Shown here: in pieces, positions 1 to 64,000 of the stretch
Layout of the letters: the number at the start of each line of letters is the position of its first letter
Numbering within the stretch: the stretch's first letter is position 1
Origin: Amphritea atlantica
GTDB taxonomy: Bacteria; Pseudomonadota; Gammaproteobacteria; Pseudomonadales; Balneatricaceae
Reading direction: 5' to 3'
NCBI GenBank assembly: GCA_024397875.1
Contig: CP073345.1
Location: forward strand, 241,077-305,076
Length of the DNA stretch: 64,000 nt
Made by a program: the position numbers and the translations under genes
Notes under the pieces: generated by a model
Database searches by the model: none
What the model was told of the DNA's origin: nothing
Seen by the model: only the letters and a program-made list of their open reading frames with translations

Positions 1-673
1 CCAGTGATCCGATCTGAACCTCAGTCACTCCATTTTCCTGAAGCATCATCTGAGACAACTGTTTCAGCGCATCCGATTGAAAACTCTGCGCTGAAAGGCA
101 GTGTACGACTTTGCTTTTCAGGCGCGGGTCAATCAGTTGAGGAAACGCAACATGAATCTCTTTAATCCAGGCTGACTCGCCAACCGTCAGAGGATTTTTC
201 CACCATACGCCGTAAAACAGTTTTTTCAGCAGGTTATCCACAATTACATCACCAATGCCGCTGGATGCCTCTCGTCCGACGTAGGTGAATGTGCCTTCAT
301 CCATGTAGTGACCTACAGTCTCCTTGCCCGACAAAGACGCAATATGCATGGCATACTGAAACTCTATACGGCGATCATTCCCGACAAAGATATGATCCGG
401 TTGCAGTCGCTCAATCAGCTGTTTAATGCCATGAAACAACAACCGCCTCTTTTTCAGCTTACTTATTCCACCTTTCAGGCGGCCATAAAACAGGTGTTGT
501 TCCACAAAAGGGGACAGTTCCCATTGCTGTACAAGGTTAAACACCTGGGGAACCCTGCCTTCGGGCTGGTCGATAAACACCAGGATCGCATTCTCATCTT
601 TACGCTCTCCCGCAATTGCAGTTGCAGTGAAAAGATGCAGCAGAGTCGAGACAAAATAAACTGAGCTATGCAC
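1..673 (-). CDS. Partial glycosyltransferase-like protein (sialyltransferase-type DEG motif), 3' end outside window
   Basis: The reading frame starts at a GTG (671-673) two codons after the waaC stop, with a GGGGAG ribosome site 6 bases upstream, and stays open for 224 codons to the window edge. Seen: an N-terminal stretch VHSSVYFVSTLLHLFTATA, then FVGNDRR and later YMDEGTFTYVG. The D-E-G triplet resembles the [D/E][D/E]G motif of bacterial sialyl- and polysialyltransferase families; the partner HP motif would lie beyond the window. Tight coupling to waaC suggests a role in lipopolysaccharide or surface-glycan assembly. Family assignment is tentative, and the product could be another GT-B type transferase. 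The opposite strand carries a 118-codon open frame that I regard as a shadow. Confidence 0.5.
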   Translation of the reverse strand, partial: MHSSVYFVSTLLHLFTATAIAGERKDENAILVFIDQPEGRVPQVFNLVQQWELSPFVEQHLFYGRLKGGISKLKKRRLLFHGIKQLIERLQPDHIFVGNDRRIEFQYAMHIASLSGKETVGHYMDEGTFTYVGREASSGIGDVIVDNLLKKLFYGVWWKNPLTVGESAWIKEIHVAFPQLIDPRLKSKVVHCLSAQSFQSDALKQLSQMMLQENGVTEVQIGSL

Positions 674-676
674 TTG

Positions 677-1678
677 TTACTCCCCGGCCTGTAAACACTG
701 AGCTGTCAGCGTTTGCCACACAATCTCAGGCGTCAAATCGGCAAATACCGCGGGCTCTACATCACGCCCGCTCTTAGCCTGTGCTTTCGCTTCCAGACAG
801 ATCTGATCTTTACCATAACCGCCGACAAGCCCCGGATCTGTCGGACCAAACAGAATCACATTGGGACGATCCAGCGCAGCGGCCATATGGGATAAGCCGG
901 TATCCACCGATACACAGGCGGCAGCTCCCGCCAGCACCGTGGTTACCTGAGCCAGATTCAATTTCGATAACACGTCAACGTTACGATTCTCCCGGGCAAG
1001 CCTTTCTGCACGGGCCTTCTCGTCAGGATTACCCCAGGGCAGTTTAATCTTCCATCCAGCGGCCGTTGCTTTATCAATAAGCTCCTGCCAATAGATTTCC
1101 GGCCAGTGTTTATCGAAGCGGGTGGTACTGTGGAGAAACACCAGGTAGTCAGATATCGTGTTCTGATCAGGAATGAAGTGACTGCGAATTGCAAAATCCC
1201 CCCGCCCGGCAACCTGATAGCCCAATGCCTGAGCAAACAGCTGACGGGTTCTTTCGACCGCATGCTGCTGTTTATCGACACTGAACCGGCGCTGATAAAA
1301 GCGCGCAGCAAGCGACTCTCGCGCTGAATGCTTATCATAGCCACAATGAATACCCCGACTATAACGCGTCACCAGCATGGCGCTTTTCAAAAGCCCCTGA
1401 GCATCAATCACCAGATCATAGTCAGTCTCAGACAGGGCCATGCGATAGCGTTTCCACTCTCCGCTGGTGAAGGTTTTCCAGAGATTTTTTCTCCAGCGAC
1501 GAATCGCTACGGGTATTACTTTATCAACCGCGAAGTGCCAGCCAGGAATCTCAGCGAACCCTTCCTCGACAACCCAGTCAAAGCGAATATCAGGGATTGC
1601 GTTCACTGCGTCGGTAAGCGCCGGCAGGGTGTGGATAACATCCCCCATGGATGAGGTTTTCACGATCAGAACTTTCAA
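677..1678 (-). CDS. waaC: Lipopolysaccharide heptosyltransferase I
   Basis: Adds the first L-glycero-D-manno-heptose to Kdo2-lipid A at the inner face of the cytoplasmic membrane (GT9 family). The N-terminus MKVLIVKTSSMGDVIHTLPA is the classic WaaC signature, followed by DWVVEEGF and VIDAQGLLKSA. The C-terminal nucleotide-sugar site VSVDTGLSHMAAAL and FGPTDP is intact. Length (333 residues) is normal. The start codon is TTG at 1676-1678, with an AGGA ribosome site 7 bases upstream; no in-frame ATG fits the family N-terminus. The next gene begins 3 bases after the stop, so the two are co-transcribed. An extended -10 element lies 45 bases upstream. Confidence 0.95.
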   Translation of the reverse strand: MKVLIVKTSSMGDVIHTLPALTDAVNAIPDIRFDWVVEEGFAEIPGWHFAVDKVIPVAIRRWRKNLWKTFTSGEWKRYRMALSETDYDLVIDAQGLLKSAMLVTRYSRGIHCGYDKHSARESLAARFYQRRFSVDKQQHAVERTRQLFAQALGYQVAGRGDFAIRSHFIPDQNTISDYLVFLHSTTRFDKHWPEIYWQELIDKATAAGWKIKLPWGNPDEKARAERLARENRNVDVLSKLNLAQVTTVLAGAAACVSVDTGLSHMAAALDRPNVILFGPTDPGLVGGYGKDQICLEAKAQAKSGRDVEPAVFADLTPEIVWQTLTAQCLQAGE

Positions 1679-1722
1679 GGGGATTCCTGTCTGTCAAAAA
1701 TAAGGCAATTCAATAAGGTCGC

Positions 1723-1731
1723 AGTATACCA
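1723..1731 (-). promoter_or_regulatory. Candidate extended -10 promoter element of waaC
   Basis: On the minus strand this reads TGGTATACT, a TGn extended -10 with one mismatch to TATAAT. It would start transcription about 40 bases before the waaC TTG codon. No good -35 hexamer is visible, which is typical of extended -10 promoters. The rest of the 279-base waaC-ilvE gap holds only a TATAAT at 1793-1798 on the plus strand, a possible -10 for ilvE. Confidence 0.4.
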
Positions 1732-1957
1732 TTTATCATTAACACTTCATCCATAGGGGGGTCTGGCTCGGGCGGTACTGAAGCTACACATATATAATTT
1801 TGCGTTTCTCCCGGTTTTCTTAATTTTCTCCGCGTTAATTGTACGGTAGCCGATTCCCTTTTTAACCATTGCTGATTACAATCATTGGCCTGAAAATTTC
1901 TCTGAACCACACTGCGTGCAACAGATCAATCAACTTTTTATCTTTTCGAGGTAACCA

Positions 1958-2953
1958 ATGGCAGCTTTTGGAACTGTGTTTATGCCGGAAATGGCAATCT
2001 CCTGGTTTGATGGCAATAGCTGGAGCAAACCAGAGGTCGTCAGCAGCGAGAGTATACAGCTGCACCCGGGAGCACATGTATTACACTATTCCAGTACCTG
2101 TTTTGAAGGCCTCAAGGCGTTCCGTCATCAGGATGGGTCTATCAATATCTTCAGGATGGATCGTAATATTGAACGCTTCTCCCAAAGCAGCGAGCTGCTG
2201 GCTCTGCCAGAGATAGATAAAGCCACAACCGGCAAGATGATTATTGATATTGTCCGCCGTTTTAAAGATGAAGTGCCCGAGCCTCCTGGCTCTATGTATA
2301 TTCGTCCGACTCATTTTGGAACAGAGCCCGCAATCGGAAAAGCGGCGACACCTTCTGTGACCTCATGCCAGTATGTTCTGCTGTCGCCGGTCGGTGATTA
2401 TTTTGCCGGTGGCGATACGACTCTGCGCCTGTTGCTGGAAGAGAACGGTGCCCGCTGTGCTGTCCATATGGGGATGATCAAGAGTGGCGGCAACTACGCC
2501 AGCGCGCTCCGCCCGATCATGAAAGCCAAACAAGAACTGAATGCTGACCAGGTGCTGTTTTGCCCCGGTGGTGATGTTCAGGAAACCGGTGCGGCTAACT
2601 TCCTGCTGATCGATGGCAATGAAGTCATTACCAAGGCACTGGATGAAAGCTTTCTTCACGGCGTTACCCGCGACTCAATCCTGACCATCGCACGGGATCT
2701 GGGAATGGATGTTCAGGAGCGTCAGCTCACGGTAGACGAGCTGCTGGAAAGAGCTTCCAAGCCGGGTTGTGAAGCGGCGCTTTCAGGTACCGCAGCTGTG
2801 TTGACTCCGGTCGGTACGCTGATTCATAACGGTAAAGAGTACCCTGTCGGTAATGGCGGCATCGGCGCAACAACCCTGAAACTACGTCAGGCGCTGAACG
2901 ATATTCAGTGGGGTAAAGCAGAAGATAAACACGGCTGGCTCACTCGTATCTGA
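1958..2953 (+). CDS. ilvE: Branched-chain amino-acid aminotransferase
   Basis: PLP enzyme of fold type IV that transfers the amino group between glutamate and the branched-chain 2-oxo acids, the last step of Leu/Ile/Val synthesis. Seen: CFEGLKAFR near the N-terminus, the PLP-lysine region MIKSGGNYASALRP (Lys175), ETGAANFLLI and SGTAAVLTPV. The long N-terminus and the CFEGLKAF motif place it in the type II (BCAT) branch rather than with the E. coli type IlvE. A GAGGT ribosome site precedes the ATG. It is a single-gene unit closed by a strong terminator. D-amino-acid or aminodeoxychorismate enzymes share the fold but lack this motif set. Confidence 0.93.
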   Translation: MAAFGTVFMPEMAISWFDGNSWSKPEVVSSESIQLHPGAHVLHYSSTCFEGLKAFRHQDGSINIFRMDRNIERFSQSSELLALPEIDKATTGKMIIDIVRRFKDEVPEPPGSMYIRPTHFGTEPAIGKAATPSVTSCQYVLLSPVGDYFAGGDTTLRLLLEENGARCAVHMGMIKSGGNYASALRPIMKAKQELNADQVLFCPGGDVQETGAANFLLIDGNEVITKALDESFLHGVTRDSILTIARDLGMDVQERQLTVDELLERASKPGCEAALSGTAAVLTPVGTLIHNGKEYPVGNGGIGATTLKLRQALNDIQWGKAEDKHGWLTRI

Positions 2954-2973
2954 CACCTGCTTTTCAAAAAAAG

Positions 2974-2999
2974 AAAAAAAGCGCTACGGCGCTTTTTTT
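2974..2999 (+). terminator. Rho-independent terminator of ilvE
   Basis: An A-run, GCGC-TACG-GCGC hairpin and seven T residues follow the ilvE stop. The flanking A and T runs pair, which extends the stem. Confidence 0.85.
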
Positions 3000-3077
3000 G
3001 TTGCTCCGGGAATAAATAGTTTACACTTAGCGGATGATATGGATTTCATAACCTGATCACGGATCACCAAAACGCCA

Positions 3078-4835
3078 ATGCAAAGAAGCTATTTCCCCTT
3101 CATCACCGCGGGCTGGCTAATACTTACCCTGATTATGGCAGGGATAAGCCTGTATGCCGATTACAGCAGACTGAAAAAAAACATCAGTAACGATGCCCAT
3201 TTCGTCTACTCATCGATCTACGAAAAAGCCTATATTAATGAAGTACTGCTGCAGAGTTTTACCGTACTGGTCTCATCAACACCGAACGATCAGAAGTCGA
3301 TACGCAGCTTTGCCAACGAGATGCGCAAGCGTTATCCGCACATAGAAAGGCTACAAATTCAACATCAGCAAAAATCAGAGGGTAGTAATTTTGGCCGAGC
3401 GGAAAACTTCCACATAGACCCGACCAAAAATGATTTCAATGACCGTTTCCCGATCACCTTTATTGAGCCTCTAAATCCGGATACCCGCTACCTGCTAAAC
3501 AAAGACCTGCTGGCAGACCCTGTTTTTACTGAGACCATCCGTTTTGGCCGCAAATACCACCAGCCGGTGACATCTCCTCCTTTTTTGCTGGATAATAACA
3601 AAATCGGTTATGCCCTGTTTCTGGCGTTCTTCGAACGCAATACCGCGCCGTCGCCCGATAATCTTTATATCGCATCACTGGTCATTAATACCGAGGGGAT
3701 GCTGCCAAACACCAGTTTCCTTTCCGAACATACCAGTATCAGCCTGATGGATGAGAATGGTGAAATTCTTGATCAGCACCTGTCAGCGTCAATAACAAAG
3801 CTTCCCTTCTGGCTTCCAACGCTTGAAGAGCATCGCACCATAAACCGTTTTGGTCAGGCATTCCAAATAAAGATTGTGCATCAATTCAGCCCCAAAAATA
3901 TCAACCTGGGGATGCTGCTTATTCTGTTGGCAGCGTCGCTGGCTGTTTATTTTATGCTCACCGCGTACCTGCGACAGAAAGTCAAAGCGGCCGTGGAGCA
4001 CTCATCAATCTATGAAACTCTGAAAAATGCTCGCCAGCAACTCGAGGTTCGTATTCATACCCGAACCCGGGAACTCCGGGAACAGTTGATAGAAAACCGT
4101 CGACTGACCCATCAGGTACTCGCCGTGCAGGAACGGGAACGGCGCAACCTGTCACGGGAACTGCATGATGAACTGGGACAATCACTGACAGCGATCCGAA
4201 CCGATGCCAAAATTCTCAAGCGAATTCATCCAGAAGAGAATAGCCTGGTCAATCAGACCGCTGAATCAATCGATGCGATCGCCCAGAACATCTATGATGT
4301 AACCTACGGGATGATGCGGGCATTACGCCCGTCTGCACTGGACGATCTGGGTCTGGTAGATGCGCTTCAGGAGTGCATCGTCTCCAACCGCTTTACCGAG
4401 CACGGCATCTCACTGCATCACGATTATCGCGGCGCACTCAACGAGATGTCCGAAGATTACAACATCACCCTGTTCCGCCTGGCGCAGGAAGCATTTAGCA
4501 ATATCATCAAGTATGCTCAGGCCCGAAACGTCTGGCTCGATATTCACAGAACCTCAAAGGGTCAGCGCAGAGAGATCAGTGGCGACCGCCTGGAGGTAAT
4601 GATCAGCGACGATGGCTGCGGTTTTGATATCGAAAGCGACGCCTTCAAAAAAGGTTTTGGCCTGATCGGTATGCGCGAGCGGGTCAGAGCGTTGGGTGGT
4701 TTCTTTCAGATCAGTAAAAATCACGACAGAGGCACCCGGATAATCGCAATTATCCCCCTTGGCTCAGGGGCTGCAGCAAACGATCCAGAAACGGCCACAC
4801 CTGATCAAGAAGAGCCGGCTGCGCCTGTACATTAG
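3078..4835 (+). CDS. Orphan sensor histidine kinase, NarX/UhpB (HisKA_3) type
   Basis: Membrane sensor kinase of 585 residues. Transmembrane segments lie near residues 10-28 and 277-295 and enclose a periplasmic sensing region of about 245 residues. A coiled linker (310-350) follows, then the dimerisation domain with phospho-acceptor His363 in ERRNLSRELHDELGQSLTAI and a HATPase domain (RLAQEAFSNIIKYA, DDGCGFD, GFGLIGMRERV). The HisKA_3 class normally signals to LuxR/NarL response regulators, but none is encoded nearby, so its partner must be elsewhere. The last 86 bases overlap the 3' end of the convergent tesA, and the Pro/Glu-rich tail is encoded in that overlap. The ligand cannot be read from the sequence. 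Confidence 0.85.
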   Translation: MQRSYFPFITAGWLILTLIMAGISLYADYSRLKKNISNDAHFVYSSIYEKAYINEVLLQSFTVLVSSTPNDQKSIRSFANEMRKRYPHIERLQIQHQQKSEGSNFGRAENFHIDPTKNDFNDRFPITFIEPLNPDTRYLLNKDLLADPVFTETIRFGRKYHQPVTSPPFLLDNNKIGYALFLAFFERNTAPSPDNLYIASLVINTEGMLPNTSFLSEHTSISLMDENGEILDQHLSASITKLPFWLPTLEEHRTINRFGQAFQIKIVHQFSPKNINLGMLLILLAASLAVYFMLTAYLRQKVKAAVEHSSIYETLKNARQQLEVRIHTRTRELREQLIENRRLTHQVLAVQERERRNLSRELHDELGQSLTAIRTDAKILKRIHPEENSLVNQTAESIDAIAQNIYDVTYGMMRALRPSALDDLGLVDALQECIVSNRFTEHGISLHHDYRGALNEMSEDYNITLFRLAQEAFSNIIKYAQARNVWLDIHRTSKGQRREISGDRLEVMISDDGCGFDIESDAFKKGFGLIGMRERVRALGGFFQISKNHDRGTRIIAIIPLGSGAAANDPETATPDQEEPAAPVH

Positions 4836-5367
4836 GGTGCAAACCATCCGCCTGCATCAGTTCCGGCTGCAACACCACTGAAGCAAGAAAGAACGGCACC
4901 ATCGGCACGTCCTGCTGTTCAGCCACCCGGGTAAATATCGCGCTGAAGCCATCGCTATAACGTTGACCGTAGTTGGGAGGAAGACGCATCTCCAGAAGCA
5001 ACACCTGCGCCCCAGCAGCCCGGGCCTGACTGATCAGCCTGTTCAGATTCTTCTCGATGACCGGCAGCGGAGCCCCCCGTAAGCCATCATTGGCACCCAG
5101 TTCCAGCACCACAATATCAGGTTTGTACTGATCCAGAACCGCGGGTAAACGCGTAATACCACCATGGGTCGTCTCGCCACTGATACTGGCATTAACCACC
5201 TGGTATTTCAGATTGTTCTCATCCAGACGTTGTTCGAGCAGTGCGACCCAGCCCCGATCCTTAGGAATTCCGTAAGCCGCAGAAAGGCTGTCACCCATGA
5301 CCAACACTGAACTGCTCCATGCTAAGCTAGACAATAGTAACAGACACATTCCAAATAGAGATGACAT
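4750..5367 (-). CDS. tesA: Periplasmic acyl-CoA thioesterase / lysophospholipase, SGNH family
   Basis: TesA family hydrolase (thioesterase I, protease I, lysophospholipase L1). Seen: block I VMGDSLSAAYG with nucleophile Ser27, block III GANDG, and block V DGLHPN with the Asp-x-x-His pair. I chose the ATG at 5367 because it leaves a clean signal peptide ([20 protein letters not shown]) and a 205-residue product, the normal size; a 12-residue upstream extension is also open. The start overlaps that of the divergent ybbA: the four bases CATG serve both strands. The tesA/ybbA/ybbP arrangement is the same as in E. coli. Confidence 0.95.
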   Translation of the reverse strand: MSSLFGMCLLLLSSLAWSSSVLVMGDSLSAAYGIPKDRGWVALLEQRLDENNLKYQVVNASISGETTHGGITRLPAVLDQYKPDIVVLELGANDGLRGAPLPVIEKNLNRLISQARAAGAQVLLLEMRLPPNYGQRYSDGFSAIFTRVAEQQDVPMVPFFLASVVLQPELMQADGLHPNVQAQPALLDQVWPFLDRLLQPLSQGG

Positions 5368-6052
5368 GACGACTCCCGAACCTAGTTCTGTTTTGATTGC
5401 CACCGCGCTGGCGAAAACGTTCCCGGATCAAAACGGTGGACTGGATATCTTTAATAATATTAGCATCCACGCAGAGGCGGGCGAGAGCATTGCCATTATC
5501 GGCCCATCCGGTGCCGGAAAATCTACGCTGTTAAGTATTCTGGCAGGATTAGATGAACCAAGTAAAGGCTCCGTTGAACTGCTTGGGCGTCCCCTTTCCG
5601 GATTAGATGAACAATCCCGGGCAGAACTTCGGGCCAATCATATCAGTTTTGTTTTTCAGTCTTTTCAGTTGCTGCCGGAGCTAACCGCACTGGACAATGT
5701 GCAATTAGCTCTGGAAATCCAGGGCCATCCACATCCTGAGCAACAAGCCGGATACTGGCTTGACCGTGTTGGCCTGAAACAGCGCCATCACCATACACCG
5801 GCACGGCTTTCCGGCGGAGAGCAGCAACGGGTGGCAATCGCCCGGGCTTTTGCAACGGAACCCAGTCTGCTGTTTGCCGATGAACCCACCGGCAATCTGG
5901 ATGAACAGACTGGCACAGAGATCATTGACCAGCTGTTTGAGCTGAATCAGCAACTTAACACCACACTGATTCTGATAACCCATGATGCATCTCTGGCGCA
6001 GCGCTGTCAGCGACGACTCTACCTGCATAACGGAAGCTTGCAGGAGCACTAA
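5366..6052 (+). CDS. ybbA: ABC transporter ATP-binding protein YbbA
   Basis: ATPase of a LolCDE/MacB-like exporter. Seen: Walker [10 protein letters not shown], signature [15 protein letters not shown], Walker [14 protein letters not shown] and the switch His in LITHD. Starting at the ATG at 5366 gives 228 residues, the size of E. coli YbbA; a 23-residue upstream extension lies inside tesA and is unlikely. It is followed one base later by its permease ybbP. In E. coli the YbbA-YbbP-TesA set is linked by gene order to envelope lipid or hydrophobic compound handling, but the substrate is not firmly known. Confidence 0.93.
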
Positions 6053-6053
6053 G

Positions 6054-8516
6054 ATGAAATCATCGCAACTTATCCGCCTGGCCCTGAAACAGAGCCGCTC
6101 CGACCTGCGGACCTTCGAGTGGCGGGCGCTGCTGCTTGCCCTGTTACTGGCCACTACCTTGGCGGGCTTCCTCTCTCTGCTGGGTAATCAGCTGGAGAAA
6201 GGCCTGAACCGACAAAGTGCCTCCATGCTGGGGGCAGATCTCAGTCTCAGCGACAGCCAGCCGGCCCCGGCTGAGCGCCTTGCCGCAGCGGAGAAGGCAG
6301 GCTTGCAATACAGCAACATCATCCAGTTCTCCACCATGGTCAGTACCGATACACAATTACTACTGAGCTCTGTCAGGGCAGTGGAAGCCCCTTACCCGCT
6401 GCGCGGAGAGGTCGTTACCGATCCACCCCAGCCTGATCAGATCCCCGCACCGGGAATGGCCTGGGCTGAACAACAGTTGCTACAACGGCTGGGAATCAGC
6501 GTCGGCGAAACCATCACGCTGGGTTACTCACAGTTCAAAATCACGGCGGCGGTTATCAGCTCGCCAGACCGGGGCACCGGATTTCGCAGTTTCAGTCCGC
6601 AGCTTATGATTAACCGGAAAGATCTGGCCGCCACCCGGGTCATTCAGCCGGGTAGCCGTATAGGTTACCGGACCCTGTTCAGCGGCTCAGAGCAGCAGAT
6701 CAAAAATTTCCACGCCCAGCTGCGATCCAACCTGACGCCTCAGCAGCGCCTCTGGTCGGTCTATGAAGACCAGCCGCTGGCATCCGGCGCGATGCAAAAC
6801 GCATCAGGCTTTCTGCGCATGACCTCCCTGTTCGGCATACTCCTGTGCGGACTGCTCATCAGTCTGAGTCTCAGACGCTATAGCAGCGTTCAGTATCGTC
6901 GCAGCGCCCTGCTACAGAGTCTGGGCTTGAGACCGCGACAGATACTCCAGCTGTATCTGTTAAAACTGCTGCTCGGCTGGCTGTTTGCTGCGCTGGTCGG
7001 GGTTATCGCCGCTCTGCTGTTGCTACAACTAACCGGCTCGTTGCTGCAAACACTGCTACCCGCCGGACTTCCGGCCCCCAATTACCGCTTAACCGCAACC
7101 GGTCCGTTGATGAGTCTGGCGTTACTGTTGGTCATAGGTTACTCGCCGCTGCTGCAGATTAGCCGGATTCCGGTGATGGGATTACTGCGGCGTGACCAGC
7201 TCAGCCATCAGGCACTGAGCTGGCCAGCCCGACTGATTATCCTGATTCTGTCGGGGGGCATAATCGCCCTCTATCTCGGCTCAGTCAGCAATGCCATTGC
7301 CGCCATCCTGCTGAGCGTCGCCACTATTATGCTTGCGGGCCTCTGTGCCAGCCTGCTACTGCCTCCGGCAGGCCGACTGTTAGCACGGCGCTTTCGGCTG
7401 GGGCGCCTGCTCACTTATCGCATCCGCCAGCAACGCCAGTGGCACCGGGTGCAACTGGGAATTATGTGCCTGTTGCTGACGCTACTAAGCAGTCTTCTGA
7501 TCAGCCAGACCGAGCTGGTTAACCGCTGGCGAACGCAGCTGCCGGTTAATACGCCGAATCAGTTTGTGATTAATATCCAGCCCTGGGAACTGCAACCACT
7601 GAGTCAGTTTCTCAAAGACTCCGGCATAGAAACCAACCTTTATCCCATGATACGTGGCCGGATTACCCTGATTAATGGTCAGCCACCGGAGCGGGTGCTG
7701 GATCAGGCACAGCTGGAAAACAACGCTCTGAAGAGGGAGCTGAATCTCAGTTGGTCGGCCAGCGCCCCGCAACACAATGAGCTGACTGCCGGTTACTGGT
7801 GGCCTGACGATGTTCAGGAAAATCTGATCTCAGTTGAGCAGCAACTGGCAGAAAATCTTGGTTTAAAGCTGGGCGATACGCTCAGCTTTGAAGTCGGCGG
7901 GCAGCAATTCAGCGCCACTATCCACAACACCCGCAAAGTAGAGTGGCGCTCATTCCGGCCAAACTTCTATATGATTTTCAGCCCCGGAGTGCTGCAAAAC
8001 TATCCACAGACCTATATCACCAGCTTCCGTTTATCCGATCAACAAACCGGCTTAAGCCGTGAACTGCTGAAGCAGTTTCCGTCGTTAACCCTGATCGATG
8101 TCAGCCAGTGGATTGATCAGGCCAGTCAGTTGATAGACCGGCTGATTCAGGCGTCGACCCTGATCCTCGGGTTAACCCTGTGCGCAGGCTTCGTATTAGT
8201 GCAGCTTCTGGTCTCACAGGAACTGGAGCAACGGCGGCACGAAAATGCCCTGTTACAGGTGCTGGGCAGCACTGAGGGACAAACCCGACAGCTGGACATC
8301 CTTGAATTCGCCTTGCTAGGGCTTGCCAGCGGCGCCATGGCCGCGCTGCTGACAGATGTTGTTACCGGCCTGATCAGCTATCGGTTATTGGATCTGCCGC
8401 TGATACTCCACCCCGGGATCTGGCTTATTCTGCCACTGACAGGGATGTTGCTGTTTACCCTTTCGGCGCTGGCCAGCCACCGCCGCAGCGGTTACCGCCA
8501 ACTGCAGCGCAACTGA
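6054..8516 (+). CDS. ybbP: ABC transporter permease YbbP (FtsX-like, MacB type)
   Basis: Large permease of 820 residues partnering YbbA. It has an N-terminal membrane anchor (residues about 20-45), a MacB-type periplasmic domain, membrane segments in the middle (about 260-480), a second periplasmic domain (510-690) and three C-terminal segments, as in the ten-segment YbbP family. The ATG at 6054 follows the ybbA stop by one base; an upstream in-frame start inside ybbA is rejected. It is rich in Leu and Gln in the membrane regions. Together with tesA it probably forms an envelope lipid-handling unit; this is inference from conserved gene order. Confidence 0.9.
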   Translation: MKSSQLIRLALKQSRSDLRTFEWRALLLALLLATTLAGFLSLLGNQLEKGLNRQSASMLGADLSLSDSQPAPAERLAAAEKAGLQYSNIIQFSTMVSTDTQLLLSSVRAVEAPYPLRGEVVTDPPQPDQIPAPGMAWAEQQLLQRLGISVGETITLGYSQFKITAAVISSPDRGTGFRSFSPQLMINRKDLAATRVIQPGSRIGYRTLFSGSEQQIKNFHAQLRSNLTPQQRLWSVYEDQPLASGAMQNASGFLRMTSLFGILLCGLLISLSLRRYSSVQYRRSALLQSLGLRPRQILQLYLLKLLLGWLFAALVGVIAALLLLQLTGSLLQTLLPAGLPAPNYRLTATGPLMSLALLLVIGYSPLLQISRIPVMGLLRRDQLSHQALSWPARLIILILSGGIIALYLGSVSNAIAAILLSVATIMLAGLCASLLLPPAGRLLARRFRLGRLLTYRIRQQRQWHRVQLGIMCLLLTLLSSLLISQTELVNRWRTQLPVNTPNQFVINIQPWELQPLSQFLKDSGIETNLYPMIRGRITLINGQPPERVLDQAQLENNALKRELNLSWSASAPQHNELTAGYWWPDDVQENLISVEQQLAENLGLKLGDTLSFEVGGQQFSATIHNTRKVEWRSFRPNFYMIFSPGVLQNYPQTYITSFRLSDQQTGLSRELLKQFPSLTLIDVSQWIDQASQLIDRLIQASTLILGLTLCAGFVLVQLLVSQELEQRRHENALLQVLGSTEGQTRQLDILEFALLGLASGAMAALLTDVVTGLISYRLLDLPLILHPGIWLILPLTGMLLFTLSALASHRRSGYRQLQRN

Positions 8517-8532
8517 CAAAGCAGCGGCTCTG

Positions 8533-11289
8533 TTAAAGGCCAAGGGTCGCGGCAGGAATCGCCTCTGGATCATTCAGCGCCGGCACCGGGAAACAACTGA
8601 ACAACCGTTCTCCCGGTATTTTTACGGTCAGTTGCTGCTTAATCCGGTCTGAGCGCTGTTGCGCCAGAGCCTCCAGCTGTTGCTTCTCCAGTGCAGCCAG
8701 CTCCTCCTGAGTAAAAGGTTTGTCGCGTTTTTTATTGTCGGCCTCCAAGCCGGTCCGGATAAGTACCTGATCCTGCTGCACTGCCTGGCCGCAGATGTTC
8801 AGACGCATGCCTTTACGTTCAGCCATCATTGATTCAATTTTATTCAGATACCCCAATGCATAGTCATCCAGATCAGCATTGCCAGGAGCAAAGACAACCG
8901 GATCCAGGGAGATAAAACTACCATCCTTCGCCGCACTCGCCGCCAGGCTGATCAGCGTGCCGTAAGGCTGTAGAGATTTCAGCAGTATACTGAACGCCGC
9001 CTGTTTAAGTCCTTTACCGGCGAGCAAGGTAACAACACTCTGCAAACCAAAATCCGGGTCTTCCAGTGAACCACTGATGGGCACATCCAGATCGATATTG
9101 TCATCACTGTCCTGCAAGACAGAAATCGCCGTACCTAACGGCATCGACAGCTGCTTGCTGAATTTTGCCATCTGCTCCTGATCTGCCGGTTCCACCTCTA
9201 AACGGTGGATCTTAATCTCATTTTTACCATTGATCTTGCCACCCTTTAACTTACCCGAGCTGCTCAGTTGTAGCTGACCATTTTGCAGGTAATAGCCGGT
9301 ATATTCGATACTATAGGGGCTCAGACGGGGCAGCTCCAGCTGCTTCAAATTGCCTTTCCAGCTGGCGTTGTCACCCCCACCGGCGAGATCGGTATCACCG
9401 CTCAGCTCAAGCGTGGTAAAGCCATTGAGTTTCAGTCCCAGATCAAATACAGCCAGATCCTGGCTGCCGCTATCCAGCCCCTGCAACAACGCTTTATCAA
9501 TCAGGATCTCTGAATTAAACGGGGGAGAGGTTGAGTTATCTGTAAACATGATTTTGCTGTCACCGGTGACCACCAGCTCCTTCACCTGCACCCGCAGTGG
9601 CGGCTCACCATCCGCCGCAGAACTATTATTCGCAGTCTCTCCGCTGCCCTCCGGAGGAGCCATACTGTTAATGCCCTTCTGCAGCCGCGATACACTAACA
9701 GGCTGCTTATCGGCCGTGAGCTGCTCCCTGAGTTGAAGATTCTGCAGTTCTACTCTGTTGATAACGACCGCTTTGCCCAGAGCAAAAGCCACATCACCGA
9801 TATTCAGATTCAGCTTAGCCAGGGTGGCATCACCCTGCGGTGACAGCTCCAATGCCGTCGCGTTGAGCCCGCCCAGACTTAGTTTTTCCGGCAGCGCCAG
9901 GTCGATATTACTCAGCTGCGCCTGAGACAGCGTTACCAAAGTCTGATCCTCCTGCAGCGCCTTCACCACGACTCCGCCCAACGCCAGCTGTCCGTTCTCG
10001 CCACTGATGGCAACCGGTTGATTCTGCAGAGCCAGCGCCAGGCCGCCCTGCCAGTCAGCAGTATCAACCCGGGCCTGAAGCCGCTCAGCCATCTGATACA
10101 CTAACTCACTGGTTTTCAGTCTGCCTTTGACATCAACCCGGTCAACGCCAGTCGCATTAAAATTCAGCCCGGTATTCCCCTGCCAACTACCCTCGTTCAG
10201 CTGCACCAGCGTTTCCTCACTGACAAGATCCAGTGCCGACAGACTCAACTGACCGGCCACATCGACGCTATGAATGCCGGCATCAGCGAATGCCAGATCA
10301 GTACGCCCATGCCAGTGCCCCGTATTCAGAGCCACTTTCAGTGCATCCGCCGTGAGTCCCAGTGCCGCCATATTCAGCTCACCCTCAACCGTCACGGACT
10401 CAGGCTTACCGGCACTCATTTTGAACTCAGTTTTGCCATCCCAGGTCAGCAGACGCTGACTCAGACCGAAGCCAGTCTGTTGCCAGTTGAAATCATCGAG
10501 CTGAACAGAGCCACTCTGGGTGATACTGATCTCATCGCCGGCAACAATGGTCAACATCAGGTCAGTCGATACTGTCGCCTGCAACTCCGGCACAAATGGG
10601 GCCGTAAACGAGTGGAGCGGTAACTTATCAAGTTTAAGGTGCAACTCCGAACGCTTGGTGTCCGGTAACGGTTGCCCCTGAGTACTCAGACTAAACCCGG
10701 CACCATTAATTGCGCCCTGCAGAGCAAGGTTAGTAATCGCTTCCTTCTGCCAGGTGTAAAAAGTATTCAGCTCGCCCTGATCGATCCGCAACTGATGATT
10801 CCCCTCCTTCAGTTGCGACTGCCAGCTAAAATCGGTAATACGGAAGTGCGCCAGACCAAACTGCCATGCGGAAGGTTCGGCGGGAGCCTCTTCAGGCGGC
10901 TCAGCAGTACCACCCGACAATGCAACCGGGCCAAGATAAAACTGCCGGGGTTCGGAATCAGCCTGTTCATGCACATACAGGGCAACCCCCTCCAGTGTCA
11001 GGTCACTGATCAGAATATGCTGTTCCGCCAGTGCCCCATAGTCCAGATCCAGCTGAAGTTTGTCGAGGCGCAATTCAGGCTGATCCGGGGTAACCACCGA
11101 CACGCCCTGCAGGGTTATCCGGCCGGTAAACCAGTTGATTGATAATGAATGGATTCCTGCCCGGCTCGCCCCCTGATCAAGCAACCACTGAACAGCATAA
11201 TCCCGCCCCAACTGGACCGCTGTGTGTAACCCTAACAAAACGACCAGTAGGGTAATAACACTGCCACGCACAATCCTTTTCACACTCAT
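8533..11289 (-). CDS. DUF748 / AsmA-like envelope protein
   Basis: Long protein of 918 residues with one N-terminal membrane anchor (residues 9-25, ITLLVVLLGLHTAVQLG) and a large periplasmic region of repeating beta-strands alternating L-x-L-x patterns. The C-terminal segment SLDPVVFAPGNADLDDYALG resembles the end of DUF748 proteins and recalls an OmpA-like fold; the LNICGQAV that follows fits. DUF748 members belong to the AsmA/TamB/YhdP superfamily, whose bridge-like proteins are thought to carry phospholipid between membranes. It converges on ybbP with a gap of 16 bases. The function is inferred from the family only. Confidence 0.8.
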   Translation of the reverse strand: MSVKRIVRGSVITLLVVLLGLHTAVQLGRDYAVQWLLDQGASRAGIHSLSINWFTGRITLQGVSVVTPDQPELRLDKLQLDLDYGALAEQHILISDLTLEGVALYVHEQADSEPRQFYLGPVALSGGTAEPPEEAPAEPSAWQFGLAHFRITDFSWQSQLKEGNHQLRIDQGELNTFYTWQKEAITNLALQGAINGAGFSLSTQGQPLPDTKRSELHLKLDKLPLHSFTAPFVPELQATVSTDLMLTIVAGDEISITQSGSVQLDDFNWQQTGFGLSQRLLTWDGKTEFKMSAGKPESVTVEGELNMAALGLTADALKVALNTGHWHGRTDLAFADAGIHSVDVAGQLSLSALDLVSEETLVQLNEGSWQGNTGLNFNATGVDRVDVKGRLKTSELVYQMAERLQARVDTADWQGGLALALQNQPVAISGENGQLALGGVVVKALQEDQTLVTLSQAQLSNIDLALPEKLSLGGLNATALELSPQGDATLAKLNLNIGDVAFALGKAVVINRVELQNLQLREQLTADKQPVSVSRLQKGINSMAPPEGSGETANNSSAADGEPPLRVQVKELVVTGDSKIMFTDNSTSPPFNSEILIDKALLQGLDSGSQDLAVFDLGLKLNGFTTLELSGDTDLAGGGDNASWKGNLKQLELPRLSPYSIEYTGYYLQNGQLQLSSSGKLKGGKINGKNEIKIHRLEVEPADQEQMAKFSKQLSMPLGTAISVLQDSDDNIDLDVPISGSLEDPDFGLQSVVTLLAGKGLKQAAFSILLKSLQPYGTLISLAASAAKDGSFISLDPVVFAPGNADLDDYALGYLNKIESMMAERKGMRLNICGQAVQQDQVLIRTGLEADNKKRDKPFTQEELAALEKQQLEALAQQRSDRIKQQLTVKIPGERLFSCFPVPALNDPEAIPAATLGL

Positions 11290-11565
11290 ATACCAATCCG
11301 CTGCTCTTCTGATGCGATTCTTTAGATATTAGCAGGTTGTCTCAGGGTCGGGAAAAAGATCTGATCTGACGAACTCTGATATCGACTAAGATGCATGCTC
11401 CTTGATTAAACGCATACGTGTGTCATACGGATTAAGACCAATTATAGCTACCCGGAAAAGCGTGTTACTGGTAGAATCGCCCCCCGAACCGTTCATAAAA
11501 GATGCCCTAAGGCACGTCGCAGTACGGTTCACAACAGTTCTATCAATGACTACGGGTGAATAATC

Positions 11566-11694
11566 ATGGCAAACCATGACGAAAACTTCCGTGACAGCTC
11601 AGGTCCGATCTGGCTCCTGATCAACGCTGGCGCTTTGGCATGGATCTGCATGCCTGCCATTATTGGCTGGAGCCATGTAGTACAAGCGATGTAA
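11566..11694 (+). CDS. 42-residue membrane miniprotein
   Basis: Short open frame with an ATG preceded by a good GGGTGA ribosome site (spacing 6) and followed closely by a strong terminator at 11737-11767, so it has the layout of a real single-gene unit. The product begins MANHDENFRDSSGPIWLLIN and contains one hydrophobic segment (residues about 14-34, ending in IIGWSHVV), suggesting an inner-membrane miniprotein with a charged cytoplasmic start. I do not recognise the family. It is convergent with rpiA. The 276 bases upstream contain no other gene and should hold its promoter. Confidence 0.6.
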   Translation: MANHDENFRDSSGPIWLLINAGALAWICMPAIIGWSHVVQAM

Positions 11695-11736
11695 TAACAA
11701 GCTTGTAGTACCGTTGAAGCCGTTACGGTTAAACAT

Positions 11737-11767
11737 AAAAAAGGCCTTCATAATGAAGGCCTTTTTT
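11737..11767. terminator. Bidirectional terminator between the miniprotein gene and rpiA
   Basis: Six A, stem GGCCTTCA / TGAAGGCC with a TAA loop, and six T. It is symmetrical, so it can end both the plus-strand miniprotein transcript and the minus-strand rpiA transcript. Confidence 0.88.
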
Positions 11768-11793
11768 ATTGGCTGATTGATACCGGGTAAGGG

Positions 11794-12465
11794 TTACCGG
11801 GTAAGGGTTTGCACCCCATCAGGAGTTGCCATCAGCACCACGTTGGCTCCCCGCCGGGCAAACAGCCCGTTAGTCACGACGCCGACAATGTTATTGATGT
11901 CGGTTTCCAGCGCTTCCGGTTGTTCAATCTCTAAACCGTGCAGATCGAGAATGATATTACCGTTATCCGTGACAAACCCTTCCCGGTAAACCGGCATACA
12001 GTCCAGCTGCACCAGCCTGCGGGCAACCTGTGAGCGGGCCATCGGTATCACCTCGACCGGGAGTGGAAATTCACCCAGCAGATCAACTTTCTTCGTTTCA
12101 TCAACAATACAGACAAATTCTTTGGCAACGTCTGCGACGATCTTTTCACGGGTCAGTGCGCCACCACCGCCTTTGATCAGATTCAGTCGGCTATCAAACT
12201 CATCCGCACCATCGACATAGACCTCCATCTGATCAACAGAGTTCATATCATACACTTCGATACCATGCCCTCTGAGACGTTCGGCAGTTGCCTCTGAACT
12301 GGCGACCGCCGCTTCAAACAGATGCTTAATCTTTGCCAGCTCATCAATAAAAAAATTTGCCGTGGAACCGGTGCCTACACCAACAATAGAATCGCGGCTC
12401 AGCTTCGGCTGGATATAGGTAACTGCAGCCTGTGCGACTGCCAGTTTCATCTCATCCTGTGTCAT
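11794..12465 (-). CDS. rpiA: Ribose-5-phosphate isomerase A
   Basis: Interconverts ribose-5-phosphate and ribulose-5-phosphate in the pentose phosphate pathway. Seen: the phosphate loop [14 protein letters not shown], the catalytic DGADEFD with [14 protein letters not shown] (Asp, Lys, Glu of the active site), and the C-terminal [17 protein letters not shown]. Length of 223 residues is normal. It is divergent from ilvA across 155 bases, an arrangement common in pseudomonads and relatives. Confidence 0.96.
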
Positions 12466-12620
12466 ATTATGGGAAACCCCGTATAAATGTCGTTAACTGG
12501 CGAGATTATACGCTGATTGATCGATATCTTATAGACGAAAACCATCTCAGCGATTACCATTTAACGCTTTATTCACACTGCCTCCTACGCCGGATCGCAG
12601 CAACACATTGAAAGCACCCG

Positions 12621-14138
12621 ATGGCTCACCGATATATAAAGAAAATTCTCGATGCCCGCGTCTATGACGCCGCCATCGAAACCCCACTCGACGAAGCAAC
12701 CAACCTCAGCAGCCGACTGGGCAACCGGGTATTGCTGAAACGGGAAGACCTGCAGCCGGTATTCTCTTTCAAGCTCCGCGGCGCCTATAACAAGATGGCG
12801 CAGCTGACCGAAGAGGAACGTAAGCGAGGCGTTATTGCGGCATCTGCAGGCAACCATGCGCAGGGACTGGCGATGTCGGCCAAAATCCTGGGCGTTAAAG
12901 CCACCATTGTGATGCCCAAAACCACGCCGGATATTAAGGTCAACAGTGTCCGTGCGCGGGGCGGTAAGGTTGTTTTACACGGCGAAACATTTGATGAAGC
13001 GTCAAAACACTCATTCAAACTGGTTGAAGAACAGGGCTTAACCTACGTCCACCCCTACGATGATATCGATGTTATCGCCGGTCAGGGCACCATTGCGATG
13101 GAGCTGCTGCGTCAGGAAAGCGGCCCGATCGACGCGGTATTCGTTCCGGTCGGTGGTGGAGGCCTGATCTCCGGCATCGCCGTGTATATCAAATACCTGC
13201 GGCCTGAGACAAAAGTCATCGGGGTTGAATCGGAAGATTCCGCCTGCCTCAAGGCGGCACTGGAAGCCGGCGAACGGGTTATTCTGCCTCAGGTCGGTAT
13301 CTTTGCCGACGGCGTCGCTGTAGCCCAGATCGGTGAAAACACGTTCGAACTCTGTCAGCAGTTTGTTGATGAAGTGATTACCGTCAACACCGATGAAATC
13401 TGTGCTGCCATCAAGGACATCTTCGAAGATACCCGTTCAATTACCGAACCGGCCGGAGCCCTTGCCGTTGCGGGTCTGAAGAAATATGTCGCCCGGGAAT
13501 CAGCAAAAGATAAGACGCTCATCGCTATCGACAGTGGCGCCAATGTTAACTTTGATCGTCTGCGCCATATTGCTGAACGCTCAGAACTGGGTGAAAACCG
13601 CGAAGCGATTATCGCCGTTAAAATTCCCGAAAGACCGGGTAGTTTTAAAGAGTTTTGTAACGCCCTTGGAAAACGCAACATCACCGAGTTTAACTACCGC
13701 TATGCCGATGATGACGATGCTCAAATCTTCGTTGGTGTGCAGTTACAGGCTGGCACCGATGCCCGTACAGAACTGCTTTCTGAGCTGAAATCCGAAGCCT
13801 ATAAAGTTATTGATCTGTCAGATAACGAGATGGCGAAGCTTCATGTGCGCTATATGGTGGGTGGTCATGCTCCCGATTCAGTGACCAATGAGATTCTCTA
13901 CCGCTTCGAATTTCCTGAACGTCCCGGCGCATTGATGAACTTCCTGAAAAAGCTGGGTGGCCGCTGGAATATCTCTATGTTCCACTATCGCAACCATGGT
14001 GCGGCCTACGGCCGGGTGCTGGTAGGGCTGCAGGTGCCGGAAGATGAGCGTCACCAAGTGACTGAGTTTCTCGAAGATATCGGTTACAACTACTGGGAAG
14101 AAACCGATAACCCGGCCTATAAACTGTTTCTGGGCTAG
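12621..14138 (+). CDS. ilvA: Biosynthetic threonine deaminase
   Basis: Converts threonine to 2-oxobutyrate, the first committed step of isoleucine synthesis. The N-terminal PLP domain has the lysine in FSFKLRGAYNK (Lys51) and the phosphate loop VGGGGLISG. The C-terminal half (about 330-505) holds two ACT-like regulatory repeats, each with a PERPG(S/A) start (residues near 338 and 432), showing that this is the isoleucine-inhibited biosynthetic form, not the catabolic one. Length of 505 residues fits E. coli IlvA (514). Confidence 0.96.
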   Translation: MAHRYIKKILDARVYDAAIETPLDEATNLSSRLGNRVLLKREDLQPVFSFKLRGAYNKMAQLTEEERKRGVIAASAGNHAQGLAMSAKILGVKATIVMPKTTPDIKVNSVRARGGKVVLHGETFDEASKHSFKLVEEQGLTYVHPYDDIDVIAGQGTIAMELLRQESGPIDAVFVPVGGGGLISGIAVYIKYLRPETKVIGVESEDSACLKAALEAGERVILPQVGIFADGVAVAQIGENTFELCQQFVDEVITVNTDEICAAIKDIFEDTRSITEPAGALAVAGLKKYVARESAKDKTLIAIDSGANVNFDRLRHIAERSELGENREAIIAVKIPERPGSFKEFCNALGKRNITEFNYRYADDDDAQIFVGVQLQAGTDARTELLSELKSEAYKVIDLSDNEMAKLHVRYMVGGHAPDSVTNEILYRFEFPERPGALMNFLKKLGGRWNISMFHYRNHGAAYGRVLVGLQVPEDERHQVTEFLEDIGYNYWEETDNPAYKLFLG

Positions 14139-14150
14139 TCAGAAAGCCAC

Positions 14151-14179
14151 AAAAAAACGCACCTTAGGGTGCGTTTTTT
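14151..14179 (+). terminator. Rho-independent terminator of ilvA
   Basis: Seven A, stem CGCACC / GGGTGCG with a TTA loop, and a run of six T shortly after the ilvA stop. Confidence 0.88.
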
Positions 14180-14203
14180 ATAGCGGCTAGCCTGCCAATT
14201 GAA

Positions 14204-14707
14204 TTACGGCACTTCTGGCGAATGGCTGAACTTATCGGTAAAAAACGCCTGCAGCACAAACAGTAAAATCGATATCGTACCCCAGCTCAGCCCCACCACA
14301 ACGCCGAAATCAATAATACCCCGCCAGGGCTGCTGTAACATATGCACCAGCTGTACCAGCACGATGATACCCAGCAACAAGCAGTAGGTAACGATCATCC
14401 GCTGCCGTCTTATATGAAAAAAGCCCATGCAAAAAAGCGGTGCCAGAATCAGGCGCAGTGGCGTTACATTGTCCCGCAAATAGAGCAACCGGGCCGCCAC
14501 CCTGGGTGAATACCCCCGCTGAAAGCCTCTATAACCCTCAGCAAAACCCATAAATAGCACACTGGAAACCAGTGCCGCCCAGTGATACCAGTTCAGCGAA
14601 TAAGTAAACGTATCCAGCCCTATAGTACCGATACGTACAATGGCATTACCAAAGATAAAGGTAATGCCGATAACCCCCCAAACAACCGCAATATAACCCA
14701 ACACCAT
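14204..14707 (-). CDS. Hypothetical four-segment membrane protein
   Basis: Unrecognised protein of 167 residues with four hydrophobic segments: near the N-terminus (VLGYIAVVWGVIGITFIFG), in the middle (WAALVSSVLFMGFAEGY), VTYCLLLGIIVLVQLVHML and, near the C-terminus, GVVVGLSWGTISILLFVL. A positively charged loop (FHIRRQRM) lies between the central segments. I chose the ATG at 14707; a TTG at 14740 would add 11 residues but has no visible ribosome site. It is monocistronic and convergent with ilvA. No function is proposed. Confidence 0.7.
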   Translation of the reverse strand: MVLGYIAVVWGVIGITFIFGNAIVRIGTIGLDTFTYSLNWYHWAALVSSVLFMGFAEGYRGFQRGYSPRVAARLLYLRDNVTPLRLILAPLFCMGFFHIRRQRMIVTYCLLLGIIVLVQLVHMLQQPWRGIIDFGVVVGLSWGTISILLFVLQAFFTDKFSHSPEVP

Positions 14708-14771
14708 TAATCCATCGCTGATTGATAAACTGGGCGGCAATTATAATGGATTTGAGATTTTCTGACGACAT

Positions 14772-14806
14772 AAAAAAAGGCCGCACATTTAAGACAATGT
14801 GCGGCC
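14772..14806 (-). terminator. Rho-independent terminator of dctPQM
   Basis: On the minus strand a GGCCGCACAT stem with an 8-base loop is followed by a run of seven T, 49 bases after the dctM stop. Confidence 0.88.
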
Positions 14807-14854
14807 CAGAACAGCTATCAATCCAGATTGGGTGGATTAATCGCCGGTGACAGA

Positions 14855-16252
14855 CTAATACCCATTTAGCTGATCAATATATTCCGGCAGGAACAGCGAG
14901 ATCTGCGGCACATACGTGATCAGCATCAGGAACAGCAACAGCAGGCTGAGCCATGGCAGACATGCCTTGATAACCCAGATCATATTCTTCCCGGTGATAC
15001 CTGCGGTCACAAAGAGATTGAGCCCTACCGGCGGTGTCAGCATCCCGATCTCCATGTTCACGACCATGATGATACCCAGGTGAATCGGATCAATACCCAG
15101 CTGCGTCGCAATCGGGAACAGAATCGGCGCCATAATCAGCAGAATCGCCGAAGGCTCCATAAAGTTACCGGCAATCAGCAGGAGAATATTCACCACGATC
15201 AGGAAACCCCAGGCAGGCAGGCCCCAGTGAATGATGGTTTCAGCTATCTGATGAGGGATACGTTCAGTCGTCAGTACGTGCGCAAACAGCATTGCGTTAG
15301 CGATGATAAACAGCAGCATCAGGGACACTTTAGAGGCGTCCAGAATAACCTTACGCACCTCCGGATGACGAATCGATTTTGGTATCGCCCAAAGCATCTG
15401 CAACAGGTTGCGCGCTGTGGCTGAAGCTATCGCCTCGCCCTCATTGCGCCATGCGATCCCTTTCATCGGACCAATATCCCGATACCCCAGCACCGACACC
15501 ATATAAGCATACACAGCCGCCACTGCCGCCGCTTCAGTCGGACTGGCAATACCGCCATAAATAGAGCCGAGAACGATGATGATCAGCATCAGACCACCCA
15601 GGGCGATCATTAACGATTTACCCAGCTTGGCCACACCCGGGAACGGCTCCGCCGGAAGCTTCATAATCCGGGCGGCGATATAGATGGCAATCATCAGAAT
15701 ACCACCCATCATCAGACCGGGGATAAAGCCGGCCATAAACATCCGCGAAGCAGATACTTCGGTCGCTGCGGCATACACCAGCATGACGATTGATGGCGGA
15801 ATCAGAATCCCCAGGGTACCGGCATTGGCGATAACACCTGCGGCAAAAGATTCCGGATAACCTGAACGCACCATACCCGCGATCACGATGGTGCCAATCG
15901 CAGCCACCGTAGCCGGAGAGGAACCGGACACTGCAGCAAACAGCATACAGGCCATCACCGATGCCATCGCCAGGCCACCGCGAATATGGCCGACACTGTC
16001 GACGGCAAAATTAATCAGTCGCTTCGCCACCCCACCGGTAGAGAGGAATGCCGAGGACAGAATAAAAAACGGAATCGCCAGAAGCGTGTAATGTTCTGAG
16101 GTTGCTTCAAACAGCTTCAGAGAGATTGACGCCAGCGAGTCGTTGGAGAACATCAGAATCGTTGCCACACTGGACAGGCCCAGCGCGATAGCGATCGGCA
16201 TGCCCATAAACATACAGGCAAACAGGATAATAAATAGTGCAGCTGTGGTCAT
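14855..16252 (-). CDS. dctM: TRAP C4-dicarboxylate transporter, large permease
   Basis: Ion-coupled translocation subunit (DctM family) with about 12 hydrophobic segments over 465 residues. Family features seen: MFMGMPIAIALGLSS at the N-terminus, the glycine-rich hairpin GSSPATVAAIG, LIPPSIVMLVYA, and near the C-terminus NMEIGMLTPPVGLNLFV. The start overlaps the dctQ stop by four bases (ATGA), so the two are translationally coupled. With dctQ and dctP it forms a complete periplasmic-binding-protein-dependent uptake system for C4-dicarboxylates; identity rests on the neighbouring dctBD genes. Confidence 0.94.
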   Translation of the reverse strand: MTTAALFIILFACMFMGMPIAIALGLSSVATILMFSNDSLASISLKLFEATSEHYTLLAIPFFILSSAFLSTGGVAKRLINFAVDSVGHIRGGLAMASVMACMLFAAVSGSSPATVAAIGTIVIAGMVRSGYPESFAAGVIANAGTLGILIPPSIVMLVYAAATEVSASRMFMAGFIPGLMMGGILMIAIYIAARIMKLPAEPFPGVAKLGKSLMIALGGLMLIIIVLGSIYGGIASPTEAAAVAAVYAYMVSVLGYRDIGPMKGIAWRNEGEAIASATARNLLQMLWAIPKSIRHPEVRKVILDASKVSLMLLFIIANAMLFAHVLTTERIPHQIAETIIHWGLPAWGFLIVVNILLLIAGNFMEPSAILLIMAPILFPIATQLGIDPIHLGIIMVVNMEIGMLTPPVGLNLFVTAGITGKNMIWVIKACLPWLSLLLLFLMLITYVPQISLFLPEYIDQLNGY

Positions 16253-16842
16253 GACCGCCCCTCCTTATTGTTTGCATCGGTATCCGCATTGCCAGTCTTG
16301 TCCTTTGACTCAAGCTCCTGAAGCTCTTTGGCAAGTTCCATACTCTCTTCAGCTTCATCGCTGAAGTGAAAGCCATCGGCCTCTTTGGTTATCACTTTCC
16401 AGCCAAGCTGAAGAAAACGCATAATCAGCATGGCAAAACCGATCACCAGGATACTCATTGCCAGCCACTTCGGCACCGGCATATCTTCCAGCTCAATCCC
16501 GATCATCTTCATCTTGCTCAGATAGATCCAGGAACCGTACAGAAACAGCCCGCAATAGATCAGACACAGGACGATCGCCAGAAGCGTGAAAAAACGGTGC
16601 GCTTTGGTTGGTAGCAGTTTTACAAATACATCAACACCGATGTGAGCGCCCACTTTGACACCGTATGACGCCCCATAAAGGACGAACCAGGCAGCCAGCA
16701 ATAGGGTCAGTTCCTGAGCCCAGTGGATACCGGAGTTAAATCCGAAGCGCATTACCACCTCGGCAAATACCAGCAGCGTCATCGCTACCAGCAGCAGGGA
16801 GAGGAATGCCTCTTCCAGTTGTGTGATCAGATTACGAACCAT
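16249..16842 (-). CDS. dctQ: TRAP C4-dicarboxylate transporter, small permease
   Basis: Small membrane subunit of the TRAP system with four hydrophobic segments in the first 150 residues (for example FLSLLLVAMTLLVFAEVVMR and LTLLLAAWFVLYGASYGVK with WAQEL before it, a DctQ hallmark). The C-terminal tail (about 150-197) is unusually long, acidic and charged (EEAESMEL-like composition), predicted cytoplasmic. It follows dctP by 238 bases and overlaps dctM by four. Confidence 0.93.
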   Translation of the reverse strand: MVRNLITQLEEAFLSLLLVAMTLLVFAEVVMRFGFNSGIHWAQELTLLLAAWFVLYGASYGVKVGAHIGVDVFVKLLPTKAHRFFTLLAIVLCLIYCGLFLYGSWIYLSKMKMIGIELEDMPVPKWLAMSILVIGFAMLIMRFLQLGWKVITKEADGFHFSDEAEESMELAKELQELESKDKTGNADTDANNKEGRS

Positions 16843-17009
16843 AACGGCCCCCTTGGAACAACAGAGTAACGTTCAGCGAACAGGACTACTCTGTAAATCT
16901 TATTACTGTGCCTGCATCACAGGACAGCCTTGCAGCAAACCAGCAAGACCCGCCGAGCCGACGTGACTCTCCTGTGTAGCCTCACAAGTCGTTTAGAGGA
17001 TTGAGGGGG

Positions 17010-17039
17010 CTGCAGCGGGGCCTATACCTCCCGCCGCAG
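17010..17039 (-). other. Intercistronic mRNA hairpin between dctP and dctQ
   Basis: Minus-strand CTGCGGCGGG pairs with CCCGCTGCAG around a 10-base loop (one mismatch), 41 bases after the dctP stop. No T-run follows, so it is more likely to protect the dctP message or thin out downstream transcription than to terminate fully. This fits the need for more binding protein than permease. The remainder of the 238-base gap shows no gene. Confidence 0.5.
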
Positions 17040-17080
17040 CAGAGTACCGGTGTTCCCGTACAGGAACGCCAGTGAGCAGA

Positions 17081-18064
17081 TTACTGGTTAGAGGCTGCAG
17101 CCGCCTTGACCAGATCGGCACCGATCTCATCAGAGAACTGATCCCAAACAGGTTTCATTGCGGCAACCCATAAAGCACGGTCTTCAGCAGAGATTTCGAT
17201 TACTTCTGAACGCTTAGAATCGATGATCGCCTGCTTATCACTTTTGGCTTTTTCAGCAGCGATGTTATTACCGTATGCGATCGCTTCATCAAGCGCGGCT
17301 TTTACTTCAGAGCGCAGATCAGCGTCCAGGTCATTCCAGAACTCAGCGGAGGTGACCACCATATAGTCAAGAACCCCGTGGTTAGACTCTGTGATGTATG
17401 GCTGCACTTCGTAGAACTTCTTAGAAAAGATGTTGGACCAGGTATTTTCCTGACCATCAATTGCTTTAGTTTGCAGCAGAGTAAACACCTCTGAGAATGG
17501 CTTCTTCAAAGGCACCGCATCCACCGCTTCAAACTGCGCCTGAAGCACATCAGAAGTCATAATACGGAATTTTTTACCACTCGCATCAGCAGGCACTTTC
17601 AACGGATCGCTGGCAGACAACTGTTTCATACCATTGTGCAGATAACCCAGTCCCACCAGCCCTTTAGACTCCAGAGAGGTCAGCATTTTCTGACCATCAG
17701 CACTCCCCTGGAAGCGCTCAACTGCGGCCATATCCTTGAACAGGAATGGCAAATCAAACAGCTGCAGTGTTTTAGTATATTTCTGGAACTTTGACAGCGA
17801 TGGCGCAGCCATCTGCACATCTCCCAGCAGCATCGCTTCCAGCACTTTGTTATCACCAAAAAGCTGTGAGCTAGGAAACACCTTAACTTCAACCTTGCCC
17901 GCCAGGCGCTCAGCTACCAGTTCAGCAAACTTGTTTGCCATCTGGCCTTTCGGGGTGTTTTCCGCCACCACGTGTGAGAATTTGATTTCAATCGGGGCAG
18001 CCATTGCAGAGGTTGCACCAAGAGTCAGAGCCATTGCCGTAACGGCAGCAGAAAATAAACGCAT
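17081..18064 (-). CDS. dctP: TRAP C4-dicarboxylate-binding periplasmic protein
   Basis: Periplasmic receptor of the TRAP system, 327 residues, with a signal peptide ending ATSAMA-API. Family features: EIKFSHVVAENTPKGQMA at the mature N-terminus, the substrate-carboxylate arginine in KKFRIMTSDVLQAQFEA, and DGQENTWSNIFSKKFYEVQ. A GGAG ribosome site lies 8 bases before the ATG. It is the first gene of dctPQM, with a sigma-54 promoter about 90 bases upstream. Malate, succinate or fumarate are the expected ligands by family and context. Confidence 0.94.
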   Translation of the reverse strand: MRLFSAAVTAMALTLGATSAMAAPIEIKFSHVVAENTPKGQMANKFAELVAERLAGKVEVKVFPSSQLFGDNKVLEAMLLGDVQMAAPSLSKFQKYTKTLQLFDLPFLFKDMAAVERFQGSADGQKMLTSLESKGLVGLGYLHNGMKQLSASDPLKVPADASGKKFRIMTSDVLQAQFEAVDAVPLKKPFSEVFTLLQTKAIDGQENTWSNIFSKKFYEVQPYITESNHGVLDYMVVTSAEFWNDLDADLRSEVKAALDEAIAYGNNIAAEKAKSDKQAIIDSKRSEVIEISAEDRALWVAAMKPVWDQFSDEIGADLVKAAAASNQ

Positions 18065-18151
18065 ATTGCTTCTCCAGTTTTGTAATTATTCAGGCGCTTT
18101 TTCGGGTCTAACAGCAGAACCCACGCTCAGTTATTCACTCAACACTACAGC

Positions 18152-18168
18152 TGCAAAGTGCAGGCCAA
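18152..18168 (-). promoter_or_regulatory. Sigma-54 (-24/-12) promoter of dctPQM
   Basis: Minus-strand TTGGCCTGCACTTTGCA matches the RpoN consensus yTGGCACG-N4-TTGCw with invariant GG and GC correctly spaced and only two mismatches (AC to CT). It should start transcription near 18140, about 75 bases before dctP. The adjacent dctD encodes the matching class of activator. Confidence 0.82.
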
Positions 18169-18265
18169 TTGCATTTTTTCATGAGAAAGTTTTTTTATTT
18201 TATTAAAAAACAAATAGTTAAAATTCTTAACCTTAATTGTGTTTAGACAGGCTGATTTCTTAAAC

Positions 18266-18315
18266 GGGTGGGAAACCACCCAAAACCATGGTCGAACATG
18301 GGTGAATTCCCATCC
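18266..18315. promoter_or_regulatory. Candidate DctD upstream activator sites (tandem palindromes)
   Basis: A perfect inverted repeat GGGTGGGAAACCACCC (18266-18281) is followed 34 bases on by a related imperfect copy GGGTGAATTCCCATCC (18300-18315). A third dyad, CCATG-N6-CATGG (18286-18301), lies between. Centre-to-centre spacing is close to three helical turns, and the sites sit about 105-155 bases upstream of the sigma-54 promoter, the usual place for enhancer sites of this activator class. Assignment to DctD is inference. The rest of the 409-base dctP-chemoreceptor gap is AT-rich with a possible TATATT -10 (18427-18432) for the chemoreceptor. Confidence 0.6.
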
Positions 18316-18473
18316 AATCAGCATCAAATCCATTTCAGATCAAAAATCAAGGCCCCAGCCCCGACTGCCACAGATTTATACTCAAAATGCTGACATAGGC
18401 AGTCGCACCAGCTGTTACAGTTAGGGTATATTAAGGACAAATCTAGAGCCGAAAATCATCCGGATAACAAAAC

Positions 18474-20069
18474 ATGGCGATCCAAACGAAAGTTAACCTA
18501 AGTCTGGCATTTGTTTTTTTAATTGTTCTTATCACATCGGTTTCAGTCATCTATCGAAGTGAAACTAACCTGTCTTCTGATATTGCACTGAAAAACACCC
18601 AGAATACTGCCGAAGCCTACTTCGACAGCATCAACATCATGATGCTGAGCGGCGCAATGGCAAACCGGCAGACACTGCAATCAAAGATCCTCGCCAATCC
18701 GGAGCTGACCGAAGCCCGGATTATTCGTGGTGAACCGGTTGCAGCCATGTATGGCGAAGGGACTCCGGATTCCAATATTCAGGATGATCTGGATAGACGG
18801 GCGATGAACGGTGAAACGATTGCCGTCGAACTGGATGATGAGAAGGGTCACCGTATGACCGTTGTGCGTCCAATGCTTGCCAGCTCTAATTATAAAGGCA
18901 CCAACTGCCTGACCTGCCACATTGTCGAAGAGGGGGCAATTCTCGGTGCAGTGCGGGTAACCTACTCCTTCGAAAAAATTGATCAACATATCTTTACCAA
19001 CATCCGTAATATAGCGCTGGTTGAACTGGGTATGTTTATTGCGGCGCTATTTATTGTGGGCTGGATGATTCACCGCATCGTGCTGAAACCGATCAATAAA
19101 ATGAATCAGACCATCCGCGATATTGAGCAGAATGCCGATCTGACTCAGCAACTTAAGATTGAGTCCAATGACGAGATCGGACAGATGTCTGCTTCATTCA
19201 ACAGCATGCTGAGAACCTTCCACGACAGCATATCGCACGTCGTGCAATCCATCGCAATGCTGGGGCAGTGTAGCCAGCAGATCAAAGATGTGACTGAAAT
19301 GGCTAACATTGGCACGGCGAAACAGATCAGTCGGGCAGAAGCCGTTACCAATGCGATGATCGCGATGGATGGCGCCACCCAGAACGTTTCTGCCACCGCC
19401 GATGTCACCATTAAAGCATCTGATAAAGCGCTGCAGGAAACCCGTAACGGTGTGGATATCACCACCGGCACCGTGAAAAAGATTGAAGCGCTGCAGCAGC
19501 AGATTAAACACGCCACTGACGTGATTGTTCAGCTGGAACAGCAAAGCTATAACATTGATGCGGTACTCAGCGTGATTCAGGATATTGCCGAACAAACCAA
19601 CCTGCTGGCACTTAACGCCGCCATTGAGGCCGCCCGTGCCGGTGAGCAGGGACGTGGTTTTGCGGTGGTTGCCGATGAAGTACGTACGCTCTCTCAACGC
19701 ACTCAGAATGCGACCGTTGAGATCAACGGTATTATTGGCTCACTGCAGCAAAACGCAAAAGGGGCGGCCCAGGTTATGGGGCAGGCAAGCGCTGCAACCG
19801 AATCAAACGTGAAGGAGATACAGGAAACCTCCGCGGTGCTCTTTAACATCCAGAAAGAGATGGAAGCGATTACGGAAACCAATCACAGCATCTCCGAGTC
19901 GGTGAAACAGAGCGGCGCAGCGACACTGGAGATCGAAGGCGCGGTCAATGAGATCAATGAAGGCAGTGACCACGCCAAAGACCGGGTGGTTCGTTTATCC
20001 GCCATCTCAGGACAGATCAACAGCCTGGCTGATGAACTGGAAAAACGCGCCCGTCAGTTCAAACTCTGA
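18474..20069 (+). CDS. Methyl-accepting chemotaxis protein with periplasmic c-type haem motif
   Basis: Transmembrane chemoreceptor of 531 residues. Segment 1 is near residues 10-28; the periplasmic sensor (about 30-175) carries CLTCH at 145-149, a c-type haem attachment motif CxxCH, in the context [20 protein letters not shown]; segment 2 is near 178-200; then HAMP and the signalling domain with the conserved tip [20 protein letters not shown]. Haem-binding periplasmic PAS-like chemoreceptors with CxxCH are known in Geobacter and serve redox or gas sensing. The gene is divergent from dctP and next to dctBD, though its signal is unlikely to be a dicarboxylate. No methylation pentapeptide was sought. 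Confidence 0.9.
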
Positions 20070-20096
20070 TCTGACCCAACCTTTTTAACCCCGCTA

Positions 20097-20125
20097 AACG
20101 GCGACCATCAGGTCGCCGTTTGTTT
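20097..20125 (+). terminator. Terminator between chemoreceptor and dctD
   Basis: Stem AACGGCGACC / GGTCGCCGTT with an ATCA loop is followed by TGTTT. It lies between two convergent genes and may serve both, although the T-run is poor on either strand. Confidence 0.65.
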
Positions 20126-20147
20126 ACCCGCTGGCGGCGAAAAACGC

Positions 20148-21524
20148 CTACTTGAAATCTTTCTTATCCAAACCGTATTTCTTCATTTTATCATACAGCG
20201 TCTTACGGGGCAGACCCAGCTTCTCCTGTGTCAGTTTCAGCGAGCCACTGTTGCGGGACAACTCCTCCTCCAGCACCAGCTTTTCAAACTGCTCGACCTG
20301 GTCAGGCAGGGTCATATGTGTCGAGGATACCGGTTCTCCCGCCCCCCCGACTTCGAAGTGATAAGCAGGCCCCAGCAGTACATAACGTTCGGCGACATTG
20401 CGCAGCTCTCTGACGTTACCGGGCCAGTGGTGCGCCACCAGTGCCCTGATATTCTCCGCACTCAACTGCGGCACCTCCTTCTGATACTGCGCCGAAGCGA
20501 TCAGCGCAAAGTGCTGAAACAGCATCGGAATATCTTCCCGCCGCTCTCTGAGGGGAGGAATCTCCAGACTGACAACATTGAGGCGATAATACAGATCTTC
20601 GCGGTAGTCCCCCCGCTCACTCAGATCCTTGAGGTCCACCTTGGTGGCAGCAACCACCCGTATATCCAGTGGTATCAGTTCGTTAGAACCCAGTCGCTCA
20701 ATTTTCCGTTCTTCCAGAACCCGCAGTAACTTGACCTGCAGGGAGAGCGGCATACTTTCAATTTCATCAAGAAACAGAGTGCCGCCATCAGCATGTTCAA
20801 ACTTGCCGATCCGGCGACTCTTGGCATCGGTAAAAGCCCCCTTCTCGTGACCAAACAGCTCACTCTCGATCAGATGTTCCGGCACGGCACCACAGTTGAT
20901 GGCCACGAAGTTTTTATCCCTGCGATTGCTGTGTTCATGGATATATCGCGCCACCAGGTCCTTGCCCGAGCCGGTTTCAGCCTGAATCAGAATATCGGCC
21001 GGGGTATCAGCAATTTGCTGAATCATCGCTCTCAACTGCTGGATACGGGGTGAGTTACCGATAATCCTCGGACCGATCCCGCCCTGTGCTTCAAGCGCTT
21101 TACGCAGCGCCCGGTTCTCCAGCGTCAGGCGACGTTTTTCTGCAGCTCGGCGAACAACATCATTGAGCAGATCAGAGGAGAAGGGTTTCTCGATAAAATC
21201 ATAAGCGCCATCACGCATGGCACTCACGGCCATGGATATATCCCCGTGTCCGGTGATCAGAATAACCGGCAGATCATTATCGATCGTCATAATCCGCTGC
21301 ATCAGCTCAAGCCCATCGATACCCGGCATATTGATATCACTGACAACTACTCCGGGCCAATCCTGATCAAGCAGTGTCAGCGCTTTTTCAGCACTTTCTG
21401 CGCAGACCACCTCATAGCCTGCCAGCTCCAGAGTCTGTGCCGCCGCCAGGCGGATATGCTTTTCATCATCGACCAGCAGAATCTGGTGCGGTTGGAGCTG
21501 TTCAGCCGAGGCTTCAAGATTCAT
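20148..21524 (-). CDS. dctD: Sigma-54-dependent response regulator of C4-dicarboxylate transport
   Basis: NtrC-class activator of 458 residues. Receiver domain (about 14-125) has phospho-acceptor Asp63 in VVSDINMPGIDG. The AAA+ domain (about 155-380) has Walker A AETGSGKD, Walker B GGTLFLDEIE and the sigma-54 contact loop written GAFTDA instead of the common GAFTGA. A Fis-type helix-turn-helix ends the protein (LGLPRKTLYDKMKKYGL). It is 30 bases downstream of dctB in one operon. The dctPQM promoter at 18152-18168 is its expected target. Confidence 0.93.
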   Translation of the reverse strand: MNLEASAEQLQPHQILLVDDEKHIRLAAAQTLELAGYEVVCAESAEKALTLLDQDWPGVVVSDINMPGIDGLELMQRIMTIDNDLPVILITGHGDISMAVSAMRDGAYDFIEKPFSSDLLNDVVRRAAEKRRLTLENRALRKALEAQGGIGPRIIGNSPRIQQLRAMIQQIADTPADILIQAETGSGKDLVARYIHEHSNRRDKNFVAINCGAVPEHLIESELFGHEKGAFTDAKSRRIGKFEHADGGTLFLDEIESMPLSLQVKLLRVLEERKIERLGSNELIPLDIRVVAATKVDLKDLSERGDYREDLYYRLNVVSLEIPPLRERREDIPMLFQHFALIASAQYQKEVPQLSAENIRALVAHHWPGNVRELRNVAERYVLLGPAYHFEVGGAGEPVSSTHMTLPDQVEQFEKLVLEEELSRNSGSLKLTQEKLGLPRKTLYDKMKKYGLDKKDFK

Positions 21525-21554
21525 CAGTGGCTATTCTCTCTGAAAAAGGAGTCG

Positions 21555-23801
21555 TCATTCTAACCCGACAGCGGGCGCAGGCGCATCTGCAACCGGCAGG
21601 TTAATCGTAAATACCGCGCCACCCAGGGGGTGATTACCGACACTCAGATGTCCACCCATCGTCTCGATAATCCGATGAGAGATTGATAATCCCAGCCCCA
21701 GCCCCTGCCCCGCTTTCTTAGTGGTATAAAAGGGCTCAAACACCTTACCCAGTTCAGATTGAGGGATACCCGGACCATGGTCCCTGAAACTGATATTCAG
21801 CCGGCCATCCAGACGCTCAATGCTAATCTCTATCCATTTTTCAGTCCCGCCCTCCATCGCCTGTAACGCATTGCTGATCAGGTTAACCACCACCTGTTCC
21901 AGTCTGAGCATATCACCGAGAACGAAAATCTGATCCAGCTTATCGGGCCACTCTATTTTCACATTTGCCCGATCAAGCCGCCCATACATAATAGACATTG
22001 CGCCATCACGCACCGCTTTCAGGCTCACTAAGGTTGACTGACCGCTGGTTTTACGGGAAAACTCTTTCAGCGGCGCAATAATTTTCGCCATCCTTACAGT
22101 CAGCCCGCTGATCTCATGCAGGTTACTGCCCACCTTCTCCGCTTTCCCCAGCTTCAAAAAAGCGAGGGCATTGTCAGCATAACTGCGAATAGCGGTCAGT
22201 GGCTGGTTAAGCTCATGATTAATACCCGCTGACATCTGCCCGATCACGGCCAGCTTAGCCGCCTGAATCAGCTCATTCTGAGTATGCTTATGCTCCTCGA
22301 CCTCTTGCAACAACCGCTCATTCGCCCGGGTCAGATCCTGAGTCCGCTCAGACACACGCAGCTCCAGCTGGTCACGGGCTTCACGGAGCTGCTCCTCATT
22401 CTCTTTCCGCTCAGTGATATCATGAATAGTGACAACAAACCGGCTGACGCTGCTGTCAGACATCCGCCCAATGATGAGTTCGACCGGAAACTGCGACCCA
22501 TCGGCCCGCACACTGGAGACCTCCACCATCAGTTCGTTCGGCTGATTCTCCCCCCCTTCATGGGAAATATGCTGCCAGCAGACCGCCCGGTCCTGATGGC
22601 CGATCAGCTTGCTGAAATACTCCCCTACGATGATATCGGAGCGATAGCCAAACAGCTTTTCCGCCGTTGGATTAAACGATTCGATGATGCCATGCGCATC
22701 CAGCGTGATCAGACCGGCATGCGTATTATCTATAATCGCCCTGATCCGGGCTTCACTGCGCTCCAGCGCCTGGGTTTGCTGCAGCTTAAAGCGGGCCCGC
22801 TCGCGGGAGATTCGCCGCCGCGCCAGCAGCAGTAAAATAAGAAAAACCAGCGCGCTGTAGATAAACCCGGCCAGCAGTGCGTTATTCAGCACCTGCCTGT
22901 CAACCGGCTTCAGGTCCGCCAGAATCGACACATTGAATCCTGCCTCAGGTACCGCCCGGGTCTGCTGCAGATACTGTCGGGTCTCGATACCATCCAGCGC
23001 ACCGTTATCGATCTTTTCCCCTTCGATCAGGGTAACAATTTCACTTTCCCGGAACTGTTTACGCTCAACGATCGACAGGGATGTCAGTTGGTGGTCGCCA
23101 TAACGCAGGCTGGCGATAATTCTTTGCAGATCTGCCTGAGGCAACGGCTTAAGGGTGCGAAACTTCCACTCGGCCCGGGTACTGATAAAGACGACACCAT
23201 CCTCATCGGTAACCAGGATATCGGTGAGCGGATCATTCCAGTCGGTCTCAATATCGTTGAGATCAATTTTCACAACGATAACCCCGAGAATACTCCCCCG
23301 GTATTCAACCGGATATGAGAAAAAATATCCCCGCTTCTTAGAGGTAGTGCCCAGTGCAAAATAGCGGCCGCTGCGTCCCTCCATAGCGTCCCGGAAATAG
23401 GGCCGGAATGAAAAATTACGGCCGACGAACGTCTGTGACTCGGACCAGTTGCTGGCCGCGAGAGTATTGCCCTGGGTATCCATCAGGTATGTATCTGAAG
23501 CACCGATGGTATCGTTGACCTTTTCAAGGTAGAGATTGGCGCCATGAATCCCTTCACTGCCGGGCAGAAGCAAAAGATTCACCAGTTCGGAGTGAGTGGA
23601 AAGAAGTTTTGGCAGATCTTTATAGCGATCCAGCTCTTGCTGCAGACTGAGAATATAGCGATTCAGATCGGCTGAAGCACTTTGCTGCAGATCATCCACC
23701 GCCCGTGAACGACTGATCGAAACAGTCTGATAGATCACCAGAATAAATAACGCTGCTAATAGCAGCATCAGTAACAGACGCAAGCGTGTTCTTATCACCA
23801 T
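21555..23801 (-). CDS. dctB: C4-dicarboxylate sensor histidine kinase
   Basis: Membrane sensor kinase of about 748 residues. It has an N-terminal transmembrane segment (about 8-30), a large periplasmic tandem-PAS/Cache region (about 35-300, with SYPVEYRGSILGVIVVKID), a second segment (about 305-325), a cytoplasmic PAS domain (FNPTAEKLFGYRSDIIVGEY), a coiled coil, HisKA with the phospho-acceptor in GINHELNQPLTAIRSYAD, and HATPase_c (FRDHGPGIP, GLGLGLSIS). I use the ATG at 23801; a TTG 12 codons upstream is also open. The DctB periplasmic fold normally binds succinate, malate or fumarate. A HexR-like palindrome abuts the start. Confidence 0.93.
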   Translation of the reverse strand: MVIRTRLRLLLMLLLAALFILVIYQTVSISRSRAVDDLQQSASADLNRYILSLQQELDRYKDLPKLLSTHSELVNLLLLPGSEGIHGANLYLEKVNDTIGASDTYLMDTQGNTLAASNWSESQTFVGRNFSFRPYFRDAMEGRSGRYFALGTTSKKRGYFFSYPVEYRGSILGVIVVKIDLNDIETDWNDPLTDILVTDEDGVVFISTRAEWKFRTLKPLPQADLQRIIASLRYGDHQLTSLSIVERKQFRESEIVTLIEGEKIDNGALDGIETRQYLQQTRAVPEAGFNVSILADLKPVDRQVLNNALLAGFIYSALVFLILLLLARRRISRERARFKLQQTQALERSEARIRAIIDNTHAGLITLDAHGIIESFNPTAEKLFGYRSDIIVGEYFSKLIGHQDRAVCWQHISHEGGENQPNELMVEVSSVRADGSQFPVELIIGRMSDSSVSRFVVTIHDITERKENEEQLREARDQLELRVSERTQDLTRANERLLQEVEEHKHTQNELIQAAKLAVIGQMSAGINHELNQPLTAIRSYADNALAFLKLGKAEKVGSNLHEISGLTVRMAKIIAPLKEFSRKTSGQSTLVSLKAVRDGAMSIMYGRLDRANVKIEWPDKLDQIFVLGDMLRLEQVVVNLISNALQAMEGGTEKWIEISIERLDGRLNISFRDHGPGIPQSELGKVFEPFYTTKKAGQGLGLGLSISHRIIETMGGHLSVGNHPLGGAVFTINLPVADAPAPAVGLE

Positions 23802-23807
23802 AAACCC

Positions 23808-23822
23808 TGTAACAAAATTACA
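23808..23822. promoter_or_regulatory. HexR-like operator next to the dctB start
   Basis: TGTAACAAAATTACA has 13 of 15 positions in common with the HexR consensus TGTAATTAAATTACA. It lies 7 bases upstream of the dctB ATG, where a bound repressor would block transcription or initiation. It is 68 bases from a perfect dyad before pykA on the other side of the same gap. Confidence 0.5.
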
Positions 23823-23889
23823 AAAAACCAATAACAACTAACATATGCAAGTAAAATCGCGTAAAATAGTCGTTTATAAAACGCATTCT

Positions 23890-23904
23890 TGTAATATAAT
23901 TACA
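23890..23904. promoter_or_regulatory. HexR-type operator overlapping the pykA -10 region
   Basis: TGTAATATAATTACA is a perfect dyad, extended to TTGTAATATAATTACAA at 23889-23905. HexR, a phosphosugar-responsive RpiR-family regulator of many gammaproteobacteria, binds TGTAATTAAATTACA-type sites before glycolytic genes. The dyad contains TATAAT (23895-23900), so the site probably overlays the pykA -10 element. Regulator identity is inferred from the motif and target. Confidence 0.65.
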
Positions 23905-24042
23905 AGATACTTATTAAACGCGGACTAACGCACACAAAGTAAGCCAGATGCTTGAAATACTATTGGCTGCACCTTATCTTGCAATAAAGCCACATTTAAA
24001 GTCTAACAGGTAATAGTCCACCGTCTACCGGATATCGTAATC

Positions 24043-25479
24043 ATGTTAAAACGCACCAAAATTGTCGCCACTCTGGGCCCTTCAACTGATAAACCTGGCG
24101 TTCTTGACCAGATGATCCGCTCCGGCGTTAATGTTGTTCGTCTCAACTTCTCCCACGGCAGTGCGGACGATCATCGTCGCCGGGCCCGGGAAGTGCGTGA
24201 AATATCCAGCCAGCTGGCCATTCCGGTAGCGGTTCTGGGCGACCTGCAGGGTCCTAAGATCCGTATCGCTCGTTTCAAAGATGATCAGAAAATCAAACTG
24301 ACCGTGGGTGATCATTTCGCACTGGACTCCTCGCTGGACACCTATGCCGGAGACCAGACTCAGGTTGGAATCGACTATAAAGCACTGCCGGAAGACAGCC
24401 GTCCCGGGGACATTCTGCTGCTGGACGATGGCCGGGTACAGTTTAAAGTGATCGATGTTCAGGGCACCCGGATTAACTGCGAAGTGATTATCGGCGGACC
24501 GCTGTCCAACAATAAAGGGATCAACCGTCAGGGCGGTGGCCTCTCAGCCGCAGCGCTGACCGAAAAGGATAAGCAGGACATCCTGGTTGCAGCCGATATC
24601 GACATGGACTACGTCGCCGTATCTTTTCCCCGCAGCTCTGCCGATCTGCATGAGGCTCGTCAGCTGCTCGATGCGGCCGGCAGTAGCGCAGAAATTATTG
24701 CCAAGGTAGAGCGGGCGGAAACGGTCAGCTCCACTGAGGCCCTGGACGATATCATTCTGGCCTGTGATGGCGTCATGGTTGCCCGGGGAGATCTGGGAGT
24801 AGAGATTGGTGATGCAGAACTGATCGGTGTTCAGAAACACCTGATCAAGCGTGCACGAGAGCTTAACCGGGTGGTCATCACCGCAACCCAGATGATGGAA
24901 ACCATGATCCAGAACCCGATGCCGACACGGGCAGAGGTTTTCGATGTTGCCAACGCGATACTCGATGGTACTGATGCCGTGATGCTCTCCGCCGAAACGG
25001 CAGCGGGCGACTATCCGGTTGAAGTGGTACAGGCGATGACCAAGATCTGTCAGGGTGCGGAAAAGCACCAGCTGTCACGTCCGGCACCCACCAGCATCAC
25101 CCAGCAATGCGAACATTTTGATGAAACCATCGCCCGTTCGGCGATGTATACCGCCAATCATCTGGTCGGTGTAAAGGCCATTATCTGCCTGACTGAGTCA
25201 GGCTCTACTCCCCGGTGGATGTCGCGTATCCGCTCAGGCGTACCGATCTACGCCCTGACCCGCAATGAAAAAGCGATGAGCCGCATGACACTGTTCCGAG
25301 GCGTTGAACCAATGCTCTTCGACGCCACGGAGATCGATATCAATGATCTGAACAGCCGGATACTTGATCACCTGAAATCAAAGCAACTGCTTGATGATGG
25401 TGATCTGGTACTCCTCACCCGCGGTGCAGTGATTGGTAGCGGCAGCACCAACTCAATGCAGGTACTGCAGGTTCAGTAG
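24043..25479 (+). CDS. pykA: Pyruvate kinase (PykA type)
   Basis: Catalyses phosphoenolpyruvate + ADP to pyruvate + ATP. Seen: the N-terminal [23 protein letters not shown], the catalytic [10 protein letters not shown], the metal/PEP site [19 protein letters not shown], and [10 protein letters not shown] followed by [20 protein letters not shown]. Length of 478 residues matches E. coli PykA (480) and the type II isozyme, usually activated by AMP or sugar monophosphates. Single-gene unit with a HexR-type operator upstream and a terminator downstream. Confidence 0.96.
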
Positions 25480-25503
25480 CACCTTATACAGCGGTATTCT
25501 CCT

Positions 25504-25535
25504 GGCCCGATAACATTTGTTAGCGGGCCTTTTTA
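25504..25535 (+). terminator. Rho-independent terminator of pykA
   Basis: Stem GGCCCG / CGGGCC, extended inside by TAACA/TGTTA, and followed by a run of T. Confidence 0.85.
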
Positions 25536-25595
25536 CAGCCAGAATTACACAGTGGAAATGACCGATTCTTTACAGGGTTATGTTTAGCGCATGCT

Positions 25596-25610
25596 GCGCT
25601 ATAATAGCGC
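25596..25610 (+). promoter_or_regulatory. gshA promoter -10 inside a perfect palindrome
   Basis: A consensus TATAAT (25600-25605) sits at the centre of the dyad GCGCTATAATAGCGC, 34 bases before the gshA start. No convincing -35 hexamer is seen, which suggests an activator or a repressor covering the -10. The dyad could equally be coincidental. Confidence 0.45.
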
Positions 25611-25638
25611 TCTTTTTCTCCGGTAAAGGTATGCTGAT

Positions 25639-27201
25639 GTGTCTGAGGCACTCGAACAGAATCTGAAATTAATCACCGAAAAAGGCCAGATTCTGGCGTT
25701 TGACGGCATCCTTCATGGTATCGAGAAGGAAGGGCTACGCACTGATTCTATGGGAGCCATCAGCCAGACGGGGCACCCTGCCGCGCTCGGCTCGGCGCTG
25801 ACCCATAGCCACATTACAACCGACTATTCAGAAGCACTGCTTGAGTTCATAACACCGGCATTCAAAGAATCCGCTGACGCGCTGCAGTTTCTGCAGCAGC
25901 TGCACTGTTTCACCTACCAGCATCTCGGTAACGAAGAGCTGTGGGCCGCCAGCATGCCGTGCCAGATCGATTCTGAAGATGCGATCCAGATAGCACGCTT
26001 TGGCAGTTCCAACGTGGGTCGGCTGAAATCTATCTACCGGATTGGCCTGGAACACCGTTACGGCAAGATGATGCAGGCGATCGCCGGAATCCATTACAAT
26101 TTTTCCCTGCCAGAAACCCTGTGGCCGGTTCTGCGTGAGATCCAGGGAAGCCAGGACAGCCTGCAGCAGTTCCGCTCTTCCGGTTATTTTAAACTGATCC
26201 GCAACTTTAGGCGCGCCTCCTGGTTACTGCTCTACCTCTTTGGCGCCTCGCCTGCGCTGCCATCCAGTTTTATGCGCGGTCGCGAACACGACCTGGAACA
26301 GTGGGATGAAAACACCCTATTCCGCCCCTATGCAACCTCGCTGCGGATGAGCGATCTGGGCTACTCAAACAAAGCCCAGTCCGGCCTGAATATCTGTTTT
26401 AACCATCTTGATTCCTATATCAGGACACTGACTCAGGCAATTAATACCCCCTATCCGGCTTATGAAAAACTGGGCGTGAAGACCGATCAGGGATATAAGC
26501 AGTTAAACAGTAATATACTGCAGATCGAGAACGAATATTACAGCGACATCCGCCCCAAACGCGTCACTCTGTCAGGAGAAAAGCCGGTTCATGCATTGAG
26601 CGAACGCGGGGTGGAATATATCGAAGTACGCAATACCGATATCAATCCGCTACTCCCTCTGGGAATCGATCAGCAGCAGGCTGATTTCATGGATGCATTT
26701 CTGGTGACCTGCCTGTTATCAGATCCGGATGATGTGAGCAGTCCGGAATGTGAGCTGATCAACAGAAACAACAGCCTGGTGGTCAACCGTGGCCGGGAGC
26801 CTGGCCTGACACTCACCCGGGGCGATCAGCAGATCAGCGTGCCCGAGTGGGGCCATCTGATCCTGAGCGATATTCACAAAACAGCGACCCTGCTCGATCA
26901 GGTCGCAGGTGACAGTCGATATTCAGATGCGGTATCAGCACAGCAGACAAAGCTGGACAACCCGCATCAGACACCTTCCGCCCTGATTCTGGAAGCGATG
27001 AAAACCTCAGGGCTGGGATATGAAGCATTCATTCTGCAGCAAAGCCGAAAACACCGGGATACCATCCTGAACACGGGGCTGACAACGGAACAACAGCACT
27101 ATCTGGAAAAGCTGACTATCAGCTCACTTGAGGAGCAGCAACAGATCGAGCGGAGCGACAGCTTAGACTTTGACACCTATCTGACTAACTATCTCGCGTA
27201 G
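25639..27201 (+). CDS. gshA: Glutamate-cysteine ligase
   Basis: First enzyme of glutathione synthesis, ATP-dependent joining of glutamate and cysteine. It is the proteobacterial type I enzyme: FDGILHGIEKEGLRTD, DYSEALLEFITPAF, AGIHYNFSLP, LRMSDLGYSNKAQSGLNICFN and GVEYIEVRNTDINPL are all family blocks. Length of 520 residues is normal. The start is GTG at 25639 with AAAGG 10 bases upstream; an ATG at 25631 is in another frame. It lies in a single-gene unit ended by a terminator. Together with the ggt gene at 41561 it frames glutathione turnover. Confidence 0.95.
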   Translation: MSEALEQNLKLITEKGQILAFDGILHGIEKEGLRTDSMGAISQTGHPAALGSALTHSHITTDYSEALLEFITPAFKESADALQFLQQLHCFTYQHLGNEELWAASMPCQIDSEDAIQIARFGSSNVGRLKSIYRIGLEHRYGKMMQAIAGIHYNFSLPETLWPVLREIQGSQDSLQQFRSSGYFKLIRNFRRASWLLLYLFGASPALPSSFMRGREHDLEQWDENTLFRPYATSLRMSDLGYSNKAQSGLNICFNHLDSYIRTLTQAINTPYPAYEKLGVKTDQGYKQLNSNILQIENEYYSDIRPKRVTLSGEKPVHALSERGVEYIEVRNTDINPLLPLGIDQQQADFMDAFLVTCLLSDPDDVSSPECELINRNNSLVVNRGREPGLTLTRGDQQISVPEWGHLILSDIHKTATLLDQVAGDSRYSDAVSAQQTKLDNPHQTPSALILEAMKTSGLGYEAFILQQSRKHRDTILNTGLTTEQQHYLEKLTISSLEEQQQIERSDSLDFDTYLTNYLA

Positions 27202-27227
27202 TCATCTCTCGCTGTCGCTAATACTTA

Positions 27228-27260
27228 AAAAAAAGCCCCGCAGTGATGCGGGGCTTTTTT
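27228..27260 (+). terminator. Rho-independent terminator of gshA
   Basis: A-run, stem AAGCCCCGCA / TGCGGGGCTT with a GTGA loop, and six T. It is symmetrical and may also end the convergent FliL-like gene's transcript. Confidence 0.9.
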
Positions 27261-27282
27261 ATCTGAATGCGGTCACTGAAGC

Positions 27283-27681
27283 CTATTGCAACACAAAACT
27301 GGTGAAGAACAGATCTGCGACATAGGGTTCTCCCTCCTCAAACAACAACACCTGCTGGACTTTCTGTAGCGCTTCCTGTGCAAGAATATGCTGCACATCG
27401 ACGGTTTTCAGCTGACCTTCCTCCTTCGAACTTAACAGCATCAGAATTTCATGCCGTATCTCAGCTTTATGATAGTTAACCGCATGATGAGCCGCAGGGC
27501 TTGTGACCTGAATGGTGATTTCACACTTCAGAAAACGCAGCGTATCCGGACTAACAAAGTTGGCAACAAACGGTCTCAGCTCAATGTAGTTAACATAGTC
27601 CTCGGGAGCAGGCTCATCGGCAGCCCAAACAGGCTGTATCATCACCCCCAAAAACAGTACCAGCAAAAAACGTTTCAACAT
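27283..27681 (-). CDS. Orphan FliL-like periplasmic protein
   Basis: Protein of 132 residues with a signal peptide (MLKRFLLVLFLGVMIQPVWA-A) instead of the transmembrane anchor of flagellar FliL. The mature part follows the FliL fold: YIELRPFVANFVSPDTLRFL, an internal KAEIRHEILMLLSSK and a C-terminal FFTSFVLQ (compare the VLFTDFIIQ end of FliL). No flagellar genes are near, and the position beside gshA is also seen in pseudomonads (recalled, not checked). It may act on another stator or envelope complex. Function is unassigned. Confidence 0.75.
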   Translation of the reverse strand: MLKRFLLVLFLGVMIQPVWAADEPAPEDYVNYIELRPFVANFVSPDTLRFLKCEITIQVTSPAAHHAVNYHKAEIRHEILMLLSSKEEGQLKTVDVQHILAQEALQKVQQVLLFEEGEPYVADLFFTSFVLQ

Positions 27682-28006
27682 GCTTATGGTTCCCTATCCG
27701 GTGTCAGAAACACTTCCTGAAATGAAATCAGTGTATCTAATAAAATCATAATGTTAGCAACAGAGGGCATATTATCAGAGTCTGATACCCGGCGTATCTT
27801 ATTGCTGCCGTTAATCCCACACTACGCCACACAAAATCGTCTCTCAGCACTGTTGTACCATCTTTATCAGAAAATATCAGCGTCCAGCTACTAAGTTTGA
27901 GTAACGCGATGCGAAAAGCCACTGAGCTATTGCCACTGTCATAACGATAGGATTAGTATTGGAGCACGCAGACAGCAAGTGCTGAACATATATAAGGAGG
28001 CCTGCT

Positions 28007-28489
28007 ATGCTAGAAAAATGCCGTAATGCCCAGGAACGCTGGGGAGGTGTCAGCGAGATTATTGATAACTGGCTCGAAGAGCGCCAGAAACTGATCAGCT
28101 TTTTCGTGTCGCTGCCGCAACAAAATGTTCATGAAACACTGAATGATAAAATTCAGGAGTTCTGCCAGTTGATGATGGACTATATCTCCTCTGGACATTT
28201 TGAAGTCTACGAACAGCTGTTAAAAGAGGGCAGCGAGTTCAATGATGGCAGCCTGGAAAAGGCACAGGAGCTGTTTCCCAAAATTCAGACCAGCACCGAT
28301 ACTGCACTCGACTTTAATGATATCTACTCCGACTTTGAGGGCATTACACTGCAGGAGATGTATCAACTGACCTGCCAGTTATCATCCCTTGGAGAAGTAC
28401 TTGAAGAGCGTTTTTCTCTCGAAGATAGCATGATCGAGGTTCTGCATACCGCTCACCGGGAACAGATATTTGCTGCAGCCCAGGCCTGA
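28007..28489 (+). CDS. rsd: Regulator of sigma-70 activity, Rsd/AlgQ family
   Basis: Small all-helical protein of 160 residues that binds region 4 of the housekeeping sigma factor (RpoD) and so favours alternative sigma factors; in Pseudomonas the homologue AlgQ affects alginate and virulence genes. Family features: MLEKCRNAQERWGGVSEIID, NWLEERQKLI, FCQLMMDYISSGHFEVYEQL and ERFSLEDSMIEVLH. A near-perfect AAGGAGG ribosome site lies before the ATG, indicating strong translation. The 325 bases upstream hold no gene. Confidence 0.93.
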   Translation: MLEKCRNAQERWGGVSEIIDNWLEERQKLISFFVSLPQQNVHETLNDKIQEFCQLMMDYISSGHFEVYEQLLKEGSEFNDGSLEKAQELFPKIQTSTDTALDFNDIYSDFEGITLQEMYQLTCQLSSLGEVLEERFSLEDSMIEVLHTAHREQIFAAAQA

Positions 28490-28532
28490 CAAAGATTGAG
28501 GGCGGCACACGTTCGGAGGCTAGAGACACGAT

Positions 28533-29513
28533 ATGCAGAACAGGCTTAGCACTGCTGGCTGCGCACTTCTGGCCGCCGCCATACTGACTGGCTGCAGCGA
28601 CAGCGACAAACCCGTTAAGTACGTTGAATACGCGCTTCAGGGAGCCTATTGCGGAATGCTGTCACCACAGGCGAAGTATGCTGTCATCGGTTCATTTAAC
28701 CATGGCGGCAGCCTGTGGAACGTAAGCCAGCATGAACGACTGTATAACTGGAATCATAAAACCGGGGAATACAGCCTGATTGCCGCCTGTGCCTTCTCCC
28801 CTGATGAGCTCTATGCCGCCACCGCCAATCAGCAGGATCTGGTGCTGTGGAACCTGAGTAACGGCAAGCCGGAAGGCTTCTGGAGCTCTCCTGCCGAGAT
28901 CCTTGCAATGGATCTGTCCCCCAATGGTGGTTATGCCCTGCTGGGACTGGCCGATCATAGTGCCGTCTATTTCGATATCAAACAGGGCGGTGTGATCCAG
29001 ACTTTTCGCCATGAGGCCCGGGTAAAATCGGTTGACCTGAGCGAAGACGCCTTATTAGCCCTGACCGGAGATGATGCTTATAACGCACAACTCTGGGATG
29101 TCCAGAGCAACAAAGTTATCCACAGCCTGAAATTTGGCAATATCGTCGATACTGTGGCGCTCTCACCCAATAAGCAGCTGGCATTCAGCTCAGGTTCCCT
29201 TGACCGCGCGGTGATCTGGAACACTCAGGATGGCTCTGTACTACACACGCTGTCTGACAACCGGGATCTGTTTGGCAAACGCCTCAGTTTCCTCTCGGCC
29301 CGCTTCTCACCGGATAACAGTCAGCTATTGACCGGTACCGCCTCCGGTTCGGTGCAGTTGTGGGACACCAACAGCGGCGAAATATTGCGTAGCTGGGCAC
29401 TCCACAAACGCGACCCATACGGCCCTACCAGCACTGCTGTATACTCGGTAGGTTTCGGTAACGGGATCTATTATGCGATCGGTTCGAACGGCATCATTAA
29501 TGAGTTGAAATAA
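28533..29513 (+). CDS. WD40-repeat lipoprotein
   Basis: Protein of 326 residues with a lipobox AAAILTGCSD (Cys21), so it is a lipid-anchored envelope protein. The mature part is a beta-propeller with repeating blocks ending in LWN/LWD/IWN (for example QDLVLWNLSNG, AQLWDVQSNK, RAVIWNTQDG, SVQLWDTNSG) and starts such as AFSPDELYAA, DLSPNGGYALLG and RFSPDNSQLLTG, about six or seven blades. WD40 propellers act as protein-binding platforms; partners are unknown. It follows rsd by 43 bases and may be co-transcribed. It ends next to the first copy of the hairpin repeat. Confidence 0.85.
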   Translation: MQNRLSTAGCALLAAAILTGCSDSDKPVKYVEYALQGAYCGMLSPQAKYAVIGSFNHGGSLWNVSQHERLYNWNHKTGEYSLIAACAFSPDELYAATANQQDLVLWNLSNGKPEGFWSSPAEILAMDLSPNGGYALLGLADHSAVYFDIKQGGVIQTFRHEARVKSVDLSEDALLALTGDDAYNAQLWDVQSNKVIHSLKFGNIVDTVALSPNKQLAFSSGSLDRAVIWNTQDGSVLHTLSDNRDLFGKRLSFLSARFSPDNSQLLTGTASGSVQLWDTNSGEILRSWALHKRDPYGPTSTAVYSVGFGNGIYYAIGSNGIINELK

Positions 29514-29517
29514 GTGG

Positions 29518-29564
29518 CTAGAACGTCGCAAAAAACGCGATTTGCTAGACGCTTCGCTTGCTAG
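29518..29564. repeat. Short hairpin repeat, copy 1
   Basis: Three CTAG boxes (29518, 29545, 29561) separate two imperfect palindromes. On the minus strand each unit begins CTAGCAA and has a TCGC / GCGA stem or a shorter GCGAAGC version. It matches the units at 30885-30932 and 32003-32050. Confidence 0.6.
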
Positions 29565-29640
29565 AAAAAGAGTTTTAAAGCACCGTAGACGAATACGGCA
29601 TTTGAAAACAACTGTGCAGAATATTCAGCCACAGCAGTCA

Positions 29641-30603
29641 TTAACTTGATCGTGCCATTCTCACAGCGGACGCAATTTTATCGAAATGCTTATCCCAGGT
29701 TCCGCAGCACCCACCCCACATATCGACGCCCGAAAAGCGTCGAGCTAATGCTCCCATCATTTCACCCAATTCATCTGGGTCCCCCTCTTCGATATGACCA
29801 ATTTTGCACAACGCCACCTTATCCATTTTGGCAGCATTTGGTCGAAACATGCGAAGACGATTAACCCAAGCACCATCACCCAGCGCAGGCTCGAATTCAA
29901 CAGGGTGGGAGCAGTTAATTCCATATGAATCAGGCCGCGCGATTCCTGCTACTTTATCGGTTGTCTCTACCGCGTCCTTAACCGTTGGGCCTGATCTCAG
30001 TCGATGATCACTCGTCAGAGTCCAGCAGATGTTGATGGGAAGCTTCGCTCTCGCTGCGGCTTTCGCCAGGCCAACGGCCTCAGGGATATTATTGATCGTT
30101 GCAGCCCATACCAAGTCAACATCGCACTCCGCCAAAACCTCCATCTGCCAAGAATGATATTGCTCGGCACTTTCAGCTGTAACCTCTTTGTTTAGCGAGT
30201 ACGCATCACCTCTAGGCCCTACACAGCCACATATTACGATACGAGGAAGTTGGCCAATATAAGGTCTAGATACCTCACGAAGGAAATCAATGCAGAGGTG
30301 TTGCATCTCGCGCAACGCCTCATCACTGTAGCCTAGCTTCTTTCCCCAATCCGGACTTAAACGGTAGTCAAAACCAGCCATTAAAGCCGCAAATCCATGC
30401 TTAGCCGCTACATCAAGATAACGACGATACATATCTCGAAGGTCGTTAACAGCAGCCGGGTTATGCATGAGCTCAAACATGGCAAATTCCCGCAATTCAT
30501 GCCCGTACCTATACATTACCTCTGTCTCTGTTCCTCCCTCAGTGAGGTAAAGAACCCCCTCTTCTTGCTTCGAAAAAGGCACGCTTGCCGCTGCGAGTGT
30601 CAT
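29641..30603 (-). CDS. Homocysteine S-methyltransferase family protein
   Basis: Zinc-dependent methyltransferase of the MmuM/BHMT/MetH-N family, 320 residues. Seen: LTEGGTETEVMYRYG at the N-terminus and two zinc-ligand sites, GINCSHP and the paired cysteines GGCCGT near the C-terminus. Members use S-methylmethionine, betaine or other methyl donors, but the donor cannot be told here. Since this genome degrades DMSP, a sulfonium donor is conceivable but unproven. A GAGG ribosome site precedes the ATG. Codon use is more AT-rich than in the neighbours, and it lies in a block delimited by hairpin repeats, which suggests acquisition. Confidence 0.8.
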   Translation of the reverse strand: MTLAAASVPFSKQEEGVLYLTEGGTETEVMYRYGHELREFAMFELMHNPAAVNDLRDMYRRYLDVAAKHGFAALMAGFDYRLSPDWGKKLGYSDEALREMQHLCIDFLREVSRPYIGQLPRIVICGCVGPRGDAYSLNKEVTAESAEQYHSWQMEVLAECDVDLVWAATINNIPEAVGLAKAAARAKLPINICWTLTSDHRLRSGPTVKDAVETTDKVAGIARPDSYGINCSHPVEFEPALGDGAWVNRLRMFRPNAAKMDKVALCKIGHIEEGDPDELGEMMGALARRFSGVDMWGGCCGTWDKHFDKIASAVRMARSS

Positions 30604-31184
30604 TTCAAGATCCTCACTGAACCAGAGTGGTTTTAAGCTTTATCATTGCTATTGCTACAGCCAGAGGAAGTGGTTCATGCATATATCCGCTGTACTCTCA
30701 GCTTAGCTGAGACTGACCCAGCCTCAAGTCGGAATAGAGCATCACTCGAACAAGTTCACATATAGCGTTCTATATTGAGCTGTGAGCATATCCGCTTCTG
30801 ACACCAAGCAGTCATCATAAAATTTAAATGGCACTTTATTTTTTGCCCTTTCTCAGCAGAGAAAGTGACATTACCATCTAGCGACTAACAAGTTGCGCTG
30901 CAACGATCTAACCGCTTTCACGAAGCGAGTTGCGCGCGTCCCCGGTCTCCACCTGAAGACAGATAAACACAATACAAATCAACAACTTATATGAGAACAT
31001 GTTTTTTACGACCTTCTATGGAGACAGTAATCCCAAACAGCCTTCACAAGAATAAATGTAACCACTTGATTTAAATGAATAAATAACGATTGGCACGAAG
31101 GGTGCTTTATAGGGATTATTCCGAACAATTCTTTTGTGACGGATCAATTAGTAACCTTAATGGAATAATCCAGGAGCTTTAACT
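30604..31184. other. 581-base non-coding stretch with hairpins
   Basis: No convincing gene is seen on either strand. It is AT-rich and contains perfect small dyads TCTCAGC-TTA-GCTGAGA (30697-30713) and CTTTCTC-AGCA-GAGAAAG (30848-30865), the second copy of the CTAG-type hairpin repeat (30878-30932), and the promoter and ribosome site (AGGAGC) of the EF-hand gene at its end. It may be decayed DNA. Confidence 0.6.
30878..30932. repeat. Short hairpin repeat, copy 2
   Basis: The unit starting CTAACAAGTTGC-GCT-GCAACG (30885) aligns with the 32003 unit CTAGCAAGTCGC-GAA-GCGACG. The stem changes are compensatory (TCGC/GCGA to TTGC/GCAA). A second unit with a CGCTT / AAGCG stem follows at 30908. Confidence 0.55.
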
Positions 31185-31409
31185 ATGAATATCAAAACCC
31201 TGTGCGCAATTACCCTTACTGCCGTTTCAGCCACAACGTTTGCTGCAGAAAAAACCGACTTTCAGGCCATCGATGTCAACGCCGACGGTTTTATCAGTCT
31301 GGAAGAAGCTAAAAGCATTGAAGGGCTGGAGCAGGTTTTCTTGGTCGCTGACATCAATAAAGATGGTCAGCTGGATGAAGCAGAATACGGTGAAATTTCT
31401 CACGGCTAA
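31185..31409 (+). CDS. Small periplasmic EF-hand protein
   Basis: Protein of 74 residues with a signal peptide (MNIKTLCAITLTAVSATTFA-A) and two canonical calcium loops: DVNADGFISLEE and DINKDGQLDEAE, both with Asp at 1 and 3, Asp at 5, Gly at 6 and Glu at 12. It is therefore a paired EF-hand (calmodulin-like) calcium binder exported to the periplasm. A strong AGGAGC ribosome site lies 7 bases upstream of the ATG. Partner unknown. It stands alone in a gene-poor block. Confidence 0.85.
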   Translation: MNIKTLCAITLTAVSATTFAAEKTDFQAIDVNADGFISLEEAKSIEGLEQVFLVADINKDGQLDEAEYGEISHG

Positions 31410-31613
31410 TTAAGCCCCGCGCTTAAGCTTTTCAGAACATTCTGAAAGCATCGCTGGCCCGGCAAAATCTCTTCTGAGACTAGCTGCGGCCAGCTTTCTT
31501 TACATCGTTTACTACAATCTATCAGATCGGCTTTAAGTCACCTCTTAATGCCAGACCTGAGTTCATCGTTTAATACCCTACCGTTTAGCACTCATAGCCA
31601 GAGTATAAATACC

Positions 31614-31940
31614 ATGAATATTAAGTATCTTCTTTTAGCTATTGCAATATGTTCAGCCGAAGTAAGCGCCAACTCCACACTAGATGCAGCCATTGGAGGC
31701 GGACTGGGTGGCGCTGTCGGCGCTGCCATTGGCAATGAACTCAGTGGTCGGGATGGCGCGGTTGTTGGCGGCGCTATCGGCGGAGCCGTTGGTACGGCGA
31801 TCAACACCGATAATCGAGATAATCGTTCCGGCCACCAACGGTCAAGGGAAAGGGAATACACGCGGGTGATCGAAACTCATACCATCGAACACAGAGGATA
31901 TCACTGCCCGCCAGGCCAGGCGAAAAAAGGCCGCTGTTAA
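31614..31940 (+). CDS. Glycine-zipper envelope protein
   Basis: Protein of 108 residues with a signal peptide (MNIKYLLLAIAICSAEVSA-N) followed by a glycine zipper of alternating Gly/Ala every four residues (about 24-63: IGGGLGGAVGAAIG, VVGGAIGGAVGTAI), then a basic hydrophilic tail ending HCPPGQAKKGRC. Glycine-zipper 2TM segments insert as tight helical hairpins in the envelope. The ATG at 31614 is chosen over an upstream in-frame start at 31548 because it begins the signal peptide; its first five residues match those of the EF-hand protein. Function unknown. Confidence 0.8.
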   Translation: MNIKYLLLAIAICSAEVSANSTLDAAIGGGLGGAVGAAIGNELSGRDGAVVGGAIGGAVGTAINTDNRDNRSGHQRSREREYTRVIETHTIEHRGYHCPPGQAKKGRC

Positions 31941-31960
31941 CCGTTCAGGAAACGGAGCTA

Positions 31961-31986
31961 AAAAAACCGCCCAAACAGGCGGTTTT
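31961..31986 (+). terminator. Terminator after the glycine-zipper gene
   Basis: Stem AACCGCC / GGCGGTT with a CAAACA loop, A-run before and TTTT after. Confidence 0.8.
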
Positions 31987-32002
31987 ATGCTTTTGCTAAC
32001 CA

Positions 32003-32050
32003 CTAGCAAGTCGCGAAGCGACGTCTGGCAAGCGGTGAAGCCGCGTCTGG
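32003..32050. repeat. Short hairpin repeat, copy 3 (22-base tandem)
   Basis: Two tandem 22-base units start at 32003 (CTAGCAAG...) and 32025 (CTGGCAAG...), and a third CTGG box starts at 32047. The cores GTCGC-GAA-GCGAC and GCGG-TGAA-GCCGC are hairpins with different, compensated stems. The array ends 9 bases before the aapP stop codon. Confidence 0.65.
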
Positions 32051-32059
32051 CGACGGCCC

Positions 32060-32818
32060 TTAATGCTGAAGAATCTGACTCAGGAACAGCTGGGTCCGTT
32101 CATGCTGCGGGTTGTTAAAGAACTCATGGGGTTCGTTTTCTTCAACTATCTGTCCGCCATCCATAAAAATAACCCGGTCGGCCACGGTCTTGGCAAAACC
32201 CATCTCGTGGGTTACGCAGAGCATGGTCATCCCTTCATGAGCCAGCTCGATCATAACATCGAGCACTTCTTTGATCATCTCGGGGTCGAGTGCGGAGGTC
32301 GGCTCATCGAACAGCATCACATCCGGGTTCATACACAGCGAGCGGGCAATCGCCACCCGTTGCTGTTGTCCACCGGATAGCTGACCCGGATACTTCAGTG
32401 CCTGATCCGGGATTTTAACCCGCTCCAGCAGCTCCATCGCCTGCGCTTCGGCTTCTTTGCGGGGCAATTTTTTTACCCAGATCGGCGCCAGCACACAGTT
32501 TTCCAATACCGTCAGGTGCGGGAACAGGTTGAAGTGCTGGAACACCATGCCCACTTCCTTACGGATCGCTTCGATATTCTTAATATCTTCATTCAGGGGG
32601 ATATCATTAACGATGATATCCCCCTTCTGGTGTTCCTCAAGCCGGTTAATACACCGGATCATGGTTGATTTACCGGAACCGGAGGGGCCACAGATAACGA
32701 TCTTTTCGCCCTGCTTGACCTCCAGATTAATATTCTTCAGCACATGAAACTCGCCATACCATTTATTCAGGTCGCGCAGCTCCACCATCAATCTATCAGT
32801 AGCGTGTGTATGACTCAT
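32060..32818 (-). CDS. aapP: General L-amino-acid ABC transporter, ATP-binding protein
   Basis: ATPase of the AapJQMP system, 252 residues. Seen: Walker [11 protein letters not shown]-loop [13 protein letters not shown], signature [15 protein letters not shown], Walker [15 protein letters not shown] and switch [13 protein letters not shown], typical of polar-amino-acid importers (GlnQ/HisP group). It is last of the four genes, 15 bases after aapM. The stop is 9 bases from the hairpin repeat array, which may mark the 3' end of the message. Confidence 0.93.
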
Positions 32819-32833
32819 ATCAAAATCTCTCTG

Positions 32834-33931
32834 TTATCGGTTGCCGTGGCCGGTATGTAGTTTCTTCTCCAGATGCTGCGAATAGCGCGACATACTGAAA
32901 CAGAACACCCAGAACAACAGGGCAATAAACAAATAACTCTCAGTGGAATAGCCGATCCAGTCAGGATCCTGGTTGGCGGCCTGACCAATCGCCAGGACAT
33001 CAAACAAACCGATAATCAGCACCAGGCTGGTATCCTTAAACAGGGCGATAAAGGTGTTTACGATACCCGGAATCATCAGCTTCAGTGCCTGCGGCATAAT
33101 GATCAGAATCATCTTCTGCCAGTACCCCAGCCCCAGCGCATCGGCCGCTTCATATTGTCCCTTAGGAATCGCCTGTAACCCGCCCCGGATGACCTCAGCC
33201 ATATAGGCCGACTGGAACAGGGTAATACCGATCAACGCTCTGAGCAGCTTGTCGAAGCTCATCCCTTCGGGAAAGAACAGCGGTAACATGACTGACGCCA
33301 TGAACAGCACCGTAATCAGCGGTACGCCCCGCCAGATCTCGATAAAGGTCACACAGACCGATTTTACAATGGGCATATCGGACTGCCGCCCCAGCGCCAG
33401 CACAATACCCAATGGCAGCGACGCCACAATACCGACTACCGCCAACACCAGTGTCAGCGTTAAGCCCCCCCACAGGTGGGTCTCGACCTGAGGCAGGCCA
33501 AACAGGTCACCATACAGCAGGAAGTAAGCAATGATGGGGTAGACCACCAGCAATAGTGTGGCGACCAGACCCTTCTTCGGTGTCTGTGGTAATACCAGCC
33601 AGATAATGGAGCCAATCAGGATGATAAAGGCTAACTGCGGCCGCCAGTGTTCCGCCTCCGGATAGAAACCATAGAGAAACTGGTCCAGCCGGTTGGCGAT
33701 AAACACCCAGCAGGCGCCACCGCTGGTGCAGGCGTCACGACTGGTGCCTATCCAATCTGAATCAATAAAGATCCATTGAATCGTCGGCACCAGAAAGCTA
33801 ATCAGAAAATAGCCGACCACAATCGTGGCCACCGAGTTATACGGCCCGTCAAACAGGTTTTTACGCAGCCAGCCAACGACCCCGATCATACTGGATGGTG
33901 GGGGCAGCGTGGGTTGAATTTCATATTTCAT
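32834..33931 (-). CDS. aapM: General L-amino-acid ABC transporter, permease AapM
   Basis: Permease of 365 residues with about eight membrane segments and the polar-amino-acid permease signature IPLGIVLALGRQS / VCVTFIEIWRGVPLITVLF. The EAA-type loop that contacts the ATPase is EAADALGLGYWQKMILIIMPQALKL. The extended N-terminal part (about 1-150), with two extra segments and GGACWVFI, is characteristic of AapM as opposed to short HisM-type permeases. The gap to aapQ is 11 bases. Confidence 0.93.
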   Translation of the reverse strand: MKYEIQPTLPPPSSMIGVVGWLRKNLFDGPYNSVATIVVGYFLISFLVPTIQWIFIDSDWIGTSRDACTSGGACWVFIANRLDQFLYGFYPEAEHWRPQLAFIILIGSIIWLVLPQTPKKGLVATLLLVVYPIIAYFLLYGDLFGLPQVETHLWGGLTLTLVLAVVGIVASLPLGIVLALGRQSDMPIVKSVCVTFIEIWRGVPLITVLFMASVMLPLFFPEGMSFDKLLRALIGITLFQSAYMAEVIRGGLQAIPKGQYEAADALGLGYWQKMILIIMPQALKLMIPGIVNTFIALFKDTSLVLIIGLFDVLAIGQAANQDPDWIGYSTESYLFIALLFWVFCFSMSRYSQHLEKKLHTGHGNR

Positions 33932-33942
33932 AGCATCCCCTC

Positions 33943-35169
33943 CTAGCGTTCCGTTAACTGAATTCTGGCGTTATACCAGTTCATAAAGAATGAGGTGAGC
34001 AGACTCAGCGTCAGGTAGACCGCCATGGTCATCGCGATGACCTCGATCGCCTGTCCCGTCTGATTAAGTGTGGTGCCGGCAAAGACGTTCACCAGATCCG
34101 GATAACCGATAGCCGTCGCCAGCGAGGAGTTCTTGGTCAGGTTAAGATACTGACTGGTCAGTGGCGGTATGACGACCCGCATCGCCTGGGGGACAACAAT
34201 CAGCCGTAGCGTTTTGGCTTTTGACATACCCAGCGCGGTGGCCGCTTCCGTCTGTCCATGGGACACCGCCAGAATACCGGCACGCACGGTTTCGGCAATA
34301 AACGACGCGGTATAGATACTCAGCGCCAGCCAGAGCGCGATCAGTTCTGGTATAACGGTAATACCACCTTTGAAGTTAAATCCTTTCAACTCGGGATGAT
34401 CCAGTCCCAGCGGCAGACCACTAAACAGGAACAGCAGCAGCGGGACGCCGATAATCAAGCCGATGCTGGTGAGGATGACCGGAAATTGTTGTCCGGTCAG
34501 CTCCTGGCGTTTGCGGGACCAGCGCGCAATCAACCAACTGGCAACGATCGCAGCAAAGAAACCAATAGTCACCAGCCCGAAGCCGTCTTCAGGCACCGGG
34601 GCAGGCATAATAAGACCCCGGTTGTTAAGAAAAGAACCGAAAAACTCGAGACTCTGCCGCGGGGTTGGCAGGGTACGCAGCACCGCGTAATACCAGAAAA
34701 AGATCTGTAGCAGCAGCGGGATATTACGAAACACTTCGATATACAGTGCAGAAAATTTAGCGATCAGCCAGTTATCGGATAACCGCGCCACACCCAGAAT
34801 AAAGCCCAGAATGGTGGCGGCGAAAATACCCATCACCGCAATCAGGATAGTATTCAGCAGGCCGACAAGAAATGTCATGCCATAGCTGGACGCCTCGGTG
34901 TAATCGATCAGGCTCATGGCAATACCAAAGCCCGCTTCCCTCGATAGGAAGTCGAAACCGGTAGTCATGCCCCGTTGTTCAAGGTTGGTCAGGGTATTCT
35001 GTATAATGGTGTAGAAAACGAAGCCCAGTGCGGCCAGCAGCAGCACCTGGAACAGTAACGACCGTTTTTTCGGATCGTTCCAAAATTTCGGTTTGTTCAG
35101 CGGTGGCGCGTTTTGGGGAGCTGAACCACCATCAGGCTTGTGACCTGAATTCGACATGTCTGAGGACAT
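33943..35169 (-). CDS. aapQ: General L-amino-acid ABC transporter, permease AapQ
   Basis: Permease of 408 residues. It has a hydrophilic N-terminus, one early segment (LFQVLLLAALGFVFYTIIQN), and the core domain with AATILGFILGVARLSDNWL, FRNIPLLLQIFFWYYAVLR and the ATPase-contact loop EAATALGMSKAKTLRLIVVP. The large insertion between the core helices (about 165-265) is the hallmark of AapQ. It follows aapJ after 104 bases that include a terminator-like hairpin. Confidence 0.93.
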   Translation of the reverse strand: MSSDMSNSGHKPDGGSAPQNAPPLNKPKFWNDPKKRSLLFQVLLLAALGFVFYTIIQNTLTNLEQRGMTTGFDFLSREAGFGIAMSLIDYTEASSYGMTFLVGLLNTILIAVMGIFAATILGFILGVARLSDNWLIAKFSALYIEVFRNIPLLLQIFFWYYAVLRTLPTPRQSLEFFGSFLNNRGLIMPAPVPEDGFGLVTIGFFAAIVASWLIARWSRKRQELTGQQFPVILTSIGLIIGVPLLLFLFSGLPLGLDHPELKGFNFKGGITVIPELIALWLALSIYTASFIAETVRAGILAVSHGQTEAATALGMSKAKTLRLIVVPQAMRVVIPPLTSQYLNLTKNSSLATAIGYPDLVNVFAGTTLNQTGQAIEVIAMTMAVYLTLSLLTSFFMNWYNARIQLTER

Positions 35170-35230
35170 TGTTAACTCCAGAAGTCAGTACACAGAAGCT
35201 TCTGCCCCGAAAGCAAAAGCCCCGGGGCAG

Positions 35231-35263
35231 AAATAAAAACGGCCAGCCTTGCGGCCAGCCGTT
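35231..35263 (-). terminator. Leaky terminator between aapJ and aapQ
   Basis: On the minus strand AACGGC-TG-GCC-GCAA-GGC-TG-GCCGTT forms a two-part stem with a GCAA loop, followed by a TTTTAT run. Placed between the binding-protein and permease genes, it should reduce but not abolish downstream expression. Confidence 0.6.
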
Positions 35264-35273
35264 GATCAGTATT

Positions 35274-36287
35274 TTAACGCATAGGTGGAGCGTACTGCAG
35301 ACCACCCTCGCTCCACAAAGCGTTCAAGCCGCGATCCAGCCCCAGTGGCGAGTCTTTACCGACGTTACGCTCGTAAGATTCACCATAGTTACCCACCTGC
35401 TTAACGATCTGGTAAGCCCAGTCATCCGCCAGATCCAGGCCTTTACCTTTAGGCCCGTCCAGACCCAGCAGACGCTTAACGTTAGGATCGGTACTTTCCG
35501 CCTTCATCTTATCGACGTTAGCCGACGTCAGCCCCAGCTCCTCGGCGTTGAGCATCGCATTGAAAGACCATTTGACGATATTAAACCAGGTATCATCGCC
35601 CTGACGGACAACGGGTCCCAGTGGCTCTTTGGAGATAACCTCTGGCAGTGCGCCCACTGCAGATGGATCCTGCATCCGGGTACGCAGGCCTGCCGCCTGC
35701 GACAGGTCGGTTGTAAATGAGTCACAACGGCCGGAATCAAATGCCTGAGCCGCCTGATCATTGGTGTCGAATACAACCGGAGTATAGGAGATCCCGTGGG
35801 TCCGGAAGTAATCCGCCATATTCAGCTCCGTAGTCGTACCGGACTGAACACAGACGGTCGCACCATCCAGATCCTTAACACTCGTCAGGCCCAGTTCTTT
35901 CTTCACCAGAAAGCCCTGACCATCGTAGTAGTTAACACCGGCAAAGTTGATACCCAGCTGTGTATCACGGGTTTGTGTCCAGGTGGTCACACGGGACAGT
36001 ACATCAACTTCCCCAGACACCAGCGCCGTAAAACGTTCTTTCGCATTCAGTGGAATAAATTTAACTTTTGTCGCATCGCCCAGCACTGCGGCAGCCACAG
36101 ACCGGCACACATCGACGTCCAGGCCTTTCCAGTTACCTTTATCATCAGGCACTGAGAAACCGGGCACACCACTCGTTACACCACACTGAAGTGCGCCACG
36201 TTCCTTCACGGTTTCCAAAGTACCAGCCATTGCTGTACCTGTCATTGCAACCATCAGGACGGCAGCAGAAATCAGGGTTCTCTTCAT
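35274..36287 (-). CDS. aapJ: General L-amino-acid-binding periplasmic protein
   Basis: Solute-binding protein of 337 residues with a signal peptide (ending TGTAMA-G). Family features: LETVKERGALQCGVTSGVPGFS, GLDVDVCRSVAAAVLGD, RFTALVSGEVDVLSR and FDSGRCDSFTTDLSQAAGLR; the size of the ligand loops fits AapJ/BztA rather than single-amino-acid binders. In rhizobia and Rhodobacter such systems take up many L-amino acids. A GGAAG ribosome site precedes the ATG. First gene of the operon, with a HexR-like dyad 216 bases upstream. Confidence 0.93.
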   Translation of the reverse strand: MKRTLISAAVLMVAMTGTAMAGTLETVKERGALQCGVTSGVPGFSVPDDKGNWKGLDVDVCRSVAAAVLGDATKVKFIPLNAKERFTALVSGEVDVLSRVTTWTQTRDTQLGINFAGVNYYDGQGFLVKKELGLTSVKDLDGATVCVQSGTTTELNMADYFRTHGISYTPVVFDTNDQAAQAFDSGRCDSFTTDLSQAAGLRTRMQDPSAVGALPEVISKEPLGPVVRQGDDTWFNIVKWSFNAMLNAEELGLTSANVDKMKAESTDPNVKRLLGLDGPKGKGLDLADDWAYQIVKQVGNYGESYERNVGKDSPLGLDRGLNALWSEGGLQYAPPMR

Positions 36288-36502
36288 TGGATGCTTCCTC
36301 TTTGTAACAAATTTATGAATAACAAAAGCAGGCTTTGTTCTACAGCACTGTCCTACACTTTAAATTGTGCAAAGAACATTCCACTTCTTTATTCTTTTAA
36401 TCCATATAGTTAACTTTCATTCTATTTAGTGTAGCAACTGATTCACGGCTGTACAGAAAGCAGCGAATTGACTCACTATTTCAACCAGCTTTTAAATAAT
36501 GT

Positions 36503-36517
36503 TGTAATAAAATTACA
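36503..36517. promoter_or_regulatory. HexR-like operator upstream of aapJ
   Basis: TGTAATAAAATTACA, extended to a 17-base dyad TTGTAATAAAATTACAA (36502-36518), matches TGTAATTAAATTACA at 14 of 15 positions. It is 216 bases before aapJ in a 344-base AT-rich gap that otherwise holds only the FKBP-gene terminator. Confidence 0.55.
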
Positions 36518-36578
36518 AAAGAACTGTCAATAACACTCATAATCACTAACATTTTCGCTCAGTCCTGTTATCGCGCAC

Positions 36579-36606
36579 CAAAAAAAACCACCCATTGGGT
36601 GGTTTA
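36579..36606 (-). terminator. Terminator of the FKBP lipoprotein gene
   Basis: Minus-strand AAACCACCCAA / TTGGGTGGTTT hairpin continues into a run of eight T, 26 bases after the stop. Confidence 0.85.
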
Positions 36607-36631
36607 AAATGCGATGCTCACATACAGTGCT

Positions 36632-37360
36632 TTACTCAGATGGGTTAATATCCAGCAGCTCAACCTCAAACACCAGCGTTTCATTTGGTCCGATCGCGTC
36701 GCCCATTCCACCAGGTCCATATGCCAGTGCAGCTGGAAGAACAAGGCGAGCTTTACCGCCCACCTTCATCAACTGAAGTCCCTCAGTCCAGCCCGGAATC
36801 ACACCGTTCAGAGGGAAAGAAACCGGCTCTCCACGGCTGTAAGAGCTATCGAAATCGGTACCGCTAATCAGCGAGCCACGATAATGTACTTTAACGGTAT
36901 CTTCAGGCTTAGGACTGGCACCCTCACCGGCGGTCAGTTCCTCATACTGAAGTCCTGATTCGGTGGTAACAACACCCTCTTTTTTGCCATTTTCAACGAG
37001 GAACGCTTCACCTTTCTTTAAATTTTCATCGGCAAGCTTAGTGAACTCAGCTTGCTTCTCTTCCATCTTTTTAGTCTGGAAGGCCATCATGGTTGCTTCA
37101 ACCTCTTCCGGTTTCAGCAGCGGCTCACCACCCGAATAAACGGTTTCTACTGCGCGCCGCAAGGCATCAACGTCGAGCTCTTCAACATCCGCCTTCAGTC
37201 GCTCACCCAGCATCAGGCCGAGACTGTAACCCAGCTTCTGCTCATCCGTCTCCAGGGTATACGGTTTTTCCACCTCTGCTACGGCTTTATCATCTTTGTC
37301 AGGGCCACATCCCACCAAAACAATACTTGCTACGGCCACGGCCACCAGCGTCTTCTTCAT
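36632..37360 (-). CDS. FKBP-type peptidyl-prolyl isomerase lipoprotein (FkpA/Mip group)
   Basis: Envelope chaperone of 242 residues that isomerises X-Pro bonds. The signal peptide ends in the lipobox SIVLVGCGP (Cys18). Residues about 35-120 form the helical FKBP_N dimerisation domain (LGYSLGLMLGERLKAD, MEEKQAEFTKLADENLKKGEAF). The catalytic FKBP domain follows (DTVKVHYRGSLISGTDFDSS, FPLNGVIPGWTEGLQLM, ALAYGPGGMGD, LVFEVELLDI). Lipid anchoring is as in Mip-like proteins. Single gene with its own terminator. Confidence 0.92.
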   Translation of the reverse strand: MKKTLVAVAVASIVLVGCGPDKDDKAVAEVEKPYTLETDEQKLGYSLGLMLGERLKADVEELDVDALRRAVETVYSGGEPLLKPEEVEATMMAFQTKKMEEKQAEFTKLADENLKKGEAFLVENGKKEGVVTTESGLQYEELTAGEGASPKPEDTVKVHYRGSLISGTDFDSSYSRGEPVSFPLNGVIPGWTEGLQLMKVGGKARLVLPAALAYGPGGMGDAIGPNETLVFEVELLDINPSE

Positions 37361-37427
37361 TGTATTTCCTTTAATCCCAAGAGGTCAGTTATCTGCTGTT
37401 AGTAAACCATTAAACTGAAAAGTTCAG

Positions 37428-37943
37428 CTAATTACCACTGCACCCGATTGCTTTATCAACTAATTGCCTTAAAAGAGCCTGCAGATCCCCTGCCATACCG
37501 GGTTCACACCCGGCAGCCGCGCAGAGGTTAAGATAACCCTGTATGTTGAGGTCACTCAGCCCCTCAGCCTCACCGCCAGCCCCGCTGACATCCGGACACT
37601 GCTCTCTCAGCTCATAGAGTAACCCAGACTCTACTCTCTCTGCGGCCAGTTCTGCTTTTTTCAACTGTTGATAACAATCATCTTCTGTCCGTGACTGCTT
37701 TGACTGACGCAGTTGATATCGCAACAAGCGCAAAGGTTCAAGCACATTTTCCCGCCATTCCCTGACATGAGAGTCATCCAGAGTTGCCGGCAATACCCGC
37801 CCCTGTTCTGCCAGCCATAACGCAAACAACAGAGAATTCACACTCAATTGATAGCGGTTTTGCAACCGCAGACAAAGCTCGGCCGTTGCAGGGGTAGAAT
37901 AGATCGCCACTGCATAGTTCCAAAACACATTATTTTCTGACAT
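37428..37943 (-). CDS. TIGR02444 family protein (DUF2390)
   Basis: Small helical protein of 171 residues. The start FWNYAVAIYSTPATAELCLRLQNRYQLSVNSLLFALWLAEQG-type sequence is the signature of the TIGR02444 family, common in pseudomonads and relatives next to the ABC-F gene yheS, as here. It is divergent from that gene with 20 bases between the starts, so the promoters must overlap. Function is unknown. Confidence 0.85.
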   Translation of the reverse strand: MSENNVFWNYAVAIYSTPATAELCLRLQNRYQLSVNSLLFALWLAEQGRVLPATLDDSHVREWRENVLEPLRLLRYQLRQSKQSRTEDDCYQQLKKAELAAERVESGLLYELREQCPDVSGAGGEAEGLSDLNIQGYLNLCAAAGCEPGMAGDLQALLRQLVDKAIGCSGN

Positions 37944-37963
37944 CTGTGATAAAATCCGCCGCC

Positions 37964-39874
37964 ATGATTCAGTTAAACCAGCTTAGCTTACAACGTGGAC
38001 ACCTGCGCCTGCTAGACAGAGCGCAGCTAACTATTCACGCCAATCAGAAAGTCGGCATTGTCGGTGCCAACGGCGTGGGTAAGTCGTCACTCTTTAAATT
38101 GATTCTTGGTCAGTTGCAACCCGATGAGGGCGACCTGCAACTGCCCGGCAATCTGACCATTGCCCATATGGCCCAGGAGGTCGCTGACAGTGATCAGCGC
38201 GCCATTGATTATGTGCTCGATGGCGACCTGCGCCTGCGATCAATTCAACAGGCGCTGACCGACGCAGAACACTCCGGCAATCATCACCGGATCGGTGAAC
38301 TACATGCCCAGCTTGACGCGATTAATGGTTATAGCGCTGAGGCACGCGGACATCAGTTACTCAACGGACTGAGCTTCTCAACCAGCGATGCGGAGCGCCC
38401 GGTAAACACTTTCTCAGGGGGCTGGCGTATCCGGCTTAACCTGGCCCAGGCGCTGATGAGTCATTCCGATATTCTGCTGCTGGATGAGCCGACCAACCAC
38501 CTCGACCTGGACGCAACGATCTGGCTGGAACAGTGGTTACGCAACTATCAGGGCACCCTGCTACTGATATCCCATGACCGGGATTTTCTCGATGCAGTCA
38601 GCACTCATATTGTGCATATGCACCAGCAGAAAACCGAACTGTATAAAGGGGGCTACAGCGATTTTGAAAAACGTCGTGCAGAACGCCTCGCTCAGCAGCA
38701 ATCGCAGTTTGAGAAACAGCAGGTCAGGATTGCCGAGATAGAGAGTTTTGTTCGCCGCTTTAAAGCCAAGGCGACCAAAGCCAAACAGGCACAAAGCCGG
38801 GTTAAGGAGCTGGAACGGATGGAGCTGATTGCGCCGGCCCATGTGGACAGTCCATTCAGCTTCACATTTCAGTCTTCGGACAAGATATCCTTCCCGCTGA
38901 TGAGTCTGGACAAGTGCCAGCTGGGTTACACACAAGCGGTTCTGGAAAATGTAAACCTGACTCTGTCACCCGGTGACCGTATCGGCCTGCTGGGCCCCAA
39001 TGGCGCGGGTAAATCGACTCTGATTAAAACCCTGACCCGGGATCTGCCGCTGATAAACGGACTTTATAAAGCGGGTGAGCACCTGAAGATCGGCTATTTT
39101 GCCCAGCATCAGCTCGAGGCGCTGGACCTGGAAGCCTCTCCGGCCCTGCATATACAGCGAATCTCGCCAAAGGCCAGTGATCAGGAGATTCGCAACTACC
39201 TGGGTAGTTTCGACTTCAATGGTGATCGGGCACTGGAACCGGTCAAACGCTTCTCCGGCGGTGAAAAAGCCCGGGTAGCGCTGGCGCTGATCGCCTGGCA
39301 ACGCCCCAACCTGCTACTGCTCGATGAGCCCACCAACCATCTGGATCTCGAGGTCAGGCACGCGCTGACACTGGCGCTGCAAAACTTCGATGGTGCTCTG
39401 ATTCTGGTCTCCCATGACCGACATCTGCTGCGTAATACAGTGGATCAGTTTCTCTTAGTCGCGAACGGTCAGGTGACCCCCTTTGACGGCGATATGGATG
39501 ACTACCAGCAATGGCTGGCAGCGCAACGCCGTAATCAGAATCAGGTTATCGAAGAGCCCAGAGAAAACCGCTCCCTCAGTGCCGCCGAGAAAAAAGAGCA
39601 GAAACGCCTTGAAGCTGAACGCCGCAGCGCCCTGCGACCACTACGCAAAGCGATTGAGACGCTGGAAGCCGGATTGGACAAAATTACGGCGGAACTGCAA
39701 CAGCTGGAAACCCTGCTGACGGATGTCAGTCTGTATGAAGAAAACAACAGGACACAGCTTAAAGGTCTGCTGCTACAACAGGGTGAGCTGCAACAGAAAG
39801 CAGAAGCGATTGAGACTGAGTGGATGGAAAAGCTGGAAGAACTGGAACAACTGGAGAGCGAATCAGCAAGCTGA
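37964..39874 (+). CDS. yheS: ABC-F family ATPase, YheS type
   Basis: Soluble tandem-ATPase of the ABC-F class that acts at the ribosome rather than in transport. Domain 1: Walker A GANGVGKSS, signature FSGGWRIRLNLAQAL, Walker B LLLDEPTNHLDLD. A basic linker (about 240-290, RRFKAKATKAKQAQSR) corresponds to the P-site tRNA interaction motif. Domain 2: GPNGAGKST, RFSGGEKARVALALI, LLLDEPTNHLD. A C-terminal charged coiled coil (about 530-636) follows. The ATG at 37964 starts 636 residues; a start six codons earlier is possible. Confidence 0.92.
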   Translation: MIQLNQLSLQRGHLRLLDRAQLTIHANQKVGIVGANGVGKSSLFKLILGQLQPDEGDLQLPGNLTIAHMAQEVADSDQRAIDYVLDGDLRLRSIQQALTDAEHSGNHHRIGELHAQLDAINGYSAEARGHQLLNGLSFSTSDAERPVNTFSGGWRIRLNLAQALMSHSDILLLDEPTNHLDLDATIWLEQWLRNYQGTLLLISHDRDFLDAVSTHIVHMHQQKTELYKGGYSDFEKRRAERLAQQQSQFEKQQVRIAEIESFVRRFKAKATKAKQAQSRVKELERMELIAPAHVDSPFSFTFQSSDKISFPLMSLDKCQLGYTQAVLENVNLTLSPGDRIGLLGPNGAGKSTLIKTLTRDLPLINGLYKAGEHLKIGYFAQHQLEALDLEASPALHIQRISPKASDQEIRNYLGSFDFNGDRALEPVKRFSGGEKARVALALIAWQRPNLLLLDEPTNHLDLEVRHALTLALQNFDGALILVSHDRHLLRNTVDQFLLVANGQVTPFDGDMDDYQQWLAAQRRNQNQVIEEPRENRSLSAAEKKEQKRLEAERRSALRPLRKAIETLEAGLDKITAELQQLETLLTDVSLYEENNRTQLKGLLLQQGELQQKAEAIETEWMEKLEELEQLESESAS

Positions 39875-39877
39875 CCA

Positions 39878-39902
39878 AAAGGCTCCTGAAACAAGAGCCT
39901 TT
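39878..39902. terminator. Hairpin between convergent yheS and HDOD gene
   Basis: Perfect 8-base stem AAAGGCTC / GAGCCTTT with a 9-base loop, four bases after the yheS stop. T-runs are short on both strands. Confidence 0.6.
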
Positions 39903-39931
39903 AATAGCTGTCGTCCTTGCACGCCCTGCTA

Positions 39932-41248
39932 TCAATGCGCGTGCATGATAGTATGCACTAACGAATCCAGCTCACCACGACTCTCTGAAATAGTCGTAAC
40001 TGCGCCATCAATATCTGCCTGAGTCAGTCTCAGCTCACTGAGAATACTGTCAGCAACCGCCTCAATCGGGCCATCCGCCAGTCCATGACTGCGCAACGCC
40101 CGGTTCACGCAATAGATCAGCTTAGCTTCATCACTGGCCTGCCCATCATAGCTGAGGTCATTATGATAGCGAACCGCGTCAATAACCACCTCAGGCAGCC
40201 CCCAGCTTTCCAGCAGCCAGCTACCAATCTGCTCCCGGGTTACATTCACCACGTGCTTTTCAATAAACTCCAGCGCCATATGAGGGTTTGCCTCAATATA
40301 ACGTGACAGCAGTGAGAAATGTGGCGGAAACAGATAGGCTAAAATCAGATAACCAAAATTTTGCAGCAACCCGGCCAGATAGACCAGTCCCGGCTTCGGC
40401 CTGATCTCCGCTGGCATCTTCTTACATACCAACTCCGCCGCAGCCGCAGTGTATACAGCCTGCTGCCAGTAAGGCACACCATCACGTGGCGTATCATCGG
40501 GGACATTCAGCGTCTTACCCATTGCCACCCCCAGCGCCAGATTCACCACCAGATCAAAGCCCAGCACGCGAATCACTGCATCTTCAACTGAATGGATCTC
40601 ACCAGGTGCCGCATAATAGGGCGATGCCGCCCAGCTCATCACCTGAGCCGCCAGGCTGGCATCCCCGCGCACTACAGGAATCAGATCATCGATACCTGCA
40701 GATGGATCTGAACGCAATTCAACCAGACGTTTCATTGATGGCGGAAACGGCGGCAATCCGAGCGTATCCTCCAGTCGTTGCTGAATACGCAGGGTGGTAA
40801 AGCGTTCTACGGCCCGGGTAATCACCTGTTCATCTGCCCCCCCGGACTGAGATTTGTCAATCATCTGCGGGGTCATACCCAGAACACACTGTGAAAGATT
40901 GTCCTTAAACCACTCTTTCTGAGCTTCAAATGCCAGTCCGGTATAGGACTCAACCACATTAAAACGCTCGCAATCTGTCAGCGACTGATCAATAAAAACC
41001 GGCAGCTGAAACAGCTTTTCCTGACCCGCTACCGCTTTCAACGCCGTCTGACTAAAAAACTTAATCGCATCCCGGCCTCTGACCGGTTGCAGATGCCGTC
41101 CGGAATGCTTCCAGATGCTAACCAGATTTAATAGCATACTGGCGGGTAACAGAACCAAAGCCTTACCTTCATGATCATTCAGTAATACGATTCTGATCGT
41201 TCTGGCATCTTTCTCCGCACTGAAGATTGATTTCACTGCTATAGACAA
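39932..41248 (-). CDS. HDOD-domain signalling protein with YbaK-like N-terminus
   Basis: Protein of 438 residues. The N-terminal half (about 20-140) resembles YbaK/ProX-type aminoacyl-tRNA deacylases: ALVLLPASMLLNL, FSQTALKAVAGQEKLFQLPVFID and VESYTGLAFEAQKEWF. The C-terminal half is an HDOD domain: LPPFPPSMKRLVELRSDPSA, QVMSWAASPYYA, VEDAVIRVLGFDLVVNLALG, YLAGLLQNFGYLILAYLFP and DAVRYHND. HDOD proteins regulate chemotaxis, secretion or stress and lack the phosphohydrolase HD pair. The start is TTG at 41248 with GGAG nine bases upstream. Target unknown. Confidence 0.8.
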   Translation of the reverse strand: MSIAVKSIFSAEKDARTIRIVLLNDHEGKALVLLPASMLLNLVSIWKHSGRHLQPVRGRDAIKFFSQTALKAVAGQEKLFQLPVFIDQSLTDCERFNVVESYTGLAFEAQKEWFKDNLSQCVLGMTPQMIDKSQSGGADEQVITRAVERFTTLRIQQRLEDTLGLPPFPPSMKRLVELRSDPSAGIDDLIPVVRGDASLAAQVMSWAASPYYAAPGEIHSVEDAVIRVLGFDLVVNLALGVAMGKTLNVPDDTPRDGVPYWQQAVYTAAAAELVCKKMPAEIRPKPGLVYLAGLLQNFGYLILAYLFPPHFSLLSRYIEANPHMALEFIEKHVVNVTREQIGSWLLESWGLPEVVIDAVRYHNDLSYDGQASDEAKLIYCVNRALRSHGLADGPIEAVADSILSELRLTQADIDGAVTTISESRGELDSLVHTIMHAH

Positions 41249-41560
41249 GGTCTTTTCTCCAATTCACCGTCCGTTGGCAAGTTATCGGCCCGAACACCGA
41301 CTCCTTTAACTGATTTGTACACAGAACGGATACTCTCTGCCAGCCTTCAGCGTATCCGTTAGCAGACACCGCTTATAGCCAACCCTTCTTAGCCATTATT
41401 TTCTTATATCGATAAAACCATAAAAACTCTCTTGATATAAGAGCGCCGACGAACTTACATGATGCAAATTAGTAAAAAAGGCTCGTTTTACTTATGATTT
41501 CTGCTTTAATTATGGCTACAGCTCTATCCTGTAATACATGATTACACCCCGGGAATTCAT
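41249..41560. promoter_or_regulatory. 312-base divergent gap with inverted repeats before ggt
   Basis: No gene is seen. Two dyads stand out: CTTATATC / GATATAAG arms (41403-41410 and 41434-41441, 23-base spacer), and TGTAATACATGATTACA (41530-41546) ending 14 bases before the ggt ATG. The second has HexR-like half-sites but a spacer two bases longer, so it may bind a different protein. Confidence 0.35.
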
Positions 41561-43309
41561 ATGCGGACACGTTTTCTCTCTGTCATTCTGACTATCATCG
41601 CCCTGTTGCCAACGATTGCCTTTGCCGTCAACGAAGATTTAGCGCCAGAGTCAGCCACCGGAATACTCACTCAAAAACAGATATCGGCCCGCCATCAACT
41701 GGTTGTAACCGCCCACCCTCTCGCCACTCAGGCAGGCTATAAAGTGCTGCAGCAGGGAGGAAGCGCAGCAGATGCCGCGGTTGCCGTGCAGGCGATGCTG
41801 ACACTGGTTGAGCCTCAATCCTCGGGGATCGGCGGCGGCGCATTTATGCTCTACTGGGATAACAGCAAGCAGCAGCTCAGCGCATTTGATGGTCGGGAAA
41901 CCGCCCCGGCCAGCGCAGATGAAAACCTGTTTATGACCGGGGAAGGGTCTCCAATGGACTGGTGGGACGCAATGGTGGGAGGCCGTTCAGTCGGTACTCC
42001 CGGCGTACTGGCAATGCTGGAACTCAGCCAGAAAAAATATGGAAAGCAGCCCTGGGCTTCATTATTCAGTGATGCCATTGAGCAATCAGAATCCGGGTTT
42101 ACTGTGTCTCCCCGGTTGCATCAGCTGCTGGCAAGCAAGATGAATCCCGGCCTGGGACGTTATCCACAGGCCCGGGAGTATTTCTTTACGCCCGCGGGCG
42201 AGCCGTTGCCAGTGGGTTATCAGCTGACCAATCCACGGCTGGCCGGCTCCCTGCGTCAGATCGCTGAACGGGGTGCATCCGCACTTTATGAAGGTCCGCT
42301 ATCAGAAGAGATTGTCGCCGCGGTAAAACAGGCATCAGACAACCCGGGTAAGCTTGAGCAAAGCGACCTGAAAGATTACCGTGCAGTGGAACGCCAGGCG
42401 ATCTGTCGTCCTTTCAGGCAGTATCGGGTGTGTGGTTTCCCGCCGCCCACCTCCGGCGGAGTCACAACCCTGCAGATACTGCGCTTAATGGAGCTTGCGG
42501 AGCAACAGCCGCTGACTGCGGACACTGTTGATTTCTACCACCTGCTGAGTCAGGCCAGCCGGCTGGCGTATGCCGACCGGGCCCGCTACCTGGCCGACAG
42601 TGATTTTATTCAGGTACCGGTGGATGAATTACTGGATGATGAATACCTGCAACAGCGCAGTAAGCTGATCTCGCCCCTGAAGGATATGGACAAAGCCCAC
42701 CCCGGAGAACTACCGGCCAAAATCAGCCGGGCGGATGACCGCTCGCCGGAACTACCCAGCACCAGTCACTTTGTCATCGTCGATCGCTGGGGCAACGCCG
42801 TCTCCATGACCAGCAGTATTGAGATGGCTTTCGGCTCCACGCTGATGGCCGGGGGATTCCTGCTGAACAACCAGTTGACCGACTTCTCCTTTGTTGCAGA
42901 GGCCGATGGCAAACCGGTTGCCAACCGGGTTCAACCCGGTAAGCGTCCGCGCAGCTCGATGTCGCCGATGATGGTGTTTGATCAGGACAACCACTTAATT
43001 GCGGCACTGGGCTCTCCCGGAGGCAGTAGAATTATCAGCTATGTGGCGAAAAACCTATACCTTAAGCTAAGTTCAGATACCTCCCTGCAACAGGCGTTTA
43101 ATTCCCCCCATGTGGTTAACCGCAACGGTGTGACGGAACTGGAGGCCGGAACCTCTGCTGAGCAATTTGCTGAACCACTGCAAGCACTGGGGCACGAAAT
43201 TAAGATCAGAGACCTGAACAGCGGACTGCATGGTTTTTTCCGCCAGACCGATGGCTCCTGGGAAAGCGCTGTTGACCCCCGCAGAGAGGGCACAGCCCGG
43301 GGCGATTAA
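41561..43309 (+). CDS. ggt: Gamma-glutamyltransferase
   Basis: Periplasmic or secreted N-terminal nucleophile hydrolase that removes or transfers the gamma-glutamyl group of glutathione and related compounds. The signal peptide ends IAFA-VNED. The precursor (582 residues) is cut before the nucleophile Thr401 in LPSTSHFVIVDRWGNAVSMT. Large-subunit markers: AVAVQAMLTLVEPQSSGIGGG and FDGRETAP; small-subunit: GFLLNNQLTDFS and PRSSMSPMMVF. All are intact. It stands alone, and with gshA it allows a full glutathione cycle. Confidence 0.94.
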   Translation: MRTRFLSVILTIIALLPTIAFAVNEDLAPESATGILTQKQISARHQLVVTAHPLATQAGYKVLQQGGSAADAAVAVQAMLTLVEPQSSGIGGGAFMLYWDNSKQQLSAFDGRETAPASADENLFMTGEGSPMDWWDAMVGGRSVGTPGVLAMLELSQKKYGKQPWASLFSDAIEQSESGFTVSPRLHQLLASKMNPGLGRYPQAREYFFTPAGEPLPVGYQLTNPRLAGSLRQIAERGASALYEGPLSEEIVAAVKQASDNPGKLEQSDLKDYRAVERQAICRPFRQYRVCGFPPPTSGGVTTLQILRLMELAEQQPLTADTVDFYHLLSQASRLAYADRARYLADSDFIQVPVDELLDDEYLQQRSKLISPLKDMDKAHPGELPAKISRADDRSPELPSTSHFVIVDRWGNAVSMTSSIEMAFGSTLMAGGFLLNNQLTDFSFVAEADGKPVANRVQPGKRPRSSMSPMMVFDQDNHLIAALGSPGGSRIISYVAKNLYLKLSSDTSLQQAFNSPHVVNRNGVTELEAGTSAEQFAEPLQALGHEIKIRDLNSGLHGFFRQTDGSWESAVDPRREGTARGD

Positions 43310-43480
43310 GCGCGGTCGTCAGCAATACCCACCAGCGTCGCTGGTCTAACCAGGGTACAAAACATCCGTCCGCTATCTCCGCCTGCCCGAAAGATCCCCC
43401 GGTTCAGGCTTGCCACACCTGTTTGTCACACATCCGCCACAACCGCTCACCCACTTTAACTGTCTTTGCGCCAGCAAGTT

Positions 43481-43526
43481 TCGACTTTAGTCGATATAAT
43501 GGATCCAGCAATTGTGCAAAGCACAA
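43481..43526 (+). promoter_or_regulatory. fabI promoter with two operator-like palindromes
   Basis: A consensus TATAAT (43495-43500) directly follows the perfect dyad TCGACTTTAGTCGA (43481-43494). The second dyad TTGTGCAAAGCACAA (43512-43526) sits where transcription would begin. The -35 is weak. The layout suggests one or two regulators of fatty-acid synthesis acting on this promoter. The rest of the 324-base ggt-fabI gap shows no gene. Confidence 0.5.
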
Positions 43527-43633
43527 AACCTTAAAGCGATATCCACTGATGCCTACAACAGCAACCTTTCATAATACTGAAATCAGTTTCGCGTAACTTA
43601 ACTTATTGATTTAATTATTCAGGGTGAGCCAAT

Positions 43634-44404
43634 ATGTCAAACTTATTGATGGCCGGAAAAAAAGTTCTTATAGTCGGAATTGCCAACGACAAGAGCATCG
43701 CTTACGGCGTTGCAAAAAAACTGCATGAACAGGGTGCCGAGTTGGCAATCACCTATCTGAATGATAAGGCTGAACGCTTTGTCCGTCCTTTGGCCGAAGA
43801 GCTGGAAGCGTCAATTATCATGCCGCTTGATGTGACTCAGGAGCAGCAGATGGCTGATCTGTTTAAAGCGATTGAAGAGGCCTGGGGCTCTCTGGACGGG
43901 CTGGTTCATTCGCTGGCTTTCTGTCCACTGGAAGACCTGCATGCACCGATCTCCGAGTGCTCCCGTGAAGGCTTCGCCCAGGCGATGGATGTCTCCTGCT
44001 TCTCCTTCATCCATATGGCCTCTTTCGCTAAAAAGCTAATGAAAGAGGGAGGTTCCATGATCAACTTCTCCTATCTGGGCAGTGCTCTGACCACCGGAGA
44101 TTACAACATTATGGGCTGTGCAAAAGCCGCACTGGAAGCCGCAACCCGCTATCTGGCACGGGACCTGGGTCCACAGCATATCCGGGTAAACTGTATCTCA
44201 CCCGGGACCATTGCAACCCGGGCGGCGGGAGGGATTAAAGATTTCGCCACCATGCTGGAATACAACCAGCACAAAGCGGTTGACCATCAGTTGCCAACGA
44301 TTGAAGAGGTTGGCGATGCCGCGATGTTCTTCCTGAGTGATCTGTCAAAGGGAACCTCCGGTAGTATCCACTATGTTGACCATGGTGTAGGTATCGTCGG
44401 TTAA
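43634..44404 (+). CDS. fabI: Enoyl-[acyl-carrier-protein] reductase, FabI family
   Basis: NAD(P)H-dependent reductase that completes each cycle of fatty-acid elongation. Short-chain dehydrogenase fold with the FabI-type cofactor loop VGIANDKSIAYGVAKKL, FCPLEDLH, and the catalytic set Tyr147, Tyr157 and Lys164 (FSYLGS, DYNIMGCAKA), one residue offset from E. coli Tyr146/Tyr156/Lys163. The post-catalytic loop reads CISPGTIATRAAGGI, unlike the usual GPIKTLAASGI, so this is a divergent FabI, possibly a second copy or one with altered chain or inhibitor preference. The GGTGAG ribosome site is good. Confidence 0.85.
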   Translation: MSNLLMAGKKVLIVGIANDKSIAYGVAKKLHEQGAELAITYLNDKAERFVRPLAEELEASIIMPLDVTQEQQMADLFKAIEEAWGSLDGLVHSLAFCPLEDLHAPISECSREGFAQAMDVSCFSFIHMASFAKKLMKEGGSMINFSYLGSALTTGDYNIMGCAKAALEAATRYLARDLGPQHIRVNCISPGTIATRAAGGIKDFATMLEYNQHKAVDHQLPTIEEVGDAAMFFLSDLSKGTSGSIHYVDHGVGIVG

Positions 44405-44430
44405 TCACTCCAGGCCAACGAATCGTATTC

Positions 44431-44457
44431 AAAAACACCGCTCGGCGGTGTTTTTTT
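44431..44457 (+). terminator. Rho-independent terminator of fabI
   Basis: AAAACACCGC / GCGGTGTTTT stem with a TCG loop followed by seven T. Confidence 0.9.
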
Positions 44458-44652
44458 ATTTCCGGAATCCGGCAGCAACCGGAAAATAGCAACACGCACC
44501 TAACCTAAAGAGCCATATTTTTTAATCTCCCGGATCTGTTAACATAATGCTAACTGCACGTTATTTGTTTTGTCTTCAGATTAGAAACCACGGATGTCTC
44601 TTTCTGGTAAAAATATTCAGCCCACAGGCTTTATCGAAAAAAGTGGTTTCAA

Positions 44653-45792
44653 ATGCACAACAAGTCCGAGCTCGATTACTTTGAAGTATTCCCCTGGAAT
44701 CCGGGGTTTGAAGTAGGCATTCCCGCCATAGATGAACAGCATAAGCAGCTGGTTGTGCTGATAAATCGCCTGGTTAACACGCTCATACATAAAGAACCGC
44801 TTGAGGTCAGCGAAGCGTTCAGCGATCTGGCCAACTATGCCGACTTTCACTTTACCGCCGAAGAGGCTATCTGGAAGGAAACCTTTCAGGATGATGACTG
44901 GGTGGCATCACATCAGCAAAATCATGCATCCTTTCTGCCTGCCATTCGGGCTATTCAGGAAAAAGACGCCGACAAGCCGCTCCACGAAATAGTCGAAAAT
45001 ATTCTCCGTTTCCTGACCCGCTGGCTGGCGTTTCATATTATCGATGATGACAAACGGATGGCGCTGGCGGTCCGTGCGCTCACGTCAGGCGACTCGCTTA
45101 CTCAGGCAAAACAGCGTGCCGATCAGCAGATGGATGGTTCCGCCAACTTACTCATCGATATCGTGCTCAATATGTATGACGGTCTCGCCTCGCGGACACT
45201 CAATCTGATGCGGGAACGTCAGGCCCGGATGGCAGCCGAGGCAGAGTTAAAACAGGCCAATCAAAAGCTGGAACAGCTGTCGATTACCGATCAGCTCACC
45301 GGACTGTTTAACCGCCGACATTTAGAAACGATATTTGACAGCGAGCAGCAGCGGGCCCGACAGGCGCAAAAATCGTTCAATTTTTTGTTACTGGATATCG
45401 ATTATTTTAAGCGACTCAATGACCGTTATGGCCACGCGAGTGGAGACTTTGCGTTACGTCAGGTTGGTCAGCAACTGCTGGCACTGTGTCAAGGATCAGA
45501 TCAATGGGCGTTTCGACTCGGGGGTGAAGAGTTCGCTATTATCTCCATCACCGATAGTCCTGAAGACGGTCGCAGCTTCGCTCAATCGATATGCGAATCA
45601 ATTGCCTTATTAGCCATAGAAAATCAGGATAGTGATGCTGCCGATACGCTGACCCTGTCAATTGGCGTGGTCGGCGGCGTTCCTTCAGAGGGAGATAACC
45701 GGGACCATCTGATGCGACAGGCAGATATCTGCCTGTACCATGCAAAAGATCAGGGGCGTAATCGGGTTATCTGCCAGACAGAACCGGCCTGA
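44653..45792 (+). CDS. Bacteriohaemerythrin-GGDEF diguanylate cyclase
   Basis: Cytoplasmic fusion of an oxygen-binding haemerythrin (about 10-140) to a diguanylate cyclase (about 215-375). Di-iron ligands are visible: DEQHKQL, HFTAEEAIW, HQQNHASF and HIIDDDKR. The cyclase has DQLTGLFNRRHLE, DIDYFKRLND and an intact active motif RLGGEEFAI, so it should make c-di-GMP. A coiled coil (about 190-215) joins the two. By family (Vibrio Bhr-DGC) such proteins couple oxygen or redox state to c-di-GMP. Unlike most, it has no membrane segment. Single gene. Confidence 0.92.
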   Translation: MHNKSELDYFEVFPWNPGFEVGIPAIDEQHKQLVVLINRLVNTLIHKEPLEVSEAFSDLANYADFHFTAEEAIWKETFQDDDWVASHQQNHASFLPAIRAIQEKDADKPLHEIVENILRFLTRWLAFHIIDDDKRMALAVRALTSGDSLTQAKQRADQQMDGSANLLIDIVLNMYDGLASRTLNLMRERQARMAAEAELKQANQKLEQLSITDQLTGLFNRRHLETIFDSEQQRARQAQKSFNFLLLDIDYFKRLNDRYGHASGDFALRQVGQQLLALCQGSDQWAFRLGGEEFAIISITDSPEDGRSFAQSICESIALLAIENQDSDAADTLTLSIGVVGGVPSEGDNRDHLMRQADICLYHAKDQGRNRVICQTEPA

Positions 45793-45815
45793 CAATCCAG
45801 CCCCTGACAGAAAAG

Positions 45816-46265
45816 TTAATAGGTTTTATAGGGCAGAAATTTACCCGAAAAGACGACATTCACCCGGTCGCCGTTGGGATTGGGTTCCCGTTGAATATCC
45901 ATTGAGAAGTCGATAGCACTCATGATGCCATCGCCAAACTCTTCATGGATCAGCTCTTTAATCGTCATACCGTAGACACTCACCAGCTCATACCAGCGAT
46001 AGATCAGCGGATCGGTCGGCACCTCGGTCGGCAAAGAGCCCTTATATGGGGTAATCTGCAGCCAGGCGATCGCCTCATCACTCAGACCAAACAGCTCGCC
46101 CACCGTCGCGGCCTGCTCCTTATCTAAGGCCATCTGGCCCAGACATGCGGCCGTCGTCCATTCTTTCGACAGGCCTATCGCGTCGGCCACTTCACTCCAT
46201 TTAATGCCTTTGCCGACTTTCGCAGCCATAATAGCGGCGGTGACTTCTTCCCGGTTGCTAATCAT
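45816..46265 (-). CDS. cynS: Cyanate hydratase (cyanase)
   Basis: Decomposes cyanate with bicarbonate to ammonia and CO2, giving nitrogen supply and detoxification. Seen: the catalytic block IYRWYELVSVYGMTIKELIHEEFGDGIMSAIDF with Arg, Glu and Ser in the positions of E. coli Arg96, Glu99 and Ser122 (quoted here by family; 149 residues against 156). The N-terminal helical domain has GLSKEWTTAACLGQ. A GAGGAG ribosome site precedes the ATG. It is third in a unit after an FNT channel and a PP2C-kinase gene, 29 bases behind the latter. Confidence 0.95.
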   Translation of the reverse strand: MISNREEVTAAIMAAKVGKGIKWSEVADAIGLSKEWTTAACLGQMALDKEQAATVGELFGLSDEAIAWLQITPYKGSLPTEVPTDPLIYRWYELVSVYGMTIKELIHEEFGDGIMSAIDFSMDIQREPNPNGDRVNVVFSGKFLPYKTY

Positions 46266-46294
46266 AGGTCACTCCTCAGGTTTCATTTAAGTAG

Positions 46295-48028
46295 TCATTG
46301 ATTGTTGAGTTGCACCAGCAAAAACAACACCACCAGTGTTAGCAGAAAAGAGACCGATCTCCAGAACAGCAGAGGATTTCTCTCTATCAGTGGTGGCTGA
46401 TTGCGGCGCAGATAGTTGTGGTTAGGTTTACGCAGGTCATAAACAAATTCGGAGATTTCTGCGGTGCGTTTGTAGGGGTTTGGCTGCAGCGCTTTCTGCA
46501 ACGTGACGTCGATCCAGTTAGGAATCGCTTTTTCCTCATCAAGTACCGACTGATAAGAGAGTTTTCGTTGTGCTGCCGCAGTTGTGCACTTTGCTACCTG
46601 ACTGCCATAGGGAAAACGCCCCGAGAGCATATGGTAAGCAATAACCGCCAGCGAAAAGAGATCAGACCGGGTAGAGATGACTTCCCCGACAAAATACTCC
46701 GGCGCCATATACAACGCCGTACCGGGAAGCCCGGTCTGTTCCAGGGTATTTTCAGCTTCAACAATACCGGCAACATGAACCGCACCAAAATCGATAATTT
46801 TCACGGTGCCATTACTGTCGATCATCACATTTTCAGGGCGCAGATCCTGATGCAGAATCTCTTTACGGTGCATCGCCTGCAAACCCAGCGCTATCTGTTC
46901 GATCATAATCCGGACAGTTTCAATATCAGGATCGGGATTATCGATCAGCCACTGGGCCAGTGTCTGACCTTCAATATATTCAGTCACCGTGTAGAGATAT
47001 TTTCGCTTTCGGCTTTGTAAGCCTGCCTTCATAACATGGGCACTATTGATACGTCGCGCAACCCACTCTTCCATCAGAAAACGTTCCAGATAGGCAGGGT
47101 CATCACTCTGAGACACCGACGGAATTTTTATAACAACCCGGGTATTAGTGTCGGAATCTTCAGCAAGGTAAACATGACTACGACTGTTCGCATGTAGCTC
47201 TCGCAAGATCAGGTAACCGTCAAACACCTCGCGAGCATGTAACAAAGGCGGTAGCTCCAGTTCCTCTACCTGTTGCTTTAACGTACTTTCGAGCTGTTGT
47301 GGCAGTTGGTCTACCCGCGCAATCTGCAGGGTAAGGTTATCATCACTGCCATTTCCCATTGCCTGCTTAACAATGATCTCTGCGGCCTTATTGAGGTCAT
47401 CAGCATAGTCCTGCAGAGCTTGAAAAATAAACGGGGTTTCTATGAACTCATACACACCATCAGTACATAACAGATAGATATCTCCTTCATGCAGGGTGGA
47501 GACCTGATAATCCAGTTCCATATCAATACTGATGCCTAATGCACGACTGAGATAACTCTTCTCTTTAGAAATCCAGGCGCGGTGATCCTTGGTCAGCGTT
47601 TCCATACCATCGCCGCGTAAACGATAGATCCGGCTATCGCCAATATGGAAAATATGCAGGCTGGAAGCTTTGAAAACGGCGGCACTCAGGGTACAGACAT
47701 AACCTTTATCTTTGTTGAAACGATATTCTGAGCGCTGTGTCTGTGAGAATAACCAGCCATTGATAGATCCCAGCACACGTTCGCCAGACGTACGCACTGA
47801 CCATGCATCGGAAGTGCAGTAATAATCGCTGAGAAAGCTCTTTACAGCCGTCTCACTGGCGATCTGGCTGACATCACTGCTACTGATACCATCAGCAAGA
47901 GCCAGAGCAACACCTTTCAGGCTGAGCTGAGGTTCTTTAGGAATATAGGCGCCATGAAAGTCCTGGTTCAGCGCCTTTAAGCCTTTATCACTGAACTGAC
48001 CTGTGGTTATTTTTAGATGCGAATTCAT
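46295..48028 (-). CDS. Bifunctional PP2C phosphatase / Ser-Thr protein kinase
   Basis: Protein of 577 residues. N-terminal PP2C phosphatase (about 5-240): ALNQDFHGAY, ALADGISSS, HIGDSRIYRL and LCTDGVYE with metal-ligand aspartates. C-terminal protein kinase (about 265-530): degenerate glycine loop, ATP lysine in VVIKIPS, catalytic ILHQDLRPENVMID, metal site IDFG, and APEYFVG. One transmembrane segment closes the protein (LLTLVVLFLLVQL). In several gammaproteobacteria such fusions accompany nitrate/nitrite transport genes; here the partner is an FNT channel with cyanase. It may switch the channel by phosphorylation (inference). Confidence 0.88.
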   Translation of the reverse strand: MNSHLKITTGQFSDKGLKALNQDFHGAYIPKEPQLSLKGVALALADGISSSDVSQIASETAVKSFLSDYYCTSDAWSVRTSGERVLGSINGWLFSQTQRSEYRFNKDKGYVCTLSAAVFKASSLHIFHIGDSRIYRLRGDGMETLTKDHRAWISKEKSYLSRALGISIDMELDYQVSTLHEGDIYLLCTDGVYEFIETPFIFQALQDYADDLNKAAEIIVKQAMGNGSDDNLTLQIARVDQLPQQLESTLKQQVEELELPPLLHAREVFDGYLILRELHANSRSHVYLAEDSDTNTRVVIKIPSVSQSDDPAYLERFLMEEWVARRINSAHVMKAGLQSRKRKYLYTVTEYIEGQTLAQWLIDNPDPDIETVRIMIEQIALGLQAMHRKEILHQDLRPENVMIDSNGTVKIIDFGAVHVAGIVEAENTLEQTGLPGTALYMAPEYFVGEVISTRSDLFSLAVIAYHMLSGRFPYGSQVAKCTTAAAQRKLSYQSVLDEEKAIPNWIDVTLQKALQPNPYKRTAEISEFVYDLRKPNHNYLRRNQPPLIERNPLLFWRSVSFLLTLVVLFLLVQLNNQ

Positions 48029-48143
48029 GACCGAAGCACTCTGGTTGCTCGAGGGAATATATTAACCAAATATCCAGTCAGAAAATCCCAGCGGTCAGAA
48101 AGACCACCGGGATTCAGGTAACTGTCGGGCAGTAATAGGAAGA

Positions 48144-48980
48144 TTACAGAGCCGCTACAGTTTTAACTCCAGCGACTTTCCGCTCTTTACTGGTTTTCAC
48201 GTGCGTCAGGTAAAGAGGCAGACCCACCAGCAGGAAGCCACCCGCCAGGTTACCCAGAGCCGTTGGAATCTCGTTCCAGATCAGGTATTCCATGACAGTG
48301 AAGTCACCACCCATGATCATAGAGAACGGGAACAGGAACATGTTAACAATTGAGTGCTCAAAGCCCATGAAGAAGAAGAGCATGATCGGCATCCACATCG
48401 CAGCCATTTTAGCACCCGCAGAAGTAGAGATCATCGCACCAACAACACCCATGGACACCATCCAGTTACACAGCATGCCGCGAATAAAGATTGTAAACCA
48501 CCCACCAACACCCTGAGCCTGATAGCCAAGTGTTCGGGCTTCACCTATCTTGCTTACTTTTTCAGCAAGCACACCACCATCTGTCTGGTAGCCATAAGTC
48601 AGAATAAACGAAGCGAAGAAAGCAACCATCAGTGCGCCAGACAGGTTACCGAGGAATACCAGACCCCAGTTACGCATCAGGCCACTCATGGTACAGCCAG
48701 GACGTTTATCAATCAGCGCCAGAGGAACCAGTGTAAATACACCTGTAAGAAGGTCAAACTTACACAGGTAAAGCATGATAAATCCAACGGGGAAAAGCAG
48801 CGCACCTATCAGTGGGATACCCGTTTTAACGGCTACAGTGATGGCAAAAAAAGCTGCTAACGCCAGAATCGCGCCCGCCATAAAAGCCCGGATATAAGTG
48901 TCTTTGGTGGACATAAAGATTTTCTGTTCACCTGAGTCGACCATTTTGGTCGCAAACTCACTCGGTTCTAAGTAAGCCAT
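48144..48980 (-). CDS. Formate/nitrite transporter (FNT) family channel
   Basis: Inner-membrane pentameric anion channel of 278 residues with six segments. Family features: AGAILALAAFFAITVAVKTG, the P-loop region FPVGFIMLYLCKFDLLTGVF, RNWGLVFLGNLSGALMVAF, GMLCNWMVSMGV and GFEHSIVNMFLFPFSMIMG (the conserved His). Known members carry formate, nitrite or hydrosulfide. The operon with cyanase suggests nitrite or cyanate, while formate cannot be excluded. It leads a three-gene unit with the kinase and cynS. Confidence 0.9.
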   Translation of the reverse strand: MAYLEPSEFATKMVDSGEQKIFMSTKDTYIRAFMAGAILALAAFFAITVAVKTGIPLIGALLFPVGFIMLYLCKFDLLTGVFTLVPLALIDKRPGCTMSGLMRNWGLVFLGNLSGALMVAFFASFILTYGYQTDGGVLAEKVSKIGEARTLGYQAQGVGGWFTIFIRGMLCNWMVSMGVVGAMISTSAGAKMAAMWMPIMLFFFMGFEHSIVNMFLFPFSMIMGGDFTVMEYLIWNEIPTALGNLAGGFLLVGLPLYLTHVKTSKERKVAGVKTVAAL

Positions 48981-49339
48981 AGTTTTGCCTCATTTAATTA
49001 AGTAAAGTTTTCTCTCAAATCGGTCAGTTGCGTCCTGCGAAAAAAAAAGCGCCCACCCCTCTACCACCTCAAGTGATAAGGAATGGACGCCTTTGTCCGA
49101 ATTTTCTAAGTTGTATGCGCCGCATACCAGCTACGACAAACAGATCACTGCAGAATTAGTACCAAATAAAAATAAAACAAACAAAAACAAGAACTTAAAA
49201 ACAAACCCCATTAGGAAAAACTCAATAATCGCTATTAAATGGTGCAAGTGCACAATGAAAGTGCGCCAAACGCCTGCTGCTGCGATCCATAGCGCAGCCG
49301 CCTGTAAATCCGGTCAGCCCCTCGGTTTCCCGGGAGCAT
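48981..49339. promoter_or_regulatory. Gap upstream of the FNT gene
   Basis: The gap is AT-rich near 49150-49220 and has no supported gene. A dyad GTATGCGCCGCATAC (49110-49124) and GTGCA-AG-TGCAC (49241-49252) are visible and could be operators. An 82-codon plus-strand frame is low-complexity Lys/Asn and is rejected. Confidence 0.35.
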
Positions 49340-49380
49340 AAAAAAGCCCCGCTAACGCTGCAACAGAGATTAGCAGGGCT
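49340..49380 (-). terminator. Terminator of the tsx-like/permease operon
   Basis: On the minus strand AGCCCTGCTAA pairs with TTAGCGGGGCT (one mismatch) around a 14-base loop, followed by TTTTTT. Confidence 0.75.
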
Positions 49381-49396
49381 TAAGAGATCAGATGAT

Positions 49397-50740
49397 TTAC
49401 TCCTCGACGGTTTCTTCCGGCAATACCAGACTGAGAATAATCGCAACCAGACCTCCGGTTGTGATCGGGGAGCTAAAGACACTCTGAACCATCCTGGGTA
49501 GCTGATCCAGCAAACCCGGTGTCATGGTGACCCCTAACCCCATGCCAAAGGCAACCGCCATAATCAGCAGTTTGCGCCGGTCGAGGTTTTCAGATGCGAT
49601 GATTTTAATCCCGGCAGCCGCAACGGTACCAAACATCACCAGGGTTGCGCCCCCTAATACCGGTTTTGGAATCTGTTGCAAAACACCGCCTATCATGGGG
49701 AACAGTCCCAGCAGTATCAGAATCCCACCGATATACAGGGCGATGTGTTTGCTGGCCACACCGGTTAACTGAATGACACCGTTGTTCTGACTGAAAGTGG
49801 TATTGGGAAAAGTATTAAACACCGCCGCCAGAAATGAGTTAAAGCCATCGGCGAACACCCCTCCCCGGACCCGGGAGATATACTCCTCACCCGCGATAGG
49901 CTGCTTGGAAACCATGCAGTTGGCCGTAATATCACCGGTCGACTCTATCGCCGTAATCATATAGATCAGCGCAATCGGCAGGAATGCACTCCAGTCAAAA
50001 GAGAAACCATATTTAAAGGGAACAGGGATACTGATGGCGGCCAGACTGCCAAGATTGGCAAAACTGATCTTGCCCATAAATCCGGCGATGATCATCCCGA
50101 TCACAAGACCGATCACGATGGATGACAGACGGACCCAGCTATTGCTGGAGCGGTTCAGGACAATAATGCTAACCAGCACAATACCGCCCAGCAGCAGATT
50201 AACCGGATCACCAAAATCTTCAGCTTTAAAGCCACCCGCCAGATCGGTCATACCCACCTTTATCAGACTCGTGCCAATAATCGTAATCACGATACCAGTG
50301 ACCAGAGGGGTAATCACCCGCTTCAGTTTATGGATAAACTGACTGAGAAAAATCTCAATAAAGGCGCCCAGCATACAGACCCCAAAGATAAGGGAGAGAA
50401 TCTCATCGGGACCACCGCCCTGCCCTTTAGCGATAAAGCCTGCCGCCAGTACCGAACTGAGGAACGCAAAGCTGGTGCCCTGCACACAGATCATCCCGGC
50501 TCCCATTCCCAGCGGGCGTTTAGCCTGAATAATGGTGCCCACACCGGACACGATCAGCGCCATGCTGATCAGATAGGGGACATGCTCCCCCAACCCCAGC
50601 ACCCCGCCAATAATGAGTGTCGGGGTGATAATACCGATAAAGCTTGCCAGAACATGCTGTAAAGCCGCGAAGCCTGATTCTAGGACTCCGGGGACAGCGT
50701 CCAGCGGATAGATCAGGTCGTTAGAGTGCTGTGTCGACAT
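49397..50740 (-). CDS. NCS2 family nucleobase (xanthine/urate or uracil) permease
   Basis: Nucleobase:proton symporter of 447 residues with about 14 membrane segments. Seen: GFAALQHVLASFIGIITPTLIIGG, MGAGMICVQGTSFAF, the segment-8 motif ITAIESTGDITANC, the segment-10 motif FSQNNGVIQLTGVASKHI, and GGATLVMFGTVAAAGIKI. The ESTGD and QNNGV motifs are those of the xanthine/urate branch rather than UraA. It follows a Tsx-like porin gene by 55 bases, so both membranes are served by one operon. Confidence 0.9.
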   Translation of the reverse strand: MSTQHSNDLIYPLDAVPGVLESGFAALQHVLASFIGIITPTLIIGGVLGLGEHVPYLISMALIVSGVGTIIQAKRPLGMGAGMICVQGTSFAFLSSVLAAGFIAKGQGGGPDEILSLIFGVCMLGAFIEIFLSQFIHKLKRVITPLVTGIVITIIGTSLIKVGMTDLAGGFKAEDFGDPVNLLLGGIVLVSIIVLNRSSNSWVRLSSIVIGLVIGMIIAGFMGKISFANLGSLAAISIPVPFKYGFSFDWSAFLPIALIYMITAIESTGDITANCMVSKQPIAGEEYISRVRGGVFADGFNSFLAAVFNTFPNTTFSQNNGVIQLTGVASKHIALYIGGILILLGLFPMIGGVLQQIPKPVLGGATLVMFGTVAAAGIKIIASENLDRRKLLIMAVAFGMGLGVTMTPGLLDQLPRMVQSVFSSPITTGGLVAIILSLVLPEETVEE

Positions 50741-50795
50741 AAGGCCTCCTTCGAACGGCAGGGCTGAAGCACCCTGCGTCTATTTAAATATATAC

Positions 50796-51512
50796 TCAGA
50801 AGTGCCATTTCAGCAGCAGAGAAGCGCAACGTTCATCGGTAGTACTACCGTACTTGTTGTTCCAGTAGGCATACTCGACACCCACATAGAGCGGCGATTT
50901 CAATCCCAGATTTTTACCGGCATTCCATTTAATCTGAGGGGTGAAGTTCATCTCAGACTCATTGCTATCGCTGCTGGTACTCCAGTCAAGGAAACCGTCG
51001 ATCAGAAACTCCTGGTTTCCCGCTTCGATCGGATATGCCCAGGTCAGCGTCAGCTGCTCATCATTATCAGCAAGATCGTTATAGGCCTTATAAACACTGG
51101 CATTAAAATATCGGAAACCGGGCACATCCAGACTAATGCTCAGACCATACAGATAGTTATCGAAGCCATCGCCCGCTTCCCAGGTGCCGGTCAGGAAAAC
51201 ATCCTTAACCGGCCCAAAGGAGAGATCACTACCGCTCAGATAGCCCAGACTCAGGCGTGGAGAAAACTCGCCATAATAACTGCTGTCCCCGTCTTCAGGC
51301 AGGGTGCGATCGATAAACAAAAAGGTATCGCCCCAGTTATGCCCGGTCGCATTTTCCAGCGTTACGACATCCATATTGCCGGTCGGTGTGAATTTGTAAT
51401 CGTCACCTTTCAGATAACTGAGACTGGTATTGGTCCAGAGCATCTCTGCAGAAGCAGGAGTAGCAATAAATACGCTTGTGGTCAGCGCGGCCAGTGCGAG
51501 TGTGCGTTTCAT
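50796..51512 (-). CDS. Tsx-like nucleoside-specific outer-membrane channel
   Basis: Outer-membrane protein of about 238 residues. Signal peptide (ATPASA-EMLW), alternating beta-strands rich in Tyr, Trp and Asp, a Tsx-type N-terminus MLWTNTSLSYLKGDDYKF, HNWGDTFLFIDRT, and a terminal LLLKWHF ending in Phe, the outer-membrane insertion signal. The Tsx family passes nucleosides. It is the first gene before an NCS2 permease. I use the ATG at 51512; starts at 51521 or 51524 are also possible. Confidence 0.88.
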   Translation of the reverse strand: MKRTLALAALTTSVFIATPASAEMLWTNTSLSYLKGDDYKFTPTGNMDVVTLENATGHNWGDTFLFIDRTLPEDGDSSYYGEFSPRLSLGYLSGSDLSFGPVKDVFLTGTWEAGDGFDNYLYGLSISLDVPGFRYFNASVYKAYNDLADNDEQLTLTWAYPIEAGNQEFLIDGFLDWSTSSDSNESEMNFTPQIKWNAGKNLGLKSPLYVGVEYAYWNNKYGSTTDERCASLLLKWHF

Positions 51513-51590
51513 AGTGGTCATCATCCCATTACATCGTTGAATAAATTTAAACCGTCCGACAGGACTGATTAGCACTACCTCAGCAAAAAC

Positions 51591-51606
51591 CTGGCCAAGT
51601 GGTCAG
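51591..51606. promoter_or_regulatory. Candidate operator upstream of the tsx-like gene
   Basis: CTGGCCAAGTGGTCAG is an inverted repeat (CTG-CCA / TGG-CAG with one mismatch pair), 79 bases before the start. It resembles GntR- or TetR-type operators. Regulator unknown. Confidence 0.3.
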
Positions 51607-51853
51607 AAAAACAGAGTATTAACTTTAATCTCTTTTACAAACAGTGAGTTAAAAAACAAACTTTCAAGATCCGCCCCGCTCACATCGTGAGCCGCAGCGC
51701 ATCATTGTAAGGCGGATACCGAGACCTGATTACAAAAAATGTTTACTTATAGTGCAGAGAATGCACACAAAATATTAATATATTGAATACAAATTAAGGC
51801 GTCATAGAACAAAATCACCCAATTCAGGCTGCTCTTCAACAACATACAGACAC

Positions 51854-51890
51854 AAAAAAACCCCGGTTCTCTGCAGAAGAGAAGCGGGGC
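51854..51890 (-). terminator. Terminator upstream of tsx-like gene (ends a minus-strand RNA)
   Basis: On the minus strand CCCCG-C-TTCTCTT / AGAGAA-C-CGGGG forms a long stem, followed by seven T. The nearest annotated upstream gene is dddR, whose stop is 430 bases away, so it may end a long 3' UTR or a separate small RNA. Confidence 0.8.
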
Positions 51891-52107
51891 TCTATTAAAA
51901 TAAGTACTCTCCGGAGGTCCAACAATGACCGAAGGCCATTACAGCATAGTCTTTTTAGACGATGGCCCCCGGGTCAGTCATACAACGACATATAACCGAA
52001 TCCGGTTCGAAGACGCTCTGACTCGCTCGAGGCGGACATGCTGCGGCGATCAAAAATAATCCTTTGCAGGCTTTATACAGGTTCAGCGAGTTGAATGTCA
52101 TCAATCT
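51854..52107 (-). ncRNA. Candidate small RNA or structured dddR 3' UTR
   Basis: Minus-strand DNA downstream of a TATAAT (52114-52119) contains a series of short hairpins: AACCG-GATT-CGGTT, GTCT-AAAA-AGAC (51949-51960), AATGGCC-TTC-GGTCATT (51924-51940) and CTCCGGAG (51909-51916), then the strong terminator. Four GGA triplets occur, reminiscent of CsrA/RsmA-binding RNAs but fewer than usual. An exposed ACCTCC stretch is complementary to Shine-Dalgarno sites. No -35 was found. A plus-strand 44-codon frame (51925-52059) with GGAGGT before it overlaps and is an alternative reading. Confidence 0.3.
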
Positions 52108-52319
52108 AGCCCGATTATATTCGAGCCACTGTAGTCCTCCCTGATTCCTGAAAGGTGACATAGACTTCGACACCTGAATCGGAACATTTTGTGTCGGTCA
52201 CTATCAGTTGCCGTGCAAACAATGGGGCTTTATGCAGGCAACCATCGTTGGTTGCCTTTTCCGGTAACTGGCTTGTCACGCGTTCCGCTGATAACCATTG
52301 GAACCCGTCCATCAGCAAC

Positions 52320-53237
52320 TTATTCAGTAAAGTGGGGAATAATCTGTTCCCGTCCCAGTTCCGCCTCGCCAATGATCCAGGCACGAAATGTTTCTGCATG
52401 GGGATGTTCATACTGATTATCGGGAGATACCAGATAAAAGGCTTCCGACGTAGGTACCCGCTCTTTGAGCGGAGCAACCAGACGACCCGATTCAATCATG
52501 CCAGCGACAAGCGCTGTACGTCCCAGCGCGATGCCTTGCCCGCAAGCAGCCATTTCCAGTGCGGTTATCAGTGTATCAAACTGTAGACCCTGATCAGATT
52601 TAACCTCTTGATGGCCTGTCTGACTGAGCCAGTATCCCCAACCCTCTTCATAGCCCACCACATGCAACAGGTCATGTTCAGCCAGTGCAGCCGGATTATC
52701 CGGTAGTGCATTGCCACTATCAAGTACAGGACTACAGACCGGGATCAACTCATCCCAGGATAAACGGTCAGACCTGAAGCCGCGCCAGTTGCCTTGACCA
52801 TAGCGGATCTTCAGATCCGTATCCTTTTCCCGCTCATCGGGCCAGATATTACTGCTGAAGCGCAAATTAACGTCTGGATGCAGTTTACGAAATTTCCCCA
52901 ACCTGGGCGCCAGCCAGGTCGTAAAGAAAACCAGATTAGTTCTGACCGTCAATAAGCGGGTACGCCCCTTACCGAAAATTTCATCGGTCGCGACGGCCAG
53001 ACGCTGAATCGATTCATGCACTGCGGGCAGATAGGCCATACCCGCCTCGGTCAGTTCCAGCCCCCGGGGTAAACGCTTAAACAGGGTTACCCCCAGTTGC
53101 GATTCGAGTCCTTTTATCTGCTGGCTGATCGCCGCCTGAGTCATATTCAACTCAGTGGCGGCCTGGGTAAAATTCAAATGCCTGGCTGAAACCTCAAAAG
53201 AGCGCAGCCAGTTGAGAGGCGGTAATCTTTTTTTCAA
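52320..53237 (-). CDS. dddR: LysR-family regulator of the DMSP cluster (DddR-like)
   Basis: GcvA-type LysR regulator of 305 residues. The N-terminal winged helix-turn-helix is PPLNWLRSFEVSARHLNFTQAATELNMTQAAISQQIK-like (about 6-65), followed by a periplasmic-binding-fold effector domain (about 92-297, PDVNLRFSSNIW, ALEMAACGQGIALG). The position after dddC matches Marinomonas, where DddR activates dddD in response to DMSP products. Here a terminator (53294-53329) separates it from dddC, so it probably has its own promoter. Regulation of dddD is inferred. Confidence 0.85.
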   Translation of the reverse strand: MKKRLPPLNWLRSFEVSARHLNFTQAATELNMTQAAISQQIKGLESQLGVTLFKRLPRGLELTEAGMAYLPAVHESIQRLAVATDEIFGKGRTRLLTVRTNLVFFTTWLAPRLGKFRKLHPDVNLRFSSNIWPDEREKDTDLKIRYGQGNWRGFRSDRLSWDELIPVCSPVLDSGNALPDNPAALAEHDLLHVVGYEEGWGYWLSQTGHQEVKSDQGLQFDTLITALEMAACGQGIALGRTALVAGMIESGRLVAPLKERVPTSEAFYLVSPDNQYEHPHAETFRAWIIGEAELGREQIIPHFTE

Positions 53238-53293
53238 TGTGTTTCCTATAAAAACAGATATCGCAGAGGATCTATTATATATAAGAATAACGC

Positions 53294-53329
53294 AAAAAAG
53301 GCCACATACTCATCGCTGAATATGTGGCC
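53294..53329 (-). terminator. Terminator after dddC
   Basis: On the minus strand a 9-base stem GGCCACATA / TATGTGGCC is followed by TTTTTT, 18 bases after the dddC stop. Confidence 0.85.
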
Positions 53330-53346
53330 AATACGGTGACTATTGG

Positions 53347-54843
53347 TTACTTCATGGTTGGCATTGAGAACTCAACACCTTCACGCACACCCGCAGAAGG
53401 CCAGCGCTGAGTAATCGTCTTACGTTTGCTATAGAAGCGCACACCATCCGGACCATACGCATGCAGGTCACCAAACAGAGAGCGTTTCCAACCGCCGAAA
53501 CTGTGGTAGGCCACGGGTACCGGCAGGGGTACATTGATACCCACCATGCCGACCTGGATGTGATCGGAGAAATAACGGGCAGCTTCGCCATCACGGGTAA
53601 AGATACAGGTACCGTTACCGTATTCATGATCGTCAATCAGCTGCATCGCTTCGTCCATGCTGCTGACGCGCACAACCTGCAGTACCGGCCCGAAGATCTC
53701 TTCCTGGTAACTCTGCATGGCAGGGGTAACGCCATCAATCAGGGTGGCACCGACGAAGAAGCCCTCTTCATAACCGGCAACCTGAGGGTTACGCCCATCA
53801 ATCACGACCCGCGCACCATCGGCTTCCGCACTGTCGATATAACCCACCACTTTCTGCTGGTGCTGACGGGTAATGACCGGGCCGAAATCGTTGCTGCTAT
53901 CACTATAGGCACCCACTTTCAGGGTCTGCATCGCTTCGCTCATTTTAGCGACCAGTGCATCGGCAGCGGCATCACCGACAGCAACGGCGACAGACAGTGC
54001 CATGCAACGCTCACCGGATGAACCAAATGCAGCACCCAGCAGCTGGTTTACCGCATTATCCATGTCGGCATCAGGCATGATAATCGCGTGGTTCTTCGCA
54101 CCACCCAGCGCCTGGCAACGCTTACCATTGGCATTCGCTGTGGTATAGATGTACTCGGCAATCGGTGTAGAACCCACGAAGCTAACCGCTTTGATACGCT
54201 CATCAGTCAGCAGTACATCGACCGCTTCCTTATCACCGTTGACCACGTTTATTACGCCATCCGGCAAGCCTGCTTCCTGCAGCAGCTGGGCGATAAACAG
54301 TGTGGAGCTTGGATCGCGCTCGGATGGTTTCAGAATGAAGGTGTTGCCGCAGGCAATCGCCAGTGGGAACATCCACATCGGCACCATCGCCGGGAAGTTA
54401 AACGGCGTAATACCGGCCACCACACCCAGTGGCTGGAATTCGCTCCAGGAATCGATATTCGGACCGACGTTTTTGCTGTGTTCACCTTTCAGCAGTTCCG
54501 GAATACCACAGGCAAACTCAACGTTTTCAATACCACGCTGCAGCTCACCCGCCGCATCATGGCTGATTTTACCGTGCTCTTCACCGATCATCTCACAGAT
54601 GCGGTCGGCATTCTGTTCCAGCAGTTCCTTAAAGCGGAACATGACCCGGGCACGTTTAATGGCCGGAGTGTTACGCCATGCAGGGAACGCAGCCTGAGCC
54701 GCAGCGATAGCGTCTTCGACGGTGGCTTTAGATGCCAATGCGACCTGCTTGGATGCGGTGCCGGTGGCAGGATTATATATATCCTGGACCCGCGCTGCGT
54801 CGGTGACAATTTGACCGTTGATCAGATGTCCAACTGTGTTCAT
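53347..54843 (-). CDS. dddC: CoA-acylating (methyl)malonate-semialdehyde dehydrogenase, DddC
   Basis: Aldehyde dehydrogenase of 498 residues (MmsA family) that turns malonate semialdehyde, NAD and CoA into acetyl-CoA and CO2, the final step of the DddD route. Seen: ITPFNFPAMVPMWMFPLAIA, KPSERDPS, the catalytic Cys280 in FGSSGERCMALSVAVAVG, the missing general-base Glu typical of the CoA-dependent branch, and FGGWKRSLFGD. It follows dddB by 77 bases. The same enzyme could also serve valine or inositol breakdown, but the context favours DMSP. Confidence 0.92.
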   Translation of the reverse strand: MNTVGHLINGQIVTDAARVQDIYNPATGTASKQVALASKATVEDAIAAAQAAFPAWRNTPAIKRARVMFRFKELLEQNADRICEMIGEEHGKISHDAAGELQRGIENVEFACGIPELLKGEHSKNVGPNIDSWSEFQPLGVVAGITPFNFPAMVPMWMFPLAIACGNTFILKPSERDPSSTLFIAQLLQEAGLPDGVINVVNGDKEAVDVLLTDERIKAVSFVGSTPIAEYIYTTANANGKRCQALGGAKNHAIIMPDADMDNAVNQLLGAAFGSSGERCMALSVAVAVGDAAADALVAKMSEAMQTLKVGAYSDSSNDFGPVITRQHQQKVVGYIDSAEADGARVVIDGRNPQVAGYEEGFFVGATLIDGVTPAMQSYQEEIFGPVLQVVRVSSMDEAMQLIDDHEYGNGTCIFTRDGEAARYFSDHIQVGMVGINVPLPVPVAYHSFGGWKRSLFGDLHAYGPDGVRFYSKRKTITQRWPSAGVREGVEFSMPTMK

Positions 54844-54920
54844 GTGATTTTCCTCAAAGTTGAATCAGGCAGGACTTCGCCTGCCGGTATAGCATAGGGA
54901 GACAATTGCTAAGTTCGGCG

Positions 54921-56078
54921 TTACCAGAGTTGCTTGTAGATCTCGACAATCTGTTCGGCACTGGGAACGCGCGGGTTATTATTCGGTGAACCTGACGCCA
55001 GCGCTTGTTCAGCCATGGTCGGCATCAGGTCAAAGAATTCCTGGCGAGCAATGCCGAACTGCTCCGGTGTTGGCACCTGCAGCTCGTCGTTCAGAGCCCG
55101 CAACTCATCCATCAGTTTACTGTTGGCCACGTCGGTGCTGTCCTGCTCAGTGGCAACGCCCATCGCCCGGGCGCAGTCCGCGTAGCGTTCTGCGGCTTCA
55201 GGGATAGAGAACTCGGTGACCGCAGGCAGCAGCATCGCATTCGACAAGCCATGGGGCACGTGGAAAGCAGCACCAATTGGCCGACTCATGCCATGCACCA
55301 GCGCGACCGAAGCGTTGGAAAAAGCAATCCCCGCCAGTGTTGAGCCCAGCATCATCGCTTCCCGGGCGGCTTTATCAGCGCCATCGTGGAACACCCGACG
55401 CAGATTAGGGCCGATCAGGCGCATCGCCGAAAGTGCCTGACTATCGCTGTATGGACTAGCCTTCTTACTGACATAGGCTTCCATTGCATGCGTCAGCGCA
55501 TCAATACCGGTATCCGCCGTAATCCGCGCTGGCAGGCTCAGTGTCAGACTGAAATCCACCAGTGCTGCGACCGGCATAAAACCGATACCAACACAGAGCA
55601 TCTTCTCGTCAGTGGTTTCATCCGTAATGATGGTAAAACGGGTCACTTCGGATCCGGTACCGGCGGTGGTTGGTACCGCTATAATCGGCAGACCTTCCTC
55701 ATTGACGATACGCGGGAATTTGTAATCCCGCATCGTGCCGCCGAACTTACCCAAAATACCGATCGCCTTGGCACTGTCGATCGGACTACCGCCACCCAGG
55801 GCGATAATACTGTCGTAGTTACCATTACGCACAGTATCCACACCCGCCTGAATAGAGCTGACGGTCGGCTCTGGTACCGTGTCATCAAAGACCTCGGCGG
55901 TAATGGACTGTGCTGCCAGACAGGCTTGAATATTGCCGGCATAACCCAACTGAACCATCATCTTGTCGGTAATAATCAGTGGCCGGGAGCAGCCCAGACT
56001 GGCGAGAATCGCCGGAATTTCCTGACTTGCACCTTCACCAACCTGCATTACGCGGGGAAGAATTATTTGAGAAGACAT
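54921..56078 (-). CDS. dddB: Iron-dependent alcohol dehydrogenase DddB
   Basis: Group III alcohol dehydrogenase of 385 residues predicted to oxidise 3-hydroxypropionate to malonate semialdehyde. NAD site ALGGGSPIDSAKAIG and TTAGTGSEVT. All four metal ligands align with E. coli FucO: Asp193 and His197 (TGIDALTHAMEAY), His262 (LVHGMSRP) and His276 (FHVPHG). It lies between dddT and dddC as in Marinomonas. A second, degenerate homologue sits downstream of dddD at 61369-62550. Confidence 0.92.
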   Translation of the reverse strand: MSSQIILPRVMQVGEGASQEIPAILASLGCSRPLIITDKMMVQLGYAGNIQACLAAQSITAEVFDDTVPEPTVSSIQAGVDTVRNGNYDSIIALGGGSPIDSAKAIGILGKFGGTMRDYKFPRIVNEEGLPIIAVPTTAGTGSEVTRFTIITDETTDEKMLCVGIGFMPVAALVDFSLTLSLPARITADTGIDALTHAMEAYVSKKASPYSDSQALSAMRLIGPNLRRVFHDGADKAAREAMMLGSTLAGIAFSNASVALVHGMSRPIGAAFHVPHGLSNAMLLPAVTEFSIPEAAERYADCARAMGVATEQDSTDVANSKLMDELRALNDELQVPTPEQFGIARQEFFDLMPTMAEQALASGSPNNNPRVPSAEQIVEIYKQLW

Positions 56079-56195
56079 AAGAACTCCACATTGTCTAAGA
56101 TCCCAGCATCATCAGACTGGGAATCCAATAAATAAGCACTGCCCGGACACCGCAGCCAGATGGCTCCGCTGTCCGGTTCGGCTTTGTGTTAACGG

Positions 56196-57824
56196 TTATG
56201 TGTTAACGGTTACAGCAACATCGGTTTCACTGGCGGAGGCCGTCAGTACAGCGTTTGCACGGTTCTTAGGAGGAACTGCCAGCGTCCCTGGAAGCGGCTC
56301 TTCACGTAATGATTTACACAAGCCGAAAGCCGCGAGAATGACCACAATCGAGAACGGTAATGCAGCAACAATAGACGCGGTCTGCAAGGCTTTAAGTCCA
56401 CCAGCAAACAGCAATACTGCAGCAACCGCACCGATAGCCATACCCCAGAAGACCCGGAAACGCGCCGGCGGATGCTCATCACCCATGGAGATCAGCGTAC
56501 AGATAACCAGCGTCGCTGAGTCAGCCGAGGTTACAAAATAAGTCACCAGCAAAACGGTACAGATACCCGCCATAAGCATGGTCACCAGCTCACCATTGCC
56601 CATCAGTTCAATCGTTTTAAACAGCGCCATCGTCAGATCATCGTTAACCGCCTCGGTCACACCGCCGCTGCCGAACAACTCAATAAACATCGCGGTATTA
56701 CCAAAAATGGTGATCCATAGTGTCGCCAGTATAGTCGGCGCCAGCAGCACACCCAGGACAAACTCACGAATGGTACGACCTTTAGATATACGGGCGATAA
56801 ACATGCCACAGAAAGGTGCCCAGGCGATCCACCAGCCCCAGTAGAAAATAGTCCACCAGCCCTGCCACTGACTCTCAGGGTCAGGATTAACCCATAAACC
56901 CAGCTCCACTGCATGGAACAGGTAGTCACCGGTATTGGTGAAGAAGGAGCCAAGTAAGTAAGCAGTTGGTCCAAAGATGACAAACAGCAACAGAATCACT
57001 ATCGTCAGCTGCATATTCAGCTCACTGAGAATCCGGATTCCCTTATTCACGCCGGAAAGAACGGAGGCGGTAGCAACAACCGAGATAACGGCAATCAGAA
57101 TAATCTGATTGGTGATAGACACTTCCAGTCCGAGCAGGTAATTCAGGCCGGCATTCATCTGTTGCGCGCCAAGGCCCAGCGAGGTAGCAATACCAAAGAC
57201 GGTACCAAATACAGCCAGCAGGTCCGCTGCATGACCAATAGGCCCGTAAATCTTGTCACCAAAGATGGGATACAGGCTCGAACGGATAGAAAGGGGTAAG
57301 CCTTTACGATACGAGAAATAGGCGAGTGCCAGACCGATGACTGCAAATAATCCCCAGCCATGCAGTCCCCAATGGAAGATAGCAATACGCATAGCCGCCT
57401 GAGCAGCTTCTACCGTCTGCGCCTGTCCTTCTGCGATAAACGGGTTACTCTGAAAGTGATAGATTGGCTCGGCAATACTCCAGAACAGGATACCTATTCC
57501 GATACCCGCGCCAAACAGCATGGAAAACCATGAGAAACGGCTAAACTCAGCCTTTTCGCCTTCTTTCCCCAGTCGGATATCGCCATAACGGCTAAATATC
57601 AGCCATACGGAGAGAAACAGAAACGCACTCATGATCCCCACATAGTACCAGCCGAGGTCTGACGCAATATACCCTTTAGCGGCACTGTAGATCGAATTGG
57701 CATATTCCGGATCGATAACGGTAAATAACACAAACGCCATTACCAGCAGACCTGAGCCGATCGCCATAATGGGGTGAGTACCGGCAAACAGGCCCGTTTC
57801 AGGCATCATCGCTTTATAATTCAT
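56196..57824 (-). CDS. dddT: BCCT-family carrier, probable DMSP/betaine importer DddT
   Basis: Betaine/carnitine/choline transporter of 542 residues with 12 membrane segments. Family signature: GWWTIFYWGWWIAWAPFCGM, then FIARISKGRTIREFVLGVL; also FGAGIGIGILFWSIAEP and the aromatic substrate box typical of trimethylammonium/dimethylsulfonium carriers. The ATG (57824) overlaps the TGA of the upstream usp gene (ATGA), and AAAGGAG lies upstream, so translation is coupled. The long charged C-terminus of osmosensing BetT is absent. DMSP as substrate is inferred from the cluster. Confidence 0.92.
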   Translation of the reverse strand: MNYKAMMPETGLFAGTHPIMAIGSGLLVMAFVLFTVIDPEYANSIYSAAKGYIASDLGWYYVGIMSAFLFLSVWLIFSRYGDIRLGKEGEKAEFSRFSWFSMLFGAGIGIGILFWSIAEPIYHFQSNPFIAEGQAQTVEAAQAAMRIAIFHWGLHGWGLFAVIGLALAYFSYRKGLPLSIRSSLYPIFGDKIYGPIGHAADLLAVFGTVFGIATSLGLGAQQMNAGLNYLLGLEVSITNQIILIAVISVVATASVLSGVNKGIRILSELNMQLTIVILLLFVIFGPTAYLLGSFFTNTGDYLFHAVELGLWVNPDPESQWQGWWTIFYWGWWIAWAPFCGMFIARISKGRTIREFVLGVLLAPTILATLWITIFGNTAMFIELFGSGGVTEAVNDDLTMALFKTIELMGNGELVTMLMAGICTVLLVTYFVTSADSATLVICTLISMGDEHPPARFRVFWGMAIGAVAAVLLFAGGLKALQTASIVAALPFSIVVILAAFGLCKSLREEPLPGTLAVPPKNRANAVLTASASETDVAVTVNT

Positions 57825-58270
57825 GACGCACTCCTTTCGCGTATTACCATCACGGAACAATCAGCATGACGCATGACATGGGCAGCATTGGCACCAATCA
57901 GGTAGTCTTTCAGTTCTGGGCGATGGGATGCCATGACGATCAGATCCGCATCAACAGAAGTCGCCAAACGAAGAATCTCTTTGTAAATGCTCCCCTGACC
58001 AACCATTGGGTTAACGGAAATATTTTCCGGAACCTGCTGTGTAATCAACTGATTGAGTGATTCGAGGCCCTCCTGCCGGATATGCTCATCAATTCCATCC
58101 GGTAAATGAGCCGCAATAGCGGGAATATCGGCATTAGGAACAACTGTTACAACATGCAATGTTGCACCGTTGCTGTGCGCTTGTTCGATTGCATCCGGCA
58201 GGGCTGAACGCCACGAGCTTTCGTGGTACAGATCTACCGGTATGACGATGTTGTTGTATTTATTATTCAT
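57821..58270 (-). CDS. Universal stress protein (UspA) coupled to the DMSP carrier
   Basis: Single-domain UspA protein of 149 residues: NIVIPVDLYHESSWRSAL, LHVVTVVPN, and DADLIVMASHRPELKDYLIGANAAHVMRHADCSVMVIR. The nucleotide-loop glycines (GxxGxxxxxxxxxG(S/T)) are only partly kept: the stretch reads RPELKDYLIGANAAHV, so ATP binding may be weak. It heads the operon usp-dddT-dddB-dddC and overlaps dddT by four bases. TeaD, a Usp partner of the ectoine TRAP system in Halomonas, is a precedent for a Usp protein tuning a transporter; the same is inferred here. Confidence 0.9.
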   Translation of the reverse strand: MNNKYNNIVIPVDLYHESSWRSALPDAIEQAHSNGATLHVVTVVPNADIPAIAAHLPDGIDEHIRQEGLESLNQLITQQVPENISVNPMVGQGSIYKEILRLATSVDADLIVMASHRPELKDYLIGANAAHVMRHADCSVMVIRERSAS

Positions 58271-58802
58271 GGTTCGTCTCTTTGCTTAGGGTTCAGGTTT
58301 TTGAATCGAGCCCGGTGGCATTGATCACTTCTTCCAGACCTGCTGCAGAAGCAATTCGACTGTCATTGTTATGAATCCCCCCAGAGCTGAAAAGCAAAAA
58401 AAAAACACCCTTAGGCCATAAAATATTTATGTATAGATGAGTGACTCCTGACCATTTAAGATAAATTACAACAAAAACAAGAAGATATGCTGTGTACATT
58501 TCAAGCCAGACCGAAAGACATAAAAAAAATGATGTCTAAGAGGTTTTTTTTATTGCTGGTTCCGCTCCTGCTTCACTCCTAACATTCCTAACAGATAGCC
58601 CTCCCATGCCGAACAGTCCCGTCGGCAGAGGAACGTTATCAGCGATCAGGCCGGTGTCGTCTTAGGCGATCACTCAACCGTACCCATGATCGCTTTGAAT
58701 ACAAACCGGCATTTCCGTATGCAATAGTAGAAACCGATCGTTCCGCACCTTGATTTGCGTTGCTACAGGCAGGAACAGCTTCTGATTAGGAAGAAAATTG
58801 AG
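58271..58802. promoter_or_regulatory. 532-base divergent control region of the DMSP cluster
   Basis: No supported gene. It must hold the promoters of usp-dddTBC (minus) and dddD (plus). Visible: AGACAT-N10-ATGTCT (58516-58537), direct repeats CCTAAC (58578-58583 and 58587-58592) akin to the CTAAT element of GcvA sites, and TGCCGA / TCGGCA arms at 58607-58626. These are candidate DddR sites. A 68-codon minus-strand frame (58293-58499) lacks support. Confidence 0.45.
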
Positions 58803-61316
58803 ATGAATAATAACAACCAATTACCCCTGACCGGTGTCCGCGTAGTGGACTTTGGCCAGCAGATTGCGGGTCCAGCGGCAGCCATGACACTGGCAGATCT
58901 CGGTGCCACAGTGATACATATCGACCCACCTCAGGGGCCTCAATGGAACCATCCGGCAAATGCCATTCTCAACCGCAACAAGAGCTGTCTGAGCCTGGAT
59001 CTGAAGACCCGTAGCGGTCTGGAGCAAGCACTGTCGCTGATCGAACAGGCTGATATCGTTATTGAAAGTTTTCGTCCGGGTGTCATGCAGCGTTTGGGTA
59101 TCGATTTCGAGCAGTTACGCGCTGAGCGCCCGGAATTGATCACCCTCTCTGTGCCGGGTTTTGCCAGCAATGATGAACTGCGGCGTGAATGGAAAGCCAC
59201 CGAAGCGGTGGTGGCTGCCACCTCTGGCGCTTTCACCGATATGGGTTTCAACCGGGTGCTCATGGGTATTGAACCCAGCTTCTCACCTCTGCCGCTTGGC
59301 TCGTCCTACGCCACTACGCTGGCCGCTGGCTCAGTCGTGCTGGCCCTGCTGGAGCGGGAAAAAACCGGACGTGGAGACAGCATCGAAGTTCCGGTAAGTG
59401 CTGCCCTTATGGAAGGCCTGTCTTACAACTCCTATGTTGTCGATGGATTACCCGATCGCTATAAAACCATGCGTGAGCACGAGATCGAATACCGCAAAGC
59501 TAACAACATTAAAATGGATCTCACTTATGAAGATCTGCAGGAATATCTGGATCCTTTCTATCGCACTTATGAGTGTGCCGATGGTCGCAAGTTCTACTGT
59601 GTCTGCCCATCCCACCGCAACCATGCCAAACGGGCTTTGCAGGTTCTGGGAATCTATGATGAGCTGGTCGCCGAAGGCTTGCCCGATGTAAAAGATCTGC
59701 ACCAGCCGATTGCAGAATGGGAGGGGGAAACCTCGATTGGAGTTTATCCACTGCCGAAAAAGTGGGCAGACATTATCTCTGCAAAAATGAAAAAGGCTTT
59801 TTTGACCAAGACCTCTGAGGAGTGGGGCGTGGCCTTTGGCGAAGGCCAGATTCCGGGTGCACCGCATCGCACCACCCAGGAATGGGTTAACGATGAACAC
59901 ACCAATGCCGCTGGCCTGATCGTTGAAGTTGATGATCCGGAATACGGCTTGATGAAACAACCGGGCCCCTTTACCTGGTTTGAACATAATGCCGGGCAGA
60001 TGCTGACACCACGGCCACGCAAAAAAGTCAGCTTTGATGAGGCATTGGCAGAGCTGAAGTCCGTTGCTCAGGCAGACACGGTCACCCGCCCTGTAGGTAA
60101 TGCTATTCAGCCGGCATCCGGCAAAGGCTGGCTGGACGGTCTGCGGGTTCTGGATCTGACCAATGTGATTGCCGGCCCGCACTCCGGCGCCTTCCTGAGC
60201 CGTTTCGGTGCCGAAGTGATCAAGCTTGATCCGGTTACGCCACTGTATGATCCTTTGATCGGCACCCTGTTTAGCTTCCAGACCGACATGGGCAAGAAAA
60301 AAGCCCTGGTTGATATCACCACGACTGAGGGACGCGAAGCGTTCAACCGCCTGGTACGTTCAGTCGATCTGGTACTGATCAACGCACCGAGCCGGCAGAT
60401 GATACCTCTGGGCCTGGACCATGACAGCCTGCAGGCCATAAATCCGGGTGTGCTGTTCTGCCGCCTCGACTGCCTTGGCGGCCCGCGTCCGGGACCCAAA
60501 ACCAACTATATCGGTTACGACGATATCATTCAGGCTAACAGCGGTATTATGAGTCGCTTTGGCGGTCCGGACACCCCTGAGGAGCACGCCCACCTGGGAA
60601 CACTGGATGTAAACTGTGGTTTTGCTGCCGGTCTGGGGATGGCCGTGGCGATCTATCACAAACTCAAAACCGGAATTGCATCCCGTGTCAGAACATCGTT
60701 GTCAGCAGCTACCAACCTGGCCCAGATTCCCTTTGCGTTCGACTATGAAGGCCGGGCACCATTCGATGAACCCTCCGGTCGTAATGTACAGGGGAATCAC
60801 GAGCTGTCCCATTTCTACGAGACCAGCGATGGCTGGATATTCCTCGACTCAGATATCTCTGAGCTGAATAGACTTAGCGCTGTAGAGGGTCTGGAGCAGA
60901 TCACTCAAGCTGAGTGCATCTCAGACTACCTGACAACGGCCTTTAAACAGGCCGCTACCGCATACTGGATAGATGTTCTGCACAGTGCAGATATCGCAGC
61001 GGCAGAACCTAACTCGATCGAAACCCTGCGCGATCAGTACAGCCGCGTAGCCGATGGCTGCGTGGGTATCGACCGGGGCAGCTATGCCTTCTCGATCCAT
61101 CCTGATCATCCCAGTGGTCACTGCCTGACACAGATAGATCATTACGCCATCCGGCCTGTTGAGGCCAGGATCAAAGCGGTGTCGCCCGCGGAAAGCTTCG
61201 GTCATTCCACCCGCGAAGTACTCAGCTCGGTGGGTTACAGCGAGATTGAAATCGAGTCGATGATTGAACGCAAAATTGCGGGCCTGGCCTGGGGTAAAGA
61301 GTTCCTGCCAAGTTAA
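58803..61316 (+). CDS. dddD: DMSP acetyl-CoA-dependent CoA-transferase/lyase DddD
   Basis: Key enzyme of DMSP breakdown: it transfers CoA from acetyl-CoA to DMSP and releases dimethyl sulfide with 3-hydroxypropionyl-CoA. It consists of two fused class III CoA-transferase (CaiB/BaiF) domains, about 1-400 and 440-810, each starting with GVRVVDFGQQIAGPAAAMTL or LRVLDLTNVIAGPHSGAFLS. The catalytic aspartate of the second domain is codon 602 (LGTLDVNCGFAAG), the same number as reported for Marinomonas DddD (from memory). With the ATG at 58803 the length is 837 residues, normal for DddD; an upstream ATG at 58755 is less likely. It is divergent from usp-dddTBC. Confidence 0.95.
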   Translation: MNNNNQLPLTGVRVVDFGQQIAGPAAAMTLADLGATVIHIDPPQGPQWNHPANAILNRNKSCLSLDLKTRSGLEQALSLIEQADIVIESFRPGVMQRLGIDFEQLRAERPELITLSVPGFASNDELRREWKATEAVVAATSGAFTDMGFNRVLMGIEPSFSPLPLGSSYATTLAAGSVVLALLEREKTGRGDSIEVPVSAALMEGLSYNSYVVDGLPDRYKTMREHEIEYRKANNIKMDLTYEDLQEYLDPFYRTYECADGRKFYCVCPSHRNHAKRALQVLGIYDELVAEGLPDVKDLHQPIAEWEGETSIGVYPLPKKWADIISAKMKKAFLTKTSEEWGVAFGEGQIPGAPHRTTQEWVNDEHTNAAGLIVEVDDPEYGLMKQPGPFTWFEHNAGQMLTPRPRKKVSFDEALAELKSVAQADTVTRPVGNAIQPASGKGWLDGLRVLDLTNVIAGPHSGAFLSRFGAEVIKLDPVTPLYDPLIGTLFSFQTDMGKKKALVDITTTEGREAFNRLVRSVDLVLINAPSRQMIPLGLDHDSLQAINPGVLFCRLDCLGGPRPGPKTNYIGYDDIIQANSGIMSRFGGPDTPEEHAHLGTLDVNCGFAAGLGMAVAIYHKLKTGIASRVRTSLSAATNLAQIPFAFDYEGRAPFDEPSGRNVQGNHELSHFYETSDGWIFLDSDISELNRLSAVEGLEQITQAECISDYLTTAFKQAATAYWIDVLHSADIAAAEPNSIETLRDQYSRVADGCVGIDRGSYAFSIHPDHPSGHCLTQIDHYAIRPVEARIKAVSPAESFGHSTREVLSSVGYSEIEIESMIERKIAGLAWGKEFLPS

Positions 61317-61324
61317 TCGCGCCA

Positions 61325-61350
61325 AACAGGCGGGGGAGTCCCCGCTTGTT
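61325..61350 (+). other. Intercistronic hairpin between dddD and the ADH paralogue
   Basis: AACAGGCGGGG pairs with CCCCGCTTGTT (one G-T pair) around GAGT, eight bases after the dddD stop. Only ACTTTT follows, so it looks like a leaky terminator or message stabiliser. A strong AGGAGG ribosome site follows at 61359. Confidence 0.55.
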
Positions 61351-61368
61351 ACTTTTCAGGAGGACTGC

Positions 61369-62550
61369 ATGTCTTATCGTATCGTATCTCCACGTATTAT
61401 GCAGATTGGTGACGGTGCGATCTCAGAGCTACCGCATATTCTTCGCTCACTGGGTTATCGAACCCCGATGATCGTGACCGATATAACCATCGCCGGTCTG
61501 GGTATTGCCACCCGCATCTCTCAACTGCTGGATACGTATCGTATCAGCCACGAAGTTTTTCAGGAAATACCCTCAGAGCCGACGATCACTGCGATAACCG
61601 CGGGCGTAACCAGAGTGCTGGCCGGCAATAACTACCTTTACCCCGAGCCTTTTGATTGCATCATCGCCCTGGGTGGCGGCAGCACAATCGACACCGCTAA
61701 AGCGATCGGCAGGGTAGCAGAATCCGGCTTCAGGTCTCTGGATACCCGCTATCACACTTCATCGACTGACGGTCTGCCCATTATCGCAATACCGACCGCC
61801 ATCGGCGGATCTGAAACGTCAAAATACAGTTTTATTAAGGATAACAACGCAGAATCACAGATAACCTGCACCGACCTGGGCTTCAGTCCGGTTGCGGTGA
61901 TAGTCGATTCTGAACTGAATCGCAGTCTCCCCTTACGAATGATTGCCGATTCGGGGCTGGCGTCATTAGCCCGGGCAATCGAATCGTTCGTCAGTCGCAA
62001 AGCCACGCCGTACAGCGATCAGCAAGCGTTAACAGCCATCCGCCTGATCATCCAAAACCTGCGTCCGGCGGTGCTGCAGAAACATAATACCACTGCGCGG
62101 CAAGCCGTCATGCTGGGTGCCAACCTGGCAGGCACCGCTTTTTCCATCACCTCGGGCGCCCTGTTACAAAGTATGAGCAACACGCTGCAAAGCTTTTGTC
62201 GCCTGCCTCATCATCTTGCCAATGCGATGCTGTTACCCGCCATAACAGCGTTTTCCGCCCCGTCGGCCCCGGATCGGTACGCGACCTGCGCAAGAACCAT
62301 CGGCATAGCGCTCGATAATGATAGTGATCAGGTCGCCATCGCAAAACTTACTGATGAGTTAAAAGCACTATACCGGGCGCTAAAAATCCCAGGCCTGTCA
62401 GCATACGGTGTGGAACAAGAACATTTTCAGACACATCTCGAACAAATGACCGAACAGGTCATCGCATCCGACCTGATTCACAACCATCCATGTATGCCAA
62501 CCCAGCAGGAGATAACCCGGATCTATCAACAGCTGTGGCACCAGGAATAA
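61369..62550 (+). CDS. Iron-ADH-like protein lacking metal ligands (probable pseudoenzyme, DddB paralogue)
   Basis: Protein of 393 residues homologous to DddB end to end (MSYRIVSPRIMQIGDGA against MSSQIILPRVMQVGEGA). The NAD-phosphate loop ALGGGSTIDTAKAIG is kept. Three of four metal ligands are replaced: Asp to Ala198 and His to Arg202 (ADSGLASLARAIESF), His to Gln267 (LLQSMSN); only His281 remains. The GTGSEVT segment is also altered (IGGSETSK). The frame is intact and the AGGAGG ribosome site strong, so it is expressed but probably not a metal-dependent dehydrogenase. It may act as a regulatory or structural partner, or as a binder of a DMSP metabolite. Start at 61369; an upstream extension overlaps dddD. 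Confidence 0.88.
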   Translation: MSYRIVSPRIMQIGDGAISELPHILRSLGYRTPMIVTDITIAGLGIATRISQLLDTYRISHEVFQEIPSEPTITAITAGVTRVLAGNNYLYPEPFDCIIALGGGSTIDTAKAIGRVAESGFRSLDTRYHTSSTDGLPIIAIPTAIGGSETSKYSFIKDNNAESQITCTDLGFSPVAVIVDSELNRSLPLRMIADSGLASLARAIESFVSRKATPYSDQQALTAIRLIIQNLRPAVLQKHNTTARQAVMLGANLAGTAFSITSGALLQSMSNTLQSFCRLPHHLANAMLLPAITAFSAPSAPDRYATCARTIGIALDNDSDQVAIAKLTDELKALYRALKIPGLSAYGVEQEHFQTHLEQMTEQVIASDLIHNHPCMPTQQEITRIYQQLWHQE

Positions 62551-62768
62551 GCCGGCACAGGAAGATATAGCTCTTTAGCGTTTAATCCGCACACCCTAAA
62601 GTGCTTTCAAGTGCGACCGCAGACGAGGTTAGCAAAGAGGCCGGGGGGCTTCAGGCTTAACGCTGGCAACAGCTGTCCGCCGTTATCCATCGCTACATGA
62701 GTACGGCCTGAGAATTCAGACACCCTCAGCTATACTTAGCGCTTATCCACAGCAACGGCGGTGCATGA

Positions 62769-63743
62769 ATGCAATTCAGATCTCCACCTCAGACGACCAC
62801 CACGGACGGCGCTGTCAGACGCGTTGGCTTTGAACTGGAATTTACCGGGCTTACGCTTGAGCAGGCAGCCGAACAACTACACAACACCTTCGGCGGCAAG
62901 CTTAATAAGGACTCCGCGGCCGAACAGTCCCTGCAGACCGACGACTTTGGCACCTTCAATATCGAGCTGGACTGGGATTACCTTAAACGTAAAGCCAAAG
63001 AAGCCCGGCAGCAGGACGATGGTCACGAATGGGTCGGGTTTCTGCAGCAGGCCGCCTCACACGTGGTGCCCCTTGAAATAGTCTGCCCGCCCATCCCGCT
63101 TGACCAACTCGAACGGCTGGATGAGCTGGTCGCTGCTCTGCGCAAAGCCGGTGCGAAAGGCACCGACGACTCCGTGATTGCGGCCTATGGTGTGCACATC
63201 AATCCTGAACTCCCGAGTCTTGATGCCGCCACGATTGACCGTTATCTGAAAGCCTTCGCCCTGCTGCAGTGGTGGCTGGTAGACGCCCATGAGGTGGATC
63301 CCACGCGCAAGCTCAGCCCCTACGTCGACCTGTACCCGGAAGCCTATCTTGAGGCTGTGCTAGGCGAATCAAATCCCGATATGGACACTCTGTTTGATCA
63401 ATACCTGAAGCACAATGCAACCCGCAACCGGGCACTCGACCTGCTACCGCTGCTGGCTGAAATTGACGAACCGCGGGTACGCGAAGTGGTGGATGACCCC
63501 AAAATCAAAGCCCGACCCACCTTCCACTACCGGCTCCCTAACTGCATGATGGAATGTGACGACTGGAGCCTCGCCAGCAGCTGGAATCTGTGGTGCGTTG
63601 TGGAACAGCTGGCAGCAGATCCGATCGCTATCCAGACCCTTACCGAGCGGTTTATGGAACGCTCCCGCCCACTGATAGGCGTCAGCCGCAGAACCTGGCA
63701 AAAGGACATTTCTCAATGGCTCAGCGACCGCGGGTGGGCGTAA
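62769..63743 (+). CDS. Putative amidoligase family enzyme
   Basis: Member of the predicted amidoligase family (COOH-NH2 ligases related to glutamine synthetase and GCS), 324 residues. Seen: the N-terminal strand VRRVGFELEFTGL, which in this fold carries the metal-binding Glu pair (ELEF), a second acidic strand FNIELDWDYL, VVPLEIVCPPIP, AAYGVHINPEL with a His/Asn pair, and FHYRLPNCMM. It overlaps the next gene (C26 amidohydrolase) by 28 bases; this pair recurs in bacteria and is thought to make and break amide or peptide-like bonds. GC content looks higher than in the rest of the window. Substrate unknown. Confidence 0.8.
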   Translation: MQFRSPPQTTTTDGAVRRVGFELEFTGLTLEQAAEQLHNTFGGKLNKDSAAEQSLQTDDFGTFNIELDWDYLKRKAKEARQQDDGHEWVGFLQQAASHVVPLEIVCPPIPLDQLERLDELVAALRKAGAKGTDDSVIAAYGVHINPELPSLDAATIDRYLKAFALLQWWLVDAHEVDPTRKLSPYVDLYPEAYLEAVLGESNPDMDTLFDQYLKHNATRNRALDLLPLLAEIDEPRVREVVDDPKIKARPTFHYRLPNCMMECDDWSLASSWNLWCVVEQLAADPIAIQTLTERFMERSRPLIGVSRRTWQKDISQWLSDRGWA

Positions 63744-64000
63744 CCGGAAACGCCCGGCGCTGGTCACCCTCGTGGTGGTGTACGCGCATCGCCCTGCTTC
63801 TGGCCGGAGCCCGGCCCGAACGCTTGAGTGTGCGCCATTCCTGGTCCGGGAAACCGCTGGATGCGCTGATTATTGGCGGCGGCGACGACATCAGCCCGGA
63901 ACACTACGGTGGCGACCTCAATGAACAGGTACGCCTGGATCCGGAGCGCGATCAACTGGAAATCGACTGGATTAACCGGGCCTTGGAAGGACGCATGCCA
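63716..64000 (+). CDS. Class-C26 gamma-glutamyl amidohydrolase, 5' part only
   Basis: Begins at ATG 63716 inside the amidoligase 3' end, in another frame, and is open for 95 codons to the window edge. Seen: RPRVGVTGNARRWSPSWWCT at the start and LDALIIGGGDDISPEHYGG, the hallmark strand-loop of the peptidase C26 (PuuD-like, gamma-glutamyl-GABA hydrolase) class I amidotransferase fold. The nucleophile Cys would lie further on, outside the window. Overlap with the amidoligase gene indicates coupled translation and a joint pathway. Confidence 0.85.
   Translation, partial: MAQRPRVGVTGNARRWSPSWWCTRIALLLAGARPERLSVRHSWSGKPLDALIIGGGDDISPEHYGGDLNEQVRLDPERDQLEIDWINRALEGRMP

What the first reader, a model, noticed from the sequence alone, without database searches (positions are those of the whole stretch)
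61369..62550. Iron-ADH pseudoenzyme downstream of dddD
The protein is a full-length paralogue of DddB, whose gene is also in this cluster. At the FucO metal positions it reads Ala198, Arg202 and Gln267 instead of Asp, His and His; only His281 stays. The cofactor loop GGGS-IDTAKA is kept, as are the strong ribosome site and intact frame. This pattern suggests selection for a non-catalytic role, for example a regulatory subunit of DddB, an NAD or metabolite sensor, or a metal-free enzyme with new chemistry. I know of no described DMSP component of this kind.
Basis: partly seen in the sequence, partly recalled or inferred. Interest (0 to 1): 0.85.

Follow-up and report, generated by a model that had tools for sequence, protein, structure and literature searches.

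The report
Metal-site-less DddB relative beside dddD
Next to the gene for a marine sulfur-compound lyase, a few Amphritea bacteria carry a look-alike of an iron enzyme that has lost its iron site but is still kept intact by selection, so it probably does something other than the original reaction.

Summary
ORF 61369-62550 is an intact 393-residue Fe-ADH, 46% identical to the cluster's DddB, 52 bp after dddD. At the four FucO ligand columns it reads A198/R202/Q267/H281; no shift restores them. It is not a one-strain accident. A branch of nine sequences (100/100) has lost His202 (Arg or Lys) and shares an insert; eight of nine have a shortened nicotinamide-side loop. Ligand states run DRHH, ARHH, ARQH, ARQL, RKER; 216 of 216 other rows examined keep DHHH. 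In three of three same-genus genomes with dddD at 80% identity or more, the gene sits 52-54 bp after dddD; none of 15 dddD loci (71-86%) from other genera has it. After ligand loss, dN/dS is 0.23 (0.16-0.32): below 1, yet 2.6-9 times that of the neighbouring ddd genes. Constraint is strongest in the cofactor/former metal region (0.12 versus 0.34), a gradient DddB shows too. I read it as a lineage-specific, fast-evolving pseudoenzyme whose cleft still binds a dinucleotide or small acid without metal redox chemistry, as an accessory or sensor in DMSP catabolism. That function is inferred. A metal-free enzyme (maleylacetate reductase is a published precedent), a DddB subunit and slow decay remain open.

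The parts
61369..62550 (+). Fe-ADH-fold pseudoenzyme gene (393 aa), the subject
   Evidence: intact frame; AF2 model mean pLDDT 85.6; the 50 best Foldseek rows shown are Fe-ADH-type chains
61960..61962 (+). Ala198 codon (FucO Asp196 column)
61972..61974 (+). Arg202 codon (FucO His200 column); Arg in 8 of 9 clade rows, Lys in the ninth
62167..62169 (+). Gln267 codon (FucO His263 column)
62209..62211 (+). His281 codon (FucO His277 column), the only ligand kept
61672..61683 (+). GGGS motif at the start of the cofactor helix (residues 102-105); GGGS in 6 of 9 clade rows, GGDS in P0006 and P0008, GSGS in L053b
61798..61809 (+). nicotinamide-side loop (residues 144-147), one residue shorter than DddB TTAGTGSE; shortened in 8 of 9 clade rows, not in L053b
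61627..61647 (+). clade insert, residues 87-93 (NNYLYPE); an L/F-x-P signature in all nine clade rows
61325..61350 (+). 11-bp GC-rich hairpin between dddD and the pseudoenzyme gene; near-identical in L023, an unrelated hairpin at the same place in L053
   Evidence: not flagged by the terminator scan; no Rfam match at E <= 1
58803..61316 (+). dddD (CoA-transferase family III, DMSP lyase)
   Evidence: start taken from the ATG of the L023 orthologue
54921..56078 (-). dddB, canonical Fe-ADH with all four ligands
53347..54843 (-). dddC (MMSDH, TIGR01722 above cut-off)
56196..57824 (-). dddT (BCCT transporter)
57821..58270 (-). universal stress protein gene in the cluster
52320..53237 (-). LysR-type regulator in the dddR position

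Best explanation
A lineage-specific pseudoenzyme of the DddB/Fe-ADH family that belongs to the Amphritea DMSP-catabolic cluster. Shown: the metal site is gone, in a graded series across relatives; the gene sits directly after dddD in all three same-genus genomes examined that have a close dddD; its protein stayed under purifying selection after ligand loss, most strongly in the cofactor/former active-site region. Inferred: it is probably made with DddD (52-54 bp gap, own strong ribosome site in the window). It probably folds as a normal Fe-ADH dimer. It probably grips the ADP-ribose/pyrophosphate half of a dinucleotide through the kept GxxS..ID..K and Pro-Thr elements. With the nicotinamide side and metal site remodelled, and a basic side chain (Arg/Lys202) where an iron ligand sat, it would not do metal-dependent hydride transfer. 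Its most likely role is binding NAD(H) and/or a C3 acid of the pathway (3-hydroxypropionate or malonate semialdehyde) to buffer, sense or tune DMSP catabolism. Rough odds: accessory/sensor 0.45, DddB-associated subunit 0.2, metal-free enzyme 0.18, slow decay 0.17.
For: Ligand states: 216 of 216 other rows DHHH; none of nine clade rows. One branch at 100/100 in two trees. The gene follows dddD in 3 of 3 same-genus genomes with dddD at 80% identity or more, and in 0 of 15 other-genus loci with dddD at 71-86%. The block shared with A. atlantica L023 is 52263-62540, ending within 10 bp of this gene's end, with different flanks. dN/dS 0.23 (0.16-0.32); residues 96-290 0.12 versus 0.34 elsewhere, Fisher p 4.7e-5 for amino-acid changes. 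The most degenerate member, L053b (RKER, 31% identity), is an intact 378-aa frame; neutral substitution simulations from dddB to 46% or 30% identity left 0 of 200 runs each without a stop. L053b keeps canonical-conserved residues more in the NAD domain (40 of 90) than in the metal domain (30 of 117), p 0.005.
Against: No expression, binding or genetic data. The cofactor-domain bias is seen in L053b but not in P0001 (56 of 90 versus 77 of 117, p 0.66). The central gradient is also seen in DddB (5 of 197 versus 33 of 188 changes), so it could be inherited fold constraint. The Lys and Arg invariant in canonical rows (DddB K159, R266) are Gln164 and Asn271, GGGS is not strictly kept in P0006, P0008 and L053b, and Asp38 is Gly in L053b; the AF2 model is weak at residues 121-170 (block means 48-74, against 85-92 in the DddB model, though P0001 has few close relatives in the alignment). 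NAD affinity may therefore be lost. Rapid divergence and restriction to one genus suggest a dispensable function.
Confidence: 0.45

Rival explanations
1. Metal-free enzyme: the cleft with Arg202 as electrostatic catalyst performs an NAD(P)H-dependent or non-redox reaction on an acidic C3 substrate, in the manner of maleylacetate reductases.
For: PMC5125639 (passages) states that MARs are active without metal, with the Asp ligand replaced by Asn or Arg, and infers the same for FeADH2 and some HEPD members. Central region dN/dS 0.12. Arg in 8 of 9 rows, Lys in the ninth.
Against: The clade also loses His202 and, in 7 of 9 rows, His267 (6 Gln, 1 Glu). The former active-site residues keep changing inside the clade (DRHH, ARHH, ARQH, ARQL, RKER), unlike a settled new active site. 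DddB Lys159 is kept only in P0005 and P0007.
Confidence: 0.18
2. Heteromeric partner of DddB: the paralogue forms mixed dimers with DddB and sets its activity or stability.
For: Same cluster, same fold; FucO is a dimer (PMC10324492 passages). Full-length fold predicted.
Against: Between G000 and G013, DddB is 90% but this protein only 31% identical; a tight interface with a slowly changing partner should change more slowly. 15 of 18 close-dddD genomes do without it at this place.
Confidence: 0.2
3. Slowly decaying gene: catalysis was lost and the remaining constraint is weak or historical.
For: dN is about seven times that of dddB (0.081 versus 0.012) and dN/dS 2.6-9 times the neighbours'; further ligand loss in P0006 and L053b; the C-terminal quarter (291-393) is only 69% identical between G000 and L023, whose other ddd proteins are 95-98% identical.
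Against: dN/dS is clearly below 1 after ligand loss (near-highest of 1000 resamples 0.38). No internal stop in any of the three loci, and the G000 and L023 copies have equal length. Even at 31% identity the frame is open, where neutral simulations gave 9.7 stops on average (substitutions only, no indels).
Confidence: 0.17

Closest known systems
DddB (Fe-ADH of dddD clusters)
   Same: Same family and full length, 46% identity, same gene cluster
   Different: DddB and relatives keep all four metal ligands (216 of 216 rows); this protein keeps one, has an insert and a shortened nicotinamide-side loop
ErcA/YiaY, regulatory Fe-ADH of Pseudomonas ethanol oxidation (NF041833)
   Same: An Fe-ADH-fold protein with a regulatory role in a catabolic gene set (PMC12997753 passages)
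   Different: 203 bits against a cut-off of 550; yiaY is co-cistronic with a hybrid histidine kinase, absent here; its H281 is reported to matter for induction (same passages)
Maleylacetate reductase (MAR, cd08177)
   Same: Fe-ADH fold, active without metal, Asp ligand replaced (PMC5125639 passages)
   Different: MAR reduces a C=C bond in aromatic degradation; PcpE needs His172 and Lys238 (PMC5741723 title and passages; their columns here were not mapped); this clade also loses His ligands; 69-73 bits to the two solved chains named MAR
FucO lactaldehyde reductase (TIGR02638)
   Same: Fold and end-to-end alignment; best NCBIfam profile
   Different: 220.6 bits against a cut-off of 523; metal ligands lost

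Membership tests
Fe-ADH superfamily (PF00465/PF25137) | Profile match above gathering score over both domains | tested here: met
   fold match
Metal-dependent Fe-ADH (group III) | Asp-His-His-His metal ligands | tested here: not met
   A-R-Q-H
DddB | Groups with DddB of dddD clusters and keeps the metal ligands | tested here: not met
   separate branch 100/100; ligands lost
DddB | Oxidises 3-hydroxypropionate to malonate semialdehyde | not testable with these tools
   needs assay
ErcA (NF041833) | Score above curated cut-off 550 | tested here: not met
   203 bits
ErcA (NF041833) | Adjacent hybrid histidine kinase | tested here: not met
   neighbours are dddD, an amidoligase, LysR, BCCT, Usp, MMSDH
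Maleylacetate reductase | Active without metal on maleylacetate | not testable with these tools
   needs assay
Maleylacetate reductase | Catalytic His and Lys of PcpE (His172, Lys238) | not tested
   columns not mapped
Pseudogene | Disrupted frame or dN/dS near 1 | tested here: not met
   no internal stop in three genomes; dN/dS 0.23

The most novel reading that the evidence does not exclude
A previously undescribed component of bacterial DMSP catabolism (none found in paper searches): a metal-free DddB-like protein, made with DddD, that binds NAD(H) or 3HP/malonate semialdehyde through a recycled dehydrogenase cleft (Arg/Lys in place of an iron ligand) and controls flux or ddd expression in Amphritea, a genus found to be a dominant user of DMSP carbon in one coastal study.
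Probability: 0.3. Interest if true: 0.75.

Novelty: new variant of a known kind. Interest (0 to 1): 0.52.

Why it matters
Pseudoenzymes in metabolic clusters are hard to tell from decaying genes. Here a graded series of ligand loss, selection after the loss, and a fixed place beside the lyase gene make the question testable. Amphritea was the dominant assimilator of DMSP carbon in the DNA-SIP study PMC9327192 (abstract and passages), so an extra unit in its ddd cluster could bear on DMS release.

Tried and rejected
Rejected: shifted alignment (no His near the sites); single-strain accident (three genomes plus database relatives); ErcA membership; a known RNA element between dddD and the gene (none at E <= 1). 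Not favoured but not excluded: a recent local copy of dddB (AU p 0.12).

Led nowhere: viral contigs (no relative); genome contigs gave only the A. atlantica locus L023. Plasmids: one search matched 1515 records, all below 60% identity (best listed 46%; ligand states not read), 41 records matched and the 20 listed matches lie within the dddD part of the query. The paper searches listed no description of this protein; figures and supplements of PMC9327192 were not seen.

Artefacts of mine: I translated loci of the genome search as if all lay on the plus strand, so L019 and L027 showed false ligand states and minus-strand loci dropped out; orientation was fixed and, for L027. The 216 canonical rows are 183 P and 33 L rows, 212 of them distinct, all chosen by similarity to this protein. 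Left out before that count: the nine clade rows, L001, L004 (same as P0003), and the distant or short L003 and L016-L022. Fe-ADH hits at about 30-38% identity in other same-genus genomes were not each checked for ligands. The tree has one extreme branch (L053b), whose place inside the clade is weakly supported (81/31).

Full report
What is there. The ORF at 61369-62550 (+) has an AGGAGG ribosome site, an ATG, 393 codons and no internal stop. It matches both Fe-ADH Pfam domains above cut-off and aligns nearly end to end with solved methanol dehydrogenases and FucO. An AlphaFold2 model has mean pLDDT 85.6, with Fe-ADH-type chains as the Foldseek matches shown. It lies 52 bp after dddD in a cluster LysR-dddC-dddB-dddT-usp (minus strand) / dddD-this gene (plus strand). 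A second Fe-ADH, DddB at 54921-56078, is 46% identical; the only other match in the genome at E <= 0.001 is 29% identical.

Metal site. FucO binds iron through Asp196, His200, His263 and His277 (PMC10324492, passages). The same columns read A198, R202, Q267, H281 here and D, H, H, H in DddB. No His lies near 202 or 267, so no shift restores the site. Other changes: the column of FucO His267 (contact of the catalytic water, same paper; mapped by me) is Asn271 here and Arg in 216 of 216 canonical rows; the Lys found in 216 of 216 is Gln164; the loop TTAGTGSE is one residue shorter. Asp38, the column that I take for the coenzyme-preference position discussed in PMC5125639 (passages; mapping from recall), is kept in 8 of 9 clade rows and is Gly in L053b.

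Relatives. Two searches of 5.8 billion proteins (best 120 listed of 2120 and 1610 matches, 8000 and 7999 candidates scored) listed seven entries of this clade besides the query, P0002-P0008; the score falls from 693 bits (P0008) to 533 (P0009). P0002, 99% identical, may be the same species. Ligand states are ARQH (P0001-P0004, P0008), ARHH (P0007), DRHH (P0005) and ARQL (P0006). A ninth row, L053b from genome G013, reads RKER; it was not in those lists, so further divergent members may exist unseen. All 216 other rows examined read DHHH (212 distinct). The nine form one branch with 100/100 support in two trees. All nine have an insert with an L/F-x-P motif (GNNYLYPEPFD here); the shortened loop is in eight, L053b having a longer, different loop. 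The nearest canonical rows are P0009/L024, P0010 and P0028 (Oceanobacter kriegii by its source name): 96/92 but only 75/73. The cluster's own DddB is elsewhere in the trees, yet the AU test does not reject that union (p 0.12). His202 is lost in all nine, Asp198 is kept only in P0005, and His267 only in P0005 and P0007, so a stepwise loss is likely.

Genomic context. Of 116 genomes in the family, 28 have a dddD match at E <= 1e-150; 18 of these are 71-100% identical and 10 are 45-57%. Among the 18, the three same-genus genomes (G000; G016, whose contig has the length of the A. atlantica DSM 18887 contig L023; G013 = L053) carry the gene 52, 52 and 54 bp after dddD. The other 15 have no Fe-ADH ORF at E <= 1e-5 in the 1497-1500 bases downstream. 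Of 17 genomes of the genus examined, the other 14 have no dddD at 80% or more. In these the only match to this protein at E <= 1e-70 is a DddB-like gene beside a dddC in G014. In L023 the DNA similarity with the window is one block, 52263-62540, that ends with this gene; the flanks differ. In L023 and L053 the gene lies on the side of a tRNA-Phe followed by a pyrE-like ORF (tRNA; pyrE named from recall on the translations), so L053b is the positional counterpart. The window lies at the end of a 305-kb contig of a two-contig genome. That resembles A. [quoted passage not shown] the identification is my inference.

Selection. G000 versus L023 (Nei-Gojobori, own script): this gene dN 0.081, dS 0.353, dN/dS 0.23 (bootstrap 0.16-0.32); dddR 0.059, dddC 0.025, dddB 0.046, dddT 0.076, usp 0.088, dddD 0.088. 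Both species share the ligand losses, so this constraint acted after the metal site was lost. Residues 96-290 (cofactor helix, nicotinamide side, former metal site) have 16 of 195 changes and dN/dS 0.12; the rest 46 of 198 and 0.34 (p 4.7e-5). DddB shows the same gradient in G000 versus G013 (5 of 197, 33 of 188), so it may be partly inherited. G000 versus G013: dddB 90%, dddC 91%, dddD 80%, this gene 31%, an extreme acceleration, with dS saturated. Neutral substitution simulations from dddB (200 runs each, no indels) gave no run without a stop at 50%, 46% or 30% identity, and 13% at 84%.

What remains constrained. Of 207 columns that are 95% conserved in canonical rows and filled in DddB, 85 are kept in all seven clade rows used (P0002 and L053b left out), and 44 of these also in L053b, among them A100 L101 G102 S105 I107 D108 A110 K111 and P137 I139 A140 P142 T143 of the cofactor domain. 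GGGS itself is GGDS in P0006 and P0008 and GSGS in L053b. In L053b, retention is 40 of 90 in the NAD domain against 30 of 117 in the metal domain (p 0.005); P0001 shows no such bias (p 0.66). The AF2 control model of DddB (mean 92.8) stays at 85-92 through the stretch where the pseudoenzyme's model falls to 48-74 (residues 121-170). That fits a remodelled nicotinamide side, but P0001 also has fewer close relatives in the alignment.

Hairpin. Between dddD and the gene lies an 11-bp GC-rich hairpin (61325-61350), nearly identical in L023 and replaced by an unrelated hairpin in L053. It may end or protect the dddD message, or uncouple the two genes. It has only a short T run, was not flagged by the terminator scan and matches no Rfam family at E <= 1.

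Interpretation. The protein is a pseudoenzyme with respect to iron-dependent dehydrogenation, retained by selection in a narrow lineage. My preferred reading is a cleft-binding accessory or sensor protein; this step is inference. A metal-free enzyme is a serious rival, because MAR enzymes of this superfamily work without metal after loss of the Asp ligand (PMC5125639, passages). A DddB subunit is weakened by the unequal evolutionary rates. ErcA/YiaY shows that an Fe-ADH can serve regulation (PMC12997753, passages), but this protein is not an ErcA. PMC9327192 (passages) describes synteny dddBCDRT for Amphritea and a 50% identity threshold against ratified proteins, which a protein 46% identical to its own DddB might well miss; the passages I saw do not mention it.

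Noticed in passing
window 51841-52025; L023 11276-11777: A repeat (71-76% identical) lies left of dddR in the window and three times in tandem right of the pseudoenzyme gene in L023, just before a true tRNA-Phe; parts look tRNA-like by eye. It may mark island boundaries.
   Followed up: partly
L053 14315-15589: An ORF that looks like a phage-type tyrosine integrase (name recalled from the translation, no profile run) lies near dddR in G013.
   Followed up: no
window 62769-63743: A putative amidoligase (PF12224) follows the cluster, next to an ORF that runs off the window.
   Followed up: no
L053 2966-4714: In G013 a second BCCT-like transporter (44% to DddT) follows the pseudoenzyme gene.
   Followed up: no
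L086, L090, L091, L092: Four other same-genus genomes have DddD-like CoA-transferases at only 46-47% identity; possibly another function.
   Followed up: no
L045 8927-10135: G100 holds a second DddB-like gene beside a dddC-like gene, away from its dddD cluster, among the nearest canonical relatives of the pseudoenzyme clade; neighbours look like an IclR-type regulator and an FAD-linked oxidase (recalled from the translations).
   Followed up: partly
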